DNA of 64,000 nucleotides from contig CP036296.1 in the NCBI GenBank assembly GCA_007751255.1, positions 496,001-560,000 on the forward strand, in the 5' to 3' direction. The notes under the pieces were generated by a model. The model saw only the letters and a program-made list of their open reading frames with translations. It was not told where the DNA came from and did no database searches. The translations under genes and the position numbers were made by a program. The stretch is from Engelhardtia mirabilis. GTDB lineage: Bacteria; Planctomycetota; UBA1135; GCA-002686595. The first letter of the stretch is position 1, and every line of letters begins with the position of its first letter. This document shows positions 1-64,000 of the stretch, in pieces.

Positions 1-1589
1 CCGGGCTGTTCCGCGGCGGCCAGGTGGTGCGTGATGCGCCAGGCGTGGTAGGTCGTGCGGTGCAGCCAGCGCAGGGCGTCGAGGCGGCGAATGACCTGGT
101 CGAACTCGACTTCGGGGTCGGGGATCGTGGCCAGCATGCGCTCGCGGTAGGGGTGACGCTCGGCGCGGATCTGATCGCGGGCATCGACCAGTTGCAGCTC
201 GCCAGCCGCCTTGTCGCCCGCGCGCATGGCCTTGGCCGAGCTCTGGAGGGCCCGCACCTCGACCGACGACAACTCGCGCAGCCGCTCGTCCTGGCGCAGC
301 GTGCCGAGCCGCTCGCGGTCGAGGCAGCGCTCCGCCAGGCGGTCCAGGTGGTCGATCACGTGCATCGAGGACAGGAAGTAGCGCTGGGCGTCCGCGCTCA
401 TCTCGACGCCCACGATCTCGTCGGCGAAGTGACGCGCCCCGGTGAGGCCGCGCCCCACGCGCTCCAGGCGATCGGGATCGACCAGGGGCTTGGACTTGCC
501 GTCGAGCGCTCGCGCGAGTGCCTCGAAGAGATCCGCGGAGAGGTCGCGCACCACACCGAGCAGGGTCATCGCCGCCACCGTCGACTCGCGCGCCAGGCGC
601 GGGTCCAGCCGATCGGAGGGGTCCGAGCTGGCGTCCGACTCGGGGACCAGACGACTCATCAGGCGCGCGAACTGGCGCGTGAAGGGCAGCACCACGATCA
701 GACCCAAGGCGTTGAAGGCCGTGTGGAAGCCGACCAGGACCAGCGGCCCGTGGGCGAGCGCGCCGCCGGGCACCAGGTGATCGATCGCCCAGAGGTAGGG
801 CTCCAGCAGGAAGTAGGCGGCCACGCCGGTCATCAGGTTGTAGACCACGTGGGAGTAGCCCGTGCGCCGCGTGGCGGCCGAGCGGCCGATGGTCGCGATC
901 GCCGTGGTCGAGGTGGTGCCCACGTCCATCCCGATCACCATCGCGGCTCCCTGGGCCAGGCTGATCGCGCCCCCGTCGAGGGCTGTCAGGGCCATGGCCA
1001 TCCCCGCGCTCGACGATTGAGTCACCAGGGTCAGCACGATGCCGATGCCGACCAGCAGGGCTCGACCCAGGTAGCTGTCGTCAGGGAAGTTCGCCGGCGT
1101 GATCCGTCCCTCGAAGCCCGCCATGCCCGTTTGCATGGCGTCGAGACCCATGAAGATCAGGGCAAAGCCCGCCAGGGCCCAGCCCATGTGGGCCCAGTGC
1201 CCCCGCCCGAACAGGCGCAGCAGCACGCCTAGCATCAGGAGCGGCTGCACGATCTGCTCGATGTCCAGCTCGAATCCGAGCAGGGCCACCATCCAACTGG
1301 TGAGCGTCGTGCCGACGTTGGCGCCGAACAGGATCCCGAGCGCCTGTGGGAAGGCGAGGGCGCCGGCGCTCACCAGGCCCACCGTTGCGACGGTGGTGAC
1401 GCTCGACGACTGGAGCACCGCGGTGACCAGCGCTCCCGTCACGGCGCCGCTGGTCGGGCTCTTCGTGAAGCGGAACAGCGCCCGGTGCAGCGCGTCACCG
1501 GCGAACTGGCGCAGCCCCTCGGTGAGCACCAACAGGCCCAGGAGGAACAGTGCCAGCCCTCCGACCGCCGCGAGCACCTGGTGGATCAT
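1..1589 (-). CDS. Na/Pi cotransporter family protein with PhoU-like C-terminal region (partial)
   Basis: Sodium-coupled phosphate uptake protein of the NptA/COG1283 type, acting in the inner membrane. Read from ATG at 1589 the frame stays open to the window edge (529 complete codons), so the 3' end is missing. Two copies of the family hallmark QSSS are visible, near residues 60-63 (QSSSVTTVATVG) and 191-194 (QSSSAGMAMA), each in a hydrophobic repeat with Gly-Thr-Thr motifs (GANVGTT, GMDVGTT), as expected for the inverted-repeat transporter fold. After about residue 290 the sequence turns charged and helical (His-Asp-Arg rich), matching the PhoU-like cytoplasmic helical tail of the family. No convincing Shine-Dalgarno precedes the ATG. 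The function is a family-level call; the substrate is not proven by sequence. Confidence 0.9.
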   Translation of the reverse strand, partial: MIHQVLAAVGGLALFLLGLLVLTEGLRQFAGDALHRALFRFTKSPTSGAVTGALVTAVLQSSSVTTVATVGLVSAGALAFPQALGILFGANVGTTLTSWMVALLGFELDIEQIVQPLLMLGVLLRLFGRGHWAHMGWALAGFALIFMGLDAMQTGMAGFEGRITPANFPDDSYLGRALLVGIGIVLTLVTQSSSAGMAMALTALDGGAISLAQGAAMVIGMDVGTTSTTAIATIGRSAATRRTGYSHVVYNLMTGVAAYFLLEPYLWAIDHLVPGGALAHGPLVLVGFHTAFNALGLIVVLPFTRQFARLMSRLVPESDASSDPSDRLDPRLARESTVAAMTLLGVVRDLSADLFEALARALDGKSKPLVDPDRLERVGRGLTGARHFADEIVGVEMSADAQRYFLSSMHVIDHLDRLAERCLDRERLGTLRQDERLRELSSVEVRALQSSAKAMRAGDKAAGELQLVDARDQIRAERHPYRERMLATIPDPEVEFDQVIRRLDALRWLHRTTYHAWRITHHLAAAEQP

Positions 1590-1826
1590 TGCCAGGGTGT
1601 CTCACACCACACCGGGAGTTGTCGACGGGCCGATCCCCGAGAATCCGGAACCGCCCCGCCCTCGGCCGGTCACGGGTGCGCGCAGCCGCCCGGTCCGACT
1701 CAGGGAGTCGTGGGCACCAGACCGCCGCTGGCGGCGGGATTCCGTGCTGCGGCGCGACCTTCGACCGCGTTGTGGCCCGCGGTTGCCGCGCCGATGATCC
1801 GGGGCGCCAGGACGGGCGGCCGCCGC

Positions 1827-3281
1827 TCAGAGCAGCGGTCCGACGAGCCGCGCGGCGTTCTCGGTGAAGCGCCGCACGGCGCCCCGCTCGCGCCAGGTCT
1901 CGGGATCGAGTAGTTCGGACTGGGCCAGGTACCGCTGCTGTAGCGCTGACAGCTTGCGCGTGAAGCCCTCGTCGTAGACGAACAGGGAGATCTCGAAGTT
2001 GAGCCACAGACTCCGCATGTCGAGGTTGACCGACCCGAAGATGCTGAAGGCACCGTCGACGGTGACGCTCTTGGTGTGCAGCAGCCCACCTTCGAACAGG
2101 GCGATGCGCACGCCGGACGCCATCAGCTCGCCGAATTGGGCCACGCTCGCGTAGCGCACCAAGACGGAGTCGTTCCGGGCCGGGACGATCAGCGTGACCT
2201 CCAGCCCGCGCTGGGCCGCGGTCAGGAGCGCGGTCAAGACCGCTTCGTCGGGAACGAAGTAGGGCGTGGTCATGACCAGCTCGCGTTGCGCGGCGTAGAT
2301 CGCCGACAGCAGCAACTGGTGCAGGGCTTCGGGGCGCAGACCGGGGCCGGTGGGGATTACCTGCACGGTGAGGCTATCGGTCCCCTCGTCCGGCGGGTTG
2401 GAGTCCTCCAGGCTCGGCGCCTCCAGGGGGCGCTCGGTCTCCACGGACCAGTCCAGGGCGAAGACCCCGTCCATGGCCGCCGCCGCCGGCCCGGTCACGC
2501 GCGCGATCGCATCGACCCATTCCCCTACGCCGGCGTCCTGCCGGAAGAAGCGTGGGTCGACCAGGTTCTGGCTGCCCGTGTAGGCGATGGCGTCGTCGAT
2601 CACGACGATCTTGCGGTGGTTGCGGAGGTCGCGGCGGACGAAGAAAGAGCGCAGGGGTCCGGTCGGAAGGGCCGCGCGCAGGTCGACGCCCGCCGCGCGC
2701 AGGCGCCGCGCCGAGGCCGAGACGAGAAACGCCTCGCTGCCGACACCGTCCGCCAGGGCGCGGCACTGCACCCCCCGCTCGGCGGCGCGCACCAGGGCTT
2801 CGACCACGTCCGCGGTGCGACCGCCCTCGTGCCAGATGTAGAAGCACAGGTGGCAGTGGTGGCGAGCTGCGTCGATGTCGGCCACCAGGGCGTCGAAGAC
2901 GGCCTGGAAGTCGTCGATCAGTTCCATGTGGTTGCCGGCCTGGGCAGGGAAGCGCAGGATCGCTTGGGCCTGGCGCCGGATCGGATCGAGGTGTGCCGGT
3001 ACGGCCGCGCGCAGGACGGTATGGCGCCCGGCGAGTTGGTCGAGCCAGGCTCCGATCGCCGGCAGGTCGGCTGCGATCCGCCGGCCGCGCGCGCGCCCGA
3101 GACGACGCTCGCCCACCAGTAGGTAGAACACGGCTCCGGCGAAGGGCGCGCTGGCGATCACCGCGATCCAGGCCATGGAGGTGCCCGCGGGTCGTCGCAG
3201 CATGATCACGCGCACGATCAGCGCGGCCACGAACGCCCAGTGGAGTCCGAACAGGGTGGCGCTGATGAGTTGGGGACTCAT
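1827..3281 (-). CDS. cls: cardiolipin synthase (phospholipase D superfamily)
   Basis: Condenses phosphatidylglycerol-type substrates into cardiolipin at the inner membrane. The 484-residue length is usual for bacterial Cls. Two N-terminal membrane segments (about 8-28 and 36-56) precede two phospholipase D HKD motifs: HRKIVVID (His222, Lys224, Asp229) followed by YTGSQNL, and HTKSVTVD (His402, Lys404, Asp409) followed by FGSVNLDMRS. The ATG at 3281 was chosen because it gives the canonical hydrophobic N-terminus and overlaps the stop of the upstream VTT gene as ATGA, which suggests translational coupling. The open frame extends further upstream, but that part only shadows the VTT gene. Confidence 0.94.
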   Translation of the reverse strand: MSPQLISATLFGLHWAFVAALIVRVIMLRRPAGTSMAWIAVIASAPFAGAVFYLLVGERRLGRARGRRIAADLPAIGAWLDQLAGRHTVLRAAVPAHLDPIRRQAQAILRFPAQAGNHMELIDDFQAVFDALVADIDAARHHCHLCFYIWHEGGRTADVVEALVRAAERGVQCRALADGVGSEAFLVSASARRLRAAGVDLRAALPTGPLRSFFVRRDLRNHRKIVVIDDAIAYTGSQNLVDPRFFRQDAGVGEWVDAIARVTGPAAAAMDGVFALDWSVETERPLEAPSLEDSNPPDEGTDSLTVQVIPTGPGLRPEALHQLLLSAIYAAQRELVMTTPYFVPDEAVLTALLTAAQRGLEVTLIVPARNDSVLVRYASVAQFGELMASGVRIALFEGGLLHTKSVTVDGAFSIFGSVNLDMRSLWLNFEISLFVYDEGFTRKLSALQQRYLAQSELLDPETWRERGAVRRFTENAARLVGPLL

Positions 3282-4036
3282 GGGGTCGGCGGCGGACCGG
3301 CGTCGTCCAGCGCCCGTTGTACGGCCCGGCGGGCGATTCTCGAGAAGACCACCACGGCAGCGATCGCGGCCAGTGCCCCGAGCGCCACGAGCAGATCGCG
3401 TGTGCGGCCCGCGCTCCCGCCGCCGGCCATGCGCGCCAGCCGAACTCCGGCAGCGCCGAGCCACAGCTCGAGGGCCAGGTGGGGGATCAGGGCCAGGCAA
3501 GCGACGATGAAGCCTCGGATGGCCACTCCGGCGGCGCCCAGCAGGTAGCTCACGAGCGCCGGGTTCAAGGGGGCCAGCCGGAGCAGGACCTGGAGTCGGA
3601 GCTCGTCGTGGCCGAGGGCGCGCCGGATGGCGGCTGCCTTGGGGCGCGCCAGGACGAGGCGCTCGATCGGGCCCTGCAGCAGGTGGCGCGCCAGGAAGTA
3701 CTGCAGCGTGTTGGCGAGCAACGAGCCCGTGAGCGCCGCCGCGAAGCCCTCGCCGACCCCGAACAGCGCGCCGCCCACGAGGCACAGCACCGACTCCGGC
3801 ACCAGCAGGGTCGAGCCGACCACGAAGAGCAGGACGAACAGAGCCGGTCCAGTCGCTCCGAGGCCGGCGATCCAGGTTTCGAGCTGATCCAGGTGGTGGC
3901 TGACCTCGCTACCCGCGGCGATCACGGCGACCGATGCCAGGCCCGCGCAGACCAGGAGCGCGATGTGACGTGCCCCCGCGCCTCCGGGCGGCGCGGGGGG
4001 TCGGGGTCCTCGTGGCAGTGTTTGGTAGGAGGGCAC
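3278..4036 (-). CDS. TVP38/TMEM64 (VTT/DedA-like) membrane protein
   Basis: Predicted inner-membrane protein of the VTT (SNARE-associated Golgi/DedA-like) superfamily, 252 residues. Hydrophobic segments sit near 25-42, 60-80, 85-105 and 155-200, with the family-type sequence LLVPESVLCLVGGALFG and a later APLNPALVSYLLGAAG loop (R-x-x-P/L-x-N-P region). Proteins of this superfamily are linked to lipid scrambling or undecaprenyl-phosphate recycling; the role here is inferred. The start is GTG at 4036, and no ATG lies between it and the first membrane segment. The stop overlaps the cls start (ATGA), so the two probably form an operon acting on membrane lipids. Confidence 0.82.
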   Translation of the reverse strand: MPSYQTLPRGPRPPAPPGGAGARHIALLVCAGLASVAVIAAGSEVSHHLDQLETWIAGLGATGPALFVLLFVVGSTLLVPESVLCLVGGALFGVGEGFAAALTGSLLANTLQYFLARHLLQGPIERLVLARPKAAAIRRALGHDELRLQVLLRLAPLNPALVSYLLGAAGVAIRGFIVACLALIPHLALELWLGAAGVRLARMAGGGSAGRTRDLLVALGALAAIAAVVVFSRIARRAVQRALDDAGPPPTP

Positions 4037-4135
4037 GTCGGTACTCGGCCTCGGACGAGCGGCAGGCCTGCGCCCGTTCCGTTGCCCGCGGAGCTTCGAG
4101 CCGGACCCGGATCGCTGGCCCGCGCCCCGGCCAGC

Positions 4136-5500
4136 CTAGAATTCGCCCTTGTAGACCGTTCCCGCCTTCATCACGAAGGGCACGTCCTGGAGGGCGGTGA
4201 GGTCCTGCAGTGGGTTGGCGCGGACCGCGATGATGTCGGCCAACTTGCCGGGCTCGAGCGTGCCGACTTGATCGCCGATGCCGCACAGGTCCGCCGCGTT
4301 GACCGTGGCGCTGACCAGGCAGTCGGCCGGGGTGACTCCCGCCTCGTGCATGTACACGAACTCGAGGGCGTTGGTTCCGTGGGCGCCGACCCCGACGTCG
4401 GTGCCGAAGGCCAGCTTGACTCCTCCGCGGTAGGCGCGGCCCAGGGCGGCCTGCATCAGCGGTCCGACGGCAGCAGCCTTGGAGCGGATCTCCGGCGGGT
4501 AGTAGCCGTCGACCTGCGCCTTCTCGACCACGTACTTGCCGGCGTGAATCGTGGGCACCAGGTAGGCGCCGGTCTCGACGAACAGCGCGATGGCCTCGTC
4601 GTCCAGGTAGGTGCCGTGCTCGATCGACGAGACGCCCGCACGGAGCGCTGACTTGATGCCGTCGGCGCCGTGGGCATGGGCTGCGACCTTGCGACCCATG
4701 CGGTTCGCCGCTTCGACGATGGCGTCCAGCTCGTCCTGGAAGAACTGCTGGTCGACCCCGGCCGCGGTCATCGAAAGCACCCCGCCGGTGGCCGTGATCT
4801 TGATCAGGTCGACACCCTCGCGGACCCGTGCTCGCACGGCCTTGCGAACCTCGTCCGGTCCATCGGCGGTCATCGTCTCCGGGCCGCGCTCGGGGCGCAG
4901 GACGGGAGAGATGGAGTTGGTCCAATCCCCGTGGCCGCCGGTGACGGTGACCGAGGGACCCGAGACCAGCATCCGAGGGCCTGGAATCATGCCCGAGGCG
5001 ATTCGATCGCGCAGGGCCAGACCGGTCGAGCCCTGGGAGCCCACGTTGCGAACGGTCGTGAAGCCGGCCATCAGCGTGCGTTCGGCGTAGACGACACCGT
5101 CGATGGCCGCGTGGGCCTCGGTCTCCTGCAGGGTCCGACGAATGCGTTCCTGGACGGGCACCGATTGCCCGGTGAGGTGCGTGTGGCAATCGATCAGGCC
5201 AGGTAGCACGAAGGCGTCGCGCAGGTCGATCACGTCGACCGGGGTGGCGGCCCCATCGATCTCGGTCACGTAGCCCTCGCGCACGTCGACGATGCGGTCG
5301 CCGCGCACCACGACCGTCATCCGACGCAGAGGCTCCTGGCCCGGCACGGCCAACAGGCCGCCGCAATGCAGGACTTTCGTACTTGCCGTCTCGACTTGCG
5401 ACGCGGCTGGAGGGGCGATAGGGCGTGTCTCGAGCCAGGATCCGGAGCTACCTGAGAACAGCGCGGCGACGAGGGCACAGGCGGCGATCGATTCGAACAT
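4136..5500 (-). CDS. secreted metal-dependent amidohydrolase (imidazolonepropionase-like)
   Basis: Metal-dependent hydrolase of the COG1228 type, 454 residues, probably acting on cyclic amides or dipeptides outside the cytoplasm. A hydrophobic leader (residues 3-17) is followed by the beta-sandwich part and the TIM barrel. The metal ligands are visible: His106/His108 (DCHTHL), a candidate carboxylated Lys234 (DLIKITATGG), His275 (AAHAHG), His295 (SSIEHGTYLD) and Asp368 (FGTDVG). The C-terminal GTLEPGKLADIIAV is the classic closing strand of the family. ATG at 5500 was preferred over the upstream in-frame start at 5677 because it begins directly with the signal peptide. Substrate specificity cannot be read from the sequence. 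Confidence 0.9.
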   Translation of the reverse strand: MFESIAACALVAALFSGSSGSWLETRPIAPPAASQVETASTKVLHCGGLLAVPGQEPLRRMTVVVRGDRIVDVREGYVTEIDGAATPVDVIDLRDAFVLPGLIDCHTHLTGQSVPVQERIRRTLQETEAHAAIDGVVYAERTLMAGFTTVRNVGSQGSTGLALRDRIASGMIPGPRMLVSGPSVTVTGGHGDWTNSISPVLRPERGPETMTADGPDEVRKAVRARVREGVDLIKITATGGVLSMTAAGVDQQFFQDELDAIVEAANRMGRKVAAHAHGADGIKSALRAGVSSIEHGTYLDDEAIALFVETGAYLVPTIHAGKYVVEKAQVDGYYPPEIRSKAAAVGPLMQAALGRAYRGGVKLAFGTDVGVGAHGTNALEFVYMHEAGVTPADCLVSATVNAADLCGIGDQVGTLEPGKLADIIAVRANPLQDLTALQDVPFVMKAGTVYKGEF

Positions 5501-5832
5501 GATCGGGATGGCTCGGTTGGGAGGGTGCGGTCCGGGGGCGCTGAGCTGAGTGGAGCAGCCCGAGCGGGCTGGCCGAAGCGTCTCCTTGGATGGAGTTTCG
5601 CTCGACGGAACTCCGCGATCCGCGGAACGCGTGGGCGACGAAGGTCCGACCGCTGGATGGCGAGGCCATTCGGCCATCGAGGTGCGGGGTCAATCGAGCC
5701 TCAGTACTCGATGGAGATTCGATCAAGTGCGGTCTCTCACCGGCAACTGCGGAACGCGAACTTCTTGGAACCAGGCGCCTCCGATGACTCACTGTGTCCA
5801 CGGCCGCACTTGGCCGGGCCCCCACACGATCC
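5501..5832. other. divergent intergenic region
   Basis: 332 bp between divergently transcribed genes (amidohydrolase and endonuclease). It must hold both promoters, but no consensus -35/-10 pair or strong ribosome binding site stands out. Short frames here overlap and lack codon bias. Nothing else was recognised. Confidence 0.4.
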
Positions 5833-8025
5833 ATGAAGCTCACAAACCTGCTGCTCCCCCTCCTGCTCGTGTCCGCTTCCGCGGCGGCCCAAGCTCCCCC
5901 CGGCTACTACGATCCGGTCGACTCGACCACGACTCAGACCCTGCGAGCGTCGTTGCACGAAGTCATCGACGACCACCAGAGGTTCCCGTACACCTCGTCC
6001 AGCACGGACACCTGGAACATCATCGAGGTCGCAGACGAGGATCCGAACAACGCCTCGCGCGTCTTGGATGTCTACAAGAACGCGAGCTATGCCAAGTTCG
6101 GTGGCGGCAACAGCTTCTACAACCGCGAGCACTCCTGGCCCAAGTCCTACGGCTTCCCCAACGACGGCTCCACCAACTACCCCTACACCGACTGCCACCA
6201 CCTCTTCATCGCCGACTCGAGCTACAACAGCTCGCGCTCGAACAAGCCCTACCGGGACTCCTCCGCATCAGCTAGCGAGAAGCCGACCGAGCTCAACAAC
6301 GGCAAGGGCGGTGGCACCGGGGTCTTCCCGGGCAACTCGAACTGGACCGCTGGCTCGGGCACGACCGGTGAGTGGCAGACCTGGCGCGATCGTCGGGGCG
6401 ACGTGGCTCGCGCGCTGATGTACCTGGATGTGCGCTACGAAGGCGGGATCCACGGCATTACCGGCGTGGCAGAGCCCGACCTGATCCTGACGGACAACGA
6501 GTCGCTGATCGCGGCCTCGAACACCGGATCGAATGAGAGTGTGGCCTACATGGGCCTTCTGTCGACCCTGCTGGCCTGGCACGCAGCGGATCCGGTGGAC
6601 GCGGTCGAGATGGCTCGCAACGACGCTGTCTACGGTTTCCAGGGCAACCGCAACCCCTTCATCGACCATCCGGAGTGGGTGGATTGCATCTTCAGCGGGA
6701 CCTGCGGTGGCGGCGGTGTCGGCGGCGGAAGCGCGATCGCGTGGATCAATGAGCTGCACTACGACAACACGAGCAGCGATGTGAATGAAGGCGTCGAGGT
6801 CGCCGGCACGGCCGGGCTCGACCTGAGCGGCTGGAGCATCGTCGCCTACAACGGCAATGGAGGTGCGTCCTACGGAACGACGAGCCTGTTCGGGACCCTG
6901 GCGGACCAGGAGGGCGGACTGGGCACGGCTTGGTTCGCGATCAGCGGGCTGCAGAACGGCGCGCCCGACGGCGTGGCGCTCGTCGACGACGCTGGCGCCC
7001 TGGTGCAGTTCCTCAGCTACGAAGGCAGCTTCGCGGGGACCAACGGTGCCGCATCGGGAGTCAACAGCACGGACATTGGCGTAGCCGAGACAACCAGCAC
7101 GCCGGTGGGCTGGTCGCTGCAGTTGGGCGGCACGGGAGGCGGCTACGGGTCGTTCACCTGGGAAGCGGCCGCGCCGGCGACGCCGGGTCAGCCGAACGGA
7201 GCCCAGAGTTTCTCGGGTGGGGGCGGTCCTCCGCCGGACACGACTCCCCCGGCCGCCCCCAGCGGGCTGGTGGCGAGTGCGGGCAATGGCGTGGTGGACC
7301 TGGACTGGTCGGACAACGGCGAGGGTGATCTCGATGGCTATCTGATCTATCGCAGTACCTCCGCGGGAGGCCCATTCAGCGCGCTGAACGTCGCCCCCCA
7401 GGGATCCAGCGCCTACTCCGACGCCACGGTCAGCAACGGCACCACCTACTGGTACCGAGTGACCGCCGCGGACCTGGTGGGCAACGAGAGTGGGGCGAGC
7501 TCGACGGAGAGCGCGACGCCCAGCGCGCCGCCGGCGGCAGCCCTTTGGATCAACGAGCTGCACTACGACGACTCGGGGACGGACGCCAATGAGGGCGTCG
7601 AGTTGGCCGGCACGGCCGGCCTCGATCTGTCGGGTTGGACGGTGGTGGCCTACAACGGAAACGGTGGCGGGTCCTACAAGACCGTCAATGCAACGGGGAC
7701 CCTGACCAACCAGCAGGGCGGGTTCGGGACCCGTTGGATCGCGATCTCGGGCTTGCAGAACGGTGCTCCGGACGGAGTCGCCCTTGTGGCGCCGGATGGA
7801 ACCGTGACGCAGTTCCTCAGCTACGAGGGCACGCTGGTGGCGACGTCGGGCCCGGCGAGCGGGATGACTTCGACCGACATCGGCGTCTCGGAGACCAGCG
7901 GCACGCCGGATGGTCAGGCGCTCCAACTGATCGGTAGCGGCTCGGCCTACGAGGACTTCAGTTGGTCAGGTCCGAGTGGGCACTCTCGGGGCTCGGTCAA
8001 CGGCGGGCAGGTACTGGGTAGCTGA
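5833..8025 (+). CDS. secreted endonuclease I with two lamin-tail-like domains and a fibronectin III domain
   Basis: Secreted or surface nuclease of 730 residues. A signal peptide (residues 1-19, cleavage near ASAAAQ) is followed by an endonuclease I (EndA/NucM) domain at about 25-290, with the active-site segments NREHSWPKS (98-105) and DCHHLF (120-125). Then come two near-identical blocks (about 302-450 and 570-726), each beginning WINELHYD and containing GLDLSGW, YNGNGG, ISGLQNGAPDGVAL and QFLSYEG. These resemble the lamin-tail-like modules found on extracellular nucleases. A fibronectin III domain (about 470-564) lies between them. ATG at 5833 is chosen because it begins the signal peptide. 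The likely role is degradation of extracellular DNA for nutrients. Confidence 0.92.
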   Translation: MKLTNLLLPLLLVSASAAAQAPPGYYDPVDSTTTQTLRASLHEVIDDHQRFPYTSSSTDTWNIIEVADEDPNNASRVLDVYKNASYAKFGGGNSFYNREHSWPKSYGFPNDGSTNYPYTDCHHLFIADSSYNSSRSNKPYRDSSASASEKPTELNNGKGGGTGVFPGNSNWTAGSGTTGEWQTWRDRRGDVARALMYLDVRYEGGIHGITGVAEPDLILTDNESLIAASNTGSNESVAYMGLLSTLLAWHAADPVDAVEMARNDAVYGFQGNRNPFIDHPEWVDCIFSGTCGGGGVGGGSAIAWINELHYDNTSSDVNEGVEVAGTAGLDLSGWSIVAYNGNGGASYGTTSLFGTLADQEGGLGTAWFAISGLQNGAPDGVALVDDAGALVQFLSYEGSFAGTNGAASGVNSTDIGVAETTSTPVGWSLQLGGTGGGYGSFTWEAAAPATPGQPNGAQSFSGGGGPPPDTTPPAAPSGLVASAGNGVVDLDWSDNGEGDLDGYLIYRSTSAGGPFSALNVAPQGSSAYSDATVSNGTTYWYRVTAADLVGNESGASSTESATPSAPPAAALWINELHYDDSGTDANEGVELAGTAGLDLSGWTVVAYNGNGGGSYKTVNATGTLTNQQGGFGTRWIAISGLQNGAPDGVALVAPDGTVTQFLSYEGTLVATSGPASGMTSTDIGVSETSGTPDGQALQLIGSGSAYEDFSWSGPSGHSRGSVNGGQVLGS

Positions 8026-8078
8026 CCGGTAGGGACCGCGGTGGCGGGTGGGCGGCGTTCGGAAGGCCCGATCGTCGC

Positions 8079-9464
8079 TCACCCGTCCTTGCCAGGCTGG
8101 CCAGCCGTGGTCGGTCCGTCGCCCAGCGCGGCGATCCAGTTGGCCACTCGACGGGCTGCGTCGGGATCGCCTGCGACCCGCGACTCGATCCGGTCGAGGG
8201 CCGCGCGCAAGCGGGCCTCGGCCGGCGAGTTTCTACGGACCATCCACAGCTCGAAGCGGCGGTCGAGGTCTCCGAGGATCCGCTCGCGAGCTTGCTCGTC
8301 GCCGCCTAGCTTGCCGGCCAACTCGAGTTGGGAGGCGTAGACGTCCTCGGGCGAGGTTGGCTCCCGCCAGGTATGCAGTGCCTCGAGCAGCAGGTCGCGC
8401 TCGTTGTCACCGGCGTCCTTCAGGGCGACCGCGAGCCTCTCACGGGCCGCTGGCGATGCACTGGCCACGAGGCCGCGCGCGGCCGAACGGGCGATCCAGG
8501 GCGCTGCCTCGTCGGAGTCGATGCGATCCAGCAGCCCCGCCAAGCGATCCGTGTACTGCGGAGCGATCAGGGTCTCGATCCCGGCGCGGGCCTCCGCGTT
8601 GCCGGCCAGGGCACCATCGATGGCGAGGTCGGCGTAGGGCTCCGGCGCAGTACGCGCGGCCAGGGCCCAGAGCTCGCAAGCGACTCGGTGCTCGTCCTTG
8701 GCGTCGATCAGCCAGCGGGACAGCTCCTCCGGGTCGCCATCGAACGAGTCCATTGCCGCCAAGGCGAACCAGGTGCGAATTCGTGTCAGGCCCGGAAAGC
8801 CCTCATCCGCGCCGGCGTAGGCCTCGTCCAGCAAGCTCCGAGCAGTGCCTGCAAGCGCCGATTCGCGACCCGCCTGGTCGAGCGCCTTGATCGCTGCCAG
8901 GGACTCTTGCTCGGCGCCGATCGACGTGTCTCGCCGGTCGGTCGCCAGGCCGGCGAGCCAGCCGTCGGATTGCGGGCCCTGACTGCCGGCCCAGCCGCTC
9001 GCGAGAACCAGGGCCACTCGACTCGGATCGCCCCGCTCCAGCGACGCCGCTGCGGCCTCGAGTTGCTGGACCTGCAATCCGCCTTCGAGGACGAGTTCTC
9101 GCAGGGCCGCGAGCACCGCCGGGTCCGGATCCGGGCGCACCAGGTCCAGCTCTGTCCCCAGCTCCGCTCCCAAGGTCGCGATGGCTGCGATCGCCGCCTC
9201 CGCGCGAGCGAGGGCTCCGTGCTCCGGCGGGGTCGCAGCCGAAGTCGCTTGCGATCGGCCTTCCCGCCCGGCTGGAATCGTGGCCAGCTTGCGACTCGGC
9301 TTCGAGGCAAGCAACGAGTGCTGTTCCGCCCGGGTCTCGGCAGTTGACGGTGATCCTCCGACCGCAGCGGCCACGGCCTTACCTCCCGACCGCTCGAGCA
9401 GCATCACCGTCGTGCCCGCCACGAACACGAGGGCCACGGTGAGAATCATCGGTAGGCGGCGCAT
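8079..9464 (-). CDS. membrane-anchored protein of unknown function
   Basis: Not recognised. It is a 461-residue protein with one N-terminal membrane segment (about 5-23) followed by a long Ala/Glu/Leu/Asp/Arg-rich, mostly helical region without long hydrophobic stretches, so it is probably anchored with a periplasmic body. Repeated helix-like segments with Ala-Leu spacing (about 75-430) could be HEAT/TPR-like. Codon use is strongly GC3-rich, like the neighbours, which supports a real gene. It stands alone: convergent with the endonuclease gene and divergent from the metallophosphoesterase at 9706. Confidence 0.75.
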   Translation of the reverse strand: MRRLPMILTVALVFVAGTTVMLLERSGGKAVAAAVGGSPSTAETRAEQHSLLASKPSRKLATIPAGREGRSQATSAATPPEHGALARAEAAIAAIATLGAELGTELDLVRPDPDPAVLAALRELVLEGGLQVQQLEAAAASLERGDPSRVALVLASGWAGSQGPQSDGWLAGLATDRRDTSIGAEQESLAAIKALDQAGRESALAGTARSLLDEAYAGADEGFPGLTRIRTWFALAAMDSFDGDPEELSRWLIDAKDEHRVACELWALAARTAPEPYADLAIDGALAGNAEARAGIETLIAPQYTDRLAGLLDRIDSDEAAPWIARSAARGLVASASPAARERLAVALKDAGDNERDLLLEALHTWREPTSPEDVYASQLELAGKLGGDEQARERILGDLDRRFELWMVRRNSPAEARLRAALDRIESRVAGDPDAARRVANWIAALGDGPTTAGQPGKDG

Positions 9465-9705
9465 CGTGTTCGTCTTCAGGGAGAATTCAGGGGATCGAGG
9501 TGGAGCGTGGGAGCCGTCCGTTCGGACAGCACTCTTCTGACTGGTTCGTGCGGGGGGCTCGTTTGCGCTGGATCATCCCAGAACCGGACACGAGCGTCGA
9601 CGACCATTGGCTTCGGTACCCCATGGACGGTCGGCCTCCTCGATGGTTGCAGGCAATTCCGGTGAAACCTCCGAGCCCCTGGGTCGGTACCGTCCTCCAT
9701 GAGCC

Positions 9706-10362
9706 ATGCGCTTCGTCTGTCTCAGCGATACCCACGGCAGCCACGACCGGCTCGAGCTGCCGGCGGGAGATGTGTTGATCCATGCCGGCGACTTCACGCG
9801 CCGTGGGACGATCGACGAAGTGGCAGCGTTCGCGGCTTTCCTCCGCGGTCAGCCCCATCGCCACAAGCTCGTCGTCGCGGGCAACCACGACTTCCTGTTC
9901 CAGGAGCAGCGGACCCTGGCCCGCGAGATCCTGGGCGACGTCCACTACCTCGAGGACAGTGGCGTCGACCTGGAGGGCGTGAGCTTGTGGGGCTCGCCCT
10001 GGCAGCCTTGGTTCCACGACTGGGCCTTCAACCTGCCCCGCGGCGAAGCGCTGGAGCGGGTCTGGGCCGGTGCGCCGACGGGGGTGGACGTGCTGATCAC
10101 CCATACACCGCCCCTGGGGACCCTGGATCTGACTCGCCGCGGCGAGCGGGTCGGCTGCGAGAGCCTGGCGGCGGCGCTGCCGCGCATCGCGCCGCGTTTG
10201 CACCTGTTCGGGCACATCCACGAGAGCCACGGCACGGACTGCCGGCACGGTCGACTGTCGGTCAACGCGTCCCTGTGCGGACGGGGCCTCAGCCTCGAGC
10301 ACAGGCCGGTCGTGGTCGACCTGGACTCGGACGGCGCGCGCGTTGTCGATGCGCCGGCTTGA
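9706..10362 (+). CDS. calcineurin-like metallophosphoesterase
   Basis: Cytoplasmic phosphoesterase of 218 residues, with no signal peptide. The complete dimetal motif set is present in order: SDTHG (8-12), HAGD (26-29), GNHDF (58-62), THTPP and GHIHESHG. It belongs to the short UPF0046/MPPED2-like group, which hydrolyses phosphodiesters in vitro; the physiological substrate is unknown. The ATG at 9706 starts directly with the first beta strand. It is a single gene with a divergent unknown gene upstream and a convergent lipoprotein gene downstream. Confidence 0.9.
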   Translation: MRFVCLSDTHGSHDRLELPAGDVLIHAGDFTRRGTIDEVAAFAAFLRGQPHRHKLVVAGNHDFLFQEQRTLAREILGDVHYLEDSGVDLEGVSLWGSPWQPWFHDWAFNLPRGEALERVWAGAPTGVDVLITHTPPLGTLDLTRRGERVGCESLAAALPRIAPRLHLFGHIHESHGTDCRHGRLSVNASLCGRGLSLEHRPVVVDLDSDGARVVDAPA

Positions 10363-10556
10363 TCCCGCGATACGACGTCTCCGGCGGGATACCTTCGCGA
10401 CGACTCGGCCGATTCATGGGGTCTGCTCGGGCCCAAAGTCCGGATCACCCGGCATGCCGAACATCGGGGAGATCCCTTGGCGCCGGGCCGGCGACCCTTC
10501 TGGCCGTGCCGCTCCATCCGCGGCCGGCTCATTCACCGGACCATTCACTGGCCCAC

Positions 10557-11381
10557 TCAGCGGCCCGGCCCGAGGGCTTCCCGAACGATCGCATTCGCAT
10601 CCAACTCGACGCAATCCGTGCGCTCGGCGAGGGCGGCGCGCAGGCGGCCCTTGTGCCAGGCGCCGAAGGTGATCGCCACCCGCATGCCCCGGCCTCGCAC
10701 ACGGTCGAGGGCCGCGGCGCACAGGGCCCAGTGGGCGTCGTTGATGTTGCTCCAACCACCCAGGCCCAGGGCGTCGTTGAAGTGTCGGTCGTAGGGGCCG
10801 GTTCCGATCTTGACGATCTCGTCGTAACCGTCGGTGTGGATGGTGCGCGGGTCGTCGAGCATCCCCGCCGCCTGGTGTTCGGCTTCGATCGAGGCGAACC
10901 CCGCGTCCGTCTCGGCGGTCTCGCGGGGCTGCGTCACTTCGAGTTCGCTCAGCTTTGCACGCCGGTCATCGGCCATCTCCCGTGTCCAGGCCGCGCAGGG
11001 CACTATCTCGAAGCCCAGCTCGGCCTGCAGGGGGAACAGCACGTCGACGTACTCGGGGAACGCCCGAACGCGGGGCTCGGTGATGGTGCCCGTGGCTGCG
11101 AATTCCGCGGCGGCGGCCTCGAAGCGGTCCGGGGGGATCTCGGTCAGCACCAGGTCCGGCCGCGCAGCGCGCAGGATCGCCTCGAGCTGCTCCAGACCGT
11201 AGAGCTCACTCTCGAGGTGCCCGCTGTGGATCATCCCGAGCACGACCACTTCGGTCGGTTTGCCGCTCTTCACCTCGTTGGAGCCACTCCGACAGGCCAT
11301 CGCAGCCGAGGCAACCAGGCCCAGCGCGAGTCCCTGCGACCAGATGGATGGGACACGAGGCACCTTGGAGTCACTTCGCAT
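10557..11381 (-). CDS. TraB/DUF5694-like lipoprotein
   Basis: Likely lipoprotein of 274 residues with a leader ending ASAAMAC (candidate lipidated Cys30). The body begins TEVVVLGMIHSGH, similar to the LGT-F/H-H strand that opens TraB/PrgY and DUF5694-type proteins, then LVLTEIPPDRFE with a conserved-looking Glu, and ends with an ITFGAWHKGRLR segment. Proteins of this superfamily are putative metal-dependent peptidases or hydrolases, but activity here is only inferred. The start at 11381 overlaps the end of the upstream GFA gene by 11 bp, so the two are probably translated together; an in-frame ATG at 11411 is possible but would give a less compact leader. Confidence 0.7.
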   Translation of the reverse strand: MRSDSKVPRVPSIWSQGLALGLVASAAMACRSGSNEVKSGKPTEVVVLGMIHSGHLESELYGLEQLEAILRAARPDLVLTEIPPDRFEAAAAEFAATGTITEPRVRAFPEYVDVLFPLQAELGFEIVPCAAWTREMADDRRAKLSELEVTQPRETAETDAGFASIEAEHQAAGMLDDPRTIHTDGYDEIVKIGTGPYDRHFNDALGLGGWSNINDAHWALCAAALDRVRGRGMRVAITFGAWHKGRLRAALAERTDCVELDANAIVREALGPGR

Positions 11382-11790
11382 CCGGCCACTCGCCGTGTCG
11401 GGGAAGGTCACTCACGTGCTCGTACCACGGCGCGCGGCTGTCCCAGAAGATGCTGCGCGCCGGGCGGGCGCCCGGGTCCCCATCGACCCCGCCTGCGGGG
11501 ACGACCCAATAGCGGCCCGTGGCAGACATGCTCGGCATGGATGACCCGCAGCGTTTGCAGAACGCCGTGGGAAACTGGGGGTCCGCCTCGAGCACCCAAG
11601 TGCCGACCAGATCCTCGCCCGCCATCCATTCGAGCTTGTCCGGCTTCACGAACAGGTTGGCCGCATGGGCACTGCCGGTGAATCGCCGGCAACGCGAACA
11701 GTGACAGTACTGGAAACCCTGTACCTCGCCGGTCAAGCGGTACCTCACCGCCCCGCACAGGCAGCCTCCTTCGATCGATCGGTCGCTCAT
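11371..11790 (-). CDS. GFA family (glutathione-dependent formaldehyde-activating/CENP-V-like) zinc protein
   Basis: Small cytoplasmic zinc-binding protein of 139 residues. The zinc ligands of the GFA fold are all present: GGCLCGAVRY, YCHCSRCRRFTGSAHAAN and FCKRCGSSMP. The rest (a WELEADPQFP-like region, then WVVPAGGVDGDPGARP) matches the usual GFA layout. GFA proteins were named for S-hydroxymethylglutathione formation, but most members have no proven reaction, so no reaction is assigned. It is the first gene of a two-gene unit with the overlapping lipoprotein gene. Confidence 0.92.
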   Translation of the reverse strand: MSDRSIEGGCLCGAVRYRLTGEVQGFQYCHCSRCRRFTGSAHAANLFVKPDKLEWMAGEDLVGTWVLEADPQFPTAFCKRCGSSMPSMSATGRYWVVPAGGVDGDPGARPARSIFWDSRAPWYEHVSDLPRHGEWPDAK

Positions 11791-12331
11791 GTCCCCAGTC
11801 TCCGCCGCTCGACGAAGGCTTGCACGGGTGTTCTCGGGCAGCGGCTGGTCTGCTCGAGGGATGGCCTGGGCTGCCGGCCATCTTCAAGCCCTGCTCGCCA
11901 GGATCCGGCCAAGCCCGCGCCCATCACCAGGATTCGCGCCCAGCACGCCCAAACGGCGGCCTGTGGCCGCCTCTCGCCCGCTGACCGTAGCTTGCGGTCC
12001 GAGCCGTCCTCAGGGCGGAGTGAAGCCCCGCCGAGGGGGCGCCCGGTCCACGAGGCACCGCCAGCGGACGCGTTGGACACACTGGCCGCGGATCCTTGCG
12101 ACCGTAGCAGGCTAGTGTCCTGGATCAGAAATTCGGCGTCACTGTCCGGAGGTCCGATCGATGCAGGCTAGGCGCGCCGACGACGCGTATCCGCTGTGAT
12201 ACTCGGAGGAGGCGCTGGCGACGCCAGCGGCGATCGGAGCCCGGGAAGTGACGCCGAATTTCTGATCCAGGACACCAGGCTGGGCCCGTGGACCGATGCT
12301 TACCTGGCGCCCTACAGCTTGCCCTCCAGTC
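11791..12331. other. intergenic region carrying a MITE-like element
   Basis: 541 bp between divergent genes (GFA protein and beta-helix protein). The first 325 bp show no supportable gene or clear signal. The 159-bp MITE-like copy A lies at 12116-12274. The remaining 57 bp lead into the beta-helix gene and show no strong ribosome binding site. Confidence 0.6.
12116..12274 (-). mobile_element. MITE-like element, copy A
   Basis: 159-bp sequence with terminal inverted repeats that begin TGTCCTGGATCAGAAATTCG. They match perfectly for 28 bp and with two mismatches out to 34 bp. It is the reverse complement of copy B (19931-20089), with five differences by eye. The centre is also imperfectly self-complementary, so the whole element can fold into a long hairpin. 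The flanks are TA on the left and CA on the right. No coding capacity, so any movement would depend on a transposase elsewhere. The strand is given relative to copy B. Confidence 0.85.
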
Positions 12332-13582
12332 ATGATCTACCCCCGTCGCCACCTCGCCCTCACACTCCCGAGCGCATCCATCGCGCTCCTTCTGTCGCTC
12401 TGGGCGTCGATCGCGACGGCTTCGATCGCGACGGCTCAGGCGACCTGGACCGTGGACGACGACGGACCCGCCGACTTCTCGAGCGTCGCCCAGGCGGTGT
12501 CTTCGGTCGCAGAGGGCGATGTCCTGTTGATCGCGCCGGGCGACTACGGATCGGTGGCCGTCGACAAGTCCCTGACTTTGTTGGGTGACCCGAAGATCGT
12601 CGAACATCCGCGCTTCGAGTACCTGCAGGTACTCGGTGCGGGTGAGATCCGGCTCGCCCAACTCGACGCGGTCAGCCTCTACCTGTCCGGGATCCCCGGG
12701 CGCAGCCAAGTGGAGAACTGCACGACATCCGCAGGGCTGGAGGCCAGGGACGTGGGCGAGTTGTTCGTGCGCGGCTGCGACTTCGACTCGAGCCTGACGT
12801 TCCAGCCCTATGCCGGCACTCCTGGTGCCTTCGTATGGAGCACGACCGGGGCTCCGGCGAGCCGCGCACAGTTCGTTGACTGCAACCTCTTGGGTGGCAG
12901 GGGCACGCCCTTCGACCTCACCTCGGGCAGTGGCGGTGCGGGTCTTTCGACCCAAGGCGCCGATGTCGTCGTGGCGCGCTGCAGGATCCGGGGTGGCGAC
13001 GGAACCAACGGTCCCTTCGGCCTCGGGGTCGGCGGGGCCGGCGTGCAGACCTTTGGTGGGTCGGTGGAGGTGCGCGGTGCCCCCTCCGACTGGATCGTGA
13101 GCGGGTCCAACGACTGGCTCCAGGCCCAGGGCCAGGGGAACGCAGTCGTTGCGGGTGGCAATGGAGTGGTGACGCTCGTCTCGAGCATCTCGACGGCTGG
13201 GCCTCTAGTGGGGGAGGTCGACGTCGTGGTGCCCCGTCCGACCCTCGCCTGGGGCGGTGTGGGTGGCCCCGGATCCGCGCGCTCGTTGGAACTTCAAGGA
13301 CGAGCGGGCAACACGGCCCTGTGGTTCGTCTCTGATCAAGCCGCCTACGACGAGAGCTTTGCCCCGCTCTTCGGGCTGGCGCTGATCCTCGACCCTGCCA
13401 GTTCCTTCGCCAGCGGCTTGGTCCAACTCGCCGGCCAAGGCCAATCCGTCGGGCCGGGCTTCCTGCTCCCCGCCACTTCGGCCCTCGCCGGCGTGGTGGT
13501 CTCGGCCCAAGCCGCGGTGGTCTCGACCCTGGACGGATCGGTGGCTTTCACCAACGGCGACGACCTGCTGTTGGGGTTCTGA
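12332..13582 (+). CDS. secreted right-handed beta-helix protein with a planctomycete-type C-terminal module
   Basis: Secreted or surface protein of 416 residues. The signal peptide (about 1-35, ending IATAQA) is encoded partly by a 15-bp direct repeat (ASIAT twice). The mature N-terminus TWTVDDDGPADFSSV..AVSSVAEGDVLLIAPGDYG is typical for pectin-lyase-like parallel beta-helix proteins, followed by short Gly/Asp/Val-rich rungs to about residue 330. The C-terminal 60 residues (FLLPATSALAG...QAAVV...NGDDLLLGF) form a module often found at the end of secreted proteins in this kind of genome; the decayed frame at 21436-21719 carries a related end. The function is unknown. ATG at 12332 was chosen because it starts the leader. 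Confidence 0.75.
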   Translation: MIYPRRHLALTLPSASIALLLSLWASIATASIATAQATWTVDDDGPADFSSVAQAVSSVAEGDVLLIAPGDYGSVAVDKSLTLLGDPKIVEHPRFEYLQVLGAGEIRLAQLDAVSLYLSGIPGRSQVENCTTSAGLEARDVGELFVRGCDFDSSLTFQPYAGTPGAFVWSTTGAPASRAQFVDCNLLGGRGTPFDLTSGSGGAGLSTQGADVVVARCRIRGGDGTNGPFGLGVGGAGVQTFGGSVEVRGAPSDWIVSGSNDWLQAQGQGNAVVAGGNGVVTLVSSISTAGPLVGEVDVVVPRPTLAWGGVGGPGSARSLELQGRAGNTALWFVSDQAAYDESFAPLFGLALILDPASSFASGLVQLAGQGQSVGPGFLLPATSALAGVVVSAQAAVVSTLDGSVAFTNGDDLLLGF

Positions 13583-13893
13583 GCGAGCGGGCCAGACCCT
13601 TCTTCTCGGTAACGTGTCTTCGATCGCTGCCCCTGATCGAGGTGGCGAGCGCTGGGTCACTCGCTCGATCCGGGCGTCCGAGTCCTCGACGCGTGGGAGG
13701 GGCTCGTCGCGGGGAATGGCCTGGTGCGGGCAACTCGACTTCGTGCTCGGGCTGCCGCATCGGTCCTCGAGCCACCGACGGCCCACGGCACTGAACCCTT
13801 TCCCGGGGCCGGAGCCTGCCCGGGGCCGGCTAACACATGGATCCGCCGGGGATCTGTCTAATGAAGCCTGTCCCCCCGACTCGAAGCGAACCC
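13583..13893. other. intergenic region upstream of the HMA lipoprotein
   Basis: 311 bp between two plus-strand genes. Frames here are shadows without consistent codon bias. An in-frame ATG at 13861 could serve as an alternative start of the next gene. No clear terminator or promoter consensus was found. Confidence 0.4.
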
Positions 13894-14208
13894 ATGCGAA
13901 CCACAGCTCTGATCGTCGCCCTGGGCCTCGGCCTGGCGGCCTGCCGTACCGAGGCCCCGCCCAGTACCCCCTCGCTCGAGGTCGCCGCCGGCGAGGTCAC
14001 CGCCGGCCTGGTGCTCGACAAGGTCCCGTGAGGCGGTTGTGCTGCCACCGTGCGTGGCGCTCTGGAACCCCTCGCGGGAGTTGGTGACATCGACGTCCTC
14101 CCGGGCCGCAAGGAGTTCTGGGTGGCCTTCGACCCCGAGCAGGTCGACCTGGCCACGTTGCTCTCGTCCCTCGAAGCGGCGGGCGAGCCGGCCAAGCCCG
14201 CCCAGTAG
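13894..14208 (+). CDS. candidate selenocysteine-containing HMA-domain lipoprotein (in-frame TGA at codon 46)
   Basis: Predicted 104-residue exported lipoprotein: leader LIVALGLGLAAC with lipidated Cys17, a short linker, then a heavy-metal-associated (HMA/MerP-like) domain at about 36-100. The frame is broken by a single TGA (14029-14031), and everything around it stays in the same frame: TAGLVLDKVP, then TGA, then GGCAATVRGALEPLAGVGDIDVL and FWVAFDPEQVDLATLLSSLEAAG, ending in TAG. In HMA domains this position is the first Cys of the GMTCGGC-type metal site, so readthrough as selenocysteine gives U-G-G-C. A SECIS-like hairpin follows the TGA. Alternatives are a TGC-to-TGA nonsense mutation or a base-call error. 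A start at 13861 is also possible. Likely role: binding or delivery of a soft metal, or redox chemistry, in the periplasm (inference). Confidence 0.72.
14043..14059 (+). promoter_or_regulatory. SECIS-like hairpin downstream of the in-frame TGA
   Basis: Perfect 5-bp stem GCCAC (14044-14048) / GTGGC (14054-14058) closing a 5-nt loop CGTGC, extended by a U-G wobble pair (14043/14059). The stem begins 11-12 nt after the TGA, and the loop begins 17 nt after it. The loop has G-U at its second and third positions. This fits what is known of bacterial SECIS elements (about 11 nt from UGA to the upper stem in E. coli fdhF, G and U in the apical loop). Short hairpins are common in GC-rich DNA, so this is supporting evidence, not proof. 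Confidence 0.55.
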
Positions 14209-14264
14209 GCGCGGGCCGATTCTCGCCGCGCCGGCAGCTCCACCAGGGTCGACGCCGGTGGGCG

Positions 14265-16616
14265 CTATTCCAGGGTCCGGCTGTCTCCGTCCGCGAGTTC
14301 GATCGTGCGAACCACCGCGGCCGGGTCCCGGGTCTGGCCGTCGCTCAGCTCGAAGCGCCACTCGGCCGGGCGGAGCGCGGCCAGCTCGAGGGTTTGTGAG
14401 GTCGTGCTGTAGTTCCAGCTTCCGCGCCAATCGGCTTCGCCCGGCGGCCGCCAGGACGCGTGGACGAACCATTCGCCGCTCCACTCCTTCGGGCGTGCAA
14501 GGCTCACGCGCGCGCCGCTGGCAAGGGTCACGAAGACTGGGGTGGCTTGCCCCGCGTGGCAACTCACCGTTGCGGTCCATGGGGGCAGGCTGCCGGACGC
14601 TCCGAACTCGCGGATCGTCAGCTCCACTTCTCCCGCCACCACGTCCAGCGCGTAGCGTCCAGGGGCCAGATGGGCCGGGCTCGCATCGCCTTCCTGGGCC
14701 AAGGCCCCCGGCGGCGTGGAGCGCCAATCCACCGACAGGCGGCGGCTGAACGGGGTGCCCTCCTCGGTGCGCACGTCGAGGTCGAGCGTCGCGGTGGCAG
14801 GAGCTGGGACCCAATCTTCGCTGTCGGCACCTTCTGGCTCGTCGAAGGCGAGGGACGGATCGAGTTCGAGCCTGACCGTGGCCACGCCCCGCGCTCCGGT
14901 TGCGGATTGAAGTGGCTCCGCGGCCCAAGGGACCTCCGCCGAGCCGGCCTTCACCGTGCCGTAGAACCCGGCGCGGGCAATCGTGCGGCCGGCCATGGGC
15001 GGGAGCATCGCGGGGTCGAGCGCGAAGCTCGCGCCGCCCGCGCCGCCGCCGACCCACTGGCCGTAGTCGACGACCTCACCGTCGAGGAAGGTCAGCTCGA
15101 CCCGGAAGGTCGCTGAAGCCGATTCGACGGGCTTTCCGTCGCGCCGGTCGAAGACCTCCAGCGCTACCCCGAGCCGTTCGGCAGCCGTCCACTCGACGAA
15201 GCGCCCGTCGGCCCGCACCCGCGCGGGGCCGACGATCGACCAGCCGGGATCGAGGGATCGCAGCTCCAGATCGCCATCGGACAGCCCGCTGAGCTGCAAC
15301 TCACCGCGAGCGTCGGTGACACCGATGCAGTCCTGGTACTCCGCGGACCCACCGCCGATCCTGGCCCGCAGGGCCCTCGCCACGACCCGACTCGGACTCA
15401 CGTGCCCGACGCCGGCGCCGACCGGATGGGCGAGCACTTGAAGTTGCGGGACCGCGAACCCGTCCTCGTCGACGACTCGACCGACCAAGCGGTCGCCACC
15501 GGAGAGGACGACGGTCAAGCCCGTCTCCGGCCAGGACTCGAGCACACCCTGAAGGCGACGGTTCAGGTAACCGTTCGCGATGACCCCGAGCTCGAGGTCC
15601 CGGTCCACGGCTGCGAGCTCGTAGTCCTTGCGCTCGAACCGAAAGACACCCGCCTCGGTGCTGGTCGTGCTCGCCACGAACGCGGGGCCGCCGTGACCCG
15701 ATGCGACCCCTGCTGCCGCCGGTGCGGGCACTAGCAAGACCGTTGCGCCGGCGACCCCGTTGCCGCCTTCATCGACGATCGCACCCGTGAGGCCTGCGTT
15801 AGCCACCTGTGCCACGGGCAGTGTTCGGGCCTCCACGACCACACGCGACGTCGCGGGGTCCACGGTGGTCAGGTCGACCGACTCGGCCGGAGCGGCGGGC
15901 TGACCGTCCAGGGCCAGGGCCGGCCCCGTCTTGTGGTCGTGCGCGGTCGTCTCCTGCGGTGGCAGGGCCAGCCACAGCGCGGTCAAGGCCAGAACGGCGG
16001 CGAGGAGCGTGGTCGTCAGCTTCATCACAGTCCAAGTTGCGAGGGAGTGGACGAGTGCCGTGCTCGCGCCGAGGCCGAGCCCAGCGCGCGGTCGGGCCAG
16101 GGGAACCAGCAGGGCACACCACGCCCGCCACTCGCGGTCGTGGCGGCTGACCAGCTCCGCACGCAGCAGCTCGAGGCCGCGCCGCACGCGCCAGCGGACC
16201 GTGTCCGCCGGCTTGCCTTCCCGTCGCGCGATCTCCTCCGGTTCGAGGCCCTCGAGGAAGCGCAGCAGGATCGTCCTGCGGAAGGGCTCCGGCAGGGCTC
16301 GCGTTGCCGCCACGACCTGCTCCGCGATCTCGGCCTGCTCCACCAACTCGGACGAGCCGGGTAGTGCCTCCTCGCGAGCGACGGCGCGCTCGCGCTCGGC
16401 GCGACGCGCCTCCCCGCGGAAGCGGCGCGCTGCCAAGTGCCGGGCAACCGCGCGCAGCCACGGCCGGCGCGGAATCCCGACGGGGCCGGGTCGCTGGAGA
16501 GCGGCGACGAGGGTCTCCTGGACCAGATCATCGGCCGCGTGGGCATCCCCCAGGAGCGCCTGGGCCAGGCCGGTGAGCCAGGTCAGGTCGGTGGCATCGA
16601 GGGGCTGGTTCTGCAT
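14265..16616 (-). CDS. ECF-type sigma factor fused through a membrane segment to an extracytoplasmic carboxypeptidase-regulatory-like region
   Basis: 783-residue fusion. Residues 1-165 are a sigma-70 family ECF factor: region 2 (LLGDAHAADDLVQETLVAAL) and region 4 (LPEPFRRTILLRFLEGLEPEEIARREGKPADTVRWRVRRGLELL). A membrane segment (about 200-222, MKLTTTLLAAVLALTALWLAL) is followed by about 560 residues with repeated beta-sandwich modules of the carboxypeptidase-regulatory-like type, such as LTGAIVDEGGNGVAGATVLL and LVGRVVDEDGFAVPQLQV. The promoter-binding part would be cytoplasmic and the modules outside, so the protein could sense envelope conditions directly, without a separate anti-sigma factor (inference). 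Start at 16616 (MQNQPLDATDLTW) was chosen because the upstream extension is Arg/Ser-rich and not family-like. A second fusion of this design lies at 58444-61587. Confidence 0.88.
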   Translation of the reverse strand: MQNQPLDATDLTWLTGLAQALLGDAHAADDLVQETLVAALQRPGPVGIPRRPWLRAVARHLAARRFRGEARRAERERAVAREEALPGSSELVEQAEIAEQVVAATRALPEPFRRTILLRFLEGLEPEEIARREGKPADTVRWRVRRGLELLRAELVSRHDREWRAWCALLVPLARPRAGLGLGASTALVHSLATWTVMKLTTTLLAAVLALTALWLALPPQETTAHDHKTGPALALDGQPAAPAESVDLTTVDPATSRVVVEARTLPVAQVANAGLTGAIVDEGGNGVAGATVLLVPAPAAAGVASGHGGPAFVASTTSTEAGVFRFERKDYELAAVDRDLELGVIANGYLNRRLQGVLESWPETGLTVVLSGGDRLVGRVVDEDGFAVPQLQVLAHPVGAGVGHVSPSRVVARALRARIGGGSAEYQDCIGVTDARGELQLSGLSDGDLELRSLDPGWSIVGPARVRADGRFVEWTAAERLGVALEVFDRRDGKPVESASATFRVELTFLDGEVVDYGQWVGGGAGGASFALDPAMLPPMAGRTIARAGFYGTVKAGSAEVPWAAEPLQSATGARGVATVRLELDPSLAFDEPEGADSEDWVPAPATATLDLDVRTEEGTPFSRRLSVDWRSTPPGALAQEGDASPAHLAPGRYALDVVAGEVELTIREFGASGSLPPWTATVSCHAGQATPVFVTLASGARVSLARPKEWSGEWFVHASWRPPGEADWRGSWNYSTTSQTLELAALRPAEWRFELSDGQTRDPAAVVRTIELADGDSRTLE

Positions 16617-16838
16617 GGTGTTCGCAACGGAGTTCCCGCGCTCCGGTGCCGCGCGAATGGAATGTGGGGAAACACGCCCAATGCGATGGCTACACCGTCG
16701 CGATCCGGCAGCGACGCGGTTCAACTGTGTCGCCCTCCGCTCTCGGGGCCGGCCAACGAATGTCCGACGCGACCCACGCGCCGCGCCCCTGGCACCGCCT
16801 CGCAGCGGCGGCCACCCCGGTTGGCGAAGCGCCCGGCG

Positions 16839-17945
16839 CTAGCGGCCCGACGCGACCTGCCGCCGCGCCTCGTCCAGGATCTCGGCCACGATCACGTTGA
16901 GGTCGATGCTCGACAGGGGATCGACCTCGCACTCACCCCGCACCACGTGGCGCAGGTAGGTCCACTCGTCGGCCCAGGCGGCGGGCAGGGGCGTGGGCGT
17001 GACCTGCTCCAGCTCGCCGTCGGGCGCGCGCCGCGCGAGGCTGTTCCACTTGCCGGCGTGGAGCGAGCCCGTCTCCGAGTGCAGGTCCATCTCCTTGTTG
17101 TCGTGGGTCCAGGCCCAGGAGGCGCCGATCACCGCGGTGGCCGTCGGGTAGCGCAGCACGATCGTCGCGTCGTCGTCGACGTCCGGATAGATCTCGGGCT
17201 TGAGCGTGGACGCCGTGGCGGTCACGGACAGGGGCCTCTCCCCATCCATCAGCCACGTGGCCAGCGCCGCGCCGTAGCAGCCGAAGTCGACCAACGCACC
17301 CCCGCCGTTCTGCTCGGGGTCGCAGAGCCAGGCCAGGAACTCCTCGTAGCAGCCGATCTCGCGCGGACCGCGGTGGCCGTGTCGGAAGACCATGCGCCGG
17401 AGCGGTGCGAAGCTGCCGTCGCGTACCAGTGCCGCCGCCGTTCGCAGCGACGGATACCAGCTCGTTTCGAAGTTGGTGAGCACCTGAACCCCGTGCTCGG
17501 TCGCCAGCTCCGCCATGCGCGCGGCAGCTGCGGCGTCGAAGGCCAGCGGCTTCTCGACCAGGGCGTGGACCCCGCGCGGCGCGCAGACCTCGATCACCGG
17601 CAAGTGGTCGGCGATGGAAGTCATCACGCTCACCGCCTCCGGCTGCACCGCGTCGAGCATCGTCGCCGTGTCGTCGAAGCGGAGCTCGTCGCCCAAGCCG
17701 TACTTCGACGCCAGGCGCGAGAAGAGCTCGCGATCGGGCTCGACCACGCCAACCAACTCCAGGTCGTCGCGCCGCGCGGCGTTCCACAACAGGCCCTCGG
17801 CGTGCTGGTGCACCAGCCCGACGACGGCGATTCGCAGGGGCGCGTCCGACTCGGGATCAACCATCGGGGTCTCAAGGGTCTGGTCGCGTGCGGCCGAGGG
17901 CGCAAGCAGCGCCAGGATCGCGAGAGCGAAGGCTCGGCTGCCCAT
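16839..17945 (-). CDS. exported Gfo/Idh/MocA family oxidoreductase
   Basis: NAD(P)-dependent sugar-type oxidoreductase family protein of 368 residues. A Sec-like leader (about 1-20) precedes a Rossmann domain starting LRIAVVGLVHQHAEGLL; note GLVHQH instead of the usual GxGxxG. The family motif EKPLAF (about 135-140) carries the catalytic-type lysine, and the C-terminal alpha/beta domain includes NGGGALVDFGCYGA. Exported Gfo/Idh/MocA proteins are numerous in Planctomycetota, probably in glycan breakdown, but the substrate is unknown. Its ATG immediately follows the stop of the upstream lipoprotein gene (TGAATG), so the two are co-transcribed. Confidence 0.9.
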   Translation of the reverse strand: MGSRAFALAILALLAPSAARDQTLETPMVDPESDAPLRIAVVGLVHQHAEGLLWNAARRDDLELVGVVEPDRELFSRLASKYGLGDELRFDDTATMLDAVQPEAVSVMTSIADHLPVIEVCAPRGVHALVEKPLAFDAAAAARMAELATEHGVQVLTNFETSWYPSLRTAAALVRDGSFAPLRRMVFRHGHRGPREIGCYEEFLAWLCDPEQNGGGALVDFGCYGAALATWLMDGERPLSVTATASTLKPEIYPDVDDDATIVLRYPTATAVIGASWAWTHDNKEMDLHSETGSLHAGKWNSLARRAPDGELEQVTPTPLPAAWADEWTYLRHVVRGECEVDPLSSIDLNVIVAEILDEARRQVASGR

Positions 17946-18554
17946 TCAATGCTCCTCGCGGGGCAGGTCGGAGGATCCCCGCAGCTCCGCCAGCGCCAGG
18001 TCGGCGGCGGCCTCCAGGTCCGGCCAGATCCCGTGACCGGGCGCTCGGGGACTCGCTTGGACCTTCAGCCACGTGGTATCGGTCGCTTCATCCCGGGCGT
18101 CGATCACCAGCCGCAGCTGCACCGGCTCGAGGGTCACGAAGGCGTCGATCAGGTCGATCGTGCCTTCGAAGCGGCCGTCACCGACGGATCGCATCCGGAC
18201 CTGCGCGGGGTCGTCGCCAACATCGGCGTCCTTGCCCTGCGCGACAGCGAAGATCAAACCGTCGTAGTAGAGCTCGAAGATCGCGGTCAACCGCGCAGCG
18301 TCCAAGCCTGACTCTTCCAACCGCAGGGCGAAGGCATAGGACCAATATTGCTCCGATGCAGCGTCGAACATACCCGGCGCGAAGAGCAACTGCTCGTCGC
18401 CGGCCGGCATGTCCGGTGCAAACCCTGGCGGGAGCGGGATCACCTCCCGCGCCCAAGAGTCGAGATCGGCGGGCTGGCGCGTCGTATCGAGAGCCGGCGT
18501 CGAACCGCAGGCGCTGAGCAGCAGCAGAATCGATGTGGGGAGGAACCTGGCCAT
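17946..18554 (-). CDS. lipoprotein of unknown function
   Basis: 202 residues with a clear lipobox (LLLLSAC, lipidated Cys16). The mature part is acidic and shows no family I recognise. It contains Trp/Tyr-rich segments (QYWSYAFALRLEES, FELYYDGLIFAVAQG) and beta-strand-rich stretches that could form a small lipocalin-like or NTF2-like fold; this is a guess. It directly precedes the exported Gfo/Idh enzyme with zero intergenic bases, suggesting a shared role at the cell surface. Confidence 0.75.
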   Translation of the reverse strand: MARFLPTSILLLLSACGSTPALDTTRQPADLDSWAREVIPLPPGFAPDMPAGDEQLLFAPGMFDAASEQYWSYAFALRLEESGLDAARLTAIFELYYDGLIFAVAQGKDADVGDDPAQVRMRSVGDGRFEGTIDLIDAFVTLEPVQLRLVIDARDEATDTTWLKVQASPRAPGHGIWPDLEAAADLALAELRGSSDLPREEH

Positions 18555-18637
18555 GGTCGTTCGAGTCCTGTTCTCGCGTGCAGATCGGCGACGGGGGGAG
18601 GGCTATCCTAGTGGCCCTCCTTCACGGGGACCTACCG

Positions 18638-19930
18638 ATGAAAGCCCTCCCGCTCCCACTCTCGACCGCCGCCTCCCTCGCAATCGGAGCCGTCGGTTTC
18701 GGGGCCATCGGATCGGGGGCGCAAGCGCGTGCCCAGGAACCCGTCGTGTTCGGCCACGATCCGCTCGCCGAGGGCTCGATCATCCTGACGGCCTTGACCG
18801 GCTGGCAGGGTTCGGACTCCGGCACGGACCTGGACCTGATCTCCGGACGCGTCGGCCTCGGCTACGCCTTCCGCGACCGCTTCGAGGTCGTGGGCGAGCT
18901 GGACGTCGGCTACTACGACCAGACCCTGGGCAGCGGTTCGCGCACGTCGATCGGACTGGGCCTCTCCGGCCTGGTGCGTTGGCACGTGCTTCGCGGCCGC
19001 GGCTGGAGCGCCTTCCTGGAGGGCGGCCTGGGCTTCGTGGCGTCCGAGGAGGCCGTGCCCTCCGGTGGGTCGCGCCTCAACGGAACCCGCCAAGCCGGAG
19101 TCGGAGTGGCCTTCGATGTGGGCGAGCGTTGGCGCTTGACCGTCGGCGTGCGCCAGGAGCACCTCTCGAACGGCGGCGGCCTCGGTCCGAACAACCCGAC
19201 CTGGGACGGCTTCGGAGGCTACCTGGGCCTGGCCCTCGACCTGACGCCCGAGTACGCGCCGCCGGGGCCCCAGCGCGAGTACGGCTTGACGCCGCCCTGG
19301 GTCCGATCGACCCGCATCGAGGGACGCCTGGGTGAGGTCGGCGACGAGACCGCCGGCGGCGCCGCCGTGACCTTCGACAGCCGCTTGGTCGCCAACCTGC
19401 ACGGTCAAGTGCGCGCAGGGATCGACATCGTCGACAGCGACGAGCTGCTCGAAGCCGGCGTGGCCCTCTACCTGCGGGGCGAGCGTGGGCTCTTCGGCCT
19501 AGCGCTCGACCACCAGGACCTGAACGCCTTCGAGGACGACGAGCTGACGGCCTTCACCGAGTTCTACGCCAACGACCTGGTCACGGTTACCGGAGCCCTC
19601 GGCAGCGAGTGGCGCAGCGACTCCGCCAATCGCGTGGTCGGCGGCGTGGCCCTGCGCTTCTACCTGCTCGAGGGCCTGATGCTCGAGGGCGGCATCGCGG
19701 CGCGCGATCCCCTCGAAGACCTGGGCGCCGACTCGATCGAGGTGCCCCTGGGGATCGAGTACTCGCCCCGACCCCTGCGCGAGTTGGGCCTGTCGCTCTT
19801 CGCCGAGGACGGACTGAACGACAACGCACGGGTGGTGGGCCTGCGTTGGACCCTGGGCGGTCCCTGGGGCGAGAGCGGCTCCCTGCGCGACCGCGACCGC
19901 TCGGCGGGGCCGCGCCGCACGCACTTCTAG
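18638..19930 (+). CDS. outer-membrane protein with N-terminal PagL-like (lipid A 3-O-deacylase) domain
   Basis: 430-residue protein with a signal peptide (about 1-32). Residues 40-205 show alternating beta strands and the PagL/acyloxyacyl hydrolase signature RQEHLSNGGGLGPNNPTWDGFGGYLGLAL, where His175 and Ser177 match the catalytic His-Ser pair (x-H-x-S-N-x-G). After a Pro-rich linker, residues 215-420 form a second set of amphipathic strands, probably a second barrel or barrel half, which PagL (about 150-190 residues) lacks. Lipid A deacylation is the family reaction; it implies an LPS-containing outer membrane and is inferred here. ATG at 18638 starts the leader and follows a GGGGA-like site. 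The stop codon abuts MITE copy B. Confidence 0.78.
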   Translation: MKALPLPLSTAASLAIGAVGFGAIGSGAQARAQEPVVFGHDPLAEGSIILTALTGWQGSDSGTDLDLISGRVGLGYAFRDRFEVVGELDVGYYDQTLGSGSRTSIGLGLSGLVRWHVLRGRGWSAFLEGGLGFVASEEAVPSGGSRLNGTRQAGVGVAFDVGERWRLTVGVRQEHLSNGGGLGPNNPTWDGFGGYLGLALDLTPEYAPPGPQREYGLTPPWVRSTRIEGRLGEVGDETAGGAAVTFDSRLVANLHGQVRAGIDIVDSDELLEAGVALYLRGERGLFGLALDHQDLNAFEDDELTAFTEFYANDLVTVTGALGSEWRSDSANRVVGGVALRFYLLEGLMLEGGIAARDPLEDLGADSIEVPLGIEYSPRPLRELGLSLFAEDGLNDNARVVGLRWTLGGPWGESGSLRDRDRSAGPRRTHF

Positions 19931-20089
19931 TGTCCTGGATCAGAAATTCGGCGTCACTTCCCGGGCTCCGATCGCCGCTGGCGTCACCAGCGCCTCCTCC
20001 GAGTATCGCAGCGGATACGCGTCGTCGGCGCGCCTAGCCAGCATCGATCGGACCTCCGGGAAGTGACGCCGAATTTCTGATCCAGGACA
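19931..20089 (+). mobile_element. MITE-like element, copy B
   Basis: 159 bp with perfect 34-bp terminal inverted repeats (TGTCCTGGATCAGAAATTCG...), inverted relative to copy A. Its context is GTGTCC...GGACAC flanked by TA on both sides, consistent with a TA target-site duplication of the kind made by IS630/Tc1-mariner transposases. The first base of the repeat context forms part of the TAG stop of the PagL-like gene. It sits between converging genes, where its hairpin could end transcription from both sides. No coding capacity. Confidence 0.88.
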
Positions 20090-20137
20090 CTAGCCCGGTT
20101 CGGTCACGAGAATCCGCGCACGGCGGCGCTCGCGCGT

Positions 20138-20193
20138 CAGCCCAGCCCGATCAGCCCAGCCCGATCAGCGCGGCCCAATCAGCGCGGACCGAG
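20138..20193. repeat. 14-bp tandem repeat, four units
   Basis: Four consecutive 14-bp units: CAGCCCAGCCCGAT twice, then CAGCGCGGCCCAAT and CAGCGCGGACCGAG. The last unit forms the 3' end and stop codon of the minus-strand lipoprotein gene that ends at 20179, so repeat growth has run into the gene end. No spacers, hence not CRISPR. Confidence 0.8.
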
Positions 20194-20652
20194 CAGCCCC
20201 AACACGTCGACCTCGCCGCGCGCCTTGGCTTCGGTCACTACCGTCAACCGGCGCTGCGCCAGGGGCGCGTCGCTGGACGAGCCGCTATAGGGGCGCTCGC
20301 CAAAGCGCACGAAGATCGGGCCGTCGCCGGAGAGCACCAGGATCGGCTCGAACGGCTCCGAACGCCCGTTGGCCGAGGTCGACAGGACGTGCTCGCCCGG
20401 CTCCACCTGGACCGCCACGAAGTCGCCCTCGCACATGCGCGCGACGCGTTCGCCGTCGAGCTTCACGACGGTGCTGGTCGAGCGCGAGTCGAAGCTCTCG
20501 TGGTCGGGGTAGTAGACGACGATCAGCGGGCCCTGCTTGTGGCCCACGTATTCCCAGACCGACATCTCCTCGCCCGCGGCGCAGCAACCCGGGAGAGACA
20601 GGGCGAGGGCGAGCCCGAGGGGGGCGAGGCAATCGATGCTCGGGGTATGCAT
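20179..20652 (-). CDS. DUF2846-like lipoprotein
   Basis: 157 residues with lipobox SLPGC (lipidated Cys23). The mature part contains VVKLDGERVARMCEGDFVAVQVEPGEHVLS, matching the DUF2846 pattern of a short ligand-like name-of-variable strand, a Gly-Asp-Phe turn and a V-x-PGxH strand. These are small beta-rich envelope proteins without a known activity. The Cys-Cys pair after the lipobox is unusual. The gene converges on MITE copy B, and its 3' end lies in a tandem repeat. Confidence 0.72.
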   Translation of the reverse strand: MHTPSIDCLAPLGLALALSLPGCCAAGEEMSVWEYVGHKQGPLIVVYYPDHESFDSRSTSTVVKLDGERVARMCEGDFVAVQVEPGEHVLSTSANGRSEPFEPILVLSGDGPIFVRFGERPYSGSSSDAPLAQRRLTVVTEAKARGEVDVLGLLGPR

Positions 20653-20709
20653 GGGGCCCCAAGGTTAGCGACTGGTGCGCGCCGGCGCCCCTGCCCGTAG
20701 GCTGGGCCC

Positions 20710-21315
20710 ATGCAGCGCCGCACGGTGGGAATCCTGGTCTTCGAGGGCGTCGAGGTGCTCGACTTCGCCGGCCCCTACGAGGTCTTCTCGCGCACCCGCC
20801 TCGTGCCGGGCTTGGCCTCGCGCCGCAGCGACGAGTCGGCCCCCTTCCGGCCGCTCTTGATCGGGCCCTCGACGGACGTGGTGGTGGCCACCGGGGGCCT
20901 CAAGGTGGTCCCCGACCATGGCCTCGACGAGGCGCCCCACCTGGACCTCTTGCTGGTGCCCGGCGGCTTCGGCAGCCGCGCCCTCTTGGAGGACTCCCGC
21001 ACCCTGACCTGGATCCTCGAGCGCTCCGCCGTCGCCGAACTGACCACGTCGGTCTGTAGCGGCGCGCTGGTGCTGGCGAAGCTGGGCCTGCTCAGCGGCC
21101 GACGCGCCACGACCCACCACGGGTCCTTCGACACCCTGGCGCAGATCGATCCCTCCATCGTCGTGCGCCGGGACGAGCGCGTGGTCGAGGACGGGATCAT
21201 CACCTCCGCCGGCGTCGCGGCCGGGATCGACATGTCCTTCCGCGTGGTCGAACTGCTGTGTGGCGTCGAGGTGGCCGACGAGACGGCGGCGTACATCGAG
21301 TACCCGCGCCCCTGA
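20710..21315 (+). CDS. DJ-1/PfpI family protein (class I glutamine amidotransferase-like)
   Basis: 201-residue cytoplasmic protein. The N-terminus VGILVFEGVEVLDFAGPYEVF is the typical DJ-1/PfpI strand and helix; LLVPGGFG precedes the nucleophile elbow TTSVCSGAL with Cys116, and HHGSFDTLA and ITSAGVAAGIDM follow. This arrangement is closest to the isonitrile hydratase/InhA or stand-alone regulator-domain group rather than a peptidase. The HTH domain found in GlxA-type regulators is absent. Exact chemistry not assigned. Confidence 0.9.
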   Translation: MQRRTVGILVFEGVEVLDFAGPYEVFSRTRLVPGLASRRSDESAPFRPLLIGPSTDVVVATGGLKVVPDHGLDEAPHLDLLLVPGGFGSRALLEDSRTLTWILERSAVAELTTSVCSGALVLAKLGLLSGRRATTHHGSFDTLAQIDPSIVVRRDERVVEDGIITSAGVAAGIDMSFRVVELLCGVEVADETAAYIEYPRP

Positions 21316-21350
21316 TCTCGGCGGCCGGCTGTTCCTGGCCACGCGCGGTA

Positions 21351-21435
21351 CTCCGCCGAACAGGGCACTCCGCCGAACAGGGCACTCCGCCGAACACGAC
21401 CCTCCGCCGAACACGACCCTCCGCCGAACACGATC
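21351..21435. repeat. 17-bp tandem repeat, five units
   Basis: Five head-to-tail 17-bp units with the core CTCCGCCGAACA: two end GGGCA, two end CGACC, and the last ends CGATC. Units follow each other without spacers. On the minus strand the unit continues the GTGTTCGGCGGA end of the decayed frame, so the array seems to have grown from the 3' end of that former gene. Confidence 0.9.
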
Positions 21436-21719
21436 TGCAGCCCGGCCGTCAGGGCGCACCCCTGGGGCGCGGCCGGGTCGATCGCCGCACCCTGGACGTC
21501 GTTCGCGGCACCGACCAGGGCCGGGGAGTTCGGCACCGGCCGGCTGACCTGACCCATCCGCCGGCCAGCGAGTGAGCCACCGACGAGGGCGAGCCCGACC
21601 CGTTGCAAGAGCGGCGGCGCCACGTAGCCCGTGCCCCCCAACAGCGGGTAGTTGGCGGCATTGGCCCCGACCGCGTCGAAGGCCGAGCCGCTGGGCGCCG
21701 GCGACCGGTCCGAGGCTGG
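21436..21719 (-). pseudogene. remnant of the C-terminal module of a secreted protein
   Basis: A minus-strand frame downstream of a TGA encodes about 95 residues ending SRPVPNSPALVG, then VQGAAIDPAAPQ, then GLQIVFGG. The pattern (P-x-x-x-ALxG, then QxAxxD, then N/A-G-L-x-I/L-x-x-G) matches the last module of the secreted beta-helix protein at 12332-13582 and similar planctomycete exported proteins. There is no start or upstream domain. Its natural stop appears replaced by the 17-bp repeats, after which the frame runs antisense into the DJ-1 gene. It is best read as a decayed gene end. Confidence 0.4.
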
Positions 21720-21931
21720 TCAAGGGCATGAGACAACAGCACAGGCGCGTCGACTGCACGGGATCTCGATCGTCGATGGGGACTCGTCGCGCCGGGTGGA
21801 GCACCTGCACGGTCCATCAGCGAAGTGCCGCTGGTGTCGCGCCGAGATCCCGGGTTCCCGCGGCGCCGGGCCGGGACGGCCCCCCGGCGGATGCCCGCCG
21901 TTTGAGGTCGCCCCGGGCGTGAGACGTCGCT

Positions 21932-22921
21932 ATGGTCCGCTCCCGAAGCGAGCTACGCGCCTTGGACAAACTGCTCCAGAACATCCTGACCCCGCCGGTC
22001 CTGTTCTTCCTGCTCGGGATCATCGCGACCCTGGTGCGGTCGGACCTCGAGATCCCGCGGCCCATCACCCGCGCCCTGTCGCTGTACCTGCTCTTCTCGA
22101 TCGGGATGCACGGTGGGGCGGAGCTGAGCGCGAGTGGCATGGGGGTCGAGACCCTGACCCTCTTGGGCGCGGCGGTCCTCTTGGCCTCGGTCGTGCCGCT
22201 GCTGGTCTTCCCGATCGTGCGCAAGCGCCTCAACCGCGTGGACGCGGCGGGTTTGGCGGCGACCTACGGCTCGATCAGTGCCGTCACCTTCGTGACCGCC
22301 GTGGGCTTCCTGAACGAGCACGGCACGCCCTTCAGCGGCGCGATCGTCGCCGCCATGGCCCTGATGGAGTCGCCGGCCATCGTGATCGGGGTCGTCATGG
22401 GCCAGTCGCGCGCGGGCGACGGGACGGACGCGCCCTGGCGCGACCTTTTGCGCGACGCCTTCCTGAACGGCACCGTGATCCTGCTCTTGGGGAGCTTGGT
22501 GATCGGATTCCTGGGCGGCGACCAGGGCTGGGAGCGGGTCAAGCCCTTCGCCTACGAGCCCTTCTACGGGGTCCTGTGCCTGTTCCTGTTGGACATGGGC
22601 CTGGCTGCCGGCCGACGTCTGAGCGGCCTGCGCGAGTCGGGCGCCTTCCTGATCCTGTTCGGCCTCTTGGCGCCGCCGATCCAGGCCTGCCTGGCCATCG
22701 CCCTGGGCCTGGTCCTGGGCTTCCAGCCGGGTGACATCCTGCTGCTGGCGGTACTGGGCGGCAGCGCCAGCTACATCGCCGTCCCCGCGGCCCTGCGAAT
22801 CGCCCTGCCGGCGGCGAACCCGGGCATCTACGTGCCCCTCGCGCTAGCGGTCACCTTCCCCTTCAACATCACCGTCGGCATTCCCCTGTACGACTTGATC
22901 ATCCGGACCTTCACGAGCTGA
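21932..22921 (+). CDS. sbtA: SbtA-type sodium-dependent bicarbonate transporter
   Basis: Inner-membrane transporter of 329 residues with about ten hydrophobic segments and the SbtA (DUF897) layout: LTPPVLFFLLGIIATL at the start, LLFSIGMHGGAEL, AATYGSISAVTFVTAVGFL, AAMALMESPAIVIG and GGSASYIAVPAALRIALP near the end. SbtA imports HCO3- with Na+ in cyanobacteria; here carbon supply to carboxylases or pH balance is a plausible role. The next gene (PII-like, SbtB position) overlaps its stop by one base (TGATG), the arrangement found in known sbtAB pairs. Start at 21932; the first 10 residues are hydrophilic. Confidence 0.88.
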   Translation: MVRSRSELRALDKLLQNILTPPVLFFLLGIIATLVRSDLEIPRPITRALSLYLLFSIGMHGGAELSASGMGVETLTLLGAAVLLASVVPLLVFPIVRKRLNRVDAAGLAATYGSISAVTFVTAVGFLNEHGTPFSGAIVAAMALMESPAIVIGVVMGQSRAGDGTDAPWRDLLRDAFLNGTVILLLGSLVIGFLGGDQGWERVKPFAYEPFYGVLCLFLLDMGLAAGRRLSGLRESGAFLILFGLLAPPIQACLAIALGLVLGFQPGDILLLAVLGGSASYIAVPAALRIALPAANPGIYVPLALAVTFPFNITVGIPLYDLIIRTFTS

Positions 22922-23214
22922 TGCAGTCAGTCAAACGGCTAGAGATCGTGATCGGTGCGCTGCAGTTGAAGCGCGTGGTCCAGGCGTTGCAGGCGGCGGG
23001 CGCCAAGGGCTACACCGTGATACCCGGGGCCAGCGGCGCGGGCGATCGCGGCATTCGCTGGGGCGACGATCCGGGGGGCAGCTCCGACAACCTGCTGTTG
23101 ATCTGCGTGGTGGAGATCGCGGACGAGGAGCGCATCGTCGGGGCGGTGCGCCCCATGCTCGAGCGCTTCGGCGGGATCTGCCTGGTGACCGACGCCAAGT
23201 GGATCCACCACTGA
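22921..23214 (+). CDS. sbtB: PII-like regulator of the bicarbonate transporter (SbtB-like)
   Basis: 97-residue PII superfamily protein. The ferredoxin-like start KRLEIVIGALQLKRVVQALQAAGAKGYTVIP is followed by a Gly-rich T-loop region (ASGAGDRGIRWGDDPGGSSDN), then LLLICVVEIADEERIVGAVRPMLERFGGICLVTDAKWIHH. SbtB proteins are known to bind adenine nucleotides and inhibit or tune SbtA; that role follows from the position directly after sbtA. The canonical GlnB T-loop Tyr motif is absent. A C-terminal C-x-x-G-x-x-x-C redox loop, present in some SbtB, is not seen. Confidence 0.85.
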   Translation: MQSVKRLEIVIGALQLKRVVQALQAAGAKGYTVIPGASGAGDRGIRWGDDPGGSSDNLLLICVVEIADEERIVGAVRPMLERFGGICLVTDAKWIHH

Positions 23215-23229
23215 GCGCCGCGTCCGCCG

Positions 23230-23610
23230 TCAGTTGCCGATCGTGACCCGTGCGCCGCGCTGCTCGCGCAGCCACTTCGCGGCACGCTCGGTCTGCGCGC
23301 CCTGCAAGATCACGTCCGTGCCCTCCACGCTGGCGCCGCAGCCCAGGGCCCGCTTCAGCTCGCGGGCGAGCAGCGCGAGGGCCTCTGGGTCGCCCACGAG
23401 ACCGCTCACGCGGGTGACCGTCTTGCCCGCCCGCCCGCGCTTCTCGCGCTGCACCACGAGCTTCCCGCCGCCGGCCGCGGCCGGCGCTTCGTCGCCCGTC
23501 GGTTGCGGCGCCGTTTCAGGGATCGGCGCCGCACCCTGCGGCCGCAGGGCGGCGAAGGGATTGTGGACCAGGCCGTCCGGCGCGTCGTCCTGGGGTCGCT
23601 TGGGCTTCAT
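23230..23610 (-). CDS. SUI1/eIF1-like translation factor (YciH family)
   Basis: 126 residues: a Pro/Ala-rich N-terminal tail (about 1-50) and a SUI1 domain (about 52-126) with VQREKRGRAGKTVTRVSGL, LARELKRALGCGASVEGTDVILQG and AAKWLREQRGARVTIGN, the usual eIF1/YciH core. YciH-type proteins affect start-codon fidelity or translation under stress in E. coli. ATG at 23610 was chosen: it overlaps the stop of the upstream channel gene as ATGA, and the upstream extension is not conserved-looking. Co-transcribed with the CASTOR-like gene. Confidence 0.9.
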   Translation of the reverse strand: MKPKRPQDDAPDGLVHNPFAALRPQGAAPIPETAPQPTGDEAPAAAGGGKLVVQREKRGRAGKTVTRVSGLVGDPEALALLARELKRALGCGASVEGTDVILQGAQTERAAKWLREQRGARVTIGN

Positions 23611-25550
23611 CGCGTGGCCTGGTCGGTCGAGAGCAGGATCAACTGGTCCTCGGCCGCAAGCTCCCATGTGCGGCTGCGGTCCGGGTTGAGCTGGGGCGCG
23701 CCGTCGCCGATGAGCAGGCCCAGGGCGGTCATGCCCGCTTCTCGCGCGCGCCGTTGGACCAAGGCGAAGTCCACGCGCTCGCCGACCAAGCCGAACTCGG
23801 CGGCGGACTGCAGGTTGATCTCGGTCCCACCGGCGCAGAGCAGGGCGTCGTAGGCGCAGTGCAGCTCCGGTCGCAGGGCAACGTGGGCGATCAGATAGCT
23901 GAGCACTTGGGGAGTGACCAAGTACTCGTCGTGTTGGCGGTGGAACAGGTGCACGTTGTCCGGATCCAACAGCTCCACCAGCACCTCGGGCGGATCCTCC
24001 ATGTGGTCCAGGTGCGAGCGCAGGAGCACGTAGCCGAGGATGGTGCGCGCGTCCGCGTCTTCGGACGAGTCCATCCAGTCGCTGGCGATCATCGTGATGT
24101 TGTCGAAGCTGTCGAGGTCGACCTCGAGCAGGTCACTCTCCAGGGCGTAGTCGCCGTCGAGCTGCACGATGCGGACCCGCTCCGAGTCGAACGCCACGCG
24201 CGCGAGCCAGCGCTCGCGCTCCTCGACGGGGACCCGTGACATGACGGTGACCTCGAAGTCGCGGGCACTCGACTGGCCCAGCTCCTCGGCCAAGGCGCCC
24301 AGCTTGTGGCTCCAGCCCAGGACCAGGATGCGGTGGGTCCTGCGCGTGGAACTCGGTCGCGGCGCGTGTGTGCGGACCTCGGTCCTGGGCTGGGTCGACG
24401 CGACAACGCGGGGGGCGCCCGCGTCGTAGCTTGGCGCCAGGAGCAGAAGCAAATCGTCGCGCCGGAGCTCCTCGGTCCCCGGTGGATCCAGGTGCGCGCG
24501 CCGCTCGGCGCCCTCCCCGCGCACCAGGCCCAGCACGACCGCAGTGGGGAAGGACTCGAGCAGGTCGCTCGGCCGCTGACCCGCGAGCTGGGGGAACGAG
24601 CGCAGGTAGATCGAGTTGCCGCGCCGGTGGGCCAAGAGGCCGAACAGCACCTGGGCCAGGGAGCGGTGACGCACGCTCTGTGACAGGAGGCGGCTGATGG
24701 TGCGGTCGCTCGAGATGACCTCGACGTCGCCCTCGAAGGCGTTGCGAGCCAGGTTGGCCTTGAACGGGTCGAAGATCTCGGCCACCACCGATGGCCGGTC
24801 GTCGGCGGGGACATCGCGCAGCAGGCCCGACATGGTCAAGAGGGTCTTGACCACGCGCGTGTCCGAGCCGTCCGAACCGCCCGAATCGAAGTCGGCGCCG
24901 GGGACCAGGATCACCGAGGCCCGCCTCAGGTCCAGTCGCTCCAGGTGGTCGGGTTGCAGGGGCGAGCCCGAGCGCATGAAGATCTGACTGCGATTCCAAT
25001 GCTCGCCGAGGTGATCGCGCAGCTCCTGGCGCAGGACCGCGTCGACCTCCTCGACCTGGATCACGATCCGCAGCCTGCTGGCGTCGGCGCTTTCGAGGAA
25101 GCGCTTCAGCCGACCCTGCGCGTTCAGCAACTGCAGCACGATCTCGGGCGTGCGGTTGCTCCAGCCGAGGACGACCATGTGGTCGCGCATGGAGATCGGG
25201 GTCAGCCCGCTCTCGAGCTGCCGCATGGTGGTCGACAGCCACTGGGTCATGATCGCGATCAGCGAGCCCATGAAGAGCACGTAGCCGAGCACGGTCACGG
25301 TGGTCGAGATCACGCGCAGGGTCAGGCCCTCGTCGTCGCCCAGGTAGCCGGGGTCGGTCAGGCGCAGGAAGGCCCACCAGATGGCGTCGCCGGGTCCCTC
25401 GAACTGTGGGGTGGTCAGCCACGCCACGGTGCCGCCCAGGCCGGCCACCGCGACCACCAGGCAGATCATGACCATCAGTTGGTGCAGGATCCCGCGCTGG
25501 ATCCAGCGCTCGAGCAGGAAGCGACTTCGACGGAGTAGATTGGCGGTCAT
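23607..25550 (-). CDS. CASTOR/POLLUX-like ion channel with RCK/TrkA-N domains
   Basis: 647-residue membrane protein. Hydrophobic helices at about 25-45 and 82-105 flank a pore-like loop (WAFLRLTDPGYLGDDEG). They are followed by two nucleotide-binding RCK-type halves: HMVVLGWSNRTPEIVLQLL (about 128-146) and HRILVLGWSHKLGALAEEL (about 405-423). The segments SVVAEIFDPF and EVLVELLDPDN occupy the same place in the two halves. This is the layout of plant CASTOR/POLLUX and their bacterial relatives, thought to carry K+ or Ca2+ under ligand control. ATG at 25550 begins the conserved region. Its stop overlaps the SUI1 gene start. Confidence 0.88.
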   Translation of the reverse strand: MTANLLRRSRFLLERWIQRGILHQLMVMICLVVAVAGLGGTVAWLTTPQFEGPGDAIWWAFLRLTDPGYLGDDEGLTLRVISTTVTVLGYVLFMGSLIAIMTQWLSTTMRQLESGLTPISMRDHMVVLGWSNRTPEIVLQLLNAQGRLKRFLESADASRLRIVIQVEEVDAVLRQELRDHLGEHWNRSQIFMRSGSPLQPDHLERLDLRRASVILVPGADFDSGGSDGSDTRVVKTLLTMSGLLRDVPADDRPSVVAEIFDPFKANLARNAFEGDVEVISSDRTISRLLSQSVRHRSLAQVLFGLLAHRRGNSIYLRSFPQLAGQRPSDLLESFPTAVVLGLVRGEGAERRAHLDPPGTEELRRDDLLLLLAPSYDAGAPRVVASTQPRTEVRTHAPRPSSTRRTHRILVLGWSHKLGALAEELGQSSARDFEVTVMSRVPVEERERWLARVAFDSERVRIVQLDGDYALESDLLEVDLDSFDNITMIASDWMDSSEDADARTILGYVLLRSHLDHMEDPPEVLVELLDPDNVHLFHRQHDEYLVTPQVLSYLIAHVALRPELHCAYDALLCAGGTEINLQSAAEFGLVGERVDFALVQRRAREAGMTALGLLIGDGAPQLNPDRSRTWELAAEDQLILLSTDQATR

Positions 25551-25694
25551 CTGCGGTCGTCCATACCCGACGGGCGACCGGCAACCAAGCCTGGTGGCGG
25601 GGAAGGTCGCCGCGCCGAACCCCGATCGCCGCCGCCTGAAGTCAGCGCGGGCCCGCCCGTCCAGACCGCTCCTACCGTCGCCCAAGGCCCGACC

Positions 25695-26723
25695 ATGCAG
25701 CTCCTGACCTGGCTCGGAATCGCCGTCTGCCTGCTCCATTCCGCCACCTTCTCGGGCCTCAACCTGGCCCTCTTGGGGCTCGGCCGGCTGCAGCTCGAGG
25801 TGGAGGCCGAGGGCGGCAACGCCGACGCGCGCAAGGTCATCACCCTGCGGCGCGACGCGAACTTCCTCCTGACCACCATCCTGTGGGGCAACGTCTGCGC
25901 CAACGTGCTCTTGACGCTGTTGACGGACTCCGTGCTCGCGGGCGCCTACGGCTTCCTGTTCTCGACCTTCGGCATCACCTTCTTCGGCGAGATCGTTCCC
26001 CAGGCCTGGTTCAGTCGTAAGGCCCTGAGGATGGGGGCCCTCTTGGCACCCGTCCTGCGCGTCTACCAGGTCCTGCTATGGCCCGTGGCGCGCCCGTCGG
26101 CCTGGATGCTCGACCGCTGGTTGGGCCCCGAAGGCATGGTCTACCTGCGTGAGCGCGACCTGCGGCGGGTGATCACCAAGCACATGGAGTCGGAGGACGC
26201 CGACCTGGCGGTGGCCGAGGGCCGCGGCGTGCTCAACTTCCTGGCCCTCGACGACTTGCCCCTGGGGCTGGAGGGCGAGCCGGTCGATCCGGACTCGGTG
26301 ATCGAGCTGCCGGTGCAGGTGGACCTGCCGGTGATTCCGCACTGCGAGCCATCGCGCGACGACCCCTTCGTGGTCCAGGTGGAGCGCTCGGGCCACAAGT
26401 GGGTGCTGTTGTGCGACGCCGACCGCGGCCCCCTGTTGGTGCTCGACGCCGACGAGTTCGTGCGCGGCCTGTTCCTGCACAGCGAGACCTTCAATCCCTA
26501 CTCCTGTTGCCACCGGCCGATCGTCGTGCGCAATCGCAAGACCACCATCGGCGAGGTCCTGCGCCGGCTGCGGGTGCGCCAGGAGAACGCGGAGGACGAC
26601 GTGATCGACGAGGACCTGATCCTGCTCTGGACCGAGAACGAGCGGCGCGTGATCACCGGCGCCGACCTGCTCGGGTTCCTGTTGCGCGGGATCGTTCCGG
26701 TCGCGCCGGCGTCGCCTGCTTGA
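25695..26723 (+). CDS. CNNM/DUF21 transmembrane domain protein
   Basis: 342 residues. The N-terminal DUF21/CNNM membrane domain (about 1-150) has several helices, with FSGLNLALLGLGRLQLEVEAEGGNADARKV, RRDANFLLTTILWGNVCANVLLTLL and FGITFFGEIVPQAWFSRKAL, all typical of CNNM and CorC-type Mg2+/Co2+ efflux proteins. The C-terminal half is soluble and CBS-like in position but does not show clear CBS motifs. A role in divalent cation export is inferred from the family. It is divergent from the CASTOR-like channel (144 bp between starts). Confidence 0.86.
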   Translation: MQLLTWLGIAVCLLHSATFSGLNLALLGLGRLQLEVEAEGGNADARKVITLRRDANFLLTTILWGNVCANVLLTLLTDSVLAGAYGFLFSTFGITFFGEIVPQAWFSRKALRMGALLAPVLRVYQVLLWPVARPSAWMLDRWLGPEGMVYLRERDLRRVITKHMESEDADLAVAEGRGVLNFLALDDLPLGLEGEPVDPDSVIELPVQVDLPVIPHCEPSRDDPFVVQVERSGHKWVLLCDADRGPLLVLDADEFVRGLFLHSETFNPYSCCHRPIVVRNRKTTIGEVLRRLRVRQENAEDDVIDEDLILLWTENERRVITGADLLGFLLRGIVPVAPASPA

Positions 26724-26840
26724 GGCGTCACGCTCGGTACCGGCTTCGCGCCTGCGGCCCTCGCGCAGGCGAGGACGCGGGTCTGGTCGGGCCCTCACCT
26801 CGCCAGGGCCGATCGACCCGCCATCCGCGGCGCGGTGGGC

Positions 26841-27950
26841 TCAGCGGGGCGAGCCGAGTACCAGGCGCGGCGCGCCCCACAGGCCCTGGTCGCCGCGCTC
26901 GTCGTCGGTGGACTCCATCCGCAGCTCGAGGTCGATCTCGCGGCCGCAGAACGCGCTCAGGTCGACGTCCCAGTCCTCCCAGCGAGGTTGCCCGGGCCCG
27001 TCCGGCGCGATGGTCTGGGTCCGCACGACCTGTCCGTCCGCGACCAGGCTGAAGCGCAGGCCCGTGGTCTTGCCCTCGTAGCCACGGCGGATGCCGATGC
27101 CCGTACGCAGGTGGGTGCCCTCGGGCAGGGTCACCCCGCGCCAGTTGACCGATCCGGACCAGATGCCGGCGACTCGCTGTTCGACCGGGGTCGAGATGGT
27201 CGAACGCACCTGGTTGCCGACGAAGCCGAAGCGGATGCGCTGGGTGAAGCGCGTGGCCTCGGCGTTGGACAGCTCGTCCTCCAGGGGCACTTCGGCGGGG
27301 CCCTGGCGCTCTCCGATCACCAGCTCGGCCACGTGCTCGTCGTAGTGCTCGAGGTCGGGCGTGACGGTGATGGCGAGGGCCACGCCGCGCTCCGCCGAAT
27401 AGGCCTCGGCCAAGGGCCGCCAGCCCCCGGGGCGCCTGACCGTGATCAGGGCCCAACTCACACCGGGCGTCGCCAGGGGCGAAGTGCGAGCACCCAGGCG
27501 CGCGAGCTCCGCCGCCAGGTCGTCGCGCAGCTCGTCATCGCCTGCCCTGGGCCGGATCGCCCCGAAGTTGGCGAGGGCCAGGATCGTCCCCACCGGTTGG
27601 GAGTCGCAGAAGCGGATGAACTCGCCGCGCGCTTCCTGATCGCCGACCAGGTCGAAGTTCTTGTGCTCGCCGAAGACCAGGTCCGGCCCCAGCGACGCCA
27701 CGCGCAGGCCGGTGCGCCGGTCGAGGAACTTCAGAATCAGGTCGTCCACCAGGATCAGGTCGTCCACGACCTCGCTGCCGCCGGGCAGGGTCACCGCCGG
27801 CAGCAGGGGGCCCTTGGCCACGGCCAGGATCGAGAGGCCGTCGGTGGGGCCGACCACCCCGCGCGCCGTGGAACTCGTGAACAGGCTCGTGACTCGCAAC
27901 AGCGATGCCAACACGAGCAGGGCCAGGCCCAGTTGAAGCACCTGTCGCAT
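26841..27950 (-). CDS. ILEI/FAM3-like domain protein
   Basis: 369 residues with an N-terminal signal anchor (about 4-22). The first half matches the interleukin-like EMT inducer (ILEI/FAM3) domain found in bacteria and animals: GPLLPAVTL, then RTGLRVASLGPDLVFGEHKNFDLVG, FIRFCDSQPVGTILALANFG, LRDDLAAELARLGA and GVSWALITVRRPGG. The C-terminal part (about 235-369) is beta-rich, with TGIGIRRGYEGKTTGLRFSL, a possible jelly-roll. In other proteins the fold is linked to glycan binding or processing. It is the last gene of the DUF4956-CotH-VTC operon, 4 bp after the VTC gene. Confidence 0.72.
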   Translation of the reverse strand: MRQVLQLGLALLVLASLLRVTSLFTSSTARGVVGPTDGLSILAVAKGPLLPAVTLPGGSEVVDDLILVDDLILKFLDRRTGLRVASLGPDLVFGEHKNFDLVGDQEARGEFIRFCDSQPVGTILALANFGAIRPRAGDDELRDDLAAELARLGARTSPLATPGVSWALITVRRPGGWRPLAEAYSAERGVALAITVTPDLEHYDEHVAELVIGERQGPAEVPLEDELSNAEATRFTQRIRFGFVGNQVRSTISTPVEQRVAGIWSGSVNWRGVTLPEGTHLRTGIGIRRGYEGKTTGLRFSLVADGQVVRTQTIAPDGPGQPRWEDWDVDLSAFCGREIDLELRMESTDDERGDQGLWGAPRLVLGSPR

Positions 27951-27954
27951 GGCC

Positions 27955-28692
27955 TCAGATCGGCATCGCCGAGGGCACGGGGCCGTGGTCCGGATCCGAG
28001 GCCAGCACGAACTTCGAACAGCGGTCCACGAAGAACGGCAGACGGCTGAGCAGCGACTGCGCTGCCTGGTAGTCCTCGGGCGCGCACTTGGCCTCGATCA
28101 CCAGCACGCGCGGGATCGGCGTCGGGTCGACGCTGGACAGGATCCAACGTCCGCGCAGGTCGACCGCGCGCAGCTCGCGGTCGATCGTGATCCGAATGCG
28201 TCCGTCGGCCGTGGTCAGGTACTCGCGTTGGTAGGCGATCCACTGAACGGGCTCGAGGCCCTCGTCGAGGGACTGTTGCCAAGGGGAGGTGACCGCCGCG
28301 CGCAGGCTGCGAATGAACGCCACGCGGTCGACGCCCTCGATGTCGAGGGGCTGCGCGAGTTTCAAAGTGTCCTTCCAGCCCAAGGTGTTCTCGCGCACCT
28401 TGCGCTCGAGCGTCGCCCGGACACCCACCGCACTGTCCCCGTACCAGCGCAGGCGGATCTTCTCCCGGTGGCTGATCCCGGCCAGGTTCTCTTCCAGGGC
28501 GCGGCCGAAGGTCGTGTCGAGGTAGATGCTCTGCACCCGCCGGGGCGGGTAGAGCACCCGCGGCGCCGTCGGGTCCAGCCGCAGGTGGGCCTGGACCTGG
28601 GAGTAGGCGCTCTCCTGGCAGGCCATCTTGAGCTCGTAGCGCAGCGAATCGGGGTAGTCGCCGATCAGGTGCGAGTGCTCCTCACTGGCCAA
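27955..28692 (-). CDS. VTC-domain (polyphosphate polymerase-like) protein
   Basis: 245-residue cytoplasmic protein of the VTC/polyphosphate polymerase superfamily (triphosphate tunnel fold). Visible tunnel features are RYELKM at the start, REKIRLRWYGD, ATLERKVRENT, AYQREYL, IRITIDRELRAVD and the closing VLVIEAKC. Yeast Vtc4 makes polyphosphate from ATP; bacterial homologues next to CotH and DUF4956 genes have no proven reaction. It overlaps the CotH gene by 11 bp and lies 4 bp before the ILEI gene, so all four genes are tightly co-transcribed. Confidence 0.88.
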   Translation of the reverse strand: MASEEHSHLIGDYPDSLRYELKMACQESAYSQVQAHLRLDPTAPRVLYPPRRVQSIYLDTTFGRALEENLAGISHREKIRLRWYGDSAVGVRATLERKVRENTLGWKDTLKLAQPLDIEGVDRVAFIRSLRAAVTSPWQQSLDEGLEPVQWIAYQREYLTTADGRIRITIDRELRAVDLRGRWILSSVDPTPIPRVLVIEAKCAPEDYQAAQSLLSRLPFFVDRCSKFVLASDPDHGPVPSAMPI

Positions 28693-31462
28693 GGATCTTC
28701 TCCTCGTAGAGCCGGTTCACGTCCAGGTCGACCGTGGGCAGGAGCGCTCCCTCCAGCTCGACCGAGCAGCCGGACTGGACGATCGAATCGCCCAGCACCG
28801 AGTCGCGGATCGTGATGTTCGTCGCCGTCATCCGCGCCGGGCCGAACTCGGGCTTCTTGATGAAGGCCGCGAGAGCGTAGGTGCGGGCGCCCAGGATGGT
28901 CATGTCGCGCGCGTCGACGGTGGAGTCGTCCTTGGAGGCGATGCCGATCGAGACGCCGTCGGCCAGGCCGCCGCGCACCCGCACGATGCTGCGCTCACCT
29001 GCCGACACGGCCTTGTCGCCCATGTTGAGGAAGCGGCAGTCGAGGATGTCGATGTCGCTCCCACTGACGTCGACGCCGTCGGCCAGGCCGTCGCGGAAGG
29101 TGCATTCGCGCACGGTGCCCGAAACGAAGTCGCCGTCGAAGCTGTCGGAGACGCAGCCCGCAAAGGTGACCCGCTCCATCAGGAAGTCGGCGCCGAAGAT
29201 GTTGGTGCCGTCCTCGGCCAAGGTGCCCTCGATCAGGCAGTCCTGCATGGTCACCGGCGAGTGGTAGAAGGTGATCCCGCCCGTCACGACCCAGCCGGCC
29301 CGGGCGACGGCGTCGGTGTTGCGGACGGTCACGTAGCGCCAGGTCGAACGCCCGTCGGCCTCCAGCACGGCCACGCCCTTCCAGCGATCGAAGCCCTCCT
29401 TCGGTTCCAGCACGATCGGACCGTCGGCGAGGCCCTCGAAGTCCAGGGGCGCGTCGGTCAAGAGCACCGCGTCCGGATCGAAGCGCAGGCGCACGATGCC
29501 GCGGGCGCGCAGGACTGTGCCGTGAGGCACGACCAGATCGCCGTCCACGTCCCAGGTGCCGTGCTGGATCACCAGCCAGCGCTCGACGGGGTCCCATTCG
29601 AGGAACGGATGGCGCTCCAGGGCCTCGGCGAGGGTCGGCGCCACGGGCCGGCCGCCCTCGTCGATCCAGGAGGCCTCGATGCGGCGCACAGTGAGCGGCT
29701 CGGAGCTGGTCGCGTCGGCGCCGATGGGGCGCGAGACGATCTCGATGTCGAGCTCCAGCTGGCCCTTCTGCTCGGACTTCTCGAGCACCGCCTGCAGCAC
29801 GCCGTCGACGGTCTCGAGGTTGGCGAGGCGCTCGTCCAGCTCGAAGCGGAAGTGCACCGTGCGCCCGTCGCGCGGCAGCACCACGCCGCCGCTAGACGTC
29901 GTGCCGGCGCCCAGGGAGCCCGGCACCAGGCGCGGCTGGGCCGCGATGAAGACGCCGTTGCTGAAGCGGAAGCCCTCGACCACCACGGGGGTCTGGGTGG
30001 TGCTCCAGGCGCTCACGTTCACGAAGCCGGAGACGGGCGTCTGCTCGCCCTCGACCAGTTCGTAGGTGGCCATGCAGTTGAGCGGGTCGACCGGGTAGAC
30101 CACCGTGCGCAGGAACGCGACCTGGGTGCGCAGGCGCTGCAGCATCGAGTCGACCCGGAAGGGCTCGGGCAGTGGCGCGTCCGCCATCAGCGCCGCCTCG
30201 AAGCGCTCCAGGTCGGGACGCAGTGCGTCGAAGAGCCGGTCGAGGTAGCCGGGCGCGCAGAGCTCCCCCAGGTGGCGGAAGACGCCGTTGTAGTAGGCGT
30301 CGCTGCTCACGAACTGCTTGACGATGCCCTCGGGCCGGTGCGGCACCGGCTCGCGCGCGGACGGCGTCTGCGCCATGTTGTCGAACATGATCGGCTCGAG
30401 CCGATCCACCACGGGGTCGTGGTAGAAGCGCATGTTCTGCCAATACAGCGAGTGCTCGATCTGGAACAGCGAGGCCAGGGCGTGGGCCATGGCCAAGCGG
30501 TCGACGTCCACCAACCGTTCGAGAGTCTTGCCCTTGAGGTCCTCGAGCGCCTGCATCCGGCGTTGGCGCGACTGGCGGTCGCCGCTGGCGATCACCAACC
30601 GCTGCAGGTCGCGCATCTGCTCCACGGCGCTGAAGTAGGAGCGGTTGAGCGAATCGGACGAGCCCAGTCGCTTCTCGCCGTAGGCGCGCACGAAGGCGGC
30701 CGGCACCTCGATCGCGTCCCGCGCCGACTCGGGCGTCGAGAACTCGACCTCCTTCGAGAAGACGTCGTGGGCCTGGAGCAACGAGTCCCAGTGGGTCGAC
30801 TCGTCCCACAGCACGATCGGCCCCTCGCGCCGGTCCTGGGACTCGAGCAGCTCCTTGCTGAAGTGCTCTTCCAGGTAGTAGACGCCGGCCGCGTGACCGT
30901 TCACGACCAGGTTCACGAAGTCCGAGCGCGGCGCCAGCAAGCCCTCGCGGCGCGAGGCCTCGAGCACCAACCACTCCCACAGGTGACCTCGCGTGGACGG
31001 TGCTTGGACCGAGAACACGCGCATCCCGAAGGCCTTGTCGTCCTTCAACGTGATCCGCAGCGACCACTTGTCGCCGATCACGTGGTCCAGCCAATCGCCC
31101 TTGATTCGCACGTCGGCGTCCATCGGCCGTCCGTCGATGGTGATCACCGCGTCGACCGTGTCGTCGTCGGTCTGGATGATCATGCCTCGGTCCAGGGCGC
31201 GTTCGCGGACCCGTTGCAGGGTCTGCGCGGCCTCGGGCTCGATGGAGACTTCGATCGTCGCGAGCCCGTTGTCGACCGGTTCGGGCAGCCCCTCCGGCGG
31301 TCGCAGGTAGCGATGCAGGGGCAGGTCCTTGGCCGGGGCCACGTCGTCGGGGCGGGAACTCCAGCTGCTCGGGTCGAGCAGCAAGCCGATGCCGAGCCCC
31401 GTGAGCAACAGGGCGACGCCCAGCCAGAAACCCTCGGTGGGGCGATCGGTCTTGGTCAGCAC
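28682..31462 (-). CDS. CotH-kinase-like protein with C-terminal right-handed beta-helix
   Basis: 926-residue membrane-anchored protein (anchor about 12-30, then outside). Residues 65-430 form a CotH domain: IEVSIEPEAAQTLQ, ADVRIKGDWLDH, WSLRITLKDDKAFGMRVFSVQAP, NLVVNGHAAGVYYLEEHFSKELLE and the late HSLYWQNMRFYHDPVVDRLEPIMFDN. CotH of Bacillus is an atypical protein kinase; the metal-binding Asp of the W/F-D-N motif is kept, but the other classical Asp region reads EHSLYWQN. Residues 590-900 form a beta-helix with rungs such as VRNTDAVARAG and DVSGSDIDILDCRFLNMGDKAVS, unusual for CotH. Second gene of the operon, 24 bp after DUF4956. Confidence 0.85.
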   Translation of the reverse strand: MLTKTDRPTEGFWLGVALLLTGLGIGLLLDPSSWSSRPDDVAPAKDLPLHRYLRPPEGLPEPVDNGLATIEVSIEPEAAQTLQRVRERALDRGMIIQTDDDTVDAVITIDGRPMDADVRIKGDWLDHVIGDKWSLRITLKDDKAFGMRVFSVQAPSTRGHLWEWLVLEASRREGLLAPRSDFVNLVVNGHAAGVYYLEEHFSKELLESQDRREGPIVLWDESTHWDSLLQAHDVFSKEVEFSTPESARDAIEVPAAFVRAYGEKRLGSSDSLNRSYFSAVEQMRDLQRLVIASGDRQSRQRRMQALEDLKGKTLERLVDVDRLAMAHALASLFQIEHSLYWQNMRFYHDPVVDRLEPIMFDNMAQTPSAREPVPHRPEGIVKQFVSSDAYYNGVFRHLGELCAPGYLDRLFDALRPDLERFEAALMADAPLPEPFRVDSMLQRLRTQVAFLRTVVYPVDPLNCMATYELVEGEQTPVSGFVNVSAWSTTQTPVVVEGFRFSNGVFIAAQPRLVPGSLGAGTTSSGGVVLPRDGRTVHFRFELDERLANLETVDGVLQAVLEKSEQKGQLELDIEIVSRPIGADATSSEPLTVRRIEASWIDEGGRPVAPTLAEALERHPFLEWDPVERWLVIQHGTWDVDGDLVVPHGTVLRARGIVRLRFDPDAVLLTDAPLDFEGLADGPIVLEPKEGFDRWKGVAVLEADGRSTWRYVTVRNTDAVARAGWVVTGGITFYHSPVTMQDCLIEGTLAEDGTNIFGADFLMERVTFAGCVSDSFDGDFVSGTVRECTFRDGLADGVDVSGSDIDILDCRFLNMGDKAVSAGERSIVRVRGGLADGVSIGIASKDDSTVDARDMTILGARTYALAAFIKKPEFGPARMTATNITIRDSVLGDSIVQSGCSVELEGALLPTVDLDVNRLYEEKILGQ

Positions 31463-31486
31463 GGCGTGGACTCAGGCTTCCGTCGA

Positions 31487-32194
31487 TCAGTCGAGGGCGT
31501 TGCCCTCGACCACGCTGATGGTCGCGTCGGGCAGGGCTTCGCGGATGCGGGTGAGCAGGCTGCCCAGCTCCTTCGCGCCCACGAGGTCCAGCACCAGGTT
31601 GGCGTTGAAGGTGCGCTCGTGGATGTCCACCCGGCGGACGTCGACTTGCAGGGCTCCGCCCTCGACCTTGGCCAACAGGCGCTCGAGCAGCGCTTCGGCT
31701 TCACCGCTGGAGCCCTCGCCTGCGAGCACGGAACTCACGTGCACCAACTTGCGCGCCGGCAGCCCGTGGTTCGGTCGCCCCTGGGCCAGGGCCAGGTAGG
31801 TCAGGATGACCAGGAAGACCACGCTCGTCGCCAGGCGCTGGTCGGCGCCCAGACCGATGCCCAGACCCACGGCCAGGAACAGGTAGGCCAGCTCCTCGGG
31901 CTCCTTGATCGGCGTCCGGAAGCGGATGATCGAGAGGGCGCCGACCAGACCCAGGGAGAGGGCTAGCGAGGTCTTCACCACCGAGATGACCATCATCGTG
32001 GTCGCGGCGATGAAGACGAACATGCGCGCGAACTTGCGCTTGTTCGAGAGCACCGGCGAGAAACGCAGGTAATGCCAGGACAGGAGCTGGCCCAGGGCCA
32101 GCACCAGGGCCAGGTTGACCAGGGTCGGCACCAGACCGAGGTCCTCGAGGGCGCTCTGGCCGAGTGAGTCGAGAAACTGTTCCAAGGTGTTCAT
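31487..32194 (-). CDS. DUF4956 membrane protein
   Basis: 235 residues with four or five membrane helices in the first 145 residues and a soluble C-terminal ACT/MgtC-like tail. The DUF4956 core SLALSLGLVGALSIIRFRTPIKEPEELAYLFLAVGLGIGLGA is complete. It resembles the MgtC/SapB membrane core, but no transport function is established. DUF4956 genes recur beside CotH and VTC-domain genes in unrelated bacteria, which suggests one shared pathway. It is the first gene of this operon. Confidence 0.9.
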   Translation of the reverse strand: MNTLEQFLDSLGQSALEDLGLVPTLVNLALVLALGQLLSWHYLRFSPVLSNKRKFARMFVFIAATTMMVISVVKTSLALSLGLVGALSIIRFRTPIKEPEELAYLFLAVGLGIGLGADQRLATSVVFLVILTYLALAQGRPNHGLPARKLVHVSSVLAGEGSSGEAEALLERLLAKVEGGALQVDVRRVDIHERTFNANLVLDLVGAKELGSLLTRIREALPDATISVVEGNALD

Positions 32195-32348
32195 CGCGGC
32201 GGCCGTCGTTGGACGGGGGGGGCGGCGCGCGGCGCAGTTGGCGGGTAGGGGGGGAGGCCCCGAGCTGGGGAGGGCGCGGGTATTCTTGACGGGATCTTAG
32301 CCGAACCTTGTTCCTCGGGCGGGGGTCGCCCGCCAATCCGATCCTGCG

Positions 32349-33527
32349 ATGCAGACTCCTCTCCCCAGCTCGATCTCCAGCGCCGTGCTGCTGGGACTTT
32401 CACTGATCGCGATGGCCGGCTGCGGCGCATCCGACGGCACGACGGACGCCGATTCCGGCCCCGGTTCCGGCGATGGCCGGGCGACGAGTGACTCGCTGAC
32501 AGCAAGTGCGGCGGCCGGCGAGCCGAGCCCTGACGGCACCAGGGCCGAGGCGCTGCCGACCTGGCCCGAGCCGCCGGTCTCGACCTTCAACGGCCGGGCC
32601 CTGCCACAGGACGAGGTCTGGGACGACTACTCCTTCGCGATCGTCGGCCACCTGCGCGCGGGTCCCGACGACCCCTCGCCCAACCAGCGCATGCGCGACC
32701 ACACCGATCGGCTGCTGGCCACCGATCCGTCCCTGGTCGTCTCCCTCGGGGACATGTACTACTCGATCTCCGAGCAGCGCCTGGCCGACTTCCGGGCCTG
32801 GGTGCAGGACGAGCTCCCGGTTCCGTTCTTCAACGCGGTCGGCAACCACGACATCCAGATCGGCGGCGATCGCCTGGCCGACGGCTCCCTGGCCAGCCGC
32901 ATCTACGACGTCCAGGCCTACTGCGCGGAGTTCGGGGCCACCTACTACGAGTTCCGCCTCGGCTCGGCGCTGTTCGTGTTCCTGGACTTCGAGTCCGCCG
33001 GAGCCTTCGGCATGGACGAGGCTCAAGTGGCCTGGCTCGACGACGTCCTCGAGCGCGCGGCGCGGGACCCGCGCCTCGAGAACGTGTTCCTGTTCATGCA
33101 TAAGGTGGTCTGGTCCTACAACAACCCCGATACGGAGCCGTTGTTCCGCTACCGCCACCCGGTCCCGATCTCTCCGAAGTACTCGTGGTACGCCGACGAG
33201 TTGGAGCCTCGCCTGGAGGCCCTGCCGCCGCACTTGAAGCTCTATCTCTTCTCCGGTGACATCGGCGGCGGCAACCAGCACCTGCAGATCTACTGCCGGG
33301 AGCAGGGGCGTGTCACCTTCGTCGCAGCCGGGATGGGCGCGCGCGATCGAGACGGGTTCGTGGCGGTGGACGTGAAGGGTCGTGAGGTCGACCTGCGCTA
33401 CGTGACCTTGGTCGCGGGCGACGAAGCGCCGCTGACAGCCTTCGGGAACGAGTTCTGGGAACGCTTCTACAGCGAGCACCCGGACCTGGCCGCCAAGGCG
33501 ATCTTCCCCAAGCCCGAGCCGCGGTGA
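32349..33527 (+). CDS. metallophosphoesterase-like lipoprotein
   Basis: 392 residues with lipobox IAMAGC (lipidated Cys25) and a Ser/Gly/Asp-rich linker to about 75. The phosphoesterase fold is visible: VVSLGDMYYS, FFNAVGNHDIQIGG, FLFMHKVVWSYNN and LYLFSGDIGGGN. The first metal motif (normally D-x-H) reads IVGHLR, lacking the Asp, and the last GHxH motif reads SGDIGGG. The metal site is therefore incomplete and the enzyme may bind one metal or be inactive. It is divergent from the DUF4956 operon, with 154 bp between starts. Confidence 0.82.
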   Translation: MQTPLPSSISSAVLLGLSLIAMAGCGASDGTTDADSGPGSGDGRATSDSLTASAAAGEPSPDGTRAEALPTWPEPPVSTFNGRALPQDEVWDDYSFAIVGHLRAGPDDPSPNQRMRDHTDRLLATDPSLVVSLGDMYYSISEQRLADFRAWVQDELPVPFFNAVGNHDIQIGGDRLADGSLASRIYDVQAYCAEFGATYYEFRLGSALFVFLDFESAGAFGMDEAQVAWLDDVLERAARDPRLENVFLFMHKVVWSYNNPDTEPLFRYRHPVPISPKYSWYADELEPRLEALPPHLKLYLFSGDIGGGNQHLQIYCREQGRVTFVAAGMGARDRDGFVAVDVKGREVDLRYVTLVAGDEAPLTAFGNEFWERFYSEHPDLAAKAIFPKPEPR

Positions 33528-33543
33528 GGTAGGCGTTCGTACG

Positions 33544-34074
33544 GTGCCAGGCACAAGACCGCCGTCCAACCCGAGGGCCCCGACAGGCATTGCGCCCGTG
33601 AACGACACCGGACATCCCGAGGCCGAGGCCTGGCACGAAGCCGGGCACGCGGTCGTCGCCCACCTGCTCGGCGGGCGCGTGCGCGAGCTGACCCTGGAGG
33701 CCGAGGAGGAGCACCTCGAGGGCCGCGCATCGATCGAGTGGCGCGGACTCGATGCCAGCGCCTTGGCCGTCGTCTCGGGCCAGGTCGCCCTGGGGGGGCC
33801 CTTGGCCGAGCTGCTCTTTCGCGGCGACGACTCCCTCGACGACCCCGAGCTGCTCTCGACCTGGGAACAAGATTGGTCCGAGGTCGAGCGCTGCGCCCGG
33901 GTGGTCGAGGCGAATGCAGCCCTGCGCGCGAGGCTCATCCGCACTTGGATCGATCGCGTGCAGGGGTTGCTCGCCGACGACCGAGTGGAGGAGCGGATTG
34001 CGCGCGTGGCCGATGCACTCGACGCCCACGGCACGCTCGACGAGGAGTTGTTCGAGTCGTCCCTGGTCGATTAG
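33544..34074 (+). CDS. small peptidase-like protein with HEAGH motif (M41-like)
   Basis: 176 residues if the GTG at 33544 is used; GTG at 33598 (158 residues) is an equally good start, and there is no suitable ATG. The core EAWHEAGHAVVAHLLGGRVRELTLEAEEEHLEGRA, with HExxH, is the zinc-site helix of FtsH-type (M41) peptidases, followed by a VSGQVALGGPLAELLF segment typical of the M41 domain. No AAA+ or membrane part is present, so this is a stand-alone domain. Such proteins could be proteases or inactive binders; activity is not proven. It lies 16 bp after the phosphoesterase gene. Confidence 0.75.
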   Translation: MPGTRPPSNPRAPTGIAPVNDTGHPEAEAWHEAGHAVVAHLLGGRVRELTLEAEEEHLEGRASIEWRGLDASALAVVSGQVALGGPLAELLFRGDDSLDDPELLSTWEQDWSEVERCARVVEANAALRARLIRTWIDRVQGLLADDRVEERIARVADALDAHGTLDEELFESSLVD

Positions 34075-34211
34075 CGCAGGCAAGTCGGTTCGCGCTTGCG
34101 ACTCGCGTTCGAGGTGAGTAAACCGCTGCTTCCCTCGCGCGCTGACGTCGGCCACGTCCACGCGCGGTGTGTCCTTCTGCCCTACCCGTCCGCCGATCGA
34201 TCGCCCCCCCG

Positions 34212-35339
34212 ATGGCTCACCCTCGACGATTGCCGCCGATCCGCGCCTTCGTGCTCTGCGTCCTCGCCAGCGCCTGCGCGGGAACACCCGAGTCGCACGT
34301 GTCCGCAGCGGGCTCCACGTCCCGCTCGCCGTCGGCCATGGTCGCACTGCGCTCCGACGCCGAGGCTGGCGACGCCGTGGCCCAGTTCGAGCTGGCTCAG
34401 GTCTACGACCTGGGCCTGGGCGTCCAGCGGGACCCGGCCGTAGCGGCCGAGTGGTACCGCCTCTCGGCCGTCAAGGGCATCTCCCAGGCCCAACACAACC
34501 TGGCCCTGCTCTACATCGCCGGCGACGGCGTGGTGCGGGACCTGCGGATGGCGCGCCATTGGTTGCTCGACGCGTCGGGCGGCGACCTGCCGGAGTCCCA
34601 GTACCTGCTCGGCTGCCTGTACCGCGAGGGTCGCGGCGGGCCGCGCGACTACCTGGAGGCCGCCGTGTGGATCAAGCGCGCCGCCGAGGCCGGCATGGTC
34701 GAGGCCCAGTCCGACCTGGGCCTGATGCTGCTGCGCGGCGAGGGCCTGACCCGCAACGAGGCCGAGGCCGGCAAGTGGCTCCGGCGGGCGGCCGAGCAGG
34801 GGGACGCCACCGCCCAGACGAACCTGGGGCTGCTCTACCAACGGGGAGTCGGCGTGGCTCCCGACCCGGTCCTGGCGGCCCAGTGGCTGGAGCGCGCGGC
34901 GGAGCAGGGCGTGGCCGTGGCCCAGGACCGGCTGGGGCTGATCTACGCCCGCGGCGAGGGCGTTCCGCGGGACGCGGCCCTGGCCGAACGCTGGCTGCGA
35001 CGCGCCGCCGACCAGGGCTCGGCCTCGGCGCAGTTCAACCTCGGCCTGCTCTATCTCCAGGGCGAGGGCGTGGTGCAGAACGACCTCGAGGCCGCGCGCT
35101 GGCTGCGCCTGGCCGCCGAGCAAGGCCTCGCCGCGGCCCAGGTCAAGATCGGCGCCATGTACGAGCACGGCCGCGGCGTCGCCCGGGATCCGGTCACCGC
35201 GCTGATGTGGTACAGCCTGGCCGCCGAGTCGGGCGAGTCCACGGCGATCGAGCGTCGCGAGGTACTCTCCGGCGCCCTGACGATGGACCAGATCGAGGCC
35301 GCCGGAGCCCGCGCCCGGTCCCAGGCCGGAGTGCTCTGA
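34212..35339 (+). CDS. Sel1-repeat lipoprotein
   Basis: 375 residues with lipobox LASAC (lipidated Cys22), followed by seven to eight Sel1-like repeats of about 36 residues spanning about 45-365. Repeats carry the A-x-x-x-L-G-x-x-Y-x-x-G-x-G-V pattern, for example AQTNLGLLYQRGVGVAPDPVLAAQWLERAA and AQFNLGLLYLQGEGV. Sel1 repeats are alpha-alpha protein-binding solenoids. No enzyme domain is attached, so it is probably an envelope scaffold or regulator. ATG at 34212 was chosen because it begins the leader; a GTG at 34167 is upstream in frame. Confidence 0.9.
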   Translation: MAHPRRLPPIRAFVLCVLASACAGTPESHVSAAGSTSRSPSAMVALRSDAEAGDAVAQFELAQVYDLGLGVQRDPAVAAEWYRLSAVKGISQAQHNLALLYIAGDGVVRDLRMARHWLLDASGGDLPESQYLLGCLYREGRGGPRDYLEAAVWIKRAAEAGMVEAQSDLGLMLLRGEGLTRNEAEAGKWLRRAAEQGDATAQTNLGLLYQRGVGVAPDPVLAAQWLERAAEQGVAVAQDRLGLIYARGEGVPRDAALAERWLRRAADQGSASAQFNLGLLYLQGEGVVQNDLEAARWLRLAAEQGLAAAQVKIGAMYEHGRGVARDPVTALMWYSLAAESGESTAIERREVLSGALTMDQIEAAGARARSQAGVL

Positions 35340-35526
35340 GGCCGACGCCCGTGCGGCGACGCTGGGCGGCGAAGCGCAGGTTGCACCGGTCGGCTGCGGC
35401 AGTCGGCTGCGACGTGCGCTCGGCGGCGTGGGGTCAAAGCGCCCCGGGCTAGCGCGAAGGGACTCCACATCGCGCCATCCTCAGACGCCACGACGCCACG
35501 CGACCGCGGTGGACGGAGGCGCGGCG

Positions 35527-37167
35527 CTACTGGGCGCCAGCCCAGTCGGGACAGTTGCCGGACAGCACCTGGTCGTTCCACGCGGCGATGCGGCGGCGAA
35601 CCCGGTCGCTGGCGCCCTTGAGTGCCGCGGGGTCGAGTGGCGTCGGGGCTCGCTCCTCGACGCCCGGCAGGAAGGTCACGCCGCTCGCCAGGACCTCCGA
35701 GCCCCGGGCGGCGTGAATCGCGTAGCCCATCGAGTCCTCTCCGAAGCGGAAGAAGACGACCAGTCGGCAGTTGTGGTTGAGGCCCGCCGGCGGACCCTCG
35801 AGGACCTCGGTGATGTGGTACAGCGCGGCCTGGTTGCGCGAGTCGTCCAGGACGTTGTTGAGGCCGGTCGGGTCGTAGACCGGGCCGCCGTATTCGTAGG
35901 CGGGCAGGCCGAAGGGGCTCGAGAAGAGCTCGGTCCCGGACGTGTTCGCGGCCAGCCACGCTCCAGTCGACTGACGCGCCAGGTCGGAAAGGGTGAACGG
36001 GTGCAGGTAGTCGGGTCCCCCGCCCGGCAGGACCAACTTGGTGAGGCTGCCTCGGAAGGCGAGCGCGCTCAGGACCGTGACCAGCCCGAGGCCCACGCCC
36101 GCGCGGAAGCGCTGCGGCAGGGGCGTGAGGCCGACCTCGAGCACGCGCTCCAACAGCAGCGCGGCCAGCGGGATTAGCAGCACGAGCGGCGCGACCAGGT
36201 ACCAGGGGTAGGGATCACCCAGGTCGATCAGCGAGTAGGCCGCGACGTGGATCGACAGCCAGCCGCCGATGGTCAGCAGGGGGATCGAACGCGTGCGGCG
36301 GGCGAGCAGCAACAGGGTCGAGCCCGCCGCGAGGTAGAGCAGGCGCGCCGGGTGTCCTTGGGCCAGGAGCCCGTCGAGGACCCACGTGCGGTCGAAGTGC
36401 GCGCTCTCGTGCACCGCGATCTTGGTCGCTGCGGCGCCGGGTACGAGGGTGCCGAAGTTGATCCAGAGCACCGCGAAGATCGGCAGGCTGGTCGCGACGG
36501 CGACGGCGGTCGCCCGCCAGGGAAAGCGCCGCTCCGCGAGCGCGAAGGCCGCCGCGAAGGCGAGCGCCGCCGCGCCGCCGTCGACCTTGTTGGCCACCAA
36601 CAACCCCAGGCACAGGCCGACCCAGACCTGCGAGCGGGAGTGCAGTGCCTGGAACAGCGCCGTCACCAGCAGAATGGTCAGCGGTGCCTCCAGACCGGTG
36701 ACCAGGTGCGAGGTGAGGAAGTTGTTCGTCACCAACGCACCGAAGGCGAAGACCGCCGCGGCCGCGCAGTGGTAGCGAACCAGCGCGTGGGTCAGAAGCC
36801 CCGCGGCAGCGGCCATGCAGGTGATGCCGATGGCCTGGACCGCCATCCAGGGCGCGATCCCGAGGCGCAGTAGGCCAGCCAGGAGCAGCGTGTAGAGCGG
36901 GTTCGACGCCCCGTTGATCGCGCCCACCGGGTCGTAGTCGAAGCCCGCGCCAGTGGCGACGCGCTCCGCGTAGCGCAGGGTGATCCCGCCGTCGTCGATC
37001 AGGCCCGTGGTCCTCGCGATCGTCGCCTGGAAGGCGAAGGCCGTCACGGCTGCGACGAGCGCCCAGGCCAGGGCAGCGCGCGGAGCCGCGCCGCTCGCGG
37101 GCTGCGAGCTCTGGGGGGCGGTTTCGGGGGCAGGCATCTCTTGGGGAGCGGTGGGGCTCGGAAGCAT
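35527..37167 (-). CDS. GT-C-like polytopic membrane glycosyltransferase candidate
   Basis: 546 residues with about ten hydrophobic helices (from about residue 33 to 385) and a soluble C-terminal domain. The early loop LIDDGGITLRYAERVATGAGFDYDPVGAINGASNPLYTLLLAGL matches the GT-C type catalytic loop (Asp-Asp, R-Y, NPLYT) of the ArnT/AftB-like or DUF2029 families, which move sugars from polyprenyl-phosphate carriers on the periplasmic side. The actual sugar is unknown. A second ATG (residue 11) is a possible start. It lies downstream of the fda gene, separated by a strong terminator. Confidence 0.78.
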   Translation of the reverse strand: MLPSPTAPQEMPAPETAPQSSQPASGAAPRAALAWALVAAVTAFAFQATIARTTGLIDDGGITLRYAERVATGAGFDYDPVGAINGASNPLYTLLLAGLLRLGIAPWMAVQAIGITCMAAAAGLLTHALVRYHCAAAAVFAFGALVTNNFLTSHLVTGLEAPLTILLVTALFQALHSRSQVWVGLCLGLLVANKVDGGAAALAFAAAFALAERRFPWRATAVAVATSLPIFAVLWINFGTLVPGAAATKIAVHESAHFDRTWVLDGLLAQGHPARLLYLAAGSTLLLLARRTRSIPLLTIGGWLSIHVAAYSLIDLGDPYPWYLVAPLVLLIPLAALLLERVLEVGLTPLPQRFRAGVGLGLVTVLSALAFRGSLTKLVLPGGGPDYLHPFTLSDLARQSTGAWLAANTSGTELFSSPFGLPAYEYGGPVYDPTGLNNVLDDSRNQAALYHITEVLEGPPAGLNHNCRLVVFFRFGEDSMGYAIHAARGSEVLASGVTFLPGVEERAPTPLDPAALKGASDRVRRRIAAWNDQVLSGNCPDWAGAQ

Positions 37168-37230
37168 GACATCCGCGCCCGGGACCGGGGCGTCAGCGAC
37201 CCGAATCCCCGCGCTCGGCGCTCAATCGAA

Positions 37231-37262
37231 GCGGCCCGGCGAGCGCATGCTCGCCGGGCCGC
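37231..37262 (-). terminator. hairpin terminator of the aldolase gene
   Basis: Perfect 14-bp inverted repeat (GCGGCCCGGCGAGC / GCTCGCCGGGCCGC) with a 4-nt loop GCAT, 30 bp after the fda stop codon. On the minus strand it is followed by TTCGATT rather than a long T run, so it is a strong hairpin with a weak tail. It separates fda from the GT-C gene. Confidence 0.7.
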
Positions 37263-37291
37263 CGCGCGCTCGGTCCGAGCCCGCGGAGCGC

Positions 37292-38182
37292 TCAGGTCTT
37301 CGACGCTTCGAAGATCGCGCCGATCGAGCTGTCGAGCATCCGATCGAACTCTTCCTTCGACTGCTTCGCGCTGAGGCCCTCGGACAGAGCACGGCTGAAG
37401 CTGGCGATCATGTTGTGGTTGCGTGCCAGGCGCTCGTTGGCCTCCTCGCGGCTGTAGCCGCCGGACAGGGCCACCACGCGCACCACGTTCGGGTGGTCGA
37501 TGCACTCCTTGTAGAAGTTGTCGACCTCGGGCAGGGTCAGCTTCAGCATCACCATCTGGTCGGGCTTGAGCGCGTTCAGGTGCTCGAGCAGCTCGGCCTT
37601 GAGCAGCGCCTCGGCCTCGGCCTTCTTGGGGCTGTGGATGTCGACCTCGGGCTCGATGATCGGCACCAGGCCCGCCGCGACGATGCGCATGCCGATCTCG
37701 AACTGCTGATCGACCACCGCCTTGATCCCGGCCGGGTTGTCGGTCTTGATCACCGAGCGCATCTTGGTGCCGAAGATGTCCGCCGCGTTGGCGCGCGCCA
37801 ACAGATCGTCCAGGTCAGGCATGGGCTTCATGACCTGCACCCCGTCAGCCTCGTCCGCCAGGCCCTTGTCGACCTTCAGGAACGGCACGACCTGCTTCTC
37901 GCTCCACAGGTAGGTCGCCGTCGGCATGCCCTGGACCTCACGGTCCATGGTGTTCTCGAACAGGATCGCGCCGAGGATGCGATCGCCGTTGAAACTCGGG
38001 CTGGTCATGATGCGCGTGCGCATCTCGTGGACCTTGGCGTACATCTCCTCGTCGCCGGAGTACTCGCTCGGCTCGACTCCGTAGAGGCCCAGGGCCTTGG
38101 GCGTAGACCCGCCGCTCTGGTCGAGGGCAGCGATGAACCCGTCCTGGGTTTTGACTTTCTGGAGTTGCTCTTGGCGGCTCAT
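37292..38182 (-). CDS. fda: class I fructose-bisphosphate aldolase
   Basis: Cleaves fructose 1,6-bisphosphate to dihydroxyacetone phosphate and glyceraldehyde 3-phosphate in the cytoplasm. 296 residues, the length of the Staphylococcus-type class I enzyme, and similar throughout: [57 protein letters not shown] and [16 protein letters not shown]. The Schiff-base lysine is Lys214 in MVMLKLTLP, by comparison with the known enzyme. ATG at 38182 gives the exact family N-terminus. Monocistronic, ended by a strong hairpin at 37231-37262. Confidence 0.95.
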
Positions 38183-38635
38183 GGGGGCTCGTGGGGGATG
38201 GGGTCGGCGGGACAGCGGGCGTGCGATTCTCGCGGAGTCGGGCGAGGCGGTCAACCGGCCGGACCGGCCGCGAGGGTCGCGAGGGAGGCCAGGGGCGGAG
38301 CCGCGGGGGACGGGGCGGCCCTGGACGGGTCGTGGGAGCGTCGTCAGCCACATGGACGGCTGCCCGGGGTGCATCGAATCGTGGGGCGGCGATCGAAATC
38401 TCCGCACCGGAGTGCTCGATCGACGCGAGCCGACCTGGGGGATTGAGTCCATCCGAAGTGGGCAGATTTCGGACACACCGGCGAGGCGATTGAAGCCCGT
38501 TCCGGGACTGCATGACCCGCGCTCGAGAATCTGATCGAAGCCGGCGATTGATTCCACTTCGCAGTTCGTAACTGACGAGTTCGCCGCTCGTAACCAACCT
38601 CAGAAGGTCTTGCCACTTTCAACGGAGGTAGAGAG
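38183..38635. other. long divergent intergenic region upstream of the Gly-rich protein gene
   Basis: 453 bp between divergent genes. The last 150 bp are visibly less GC-rich than the surroundings and end in a strong Shine-Dalgarno (GGAGGT at 38624-38629, 6 nt before the ATG), rare in this window. The repeated CGTAAC (about 38566 and 38589) could be an operator half-site. No gene supported. Confidence 0.5.
38624..38629 (+). promoter_or_regulatory. strong ribosome binding site
   Basis: GGAGGT, 6 nt before the ATG at 38636. It is a full-strength Shine-Dalgarno, unlike most genes here, suggesting high expression of the Gly-rich secreted protein. Confidence 0.85.
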
Positions 38636-39544
38636 ATGAAGCTCGCGACTCATGTTGCGCTCATCGGAGCGCTTGTCTGTTCCCTCTCACAACTCGCCGA
38701 AGCTCAGAAGAGCTACTACGACTATCCGAAGGGCTATCCATTCGGCGCCGATGGAAAACTCGGTGGGCCGGTCCATGGCTTCGACGGGTTTCCCGGAGAC
38801 ACGCCACCGGGGACCCCGGGAGCGCCAGCGGGCTGTCCTCCAAATGGTGGTGCCGGCGGCAATGGTTTCGGATTCGAGGGCCATGGTGGCGCCGGAGGCG
38901 ATGGCGCCGTTCCCGGCGGATCGGGCGGACCCGGTGGGATGGGAGCGGGATCGGGCAATGGCGGAATGGGCGGGAAGGGCGCCAAGGGTGGTCCTGGGAG
39001 TCCTGACGGGGGCGCGGGTGGGGCTGGAGGCGCCGCAGGTTCAGGCAACCCCCCGGGGGACGGCGGGGCCGGTGGCAAAGGTGGAGCCGGCGTCGGAGAT
39101 GGCGACGGTGGCGATGGCGGGACTGGCGGCAAGGGCGGGAACGGCACGCACACTCCCAGCGACGGTGGCTTCGATGGTGGCGAGGGAGGTGCGGGCGGCG
39201 CCGGTGGCGAGGCCGAAGGCTCTGGAGACGGGGGCGACGGCGGTGGCGGCGGCGACGGCGGATCGAGCATGGACGCTGATGGCGGCGACGGCGGGAAAGG
39301 CGGCGCCGGCGGCGATTCGAAGCACGGCAAGGGCGGAGACGGCGGCAAGGGCGGGAAGGGAGGGAACTCGCGCTGCAAGTCGGGCGGCGACGGCGGAGAC
39401 GGCGGTGATGCCGGAGCCGGCAAGCCCTGTCCGACCTGCGGACATCCCTCCGGATCGGGGAAGGCTGGCAAGGGGGGCAACGAGGGTGAGGACCCCTGGT
39501 TGAACGACGGTACGAAGGGCAGCGCGGGGACGGTGCCGCTTTGA
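38636..39544 (+). CDS. secreted Gly-rich repeat protein (PE-PGRS-like composition)
   Basis: 302 residues. A signal peptide (1-23, LAEAQ) is followed by a short Tyr-rich start (KSYYDYPKGYPFG) and then about 230 residues of (G-G-x)n repeats rich in Gly, Ala and Asp, broken only by short Pro/Ser/His stretches. Near the end comes GKPCPTCGHPSGSGKAGKGG with a CPTC pair. No enzymatic domain. Composition resembles mycobacterial PGRS and other extracellular Gly-rich adhesin or matrix proteins, a likeness of composition and not of descent. The very strong ribosome binding site suggests abundant production. It may be a structural cell-surface or matrix component. Confidence 0.8.
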   Translation: MKLATHVALIGALVCSLSQLAEAQKSYYDYPKGYPFGADGKLGGPVHGFDGFPGDTPPGTPGAPAGCPPNGGAGGNGFGFEGHGGAGGDGAVPGGSGGPGGMGAGSGNGGMGGKGAKGGPGSPDGGAGGAGGAAGSGNPPGDGGAGGKGGAGVGDGDGGDGGTGGKGGNGTHTPSDGGFDGGEGGAGGAGGEAEGSGDGGDGGGGGDGGSSMDADGGDGGKGGAGGDSKHGKGGDGGKGGKGGNSRCKSGGDGGDGGDAGAGKPCPTCGHPSGSGKAGKGGNEGEDPWLNDGTKGSAGTVPL

Positions 39545-39736
39545 TCGCCTCGGCTTCGCACGACAGCGACTTCTCGCGGCCCCCAGGATCGAGTCCGGCC
39601 GCGCGAGCCATGGACGGGAACTCCGCCCTCGGCGCTGACTACGCGCCCGCGACAGTCTGTCGCGACCCGCCCTACGGGACGCGCGCCCCCGTGGTCGATG
39701 CGAGGGTCGGTTCCCGAAGAGGAGCGGGAGCGCCCA

Positions 39737-41230
39737 ATGCATAGTCGCGCCATCGCAATCGCGTTGATCGGAGCGCCGTTCCTGGTCTTGGCGATGCTCC
39801 AGGTCGGTACGGGATCGAGCGAGTCGGTTTCCGCGTTTCCGTCACCCTCTTCTTCCGCGCGAACGATCCCGGGGGTTGCAGTTCTGGATGGCGGAGCGAT
39901 CCGCGTCGAGCCGCGGGTCTCACCTGGGACGAAGTTCCTCGCGAGTCACTCGGATCCAGCGGAGCCCACCGCAAGCCTGCTGGTTCGAGTCGACGTCGAC
40001 GACGAACTCCAGTCCACGCTTGTCGACGCGCGCTTGCTCCTTCTGCGGCCGGAGGCTGGGCGGTGGCTCGCGGTCGGAGGTCAGGTCCTTGGATCGGACG
40101 GGACCGCGGTGTTCGACCATCTGCGAGCGGGAACCTATCTCCCGGTCCTCGAACCCGACGACCTACCTCTGGAGTTGGCAGTCCCGGCGCGTCCGGGAGT
40201 CGATGCGATCAGGTGGCTCGGCGACGAGTACTGCTACCGTCCGGTCGAAATCGATCTTCATCCGGTCGAGCACGCGATCCGGCTGAAGCGCGCCGCTGCA
40301 CTGCAGGTCCACACGCCTATCGATGGCATCGGAGGCCTCGTTCGACTCGAGAGTCGCCGTGCGAGCCGGGTCTCGGACGTGCGCGACCAGCATGTCGGAT
40401 CTGGAGAGGTGGCGATCTTCGAGCGAGTCCCTCCCGGGCCATTCCGCTGCAGCTTCACACCTGGCGAGTACGCCTCGGTGTGTAGCGACTCCAGCGGTCG
40501 GGCCGCGGCGCTTGCGCCCACGACGCCAAGACCGATGGACGTCGATCTCGCGCCGGGCGGGCGGCAGGACCTCTACTTCACCATCCCGAACGGTCCCTAT
40601 CGACTGAGCGGGAGCGTCGTCATCGACGAGGGCGGGTCCGCGGCTGGCATTCCGCTCTTGGTCTACTACTCCCGAGAGAATTGCCCAGCAGGGGAGTCTC
40701 TGGCAGGGATGCAGGCCATCTGTCGCTGGTTGCGGACCGATGGGGAGGGGGCCTTCGCCGTCGATGGGCTGGAGTCGGGTACCTATGCGGTCCAGGTCGA
40801 TCCCTACGGGTACCTGCCCTATCGACCAGCGACCGAGAATCGACTGGCCCGTCCGGCCGAGTGCGTATCGGTGACGTTGAATGGCGCCACCGGATGGGTG
40901 GTCGAGTTGGAGCCGATCACCGTGGTACCGAGCCGCCCCTGCACGCTCCGGGGGCAGGTTGTGCTCCCGTCGCACGGCACGGACCTCGATGACGTGGAGC
41001 TCACGATCTGGCTCGAGCCCAAGTCGGTCGAGGCCTACAAGATTCGGAGCGGGGCCGAGGTCGAGTTGCAGGCGGATGGCAGTTTCGAGGCCGTCGTCGA
41101 GGCCCGCTGGGAGACGGCTTGGGTCGAGGTCGACGTGCGCGGCGACCGCGCGGGTCCCCGCAGCCGGGAGGTGCAACTGGGCCAGGGCGGCCTGATCGAC
41201 CTCGGACGAATCGAGACTCCCCGACGCTAG
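39737..41230 (+). CDS. exported beta-rich protein of unknown function
   Basis: 497 residues with an N-terminal hydrophobic leader (about 5-22). The mature part contains repeated beta-sandwich-like segments resembling carboxypeptidase-regulatory or SdrD-B-type modules: [67 protein letters not shown] and [21 protein letters not shown]. No catalytic motif seen. This is the same style of module as in the two sigma-fusion proteins of this window but without a sigma domain. ATG at 39737 begins the leader. Codon bias is weaker than in the metabolic genes that follow. Confidence 0.72.
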
Positions 41231-41328
41231 GGATTCGGTCCGATGGCAGTCGCGGGGAGGCCTGGCCCCCCGCGCTGCTATCGTGCCGGCCGCGGGGACG
41301 TGGCGAAGGCGCCGCCCCGCCGCACCCG

Positions 41329-42846
41329 ATGACCAATCCCCACCAGATCGTGATTCTCGGCGCCAGCGGCGACCTCACCGCTCGCAAGCTGATGCCGGCA
41401 CTGACCAGCCTCTCCAGCCAGGGCAAGCCCAAGCAGGGCTTCTCGGTCCTGGGCGTGTCGCGGCGGCAGAAGACCGACGAGGCCTTCCGGGCGGAGGTGC
41501 GCGAGGCCCTGCCCGAGCGGCTGCGGACCGCCTTCGACGAGCTGGCGCCGCGCGTGGGTTACCACTCCGCCGATCTGACCCGCGAGGACGACCTGGCGGG
41601 CCTGCGTGCTCGCGTCGATGCCCTCCCCGGCGGTGCGGAGGCCGGGCGGCTGGTCTACCTGGCCCTCAAGCCCGAGCTGTTCGGTCCGACGATCGAGGCC
41701 CTGTGCCGCGGCGGCTTGATCGAGCGCCACTCCAGCGCCCACGAGGCCTGGCGGCGGGTGGTCGTGGAGAAGCCCTTCGGCCACGACCTGGCCAGCGCCC
41801 AGCAGCTCAACGCGGAGCTGCACCAGCACCTGGGCGAGGAGCAGCTCTACCGCATCGATCACTACCTCGGGAAGGAGACGGTCCAGAACCTGCTCGGCTT
41901 CCGCTTCCACAACGCGATCTTCGAGCCCCTTTGGAATCGCCACCACGTGGAGCTGGTGCAGATCACCGTGGCCGAGGACCTGGGCGTGGGCGGCGGGCGC
42001 GCGGCCTACTACGACACCTCGGGCGCCGTGCGCGACATGCTGCAGAACCACATGCTGCAGATCCTCGCGCTGGTCGCCATGGAGCCGCCGGCGTCCCTTG
42101 CGCCGGACCTGATCCGCAACGAGAAGGTCGCGGTCCTGCGCGCCCTGCAGAGCATCGACCCGCAGTTCGTGAATCGGGATTCGGTGCGCGGGCGCTACGC
42201 CGCCGGTTACGTGGACACGGTCCGCGTCGACGGCTACCTGGAGGAGGAGGGCGTTGCGGCCGACTCGAAGACCGAGACCTACGTGGCCGTGCGCGCCGGG
42301 ATCAACAACTGGCGCTGGAGCGGCGTGCCCTTCCTGCTGCGCCACGGCAAGCGGCTGCCCAAGAAGTCGACCGAGGTGCGCGTTCAGTTCCGGAACCCGC
42401 CGATCCAGCTCTTCAACCGGCCGGCGGACATGACCGAGCTCGAGTTCCGGCGTCAGCTGAGCGACGGCAGCCTGTGTCAGGTGCGTCCGAATGTGCTGAC
42501 CCTCTCGATCCAGCCACGTGAGGCGATTTCCCTCTCCTTCGGCGTCAAGCGACCCGGCAACGCGATGGTGATGACGCCGGCGGAGCTCGACTTCGACTAC
42601 CAGGAGCACTTCGGCGACGACAGCCCGGATGCCTACGAGCGCCTCTTGCTCGAAGCGCTGAAGGGCGACGCGACCCTGTTCCTGCGCTCGGACGAGATCG
42701 AGGCCAGTTGGGCCTGGGCCGATGGCCTGCTCGGCGCCTGGGCCGAGGGCGATGTGCCCGTGCACGACTACCCGGTCGGGAGCTGGGGACCCTCGTCGGC
42801 CGACGAGCTGTTCTACGGCTGCGAAGGTGGTTGGTCCCGTGGTTGA
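41329..42846 (+). CDS. zwf: glucose-6-phosphate 1-dehydrogenase
   Basis: First enzyme of the oxidative pentose phosphate pathway: glucose 6-phosphate to 6-phosphogluconolactone with NADP+ reduction, in the cytoplasm. 505 residues, normal length. It carries the nucleotide-binding [11 protein letters not shown] (11-21), EKPFG (148-152) and the active-site RIDHYLGKE (175-183). ATG at 41329 gives the canonical start; the frame is open 70 codons further upstream but without conserved sequence. The 3' end overlaps pgl by 8 bp, so zwf-pgl-gnd form an operon. Confidence 0.96.
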
Positions 42847-43492
42847 AGTCGTCACGGACGACCGGCCCCTCGAGGCGGCGGCCCAGCGCCTGGCGGCGAT
42901 GCTGACCTCGGTCGAGGGCGACCCGGTGCGCCTGGCGATCCCCGGCGGCTCGGCGGCCGCGGTCGCACCCCGTGCCCTGCAGATCGCGATCGCCTACGGC
43001 TTCGATGCGGGCCGCCTGGCCCTGACCTGGGTCGACGAGCGCTGCGTGCCCGTGGCTTCCGCCGACTCCAACCGCGGCGCCGTGCGCTTCGACCCGGCCC
43101 CCGGGCTGGAGTTGCCACTGTTCGTCGACGGTGAGGCTCCCGCCGACGCGGTCGTGCGCGTGGAGGGCGCCTTCGAAACGCTGTTCGGCGGCAGTCTCGA
43201 CGTGAGCCTGCTCGGCATGGGTCCGGACGGTCACGTGGCGTCGCTGTTCGTCGGCGGGCCCGAGCTCGCGGGAACGGTTGCCCACATCGCCGATAGCCCC
43301 AAACCGCCCGCCGACCGCATCACCCTCACCCGGCGTACCCTCGCCACCGCCCGGCAGACCCTCGTCTTCGCCACCGGCGAGGGCAAGCGCGAGGCGATCG
43401 AACGCCTCGTGGCCGGCGATCCGTCCCTGCCCGCCACCGGCCTGCCCGGCCTCGTGCTCGTCACCGATCTCACCCTCGGCCCAGACCTCTGA
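42839..43492 (+). CDS. pgl: 6-phosphogluconolactonase
   Basis: Hydrolyses 6-phosphogluconolactone to 6-phosphogluconate. 217 residues with the NagB/SOL-family motifs [55 protein letters not shown] and the [21 protein letters not shown] strand. No ATG is available: GTG at 42839 overlaps the zwf stop, and GTG at 42827 is an alternative. Position between zwf and gnd confirms the role. Confidence 0.93.
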
Positions 43493-43500
43493 TTCCAGCG

Positions 43501-44922
43501 ATGACCTCCGCCCCCCTGTGTGACATCTGCGTCGTCGGCCTCGGCGTCATGGGCGCCAACCTGGCCCGCAACTTCGCCCGCAACGGCTTGCGCGTCCTGG
43601 CCTACAACAGAAGCCCCCAAGTCGCCCACGACCTGGCCGCGGAGCACCCCGAGGCGAAGTTCACCGTGGCGACCACCTGGGAAGAGGTCGTGGCCGGGCT
43701 CGAGCGTCCGCGGCGGATCCTGTTGATGGTGCCGGCCGGTGGGCCGGTGGACGCGGTGCTCGACGCCCTCGACCCGCTGCTCGAGGAGGGCGACGTGGTC
43801 ATCGACGCCGGCAACAGCCTGTTCACCGAGACCGACGCGCGCATCGCACGGGCCGCCGGCCGTCCGTGGAACTTCGTCGGCATGGGCGTTTCCGGCGGAG
43901 CCCAGGGCGCGCTGGAGGGGCCCTCGATGATGCCCGGCGGCGAACCGCAGGCCTGGGAGCGTTTGCGCCCGGTGCTCGAGGCGGTGGCCGCCAAGTCGGA
44001 GTTCGGGCCCTGCGTGACCTACTGCGGCCGCGGCTCGGCGGGCCACTTCGTGAAGATGGTCCACAACGGCATCGAGTACGGCGACATGCAGCTCATCGCC
44101 GAGAGCGCGACGCTGCTGCGCGCGGGGCTCGGCCTCGACGGCGCCGCCGTGGCCGACACCTTCGGGGCCTGGAACCGCGGCGACCTGGACAGTTACCTGA
44201 TCGAGATCACCGCGGACATCTTCCGCACGCCCGACCCGGACGTGGAGAGCGGGCTACTGGTCGACGCGATCCTCGACCGCGCCGGCCAGAAGGGCACGGG
44301 GCGTTGGACGGTGAAGGACAGCCTCGACCTGGGCGTGGCGATTCCGACCATTGCCTCGGCGGTCGACGCGCGCGTGATGAGCGCGGGGCGTGACCTGCGC
44401 GTGGCGGCGCAGGAGCGGCTCGCGCCCAGCCGCGCGACCCTCACCGGCGTGACGCCCGAAGACATCGGCCAAGCCCTCTTCGCCTCCAAGATCGCCAGCT
44501 ACACCCAGGGCTTCGCGATGCTCGCGGCCGCCAGCGCCGAACGCGACTACGGCACCGACCTGGCCGAGATCGCGCGCATCTGGACCGACGGCTGCATCAT
44601 CCGCGCGCGCTTTTTGGGCCAGATCGTCGAGGCCTTCCGCTCAGAGCCCCAGCCGCAGCTCCTGGTCCTCGCCCCCGACTTCGCCGCCGCCGTGCTCGAG
44701 CGCCTGCCCGCCTGGCGCCGCGTCGTCGCCGCCGCGGTCACCGCCGGTCTACCGGTCCCCGGCCTCTCCGCCAGCCTGGCCTGGTTCGACACCCTGACCA
44801 CCGCCCGCGGCAGCGCCAACGTGATCCAAGCCCAACGCGACTACTTCGGCAGCCACACCTATGAGCGCGTCGACCGCCCGGGCGAGAAGTTCCACACGGA
44901 GTGGCCGCGCTTCGGGGGCTGA
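43501..44922 (+). CDS. gnd: 6-phosphogluconate dehydrogenase, decarboxylating
   Basis: Converts 6-phosphogluconate to ribulose 5-phosphate and CO2 with NADP+ reduction. 473 residues, full length. Rossmann start CVVGLGVMGANLARNFARNGLRVLAYNRS, then FVGMGVSGGAQGALEGPSMMPGG, GSAGHFVKMVHNGIEYGDMQLIAE with the catalytic-type Lys, and GTGRWTVKDSLDLGVAIPTI. It begins 8 bp after pgl and completes the oxidative branch. No clear terminator follows; the next 240 bp hold no gene. Confidence 0.96.
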   Translation: MTSAPLCDICVVGLGVMGANLARNFARNGLRVLAYNRSPQVAHDLAAEHPEAKFTVATTWEEVVAGLERPRRILLMVPAGGPVDAVLDALDPLLEEGDVVIDAGNSLFTETDARIARAAGRPWNFVGMGVSGGAQGALEGPSMMPGGEPQAWERLRPVLEAVAAKSEFGPCVTYCGRGSAGHFVKMVHNGIEYGDMQLIAESATLLRAGLGLDGAAVADTFGAWNRGDLDSYLIEITADIFRTPDPDVESGLLVDAILDRAGQKGTGRWTVKDSLDLGVAIPTIASAVDARVMSAGRDLRVAAQERLAPSRATLTGVTPEDIGQALFASKIASYTQGFAMLAAASAERDYGTDLAEIARIWTDGCIIRARFLGQIVEAFRSEPQPQLLVLAPDFAAAVLERLPAWRRVVAAAVTAGLPVPGLSASLAWFDTLTTARGSANVIQAQRDYFGSHTYERVDRPGEKFHTEWPRFGG

Positions 44923-45160
44923 GGCCTTCCTGGCCTTCGGGATCGAGCAAAGGCGCAGCCCGTTCGCGATCGCCACGGCGTGCAGCGCGGAGCCTCGATC
45001 TCCGTCCTGCGCTCCCGCGCCGCCGCCGGTGAATCGCATTCGCGCGGAAGTGGAGCATCCACGCGGATCGATGGCCGCCCGCGCGCTCGAATGAGGTGGT
45101 TTGCAGAATCTACCGGCGTGAGACCACACCGTAGCGGCTGACTCCGACCCCTCGCCGCGC

Positions 45161-45319
45161 CTACTTCTTGGCGATGATCCAGACCGCGTGGATGATCCCG
45201 GGGATGTAGCCCAGGATGGTCAGCAGGATGTTCAGCCAGAACTGACCGCCGATACCGACTTGCAGGAACACGCCGAGGGGGGGCAGGAGAATCGCGCAGA
45301 TCAGTCGGATGAGGTCCAT
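45161..45319 (-). CDS. YqaE/Pmp3 family small membrane protein
   Basis: 52 residues, two hydrophobic helices, the complete Pmp3/YqaE pattern: DLIRLICAILLPPLGVFLQVGIGGQFWLNILLTILGYIPGIIHAVWIIAKK. Members are stress-linked membrane proteins that influence membrane potential in yeast and plants; the bacterial role is unclear. Short but unmistakable. It lies divergent from the DUF4112 gene with 66 bp between starts. Confidence 0.95.
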   Translation of the reverse strand: MDLIRLICAILLPPLGVFLQVGIGGQFWLNILLTILGYIPGIIHAVWIIAKK

Positions 45320-45385
45320 GCGAGCCCTCGAAGCAAGGGCCGTGCCGACGGCTCTGCGCGGCATGGAATCTGCTCGGGATCGAGG

Positions 45386-45865
45386 ATGGCGATCCTGAAT
45401 CCATCGGGCCGAGCACCGCGCTCGAAGGCGGCCACGGCCGGCGAAGAGAACTCCGACCTGGTCACGGCCAGGCTGGCGCGGCTGCGCAAGTACGCCCGTC
45501 TGCTCGACTCGTCGGTCGGGCTCCCCGGGACGCGGTTCAGGGTCGGAGTGGACTCCCTGGTCGGCCTGATCCCGGGCGTCGGCGATGCGGTCGGGATGGT
45601 CCTGTCGACGCCGATCCTCTTGGAGGCGTGGCGTCTGGGCGCCCCGCGCAGGGTCCAGCGGCGCATGGTCGCCAACATCGCCCTCGAGTCCCTGGTGGGC
45701 ATCATCCCGATCGCCGGCGACCTGTTCGACGCCTGGTTCAAGGCCAACCTGCGCAACATCGCGCTGCTCGAGGCCGAGCTGCGCCGATCGGCGCCCGCAA
45801 CCCAGGGACGCATCATCGACGTCCCCTCCGGGGCCGGCGGCCGCGGCTCCGGCTCCGTCGCGTAG
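45386..45865 (+). CDS. DUF4112 membrane protein
   Basis: 159 residues with the DUF4112 core: LARLLDSSVGLPGTRFRVGVDSLVGLIPGVGDAVGMVLSTPIL and VANIALESLVGIIPIAGDLFDAWFKANLRNIALLE, two hydrophobic hairpins with Gly-Asp turns. Function unknown; the family is probably an integral inner-membrane protein. ATG at 45386 was chosen since the upstream in-frame sequence overlaps the antisense YqaE gene. Confidence 0.9.
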   Translation: MAILNPSGRAPRSKAATAGEENSDLVTARLARLRKYARLLDSSVGLPGTRFRVGVDSLVGLIPGVGDAVGMVLSTPILLEAWRLGAPRRVQRRMVANIALESLVGIIPIAGDLFDAWFKANLRNIALLEAELRRSAPATQGRIIDVPSGAGGRGSGSVA

Positions 45866-45931
45866 AACAGGGCCGCCCCACGGCGGGTCGACCGGACCGA
45901 ACGGCGCCGCGCGGTGCTGTATCGTGGCGCC

Positions 45932-48838
45932 ATGCGAGGATTCGGGCTGCTTCCAATCTGGGTCGGAATCCCCGTCGCCCTCTCGGCCGCATCGATGCAG
46001 GAGCGGCCCGGCGAACCCGACTTCGCCCGCGACATCGCGCCGATCCTCGAGCGGCGTTGTGTCGAGTGCCACGGGCGCTTGCAGCAGAAGGCGGGGCTGC
46101 GCCTGGACCAGCGGGCGGCGGCGCTGGCGGGGAGCGACTTCGGGGCCTATCCGGTGCTCGTCGCGGGGGATCGCGGGGCCAGTGAGCTGTGGTACCAGCT
46201 CGAGAACGGCGAGATGCCGCCGCCGGAGCGTGAGCCGCTCGGTGCGGACGAGCTCGACGCGATCGGCCGTTGGATCGACGCCGGAGCGGTGTGGCCCGAC
46301 GACGGCGAGGCGGCGAGCTGGCCCACGCGGCATTGGGCCTACAGCGCGCCGGCGCGGGCGGAGGTGCCCTCGGGCAACGCTTGGTCCCAGCACGCCGTCG
46401 ACGCGTTCCTGTTGGAGGCGATGGCGGCCCAGGGGCTCGCGCCCTCGCCCGAGGCGCCGGCGGAGGTGTTGTTGCGGCGCGCGGCCCTGGACCTGACCGG
46501 GCTGCCGCCCAGCGAGGCGGACTGCGCGGCCTTCATGACCGACGCGGACCCCGGCGCCTGGGAGCGCGCCGTCGACCGCCTGCTCGCCTCGCCCCACTAC
46601 GGCGAGCAGCAGGCTCGGCGTTGGCTCGACCTGGCGCGCTACGCCGACTCCAACGGCTACGAGAAGGACGGCGACCGCTCCATGTGGCCCTGGCGCGATT
46701 GGGTCGTGGACGCCTTCAACGCGGACATGCCCTTCGACCAGTTCACGGTCTGGCAGCTCGCCGGGGACCTGTTGCCGGGCGCGAGCGTCGAACAGCGCCT
46801 GGCCACGGGCTTCCACCGCAACACGATGACCAACGAGGAGGGCGGCGCCGATCCGGAGGAGTTCCGCGTCGCGGCGGTCATCGATCGGGTCAACACCACG
46901 GGCGAGGTCTGGCTCGGCGCGACCATGGGCTGCGTGCAGTGCCACGACCACAAGTACGACCCCCTGACCCAGCGCGACTACTACCGCCTGTTCGCGGTCT
47001 TCGACCAGACGGCGGACGTGGGCAATGGGCCCGCGCCGGTCCTGGCCGTGCCGTCGCAGGAGCAGGCGCAGCGCACGGGCGCGATCGACGCCGAGCTGGC
47101 GCGCTTGCGTGAGCAGATGGACACGGCTTCACCCGAGGTCGCGTCCGACCTGGCCGCATGGGTCGACTCGAAGCGGGCGCTACTCGCGGGCGACGCGCCC
47201 GTCGAGCGGGCTGACGCCGTTTGGTTCGATGGCGTGATCCCGCCCGCCGCAGTTCGCGAGGGGGACTGGCGCGCGTGGTCCGCGACCGAGGGTGCCGGGC
47301 CCGACCCGGGGCGGCGCTCGCGCGTCGTCGTCCAAGCGAGCGACGCCTACGTCCAGGACGTCGTGCGCGAGACGCGCGTGCGACCGACGATCCGCGCCGG
47401 GGACCGCCTCTTCGCGGAGGTCTGGACCGATCCCGAGCGCCCGGCGCGCGAGCTGCTCCTGCAGTGGCATCGCGACGGCGGCGATTGGGAGCACCGCGCG
47501 TTCCTCGGCGCGGACCTGCAGAGTTGGGGGACGTCCGGCACGGCCAGTCGGCTGCCCCTGGGCGAGCTGCCCGAGGTCGGCGGCTGGCGACGGATCGAGG
47601 TCGATGCCGCCGCGGTCGGCTTCGCGGAAGGCGACCGCCTCGACGGTCTGGCCCTGGGCCAGTTCGGAGGCCGCGTGTGGTGGGGGCAGGCCGGGCTGGT
47701 CAGCGCCGACCCGCGGGTCTTGGTCGCGGTTCCAGACGAGGTCGCGGCGGACCTCGCCAACGCGGCAACCGGTGAGCTGCCGACCAGCGCGCGCGATTGG
47801 TTCCTCGCCACGACCCCGACCTTCGACGCGCAGCGCGCGCGCATCGCCGAGCTCGAGGCCACGCGCCCGATGCCCGCGACGGCGCTCGTCATGGAGGCCG
47901 TCGCCGAGCCGCGCACGACCCACATCCTCGAGCGCGGCTCGTTCCTCGCTCCGGGCGAAGTGGTCGAGCCCGGCGTGCCGGCCGTACTCGATCCGAAGCG
48001 GCGCGAAGGGATCGGCGACCGCCTCGACTTCGCGCGCTGGTTGACCTCGCCCGACAACCCGCTCACGGCGCGGGTGACCGTCAATCGCCTGTGGCAGTGG
48101 ACCTTCGGCACGGGTCTGGTCGCCACGCCCGACGATTTCGGCACGCGCGGCGCGGCGCCGACGCACCCCGAGCTCTTGGACTGGCTGGCGGTCGAGTTCA
48201 TGGAGGACGGCTGGAGCGTCAAGCGGATGTACCGGCGCCTGATGACTTCGGCCGCCTACCGCCAGTCCTCCGTGCGTTCGGCCGACGGGGCGGCGCTCGA
48301 TCCGGGCAACCGGTTCTTGTCCTGGTTCCCGCGCCGGCGCCTCGACGGCGAGGAGCTGCGCGACCAGAGCCTGGCCCTGGCCGGGACCCTCGACCGGCGC
48401 ATCGGCGGGCCGCCGGTCTACCCGCCCCAGCCGGCCGACATCGACAACGCCACCTACGCCGGCGACCGCTGGCGCACGTCGGAGGGCGGGGACGCTCGGC
48501 GGCGCGGCCTGTACACCTTCTGGCGGCGGACCTCGCCCTATCCGAGCTTCGTGCTCTTCGACGCGCCCAGCCGCGAGCTGACCTGCGCACGGCGCGATCG
48601 ATCGAACACGCCGCTACAGGCCTTGGCGCTGCTCAACGACCCGAACTTCGTGGCGGCCGCCGAGGCCTTCGGCGAGCGGCTGTCCGAGCGCGGGCTGGCC
48701 TGGGGCTTCTCGGCCTGCACCGGCCGCGAGGCCGAGGTTGACGAACTCGAGGTCCTGGAGACCCTTCGCGCCCAAGACGGCTGGACCTCCGTGGCCCAGG
48801 TGCTGCTCAACCTCGACGAGACGGTGACGCGCCCATGA
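45932..48838 (+). CDS. PSCyt1/DUF1549/DUF1553 planctomycete cytochrome-like protein
   Basis: 968-residue exported protein (leader about 1-20). Cytochrome-like PSCyt1 domain with haem motif CVECH at 43-47, then the DUF1549 (PSCyt2) domain with HYGEQQARRWLDLARYADSNGYEKD and WPWRDWVVDAFNADMPFDQFTVWQLAGDLLPG. A CVQCHDHKYDPLTQRDYY motif precedes a middle beta region and the C-terminal DUF1553 (PSD1) domain with NPLTARVTVNRLWQWTFGTGLV and DRSNTPLQALALLNDPNF. These proteins are almost restricted to Planctomycetota and relatives and pair with DUF1501 proteins, with a proposed role in extracellular polymer breakdown or electron transfer. Its stop overlaps the DUF1501 gene (ATGA). Confidence 0.95.
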   Translation: MRGFGLLPIWVGIPVALSAASMQERPGEPDFARDIAPILERRCVECHGRLQQKAGLRLDQRAAALAGSDFGAYPVLVAGDRGASELWYQLENGEMPPPEREPLGADELDAIGRWIDAGAVWPDDGEAASWPTRHWAYSAPARAEVPSGNAWSQHAVDAFLLEAMAAQGLAPSPEAPAEVLLRRAALDLTGLPPSEADCAAFMTDADPGAWERAVDRLLASPHYGEQQARRWLDLARYADSNGYEKDGDRSMWPWRDWVVDAFNADMPFDQFTVWQLAGDLLPGASVEQRLATGFHRNTMTNEEGGADPEEFRVAAVIDRVNTTGEVWLGATMGCVQCHDHKYDPLTQRDYYRLFAVFDQTADVGNGPAPVLAVPSQEQAQRTGAIDAELARLREQMDTASPEVASDLAAWVDSKRALLAGDAPVERADAVWFDGVIPPAAVREGDWRAWSATEGAGPDPGRRSRVVVQASDAYVQDVVRETRVRPTIRAGDRLFAEVWTDPERPARELLLQWHRDGGDWEHRAFLGADLQSWGTSGTASRLPLGELPEVGGWRRIEVDAAAVGFAEGDRLDGLALGQFGGRVWWGQAGLVSADPRVLVAVPDEVAADLANAATGELPTSARDWFLATTPTFDAQRARIAELEATRPMPATALVMEAVAEPRTTHILERGSFLAPGEVVEPGVPAVLDPKRREGIGDRLDFARWLTSPDNPLTARVTVNRLWQWTFGTGLVATPDDFGTRGAAPTHPELLDWLAVEFMEDGWSVKRMYRRLMTSAAYRQSSVRSADGAALDPGNRFLSWFPRRRLDGEELRDQSLALAGTLDRRIGGPPVYPPQPADIDNATYAGDRWRTSEGGDARRRGLYTFWRRTSPYPSFVLFDAPSRELTCARRDRSNTPLQALALLNDPNFVAAAEAFGERLSERGLAWGFSACTGREAEVDELEVLETLRAQDGWTSVAQVLLNLDETVTRP

Positions 48839-50244
48839 ACGACCGCCGCCAATTCCTGACCGGCGCCGGCGTGGGCATCGGTTCATTGCTCCTCGGCCGG
48901 AGCGCCTTCGGGATGTTCAGGGACGAGGGCAGCGCCGCCGACGCAGCCCTGCCGCACTTCGCTCCCAGGGCCAAGCGCGTGATCTGGCTCCACATGGCCG
49001 GCAGCCCCTCGCAGATCGACCTGTGGGATCCCAAGCCGCGGCTGCGCGAGCTGGACGGCCAGCCGGTGCCGGCCTCGTTGATCGAGAACGAGCGCTTCGC
49101 CTTCATCAAGGGCACGCCCAAGCTGCTCGGCTCGCCCTACGAGTTCCGCCAGCACGGCCAGAGCGGCCAATGGATCAGTGAGCTGCTGCCGCACACGGCG
49201 CGGATCGCCGACAAGCTCTGCGTCGTGCGCTCGATGCACACGACCCAGTTCAACCACGCTCCGGCGCAGGTCTTCCTGACCAGCGGCCACAGCCTGATCG
49301 GGCGGCCGACCATGGGCGCCTGGCTGTCCCACGGTCTGGGTCCCCTCGACCCCGACCTGCCCGCCTTCGTGGTCATGACCAGCGGCAAGTTCGCGCCCAG
49401 CGCCGGCTCCGCCGCCTGGACCAACGGCTTCCTGCCGAGCGAGCACCAGGGCGTGCGCCTGATGCAGGCCGGCGACCCGGTGCTGTTTCTCTCGAACCCC
49501 GAGGGCGTGGACCGCGCCGCGCGCCGCCGCCAGCTCGACGCCATCGCGCGGCTGAACCGCCTGGCTTCCGAACAGCACGGTGACCCCGAGGCCGCCGCCC
49601 GCACCGCCCAGTACGAGCTGGCCTACCGCATGCAGGCGCGGGTGCCGGCCATCGCCGACCTCGCGACCGAGTCCCAAGCGACACTCGACCTCTACGGCGT
49701 CACCCCCGGCGAGCCCTCCTTCGCCGCCAACTGTCTGCTCTCAGCGCGCCTGGCCGAAGCCGGCGTCCGCTTCCAGCAGCTCTTCGACTGGGGCTGGGAC
49801 AGCCACGGCACGAACAAAGGCGACGACATCGTCCACTCCCTGCCCGAGCAGTGCCGCCGCACCGACCGCGCCTGCGCCGCTTTGGTCACGGACCTCGAGC
49901 GCCGCGGCCTGCTCGAGGACACCCTCGTCGTCTGGGGCGGCGAGTTCGGCCGCACGCCCATGAACGAAGAGCGAGGTGGCTCCAAGTTCCTCGGCCGCGA
50001 CCACCACCCCCACGCCTTCACGATCTGGATGGCCGGCGGCGGCATCCGCCCGGGGACGTCCTTCGGCAGCACCGACGAGCTGGGCTACTTCATCGAGGAC
50101 GACCCCATGGACGTCCACGACCTGCACGCGACGCTCTTGCACCTGCTCGGCATCGACCACGAGCGCTTCACCTACCGCAGCCAGGGCCGCGACTTCCGCC
50201 TGACCGACGTGGCGGGGCGGGTGATGGGGGAGCTGCTGGCCTGA
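48835..50244 (+). CDS. DUF1501 protein with Tat-type leader
   Basis: 469 residues. Twin-arginine leader (NDRRQFLTGAGVGIGSLLLGRSAFG) predicts folded export. The body has the DUF1501 (sulfatase/alkaline-phosphatase-like fold) motifs: VIWLHMAGSPSQIDLWDPKP, SMHTTQFNHAPAQVFLTSGHSLIGRPTMG, FDWGWDSHGTNKGD and VVWGGEFGRTPMNEERGG..GRDHHPHAFTIWMAGGG, the last holding candidate metal ligands. Always found beside DUF1549/DUF1553 proteins; enzymatic activity not shown. Overlaps that gene by 4 bp. Confidence 0.95.
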   Translation: MNDRRQFLTGAGVGIGSLLLGRSAFGMFRDEGSAADAALPHFAPRAKRVIWLHMAGSPSQIDLWDPKPRLRELDGQPVPASLIENERFAFIKGTPKLLGSPYEFRQHGQSGQWISELLPHTARIADKLCVVRSMHTTQFNHAPAQVFLTSGHSLIGRPTMGAWLSHGLGPLDPDLPAFVVMTSGKFAPSAGSAAWTNGFLPSEHQGVRLMQAGDPVLFLSNPEGVDRAARRRQLDAIARLNRLASEQHGDPEAAARTAQYELAYRMQARVPAIADLATESQATLDLYGVTPGEPSFAANCLLSARLAEAGVRFQQLFDWGWDSHGTNKGDDIVHSLPEQCRRTDRACAALVTDLERRGLLEDTLVVWGGEFGRTPMNEERGGSKFLGRDHHPHAFTIWMAGGGIRPGTSFGSTDELGYFIEDDPMDVHDLHATLLHLLGIDHERFTYRSQGRDFRLTDVAGRVMGELLA

Positions 50245-50438
50245 GAGGGCGCGGGACCCATGGCGCTCGCCGTTCGCGAATGGCGCATGTCCGTGGCCCG
50301 CGGGCTTCAGGGCCGCGTCCCCGGCCGGTCGGCTCGGCGGAGGACTCCCGAGCGACGAGTCCGGCGCGCGGCAGCATCGGTCCGAACGGGGGCGGGCCGC
50401 GACCGGCGCCCTGCGCTGGCTGCGGCCCGTCGTGGCTC

Positions 50439-50455
50439 GTGGGTAGGGGACCCAC
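50439..50455 (-). terminator. weak hairpin downstream of the small lipoprotein gene
   Basis: 6-bp inverted repeat GTGGGT / ACCCAC with a 5-nt loop, starting 12 nt after the minus-strand stop at 50467. No T run follows, so termination is only a possibility. Confidence 0.3.
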
Positions 50456-50466
50456 CCGGACTCGGA

Positions 50467-50781
50467 TCAGTCGTTCTCAGTGACGTAGCTGATCTGCGTC
50501 GACGAGAAGCCGAGGATCGAGGTCAGGATGCCGATGACCGACGTCCAGTCGCGGGGGTTGGCGATGATCGTCTCGATCTCGCTGCCCTCGGGCACCATCG
50601 ATTGGGCCTTGTCGTAGTCGTTGAAGGGAATCGACAGGCCGACGAGGTTGAAGGAGGTGGCGTAGACGGTGCCCTGCTCGCCCGCCACGCGGGTTCCCGC
50701 GCAGGCGGTGAGGGACAGGGCGAGGGACAGGGCGAGGGGCAGGGCGAGCAGCGCGGAACGGGATCGAAGCAGGCGAGTCAT
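50467..50781 (-). CDS. small lipoprotein of unknown function
   Basis: 104 residues with lipobox LSLTAC (lipidated Cys27). The hydrophobic leader is encoded by 12-bp direct repeats (LPLA/LSLA units). The mature part TVYATSFNLVGLSIPFNDYDKAQSMVPEGSEIETIIANPRDWTSVIGILTSILGFSSTQISY is distinctive but not a family I can name. It looks like a small outer-membrane or periplasmic protein that could assemble. Codon usage supports a real gene. ATG at 50781. Confidence 0.72.
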   Translation of the reverse strand: MTRLLRSRSALLALPLALSLALSLTACAGTRVAGEQGTVYATSFNLVGLSIPFNDYDKAQSMVPEGSEIETIIANPRDWTSVIGILTSILGFSSTQISYVTEND

Positions 50782-51024
50782 GGTGTTGCAGTCGGAAGGG
50801 GTCGTTGAATCGTCGGTGGCCGGTGTGCGCAGTGCGAACCGGCTCGTCCGACGCGCGGATCGCTCGGAGGTCCGGAGTCTAGTGCTGCGCTCTCGCTCGA
50901 GGCGACCGTTACCCGGTCGAAGACAGCGTTCGTCGGACCTGCGTCGACGGGTCGTGCCTGGTTTGGCCCAGCGCTGACGGGAAGCTCGGTAGGCCCGGGG
51001 TCCGCCGCGGGCTGGACGGCGCAT

Positions 51025-51777
51025 TCACTCCTGCTGAACCGCGCGATTCGCAAGTTCGAGGTCGTCGGCGGAGCCGATGTCGAACCAGCGTCCGGTGAGC
51101 CGCGTGCCTTCCAAGGTCGCCTCGGCCGCGATCCGCGCCAACAGGTGCCCCGGCGCATCCGGGTTGCCGCCGGCAGCCAGGTGCCGGTCGATCTGGGCGG
51201 GTAGGTCGGCACCGAGCAGGTAGACGGCGATCGCGGAGAGCTTACTACGCGGGTCCGCGGGCTTCTCGCGGAACGAGGCCACGCGCTCGCCGTCGAGGGT
51301 GACCTCGCTGTAGCGGCCGGGCGGCACGGGCTCGGGGACCTCGCGCACGATCAGTTGGCCCATGCCCGAGTCGGTGAAGCGCGCAATCAGGGCGTCGACG
51401 TCGAGATCGAGCAGGTTGTCGCAGGCCAGGACCAGGTAGCCGTCGAGGTCGAGGCATTCGGGCGCCTGCTCGAGGGCGAGCTGCAGGTCGCGGATGGCGC
51501 CCAGCCGGCTGTCGTTGTCCATCGCGCCGTCGTCGACGAGGGTGAGCTCGAGCCGTGTGTCGAGCGCCTCGCGCCACTGGACGAAGTCCGCGTGAAACTT
51601 GCCGTTGGTGACCACGACGCCGTCGACGATCGCCTGCGATTGCTCGACCTGCCGCACCAACCGCGTGATCATCGCCTCGCCGCCGATCTCCAACAGCGGC
51701 TTGGCCTTGTTCAGCGTCAACGGATAGAGCCGCGTGGCGAAGCCGGCGGCCAGGAAGGCGGCGCGGATCTTCGTCAT
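51025..51777 (-). CDS. sugar nucleotidyltransferase
   Basis: Transfers a nucleotidyl group from NTP to a sugar phosphate. 250 residues, GT-A-like fold: AAFLAAGFATRLYPLTLNKAKPLLEIGGEAMI (signature G-x-G-T/F-R-L..K-P-L), VVVTNGKFHADF, DGYLVLACDNLLDLD and GRWFDIGSADDLELANRA. The usual GxGTRL is AGFATRL, a conservative variant. The ATG overlaps the stop of the GHMP kinase gene (ATGA), so kinase and nucleotidyltransferase probably work in series to make an NDP-sugar, for example from glucuronate or a heptose (inference). Confidence 0.9.
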   Translation of the reverse strand: MTKIRAAFLAAGFATRLYPLTLNKAKPLLEIGGEAMITRLVRQVEQSQAIVDGVVVTNGKFHADFVQWREALDTRLELTLVDDGAMDNDSRLGAIRDLQLALEQAPECLDLDGYLVLACDNLLDLDVDALIARFTDSGMGQLIVREVPEPVPPGRYSEVTLDGERVASFREKPADPRSKLSAIAVYLLGADLPAQIDRHLAAGGNPDAPGHLLARIAAEATLEGTRLTGRWFDIGSADDLELANRAVQQE

Positions 51778-52688
51778 CGGGGCAGGGCCACGTTGGGCAG
51801 GTGAATGTCGACGCCGCGGGCGCCCAGGTCGGAGGCGAAGCGGCCCAGGCGGCTCATGCTCTCGCAGGCGAACAGGACCGAGCCCCCGGAGCCGGGCAAC
51901 TTGGCGGCGATGCCGCGTTCCCTGGCCTCGTCGATCAGGGCGCGGTCGGCGGGCTGCAGCTCGAACAGCTCGGCTCGCAGGTCGAGGTTGCGATTGATGC
52001 AGGCGAGCAACCCGGCCGTGTCGCGGGCCTCGAGCGCGGCGCACCCCTCATCCGCATTGGCCGCGATCGCACCCATCACGCGCGTCACCTCACCGTCGCC
52101 CGCCTCGAAGCGCGCATAGATCGGCGCGTGCACGTCGCCCGACGATGCACCGGGTACGCGGTGCCAGGCGATCAGGAGCGGCGGCAGCAGCCTTGGATCC
52201 AGCCGCCGGACCGCTTCGGGCTCGAAGGGCCGCTTGAAGTCCATGGCGAGCAGCCCTTCGTGCGCCTGCACCAGCCGATCGAGCGCGCCGGCGCGGATAC
52301 CGAGCTCATCGACCTCCGTGCGCCAGGCCAGGCGCGCGATGTGAGAGGGCCCCAAAGGCACTTGGAACCAATCGCACCAGGCCCTCAGCGCCGCGACCAG
52401 CAGGGCGCTCGAGCCCGACAGCCCGGCCTGGTAGGGCACGTTGCTCTGATGCGTCAGTCGGAACGGCTGCGCGTCAGGATCGACGCCGAGCTGCTCGAGC
52501 TCGGCCCGCGCCACGCGCCAGCCGGCAGCCAGGAACTCGTCCGGCAGGCTCGTCTCCGTCGCCTCCTCGACCCGCACCTCGGCCCCGAGCCCGGCCACCG
52601 CGAAGCCCAGGCCCCGGCCCCCATACAGGTCCGACGGATTCCCGAGCAGGCCCACGCGCGCCTGCGCGCGTGCGGTGACGGGCGACAT
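51774..52688 (-). CDS. GHMP sugar kinase (glucuronokinase/heptokinase-like)
   Basis: 304-residue cytoplasmic kinase. ATP-binding GHMP motif PYQAGLSGSSALLVAAL (about 84-100), N-terminal ARVGLLGNPSDLYGGRGLGFAV and C-terminal AAKLPGSGGSVLF. The RVGLLGNPSDxYGG start is the pattern of plant glucuronokinase and related bacterial sugar-1-kinases, so a free sugar (uronic acid or heptose) is a more likely substrate than mevalonate. ATG at 52688 chosen: the upstream extension lacks conservation and overlaps the divergent Nramp-like gene. First gene of a two-gene unit. Confidence 0.87.
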   Translation of the reverse strand: MSPVTARAQARVGLLGNPSDLYGGRGLGFAVAGLGAEVRVEEATETSLPDEFLAAGWRVARAELEQLGVDPDAQPFRLTHQSNVPYQAGLSGSSALLVAALRAWCDWFQVPLGPSHIARLAWRTEVDELGIRAGALDRLVQAHEGLLAMDFKRPFEPEAVRRLDPRLLPPLLIAWHRVPGASSGDVHAPIYARFEAGDGEVTRVMGAIAANADEGCAALEARDTAGLLACINRNLDLRAELFELQPADRALIDEARERGIAAKLPGSGGSVLFACESMSRLGRFASDLGARGVDIHLPNVALPR

Positions 52689-52729
52689 CGGGACTAGGAT
52701 AGCCGCCGCCGTCCGGCTCCCACCGATCC

Positions 52730-54166
52730 ATGGTCCCCCCCGACACCGCGAGCGACGCCGCGCCATCCGACGGCGGCGCCCACCAGCCCGACGTGCGCGG
52801 GCTGCCGATGGTGCATCCGCCCGATCCCGAGCGCCTGGCGGCGGAGCGGGCCTGGCTGGCGGAGGTCGCGACGAAGCCGCGCCTCGCGCGTTGGTTCGCC
52901 TACGCCGGCAAGGGTGGCCCCGGCTACCTGCAGTCCGCCCTGACCCTGGGCGGCGGCTCGGCCTCGGCCTCGCTGCTCGCCGGCGCGGCCTTCGGCTACG
53001 ACCTGCTGTGGGTCGCGCCCCTGGGCATGTTGATGGGCGGCCTGGTCCTGGCCGCCGTCGCGCACCAGACCCTCTCCACCGGCGAGCGCCCCTTCGCCGC
53101 CATGCGCCGCTACGCCGGCGGCGTCTTCGCCTGGGGCTGGGCCATCGGTGCGCTCTTGGCGAGCGTCGTCTGGCACTTCGCCCAGTACTCCCTGGCCTCG
53201 GCGGTGGTGGTCGACCTGGGCGACGCCGCGGGCGCGGAGCTGCCGCGCTTCGGCGCCGGCCTCGCGATCCTGGTCTGGGCCGTGGCCACCGCCCAGACCT
53301 TCGGCTCTGGAGGAGCCGCGAACCGGATCTTCGAGCGGCTCCTGCGCTGGATGGTGTGGATGATCGTGCTGCTCTTCGGCGTCGTCGCCGTGCGCGCCGG
53401 CTTCGACGACCCGGGGGCGATCCTGCGCGGCTTCACCAGCTTCCGCCTCCCCGCCGACCGCGGCGAGGTGGCCGCTATCGCCCTGGTGATCAGCGGCCTG
53501 GCCGCGGCGGTGGGCGTGAACATGCTGTTCCTCTACCCCTACACGCTGCTGGCGCGGGGTTGGGGGCGCGAGCATCGCGAGCTGGCCCGCGTCGACCTGG
53601 GCCTGGGCATGGTCGTGCCCTACGTCATCGCCACGGCGCTGATGACGATCACCGCCGCCAACACGATCCACGCGGACTTCTCCGGGGCCAGCATCTCGCC
53701 GGTCGAGGCGGCCCAGACCCTGGGCGGCCTCGTCGGTCCGGTCTGGGGGCGCGTGCTGTTCGACCTGGGCCTGCTCGCCATGCTGCTCACGACAATCACG
53801 CTCCACATGGTCTGCGCGGGCTTCGCATGCTCGGAGATGTTCGGACTGAAGTTCGGCAGTCGGGGCTATCGGCTCGCGCTGCTCCTGCCGACTCCCGGGG
53901 TGCTCGGCAGCCTGTTCTGGAGCGACCTGTCGGTCTGGCTGGCGGTGCCCACCGGCGTGATCACCGGCTTCCTGCTGCCCCTGGCCTACATCGGCTTCGC
54001 CAAGCTGCAACGCTCGGACGCGTACCTCGGCGCCGATCGCCCGCGCGGAGCCGCCGGCGCCGCCTGGCTCGGCGGCATCGTCCTGGCCACGATCGTGCTG
54101 CTCGTCTTCCTGGGCTGGTACCTGGTCACCAAGGGTCCCGGCTTCATCGACCGACTGCTGCTATGA
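52730..54166 (+). CDS. Nramp-like membrane transporter
   Basis: 478 residues with about eleven membrane helices in Nramp order: GPGYLQSALTLGGGSASASLLAGAAFGYDLLWVAPLGMLMGGLV, then GVFAWGWAIGALLASVVWHFAQ, VGVNMLFLYPYTLLARGWG and later LAMLLTTITLHMVCAGFACSEMF. The canonical metal ligands are missing: TM1 has no D-P-G-N, and TM6 lacks the M-P-H motif (here LFLYPY). It therefore probably carries something other than Mn2+/Fe2+. A start at 52808 is possible. The stop overlaps the Gfo/Idh gene (ATGA), tying the transporter to a sugar-type oxidoreductase. Confidence 0.85.
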   Translation: MVPPDTASDAAPSDGGAHQPDVRGLPMVHPPDPERLAAERAWLAEVATKPRLARWFAYAGKGGPGYLQSALTLGGGSASASLLAGAAFGYDLLWVAPLGMLMGGLVLAAVAHQTLSTGERPFAAMRRYAGGVFAWGWAIGALLASVVWHFAQYSLASAVVVDLGDAAGAELPRFGAGLAILVWAVATAQTFGSGGAANRIFERLLRWMVWMIVLLFGVVAVRAGFDDPGAILRGFTSFRLPADRGEVAAIALVISGLAAAVGVNMLFLYPYTLLARGWGREHRELARVDLGLGMVVPYVIATALMTITAANTIHADFSGASISPVEAAQTLGGLVGPVWGRVLFDLGLLAMLLTTITLHMVCAGFACSEMFGLKFGSRGYRLALLLPTPGVLGSLFWSDLSVWLAVPTGVITGFLLPLAYIGFAKLQRSDAYLGADRPRGAAGAAWLGGIVLATIVLLVFLGWYLVTKGPGFIDRLLL

Positions 54167-55356
54167 CGGACTCCCTTCGCGTTGGCTTGATCGGCTCGGG
54201 CTTCCTGGCTCGCACCCGCGCGCGCTGCTGGGCGCGGGTCCACGGCGTGGCGGTGGAGCGCGCCGCCGTCGCCTCCAGCGCGCGGGCCAAGGCGGACGAG
54301 TTCGCCGCGCGCACGGGCTTCGGCCGGGGCCTGTCGGTGGACGAGCTCCTGGCCGAAGAGTCGATCGACTTGGTTGACCTGTGCGTGCCCAACCGCGTGC
54401 ACCGCGAGTTGACCGAGCGCGCCGCTGCCGCGGGCAAGCACGTGCTGTGCACCAAACCCCTGGCGGCCTATTGGGGACAGGGCCTGGGCGACGACGCCAG
54501 CGCCGAATCCGTGGCCGCCGTCGATCGCCAGGACATGTATCTGCGCGCTCTGGCCGACGCCAACGCCATGGTCGAGGCCTGCGGCGCGGCGGGCGTGAAG
54601 CTGTTCTACGGCGAGAACTGGATCTTCGCCCCGGCGGTGCAGCGGGCGGCGCAGCTGCAGGCCGCCTCCAACGGCCTGCTGCTCGAGATGCGCGGTTGGG
54701 AGAGCCACTCCGGCTCCCACTCGCCCTACTCGAAGGACTGGCGCCACACCGGCGGCGGGGCCCTGTTGCGCCTGGGGGCCCATCCGATCGGTGCGATGCT
54801 GTGGCTGAAGCGCCGCGAGGGCCTGCGTCGCCGCGGCACGCCGACGGTGGTTACTTCGGTCACCGCCGAGGTCGCCGATCCGACCGCAAGCGCGATCCTC
54901 GACGGCGCGCGCACGGCCGTCGCCACCGGTTGGAAGGGGGTGGAGAGCTGGGGCATGGCCGTGCTGCACTTCGACGACGGCACCCGGGGCACGGTGTTCG
55001 GCTCGGACCTGATGCTGGGCGGGATGCAGAGCCACCTGTCGCTGATGGGCAGCGACCACCGCTTCGAGTGCGCCCTGTCGCCCCACGACCAGCTGCGCGC
55101 CTACGCCCCCGATGACGGCACTTTCGGGAGCGAGTACGTGATGGAGAAGGTCGACGGCCAGGCCGGCTGGTCGACGCCCCTGCCGGACGAGGACTGGAGC
55201 TCGGGCCAACAGGGCCTGTTGCAGGCGGTGGCCGAGGACTTGACCGCGGATCGCGAGCCGCGGTGCTCCGGCGCTCTCGGCCTCGACGTCACTCGCATCG
55301 TCTACGCCGCCTATGTGAGTGCGGCGGAGGGGCGGCGGGTGGAGTTGGAAGATTGA
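54163..55356 (+). CDS. Gfo/Idh/MocA family oxidoreductase (cytoplasmic)
   Basis: 397-residue NAD(P)-dependent dehydrogenase family protein without leader. Rossmann LRVGLIGSGFLARTRARCWARV, LCVPNRVHRELTERAAAAGKHVLCTKPLAA with the C-T-K-P motif carrying the catalytic lysine, and FYGENWIFAPAVQRA plus HTGGGALLRLGAHPIGAMLWLK in the second domain. The substrate is probably a sugar or cyclitol. It is coupled by ATGA overlap to the Nramp-like transporter, suggesting uptake and oxidation of one compound. Confidence 0.92.
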   Translation: MTDSLRVGLIGSGFLARTRARCWARVHGVAVERAAVASSARAKADEFAARTGFGRGLSVDELLAEESIDLVDLCVPNRVHRELTERAAAAGKHVLCTKPLAAYWGQGLGDDASAESVAAVDRQDMYLRALADANAMVEACGAAGVKLFYGENWIFAPAVQRAAQLQAASNGLLLEMRGWESHSGSHSPYSKDWRHTGGGALLRLGAHPIGAMLWLKRREGLRRRGTPTVVTSVTAEVADPTASAILDGARTAVATGWKGVESWGMAVLHFDDGTRGTVFGSDLMLGGMQSHLSLMGSDHRFECALSPHDQLRAYAPDDGTFGSEYVMEKVDGQAGWSTPLPDEDWSSGQQGLLQAVAEDLTADREPRCSGALGLDVTRIVYAAYVSAAEGRRVELED

Positions 55357-55417
55357 GGGGCCCGGAGCGCAGGTCGCGAGGGAACGTCCGCCGCCACGAA
55401 CCTCACCCCACGAGCCC

Positions 55418-56692
55418 ATGACCTTGCCGATCGTCCTCGCCTCCCGACTGCTGTGTGTCGCAACCGCGATCGGAATCGCGGTGCAGGAGGCTCCGCGAGC
55501 CGTCGAGCGCCTGACCGACGCGCGCCGCGGCTTCGAATCGGTCTTGGTCGATCAGCGCCGCATCGACGAGCCCCTGGTCGCGCCGCCGGAGGACTCGTGG
55601 TCCCTGGTCGAGTACGACGCGCCGAAGGGGCGCAACGCCGCCTACCTGTTTCGCGGCGAGCCGAGCCCCGAGCCCGGTCCGGCCGTCATCTGGCTCACCG
55701 GCGGCTTTCCCCCGGCGCGCGGCGGCGGCTACGTGTGGTCGCCGGGCCCGCCGATGAACGACCAGTCGGCGAGCCCCTACCGCGAGGCGGGGATCACGAT
55801 GCTGTTTCCCACGGTGCGCGGCACGGCCCGGAACCCTGGCTTGCAGGAGGGCCTGATGGGCGAGGTCGACGACGTGCTCGCGGCGGCGCGCTTCCTGTGC
55901 GAGCTGGACGGGGTCGATCCGGCGCGAGTCTATCTGGGCGGGCACAGCACCGGCGCGACCCTGGCGCTGCTCGTCGCCGAGTCCACCGACCTCTTTCGCG
56001 GCGTGTTCTGCTTCGGACCCGTGGTCGAGCTCGCCGACTACGGCGAACGCGACTGGCCCTTCGACCAGGCGGACCCGCGCGAGTTCCGCCTGCGCTCGCC
56101 GCTGCACTTCTTGGATGCCATCACGTCGCCTACCTGGGTCTTCGAGGGCGAGGACGGGAACTCGGAAGATCTAGCGAAGCTGAGCGCCGCGCTCGCGAAC
56201 CCGCGGGTGCGGACTCTCGAGCTGGCGCGCGCCGACCACTTCTCGGCGCTGACGCCCGTCAACCGCCTGCTGGCCGAGCGCATCCGCGATCATCGCGAGA
56301 GCGAGTTCGACCTGGACCTCGCTCGAGTCACCGCCGCCTACGCCGACTTCTGGCACGCCCAACGCGAAGCGCGCGACCTGGAGCGCCTGGCCGAGCTGCG
56401 CCGAGCCGGAGCGCGTTGGGGCGAGCCGCACTCCCTTCGCTTCGAGGTCCGCAGCAGCTTCCCCGAGCGACTGGCGGCGCTGACCGAAGGGCTCGCGCCC
56501 CTCGGCTTCTCCGCCGGGCCCGCGCGCCAGCGTGCCGAGGGCGAGGACGGCCCGCGCTTGCGGATGACCCTCGAGCTCAACGCGCCCCTGGAGATCCATG
56601 CCGTCCTCGACGCCTCGCGCGCCGTCGCCGAGGCGGCGGCGGAGCTGAACGTGCTCGAGGAAGGCTGGACGGCCGCGCCGGCGGTCCGCTGA
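55418..56692 (+). CDS. exported alpha/beta hydrolase
   Basis: 424 residues: leader (about 1-22), alpha/beta hydrolase domain (about 60-290) with nucleophile elbow GGHSTGA (Ser177), acid candidates at WVFEGEDGN (about 243-247) and His274 (ARADHFSA), plus an oxyanion region WLTGGFPPARGG. A C-terminal 130-residue extension (about 295-424, helical, Glu/Arg/Ala-rich) has no clear family. The product is likely a secreted esterase or peptidase; the substrate is unknown. ATG at 55418 begins the leader. Confidence 0.85.
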   Translation: MTLPIVLASRLLCVATAIGIAVQEAPRAVERLTDARRGFESVLVDQRRIDEPLVAPPEDSWSLVEYDAPKGRNAAYLFRGEPSPEPGPAVIWLTGGFPPARGGGYVWSPGPPMNDQSASPYREAGITMLFPTVRGTARNPGLQEGLMGEVDDVLAAARFLCELDGVDPARVYLGGHSTGATLALLVAESTDLFRGVFCFGPVVELADYGERDWPFDQADPREFRLRSPLHFLDAITSPTWVFEGEDGNSEDLAKLSAALANPRVRTLELARADHFSALTPVNRLLAERIRDHRESEFDLDLARVTAAYADFWHAQREARDLERLAELRRAGARWGEPHSLRFEVRSSFPERLAALTEGLAPLGFSAGPARQRAEGEDGPRLRMTLELNAPLEIHAVLDASRAVAEAAAELNVLEEGWTAAPAVR

Positions 56693-56767
56693 GGCCGGGC
56701 CGGGCCCGGACGGAAACTTGCCAATTGCGCCGAAGGATCGGGGCGTAGTCCTCCTCCAACGGCCGCC

Positions 56768-57669
<902 letters not shown>

Positions 57670-57673
<4 letters not shown>

Positions 57674-58215
57674 TCGACCTCGTCGACGAGGCACGCCTGC
57701 TCACGCTGCTGCGCGGCAGAGGCGCGGAGCGCGAAGCGGCGGTGCGCGAGCTGTTCGAGCTCACCCGCACCTCCCTCTTCGGCCTCGCCCTGCGCATGAC
57801 CGGCCGCCCGGACCTCGCCGACGACGCAGTCCAAGAGACCTTCGTCGACGTCCTGCGCGGCATCGCCGGCTTCCGCGGCGACGCGCGCCTGACCACCTGG
57901 CTGTTCCGCGTCGCCGTACGCGCCTCGACCCGCGTCGCCTCCCGCGCGCGGGGCCGCGAGGAGGTCCTGCCCGACGACCTCGACGCCGGCAGCCGCGACC
58001 CGTCCCACTCGGCCACGCAACGGGACTCCGCCGCGCGAATCCTGCGAGCCATCGCCGCCCTCCCCGCCCCCCTGCGCGCGGTCGTGGCCCTGTCGGCCCT
58101 CGAGGGCCTGGCGCAGACCGAGGTGGCGCAGGTCCTGGGGATCCCGTCGGGCACGGTCTACTCGAGGTTGCACGAGGCGCGGGCGCGGTTGCGGGAGGCG
58201 CTCTCGGTCTCCTAA
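57670..58215 (+). CDS. ECF-type RNA polymerase sigma factor
   Basis: 181 residues. Region 2 (RMTGRPDLADDAVQETFVDVLRGIAGFRGDARLTTWLFRVAVRAS) and region 4 (LPAPLRAVVALSALEGLAQTEVAQVLGIPSGTVYSRLHEARARLREAL) are complete. No extra domain. The start is GTG at 57670, inside the stop of the Asp-rich membrane protein gene, so translation is coupled. The membrane protein would then precede its sigma factor, the reverse of the usual sigma-then-anti-sigma order. Confidence 0.92.
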
Positions 58216-58443
58216 CGGATCGACGCGCCCCCGAGCGCGGGCAGGTCAGATCGACGGCGCGCGCTAGTCAGTTCCGGTCCCGGGCCTGAGCCCAGGGCAC
58301 CCCAGCGCAGGGTCGAATCGCCCTGCGCCGGCGACCCAGGGGTGCGGCTCTCGAGCCCCGAGCCAATCCCATCTGGCCCCTCGCCGAGGATTTTCGGAGA
58401 TTGCTGACGCCGTGGAATCCGTCGCTGCATTCGGTCCCTTGCC

Positions 58444-61400
58444 ATGACCAACCACCAGGCGTCCCTCGAAGCCCTGCTCGTCCATGAGCGCTGGGCGCGC
58501 GCCCTCGCGCGCGACATGGTCCGCGACATCGATCGCGCTGACGAGATCGTTCAACGCGCCTACCTCGCCGCCCTGCGATGGCCGCCCGCCCCGGAGGCGA
58601 AGTTGCAGGCTTGGCTGGCGACAGTGATACGGAACATCGTGCGCTCTGACGCCCGATCAAACGCGAATCGTCGTGCCCGCGAGGAACGTCATGCTCGGCC
58701 GGAAGACGACGTCGAGGGCGCCGATGCAGCCCTGCAAGTGCGGGACGCCAGTGACAAACTTCGAGCGGCCGTCGAGGCCTTGCGCGAACCGTACCGAACG
58801 CGCATCACTGAGCGATACTTCGAGGAACTCAAGCCCGGTGAGATCGCCCGCCGAAGCGGGCTCGCGATCGACACGGTCAGGACACAACTCGCCCGCGGCT
58901 TGGCCGAGCTCAGGACCCGCATGGCCAGGGGAGCCGGGGAAGGGCGGGACGCCTGGATCCTCTCCGTCGCGCCCCTTCTGGCCGTACGGCGACGGTGGCT
59001 GCCGAGCGCCGCAGCGGCACGTGCTGCGATGTGGACGATCTTCGCCCTCGTGCCGGCGACCTGCCTGTACCTGTTCTTCGGCCGACCGCTCACAGAGCCT
59101 GCCGGCGATCTCGCTGCCACCCTCGTGGGTCCGAGCATCGTGGACGCTGCGGCAATCAGTCCTGCCGCGCCCGCCGGCGCTGAGCGAACCCCAGTCGCCC
59201 ACCTCGCAAGGGCGCTCGAGGCCATCTGCGTCGACGGACTTACCCTGCGCCCCCTCGAGGGGGCGCTGATCCGAGCCTGGGCGCTGCCTGATGACCCCGC
59301 GCTGCGGGAGTCCGCGGTCCGCCGCTTGCGTTCGGGGGCACTGACCGGGACCGGGTTCGACCAGGTCACTGAATTACAGACCGACGGGAACGGCAGGTGC
59401 AAGGTCGAGACGACCGGCGGGTATCAACTCGTCACGGCAAGCTACGAATCACTTTGGGACTGGGCCGAAGTCGGACCGGAACAGGGGAGTCCGGTCCACC
59501 TCGCCCTGCGAGAGGATGACAACGTTCAGGTCCTGGTCATCGACGATCTCGGCGCGCCGCTGGAAGGCGTGCTCGTCCATTTCCGAGGATTTGACTATTG
59601 CTGGGATGTCGAGTTCTCTGATTCGCCAGTCGCGCTGACGGGTCCTGACGGGATCGCGGAGCTGGCCCACGTGGGCCACTGGCTGTGGAGCAGCGACTCG
59701 CTATGCAAGCCGGTCGCCTGCATTGAGGCCTGCGTGATTGGAAGTCAGTCCCGGTGGATCTCGGTGGATCGAGAGAACCTGCCTGAGAATCCGGTCGAAG
59801 TCCGAGTATCCGGTGAGCTAGGGCTCGTAGAGGTTCGGATTGTCGACCCTGATGGCAGCCCGATTATCGGGAACGGGCGAGTGCATGTGGATTGGATACC
59901 GGAGGGAGAGAAGGACGCACTGTCGGCGTTCAGTGCACCGCTGATCGAAGGAGCGCTGGCGTTTCATATGCCGATCGGCGGTCGTTGCGATATTGAAGTC
60001 GAGTCAGCCCTACGCGGTATTTATCACGCGACCATTGAAGGCCCGCGGGTGATCGGGGAGGTCGTTCGGTTGGATCTCGGTGAGGAAGCCGGCGACAGCG
60101 TCTTCACGGGGCAGCTCGTTGATGAAGTGGGGTTGCCAATGACCTACACCGAGTTCGAATACTCTCCGCCGAATTCGGTCGCGCGGGGCGTCACCGATGC
60201 CTCGGGACGGTTCCGGGTTCGAATTGTGGATGCCCTCTTGGACGATCTCGCCGCGTCCGTATTCCTCGGGCTGAGGGCACTGCCGGTCGGCGTCCGATCT
60301 TCGGCAATGGCGAGGGTCGAGGTCTCCTTGGTGCCAGGTGTTCGTGATCTGGGCCCGATCCAGCTCTTGGCGGAAGAGGCAAGCGTGACCGGGTTTGTCT
60401 CTGATTCCGCGGGGCAGCCGATCGCCGGGGCATCGCTCTCTGTGCAGATCCGAGACCAGGAAGAGTGGTGGGGTGAGAAGGCTGCGACGATGACCGACTC
60501 CGATGGGCGATTCGCCCTTGGGCGTAACGGGGACGATTGGGGCGGCGGAGAGCGACTGGTTGTCCGGCGCGACGGATACGCTACGGGTGAAGTAGACTTC
60601 GATTGGGGGCAGTCGGACGTCTCGATTGTCCTCGAGCCGGAGCGGGTCGTGCGAGGACGAGTCCTTGTCGATCCCACCATGGCTTCTGAATCGATCTTCA
60701 TTGCATTGATGTCGGCGGATCTCAGGCCCGACGAATGGAGGCCGAGGGAGAGCGCCTCCGATCGATTCTCGAACTTCGGTGTCGAAGTCGAAAGGCTTCG
60801 GGGCGATGGTCGCTTCACGTTCAGGCGTATGTCCGATGGCCCATACCGGCTTCAGGTCATTCGGGGTGGTGGCGACGAGCTGGACGTGGTCCATGAGGCC
60901 GGGCCCTTGACATTGGCGGTTGAGGGTGACCGATATGGAGTCCTCGACGACATTGATCTGCGAGGTGCGTTTCGAGAGGTTGAGATTCTCGTCGTTGATG
61001 AAGCTGGCATGCCGATCTCAGATGCGTGGGTCTACGTCGAAGGCCTGCTCGTGGGTGAGCGCACTTCGAGCTACGACGGAGTCTCCGAGTCGTACGCAAC
61101 TGATCTCGATGGGTCTGCCCAAGTGTTCGCGTCCTTGGAGGGTTCGATTGTCGAGATATCAGCGTCGGGGTACGTCGACCGATCGGTCGAGATCGAATTG
61201 GACGACGTCGTTGTCGTTCTGCGGTCGAACCCACCGCGCGAGTACTTGGTGAATCTAGATCCGCTTGAAGTGCCGAACGGATTGGTTCTAAGTCTTGGGT
61301 CGGAGAGTCGCAGCGAGCTGGGCTCGATATCGACTCACGATTGCTGGAAGCACGGCGGCGAGTTCGATGAGCGGGGCGTTCTTTGTTGCCCTGAATCGCT

Positions 61401-61587
61401 TACAGGTCCGGTCGAGCACTGGTTCACGCTCAGCGATGGACTCAACCGGGTCACCGTCGACGAACCGCGCCAGCTCGAGGCCCTCGATGCAAACCGGACA
61501 GGTCGCATCTACCTCGCCGCCCCGGACGCCGGTTCGTTGAGTTGTGCAGTCGATGAGCTGCACAGGCTCGCGGAAGGTGAGCAGTGA
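58444..61587 (+). CDS. ECF-type sigma factor fused to membrane segment and long extracytoplasmic region
   Basis: 1047 residues. Residues 1-165 are a sigma-70 ECF factor (DMVRDIDRADEIVQRAYLAALRW, EPYRTRITERYFEELKPGEIARRSGLAIDTVRTQLARGLAELRTRM). A membrane segment follows at about 195-212, then about 830 residues of repeated beta-sandwich modules of carboxypeptidase-regulatory type, such as NVQVLVIDDLGAPLEGVLVHF, SVTGFVSDSAGQPIAGASLSV and EILVVDEAGMPISDAWVYV. The base composition changes along the gene: the sigma part is strongly GC3-rich while the outer part, from about 59.5 kb, uses many A/T-ending codons. Same design as the fusion at 14265-16616. The outer modules probably bind extracellular ligands and control the sigma part (inference). 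Confidence 0.88.
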   Translation: MTNHQASLEALLVHERWARALARDMVRDIDRADEIVQRAYLAALRWPPAPEAKLQAWLATVIRNIVRSDARSNANRRAREERHARPEDDVEGADAALQVRDASDKLRAAVEALREPYRTRITERYFEELKPGEIARRSGLAIDTVRTQLARGLAELRTRMARGAGEGRDAWILSVAPLLAVRRRWLPSAAAARAAMWTIFALVPATCLYLFFGRPLTEPAGDLAATLVGPSIVDAAAISPAAPAGAERTPVAHLARALEAICVDGLTLRPLEGALIRAWALPDDPALRESAVRRLRSGALTGTGFDQVTELQTDGNGRCKVETTGGYQLVTASYESLWDWAEVGPEQGSPVHLALREDDNVQVLVIDDLGAPLEGVLVHFRGFDYCWDVEFSDSPVALTGPDGIAELAHVGHWLWSSDSLCKPVACIEACVIGSQSRWISVDRENLPENPVEVRVSGELGLVEVRIVDPDGSPIIGNGRVHVDWIPEGEKDALSAFSAPLIEGALAFHMPIGGRCDIEVESALRGIYHATIEGPRVIGEVVRLDLGEEAGDSVFTGQLVDEVGLPMTYTEFEYSPPNSVARGVTDASGRFRVRIVDALLDDLAASVFLGLRALPVGVRSSAMARVEVSLVPGVRDLGPIQLLAEEASVTGFVSDSAGQPIAGASLSVQIRDQEEWWGEKAATMTDSDGRFALGRNGDDWGGGERLVVRRDGYATGEVDFDWGQSDVSIVLEPERVVRGRVLVDPTMASESIFIALMSADLRPDEWRPRESASDRFSNFGVEVERLRGDGRFTFRRMSDGPYRLQVIRGGGDELDVVHEAGPLTLAVEGDRYGVLDDIDLRGAFREVEILVVDEAGMPISDAWVYVEGLLVGERTSSYDGVSESYATDLDGSAQVFASLEGSIVEISASGYVDRSVEIELDDVVVVLRSNPPREYLVNLDPLEVPNGLVLSLGSESRSELGSISTHDCWKHGGEFDERGVLCCPESLTGPVEHWFTLSDGLNRVTVDEPRQLEALDANRTGRIYLAAPDAGSLSCAVDELHRLAEGEQ

Positions 61588-62021
61588 GGGCAGCCGTTCT
61601 TCCGGGTATCTGCGAGGGGGAGCGTGCCCGCGACTGCACTGGGCATACGCGCCGGGGCTGGACTGTTCAGCGGCAGATGCCTGTGGCACTTCAACCGTGG
61701 GCGGATGGGGGCTGCATTGCGGGTTCACTGCCGAAGATGTTCGGGAAGGAACATCGGTCAGGACCCGAGTTCGGCCCGGAGGTTAGCGTGCTCCCGCAGT
61801 AGTCGGCCAGCTCCGTTGGGGCCGGTCGCAGGCCGGCAGCCGCCGGTAGTGCAGTCGGCGGTGTTCGGAGGCCCAGGCGCCACGGAGGCTGCGACTGGCC
61901 GCGCGGCACTCTGGGGCACTGGGTCCGATCTGGTTCCGACCTGGACTCGAGCGCTCCTAGACCTCCGGACCGCACCCGGACAAGGCTCCCCGCGGGCCGC
62001 GTGAGGCGTCAAACTGCGGCG
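61588..62021. other. intergenic region
   Basis: 434 bp between two plus-strand genes. Several overlapping short frames are open, but none has a start, codon bias or recognisable domain. No clear terminator or promoter consensus found. Confidence 0.4.
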
Positions 62022-64000
62022 ATGATCGCGCAACGGCTCCTGCTCCTCGGCCCGCTCGTCGTCGGCCTCGTCTCTGTCCCCGCTTCGGCCCAGACTGACG
62101 CCCAGGGCCCCCAGCCCTTGGAGTGGTATCTGCCGGCGGGCATCGCCTATGACGCGGACTTCCCTCGGCCCGAGTCCGTCCTCGGCTGGGGCGTGGGGGA
62201 CTGGCACGTGCGGCACGATCAGCTCGTGGGCTGGTTCCGTGCGGTTGCTGAGGCCTCGCCGCGTTTCTCGCTCGAGACCTACGGCTACACCCACGAGCAG
62301 CGGCCGCTGCTGCTCGCCACGGTGACGAGCCCCGCGAACCTGGCGCGGATCGACGAGATCCGTGAGGCGCACGTGAATGCCGTGCTCTCCGGTGACGAAG
62401 CCTACGAAGGCCCGGAGGTCGTGTGGATGGGCTACAGCGTGCACGGCAACGAGTCGAGCGGCTCCAGCGCCGCCATGCTCTTCGCCTACCACCTGGCGGC
62501 GGCGACGGGGCCCGAGATCGAGCGCTTCCTCGAGGACACGATCGTTCTGATCGACCCCTGTCTGAACCCGGACGGCCTCAGCCGCCACGCCCAGTGGGCC
62601 AACTCCCACAAGGGGCGCAACCTTGTCGGCGATCCCGACCATCGCGAGCACCGCGAGGTTTGGCCGGGCGGGCGCACGAACCACTACTGGTTCGACTTGA
62701 ACCGCGATTGGCTCCTCTTGACGCACCCCGAGTCGCGCGGGCGCCTGGCGAAGTTCCACGCGTGGATGCCCCAGGTCCTGACCGACTACCACGAGATGGG
62801 GACCAATTCGACCTACTTCTTCCAGCCGGGGATCCCCAGTCGGCAGAACCCGCTCACGCCGGAGCGCAACCTCGAGTTGACGCGCGAGATCGCGACGTAC
62901 CACGCGGACGCCCTCGACGAGCTGGGGAGCCTCTACTACACCGAAGAGAGCTTCGACGACTTCTACTACGGCAAGGGCTCGACCTACCCCGACCTCCACG
63001 GCGCGATCGGGATCCTGTTCGAGCAGGCCTCATCGCGCGGGCATTTCCAGGAGAACGACTTCGGCGGGATCAGCTTCCCGTTCACGATCCGCAACCAGTT
63101 CGTGACCAGCCTGTCGACCCTGGCGGCGGTGGACGGGATGCACGACTCGCTCTCCGGCTACCAGCGCGAGTTCTATCGCACGGCGCTAGAAGAGGCGGCG
63201 GCCCACGACGTGCGCGCCTACGTCTTCGGCGCGGCGGAGGATCCGGAGCGGACCTTCCGGATGGTGGACATCCTGCGGCGGCACGGTATCGAGGTGCGAC
63301 ACTTGGGGCGCGACTTGGACGCCGACGATGACGACGGCACCGCCTTCAGCGCCGACGGCTCCTACGTCGTCGACCTGCAACAGCCGCAGTTCCGGCTGAT
63401 TCGGGCCCTGTTCGAGACGCGCACGTCCTGGCCGGACAACACGTTCTACGACGTGTCGAGCTGGAACCTGCCCCTGTCCTTCAACGTGCCCTACCGGGCC
63501 CTGGACGCCGATGCCGCGATCGGCGAACTGATCGGGGCGCCGGCCGAGGAGGACTTCGCGCCGGGCGGTTCGGTGATCGGGGCCGAGCGGGTCGTGGCCT
63601 GGCTCTTCGAGTGGCACCACTACAACGCGCCCCGCGCCTTGAACCGCATGCTCGAGGCCGGCGTGCGCGCCCAGGTGGCGACGCGGCCGTTCAGCGTCGA
63701 GACCGGCGCGGGGCCGCGGGACTTCGACTACGGCACGATCGTCGTCCCGGTCGGCGTGCAGCGCCTGTCCCGCGACGAGCTGCGCGCCCTGGCCGACGCC
63801 GCGGCCGCCGACGGGCTCGAGGTCCACGCGGCCACGACCGGGCTGACCTTCGACGGGGTCGACCTGGGCAGCGGCTCGCTGAGTTCGCTCGAAGCGCCAC
63901 AGGCGCTGATGCTGGTGGGCAGCGGCGTGTCGTCCTACGAAGCCGGCGAGGTCTGGCACTACCTGGACACGCGCGTGGACATGGGTGTTTCGATGGTCGA
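62022..64000 (+). CDS. M14-family zinc carboxypeptidase, secreted (partial, 3' cut)
   Basis: Secreted metallocarboxypeptidase; 659 codons are visible and the frame is open at the window end. Signal peptide (1-24, VPASAQ). M14 zinc motif VHGNE (H-x-x-E) with GYSVHGNESSG, then the substrate-binding LIDPCLNPDGLSRH, the second-ligand region FDLNRDW and LTDYHEMG. A long C-terminal region (VRAYVFGAAEDPERTF, then WNLPLSFNVPYRAL) resembles the class of large bacterial M14 proteins with a following glutamine-amidotransferase-like part. Likely extracellular peptide degradation. Confidence 0.9.
   Translation, partial: MIAQRLLLLGPLVVGLVSVPASAQTDAQGPQPLEWYLPAGIAYDADFPRPESVLGWGVGDWHVRHDQLVGWFRAVAEASPRFSLETYGYTHEQRPLLLATVTSPANLARIDEIREAHVNAVLSGDEAYEGPEVVWMGYSVHGNESSGSSAAMLFAYHLAAATGPEIERFLEDTIVLIDPCLNPDGLSRHAQWANSHKGRNLVGDPDHREHREVWPGGRTNHYWFDLNRDWLLLTHPESRGRLAKFHAWMPQVLTDYHEMGTNSTYFFQPGIPSRQNPLTPERNLELTREIATYHADALDELGSLYYTEESFDDFYYGKGSTYPDLHGAIGILFEQASSRGHFQENDFGGISFPFTIRNQFVTSLSTLAAVDGMHDSLSGYQREFYRTALEEAAAHDVRAYVFGAAEDPERTFRMVDILRRHGIEVRHLGRDLDADDDDGTAFSADGSYVVDLQQPQFRLIRALFETRTSWPDNTFYDVSSWNLPLSFNVPYRALDADAAIGELIGAPAEEDFAPGGSVIGAERVVAWLFEWHHYNAPRALNRMLEAGVRAQVATRPFSVETGAGPRDFDYGTIVVPVGVQRLSRDELRALADAAAADGLEVHAATTGLTFDGVDLGSGSLSSLEAPQALMLVGSGVSSYEAGEVWHYLDTRVDMGVSMV

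Follow-up and report, generated by a model that had tools for sequence, protein, structure and literature searches.

HMA-fold proteins with a two-ligand metal loop include MerP, a soluble periplasmic protein of the mer operon, and the cytosolic copper chaperones CopZ and Atx1. All have a CxxC pair in that loop, and the copper chaperones carry Tyr or Lys in loop 5.

HMA proteins containing selenocysteine (Sec, U) are already on record. Among the selenoproteins of the GOS survey, in its accessible part, are MerP and a cation ATPase with UxxC; the survey describes most selenoproteins of known function as oxidoreductases, many of them with a UxxC-type motif (PMC2398784). The accessible part of a 2026 review lists NF041115 (a UxxU metal-binding protein), a protein of the MerT type and the ATPase, and the term HMA is absent from its main text (PMC13188914).

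Here, we analyzed a window of 64,000 nt from the genome of Engelhardtia mirabilis, in which one gene is predicted to encode a lipoprotein with a U-x-x-C metal loop. Among the NCBIfam models, the top match of this protein is NF041115 (UxxU_metal_bind, metal-binding (seleno)protein), which by its name shares with it a Sec-bearing metal loop in an HMA-like domain. However, the score is 35.7 bits against a cut-off of 95, and the model describes a UxxU protein, whereas the window protein has one Sec, in a U-x-x-C pair, on a lipoprotein. The best E-value against this model over the 28 rows of our homologue alignment A1 was 5.5e-12, which we infer to be too weak for 95 bits. With NF045683 (MerT_CopZ_Se, a MerT/CopZ fusion-like selenoprotein) the likeness is a CopZ-like part within a selenoprotein, but the match reaches 17.5 bits against a cut-off of 375 and the 104 residues of the window protein include no MerT part. 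The GOS entry "Mercuric transport protein MerP" (PMC2398784, table 2, 2 sequences), seen in the accessible part of that paper and compared by name only, is alike in being a MerP-type selenoprotein. As for the Cys proteins, MerP (TIGR02052; 1osd, 1afi) resembles the window protein in fold, export and two-ligand loop, and CopZ/Atx1 resemble it in fold and loop; unlike the latter, the window protein is predicted to be lipid-anchored, with UxxC and with Glu or Gln at the loop-5 position.

An earlier note on this DNA had called the product a MerP-like form not known from the described families. That is too wide a claim, given the Sec-containing MerP and HMA proteins of the GOS survey, the 2026 review, NF041115 and NF045683; what stands is that the UxxC lipoprotein, which falls below every NCBIfam cut-off, is a new form within an already recorded kind. 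We found no report of a UxxC HMA lipoprotein in the literature covered, that is, openly available main texts, including the accessible parts of PMC9312934, PMC12013277, PMC4807772, PMC1088965 and PMC1914089.

The gene and its predicted product

The gene and its parts, in window coordinates, are these:

13894..14208, + strand: predicted selenoprotein gene for a 104-residue lipoprotein with an HMA domain (frame, Pfam, homologues)
13894..13944, + strand: lipoprotein signal MRTTALIVALGLGLAAC, read by eye
13942-13944, + strand: lipobox Cys17 at the end of LAAC (by eye; invariant in 28/28 rows of A1)
13996..14199, + strand: HMA-like domain, strand-helix-strand-strand-helix-strand, residues 35-102 of the model (Pfam, model, Foldseek)
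14029..14031, + strand: in-frame TGA read as Sec46, first residue of UGGC (frame, homologues, hairpin)
14038..14040, + strand: TGT for Cys49, which closes the U-x-x-C pair (invariant, 28/28 A1 rows)
14043..14059, + strand: SECIS-like hairpin with a 6-bp stem (one G-U) and the 5-nt loop CGTGC at 14049-14053 (covariation, folding)
14185..14187, + strand: Glu98 (Glu in 21/28, Gln in 7/28 A1 rows)

Translation agrees with the frame that the earlier note had described, running on from ATG 13894 to TAG 14208 with a single TGA, at residue 46 of 104. The lipoprotein leader that it had recognized by the LAAC stretch also held up: a Cys follows a hydrophobic leader, as judged by eye, and this Cys17 does not vary among the aligned homologues. 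The rest of an HMA domain indeed follows the TGA in the same frame, since PF00403 (HMA) matches with 31.5 bits (cut-off 24.8), placing the domain in the C-terminal half of the lipoprotein with the TGA on the first metal-binding Cys, followed by GGC. The profile is matched by the fold: an AlphaFold model (mean pLDDT 85.6, with blocks of 93-98 from residue 31 onward) shows the HMA fold, and its top Foldseek match is MerP (1osd_A, E 8.1e-7, TMt 0.90). Glu98 occupies a position that, in the HMA fold, is close to the metal loop. At E<=0.01 the genome contains two HMA domains, one in the Sec46 lipoprotein and one within an 853-residue frame. A gene finder taking the TGA as a stop would leave only the leader and one strand.

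Conservation of the UGA and the downstream hairpin

Searching 154 genomes of the window's order of planctomycete bacteria, we obtained matches at E<=0.01 in 55, with 76 homologous places. A single in-frame TGA occurs in 33 of these, two in 2 and none in 41, and many of the 41 belong to large frames as their HMA parts. Thirty places reach E<=1e-7, a line chosen after inspection of the list; 28 of them have exactly one in-frame TGA while the other two (G152, G130) lack it and have Cys instead, and the five places next below this line are HMA stretches of TGA-free frames of 816-902 aa. Each of the 33 one-TGA places was read, and in all 33 the TGA falls in the metal loop; the earlier note had placed the TGA of the window gene at the first metal-binding Cys, in UGGC. 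Alignment A1 comprises 28 rows, 26 with TGA and 2 with Cys; it omits six one-TGA places read later and the decayed tandem copy in L027. Only three of its columns are invariant, those of the lipobox Cys, of Sec/Cys and of the second Cys. The site in relatives is thus either TGA or a Cys codon, and the homologues remain intact past the TGA, the second of the two tandem copies in L027 excepted, two outcomes that the earlier note had named as checks on its reading.

Two Sec-HMA genes stand in tandem in L011, L022, L026 and L027. The copies of the first three fall in two different branches of the tree described below, and the second copy in L027 loses the frame downstream of the TGA.

A protein scan of a genome-contig collection found no relative. 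A DNA pattern scan of the same collection, with a strict pattern derived from these very sequences, returned 22 contigs, of which three (L047, L053, L063) are chance matches; the remaining 19, L045 and L058 among them read as true members, each equal in length a contig already found within the order, so that no member appeared outside it.

For the hairpin we used set A2, 27 TGA sequences from 23 genomes, in which the second copy of L027, left out of A1 and the tree, was retained. Numbered from the T of TGA, alignment columns 15-20 pair with columns 26-31: 93.2% of the 162 pair cells pair, compared with 17-51% in slid controls. Compensatory cells numbered 20 as against 4.9 in shuffles, none of the 500 shuffles being as high. 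Both sides change in five of the six pairs, a weaker signal (16/500 shuffles as high), and further pair types show no excess over shuffles (370/500 as high). All six pairs can form in 23 of the 27 sequences, the exceptions being L015, L033 and, in both L026 and L027, the second copy. The window's own sequence forms all six, one as G-U; the hairpin folded alone has -7.9 kcal/mol, and its loop starts 17 intervening bases past the TGA. The bacterial SECIS model, as quoted in the accessible part of the 2026 review, has a loop of 3-9 nt, a stem of 4-16 bp, a spacing of 16-37 nt, a G within the first two loop positions and an energy <= -7.5 (PMC13188914), and the window hairpin satisfies each of these constraints. 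Against the hairpin, minimum-energy folds of single sequences, which are GC-rich here, had at least four of the six stem pairs in only 9/27 (36 nt), 15/27 (50 nt) and 14/27 (60 nt), and it is covariation that carries the case for a hairpin directly downstream of the TGA. Arg in the stem is encoded by CGT in 18 of the 27 sequences, even though CGC outnumbers CGT in the long open frames of the window, non-coding ones included (1668 vs 533). The Cys homologues could form one and none of the six pairs, and fold otherwise at -14 to -16 kcal/mol.

The window's genome (6.95 Mb, 2 contigs) has the machinery for Sec insertion, another check named in the earlier note. There is a tRNA-Sec (70 bits, Rfam cut-off 47), on which ARAGORN agrees (tRNA-SeC tca), together with selA (461 bits), selB (313 bits, cut-off 242) and, directly downstream of selA, selD (318 bits), so that selA, selB, selC and selD are all accounted for. 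The selD gene (L043) has an in-frame TGA of its own at 1531-1533, in the stretch CAGUAAK, where SelD is known to carry Sec. As selB scores above its cut-off in 139 of the order's 154 genomes, finding it is not diagnostic; among the 23 genomes with hairpin-set sequences it exceeds the cut-off in 22, the exception (G085) being 66% complete.

Could the TGA be a true stop, in a pseudogene or through a base error? One in-frame stop in a small gene, and the decayed second copy in L027, would fit, but the TGA recurs in 27 aligned sequences from 23 genomes, the hairpin covaries and the Sec machinery is present, and we reject this explanation as very improbable. Scarcely credible, and likewise rejected, is a variant code in which the in-frame TGA is read as another residue: TGA ends the neighbouring frame at 12296-13582 as well as 14 of the 29 family frames as cut in our analysis, and Cys replaces it in two homologues. 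Since the machinery is present and the homologues do not decay, the Sec decoding proposed in the earlier note is supported, with machinery, conserved TGA and covarying SECIS-like hairpin all in agreement. We put at about 0.9 the probability that the gene encodes a selenoprotein, a Sec-decoded, exported HMA protein, as judged from sequence.

Cysteine forms, gene neighbourhoods and wider relatives

In a family-level group with fixed synteny (f8), the gene lies downstream of a large protein bearing MSSKHRHGLP or MTKHGHGLP close to its start, and adjoins an oppositely oriented protein of ~200 residues with an MELRD stretch; Pfam matched neither neighbour at the single f8 locus tested (L086). This syntenic place is occupied by Sec forms (L082, L083, L085, L086, L094) and by one Cys form (L089), and a second Cys form (L081) has its downstream neighbour in common with the f8 Sec forms. 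In a tree of 55 rows and 70 columns, 19 of whose 52 inner branches are open, the two Cys forms nest in a supported clade (95/94) that is otherwise Sec; hence, Sec was probably replaced by Cys within this clade. A third Cys row (L105), from another family of the phylum, is placed inside the window's branch, but weakly supported (86/68).

The window's own gene is flanked by a sigma-70-type factor and by a protein that Pfam does not match, with no copper gene, which is uninformative on function. In one frame (14265-16724, - strand) the sigma-70-type part is joined to a long C-terminal part, which has a weak, below-cut-off carboxypeptidase regulatory-like match. We rejected the neighbourhood as a general guide to function: no neighbour shared across the order was seen among 143 neighbours listed, with 30 neighbour proteins tested by Pfam. 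Copper genes did appear near one supported sub-branch, whose members L019, L026b and L030 are held by loci L077, L084 and L088. L077 has a Cu-oxidase upstream, an outer-membrane efflux protein and, further out, a P-type ATPase with a CPC motif; in L084 a P-type ATPase with HMA and CPC motif stands beside the Sec-HMA gene; and in L088 a Cu-oxidase lies upstream of it. This makes three of the five loci with this kind of copy, the other two (L092, L093; assigned by eye) being without copper genes. In a motif scan of the 143 nearest genes, L084 and L095 gave P-type ATPases, and copper-oxidase-like motifs came up in L077, L083 and L088. Of these, the one in L083 was dismissed as chance, the motif lacking Cys and the protein clustering with a VIT/VWA-like neighbour of L085, and L095, beside an ATPase with HMA, was excluded from the copper count, as it holds a Cys HMA (GMTCGSC).

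A search with A1 of 392 genomes of the phylum, some from the window's order, gave matches at E<=1e-6 in 110. Besides the window's there were 23 TGA places, 20 of which were read (7 from the window's order; G066, G334:C1241 and G198 were left out). U stands at the metal loop in 16 of the 20, as UxxC in 4, UxxxC in 9, UxxU in 1 and UxxxU in 2, and the other four (L140, L142, L144, L146) have a Cys HMA preceded by an ordinary stop. Of ten wider-family variants tested, none passed the NF041115 cut-off (best 66.8 vs 95).

Sec-HMA proteins with UxxxC, a spacing of three rather than two, were seen in L133, L134, L101, L139, L149, L150, L151, L143, L145 and L148. In L137 (611-1591, - strand) a UxxxU HMA protein runs on in frame to a thioredoxin match, which has WCGPC. 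A UxxU HMA loop is present in lipoproteins of L097 (334-789 and beyond, - strand), L098 (5098-5505 and beyond, + strand) and L135 (983-1435 and beyond, + strand); each continues in frame into a thioredoxin-like part, recognized by eye, with a third TGA (GUVAC, DUAPC and GUGAC, respectively). The DNA past that TGA has a common stretch, GGATACCGTGACGTATCC, that could form a hairpin, and we regard these three as candidate triple selenoproteins.

A putative selenolate metal site

In the mechanism we propose, SelB, charged tRNA-Sec and the hairpin just past the UGA would insert Sec at residue 46, and the protein would be exported and lipid-anchored at Cys17, with Sec-Gly-Gly-Cys as its HMA metal loop. 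Within the cell envelope, the selenolate/thiolate pair would then most probably bind a soft metal, be it Cu(I) or Hg(II)/Cd(II), and Sec in place of Cys would make metal capture tighter or faster. By this reasoning from sequence, a membrane-anchored soft-metal chaperone or scavenger is the most probable function, somewhat more likely than not. Copper is our favoured guess among the soft metals, since one sub-branch of the family adjoins genes for multicopper oxidases and P1B-type ATPases.

Two other functions have to be weighed against a metal chaperone. The U-x-x-C pair might be a thiol/selenol redox centre of the envelope rather than a metal site, in keeping with the oxidoreductase character of most selenoproteins of known function, many of UxxC type, in the accessible part of the GOS survey (PMC2398784). 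The UxxU relatives L097, L098 and L135, continuing in frame to a thioredoxin-like part with its own U-x-x-C, point the same way, as do the thioredoxin match of L137 and the Glu/Gln where metal chaperones have Tyr or Lys in loop 5. However, the fold in the model and by Foldseek is HMA, not thioredoxin, copper genes adjoin one sub-branch, and L097, L098 and L135, the fused relatives included in the tree, fall outside the window's 30-row branch, which leaves a redox centre the less likely reading but a serious rival. That the protein is the MerP of a mercury-resistance system is more doubtful still. MerP is the top fold match and TIGR02052 gives 29.3 bits, but its cut-off is 92.55, on which grounds membership was rejected. 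The genome has no MerA above cut-off (best 357 vs 454 bits), no MerT was found in it by a search run without a positive control, and the three genes on each side have no mer look (two of the six by Pfam, the others by their listed starts only).

Returning to the soft-metal reading, we tentatively suggest that planctomycetes may have an envelope system of selenolate HMA proteins, with UxxC, UxxxC, UxxU and UxxxU loops and some members fused to Sec-thioredoxins, in which Sec would serve as a soft-metal ligand and not as a catalytic residue, the window protein representing a lipid-anchored, copper-handling branch. With Sec and Cys versions occurring naturally at a single syntenic place, it can be tested directly whether Sec acts as a metal ligand. 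Redox enzymes make up the majority of selenoproteins of known function, while Sec would here sit in the metal loop of a conserved, lipid-anchored HMA protein.
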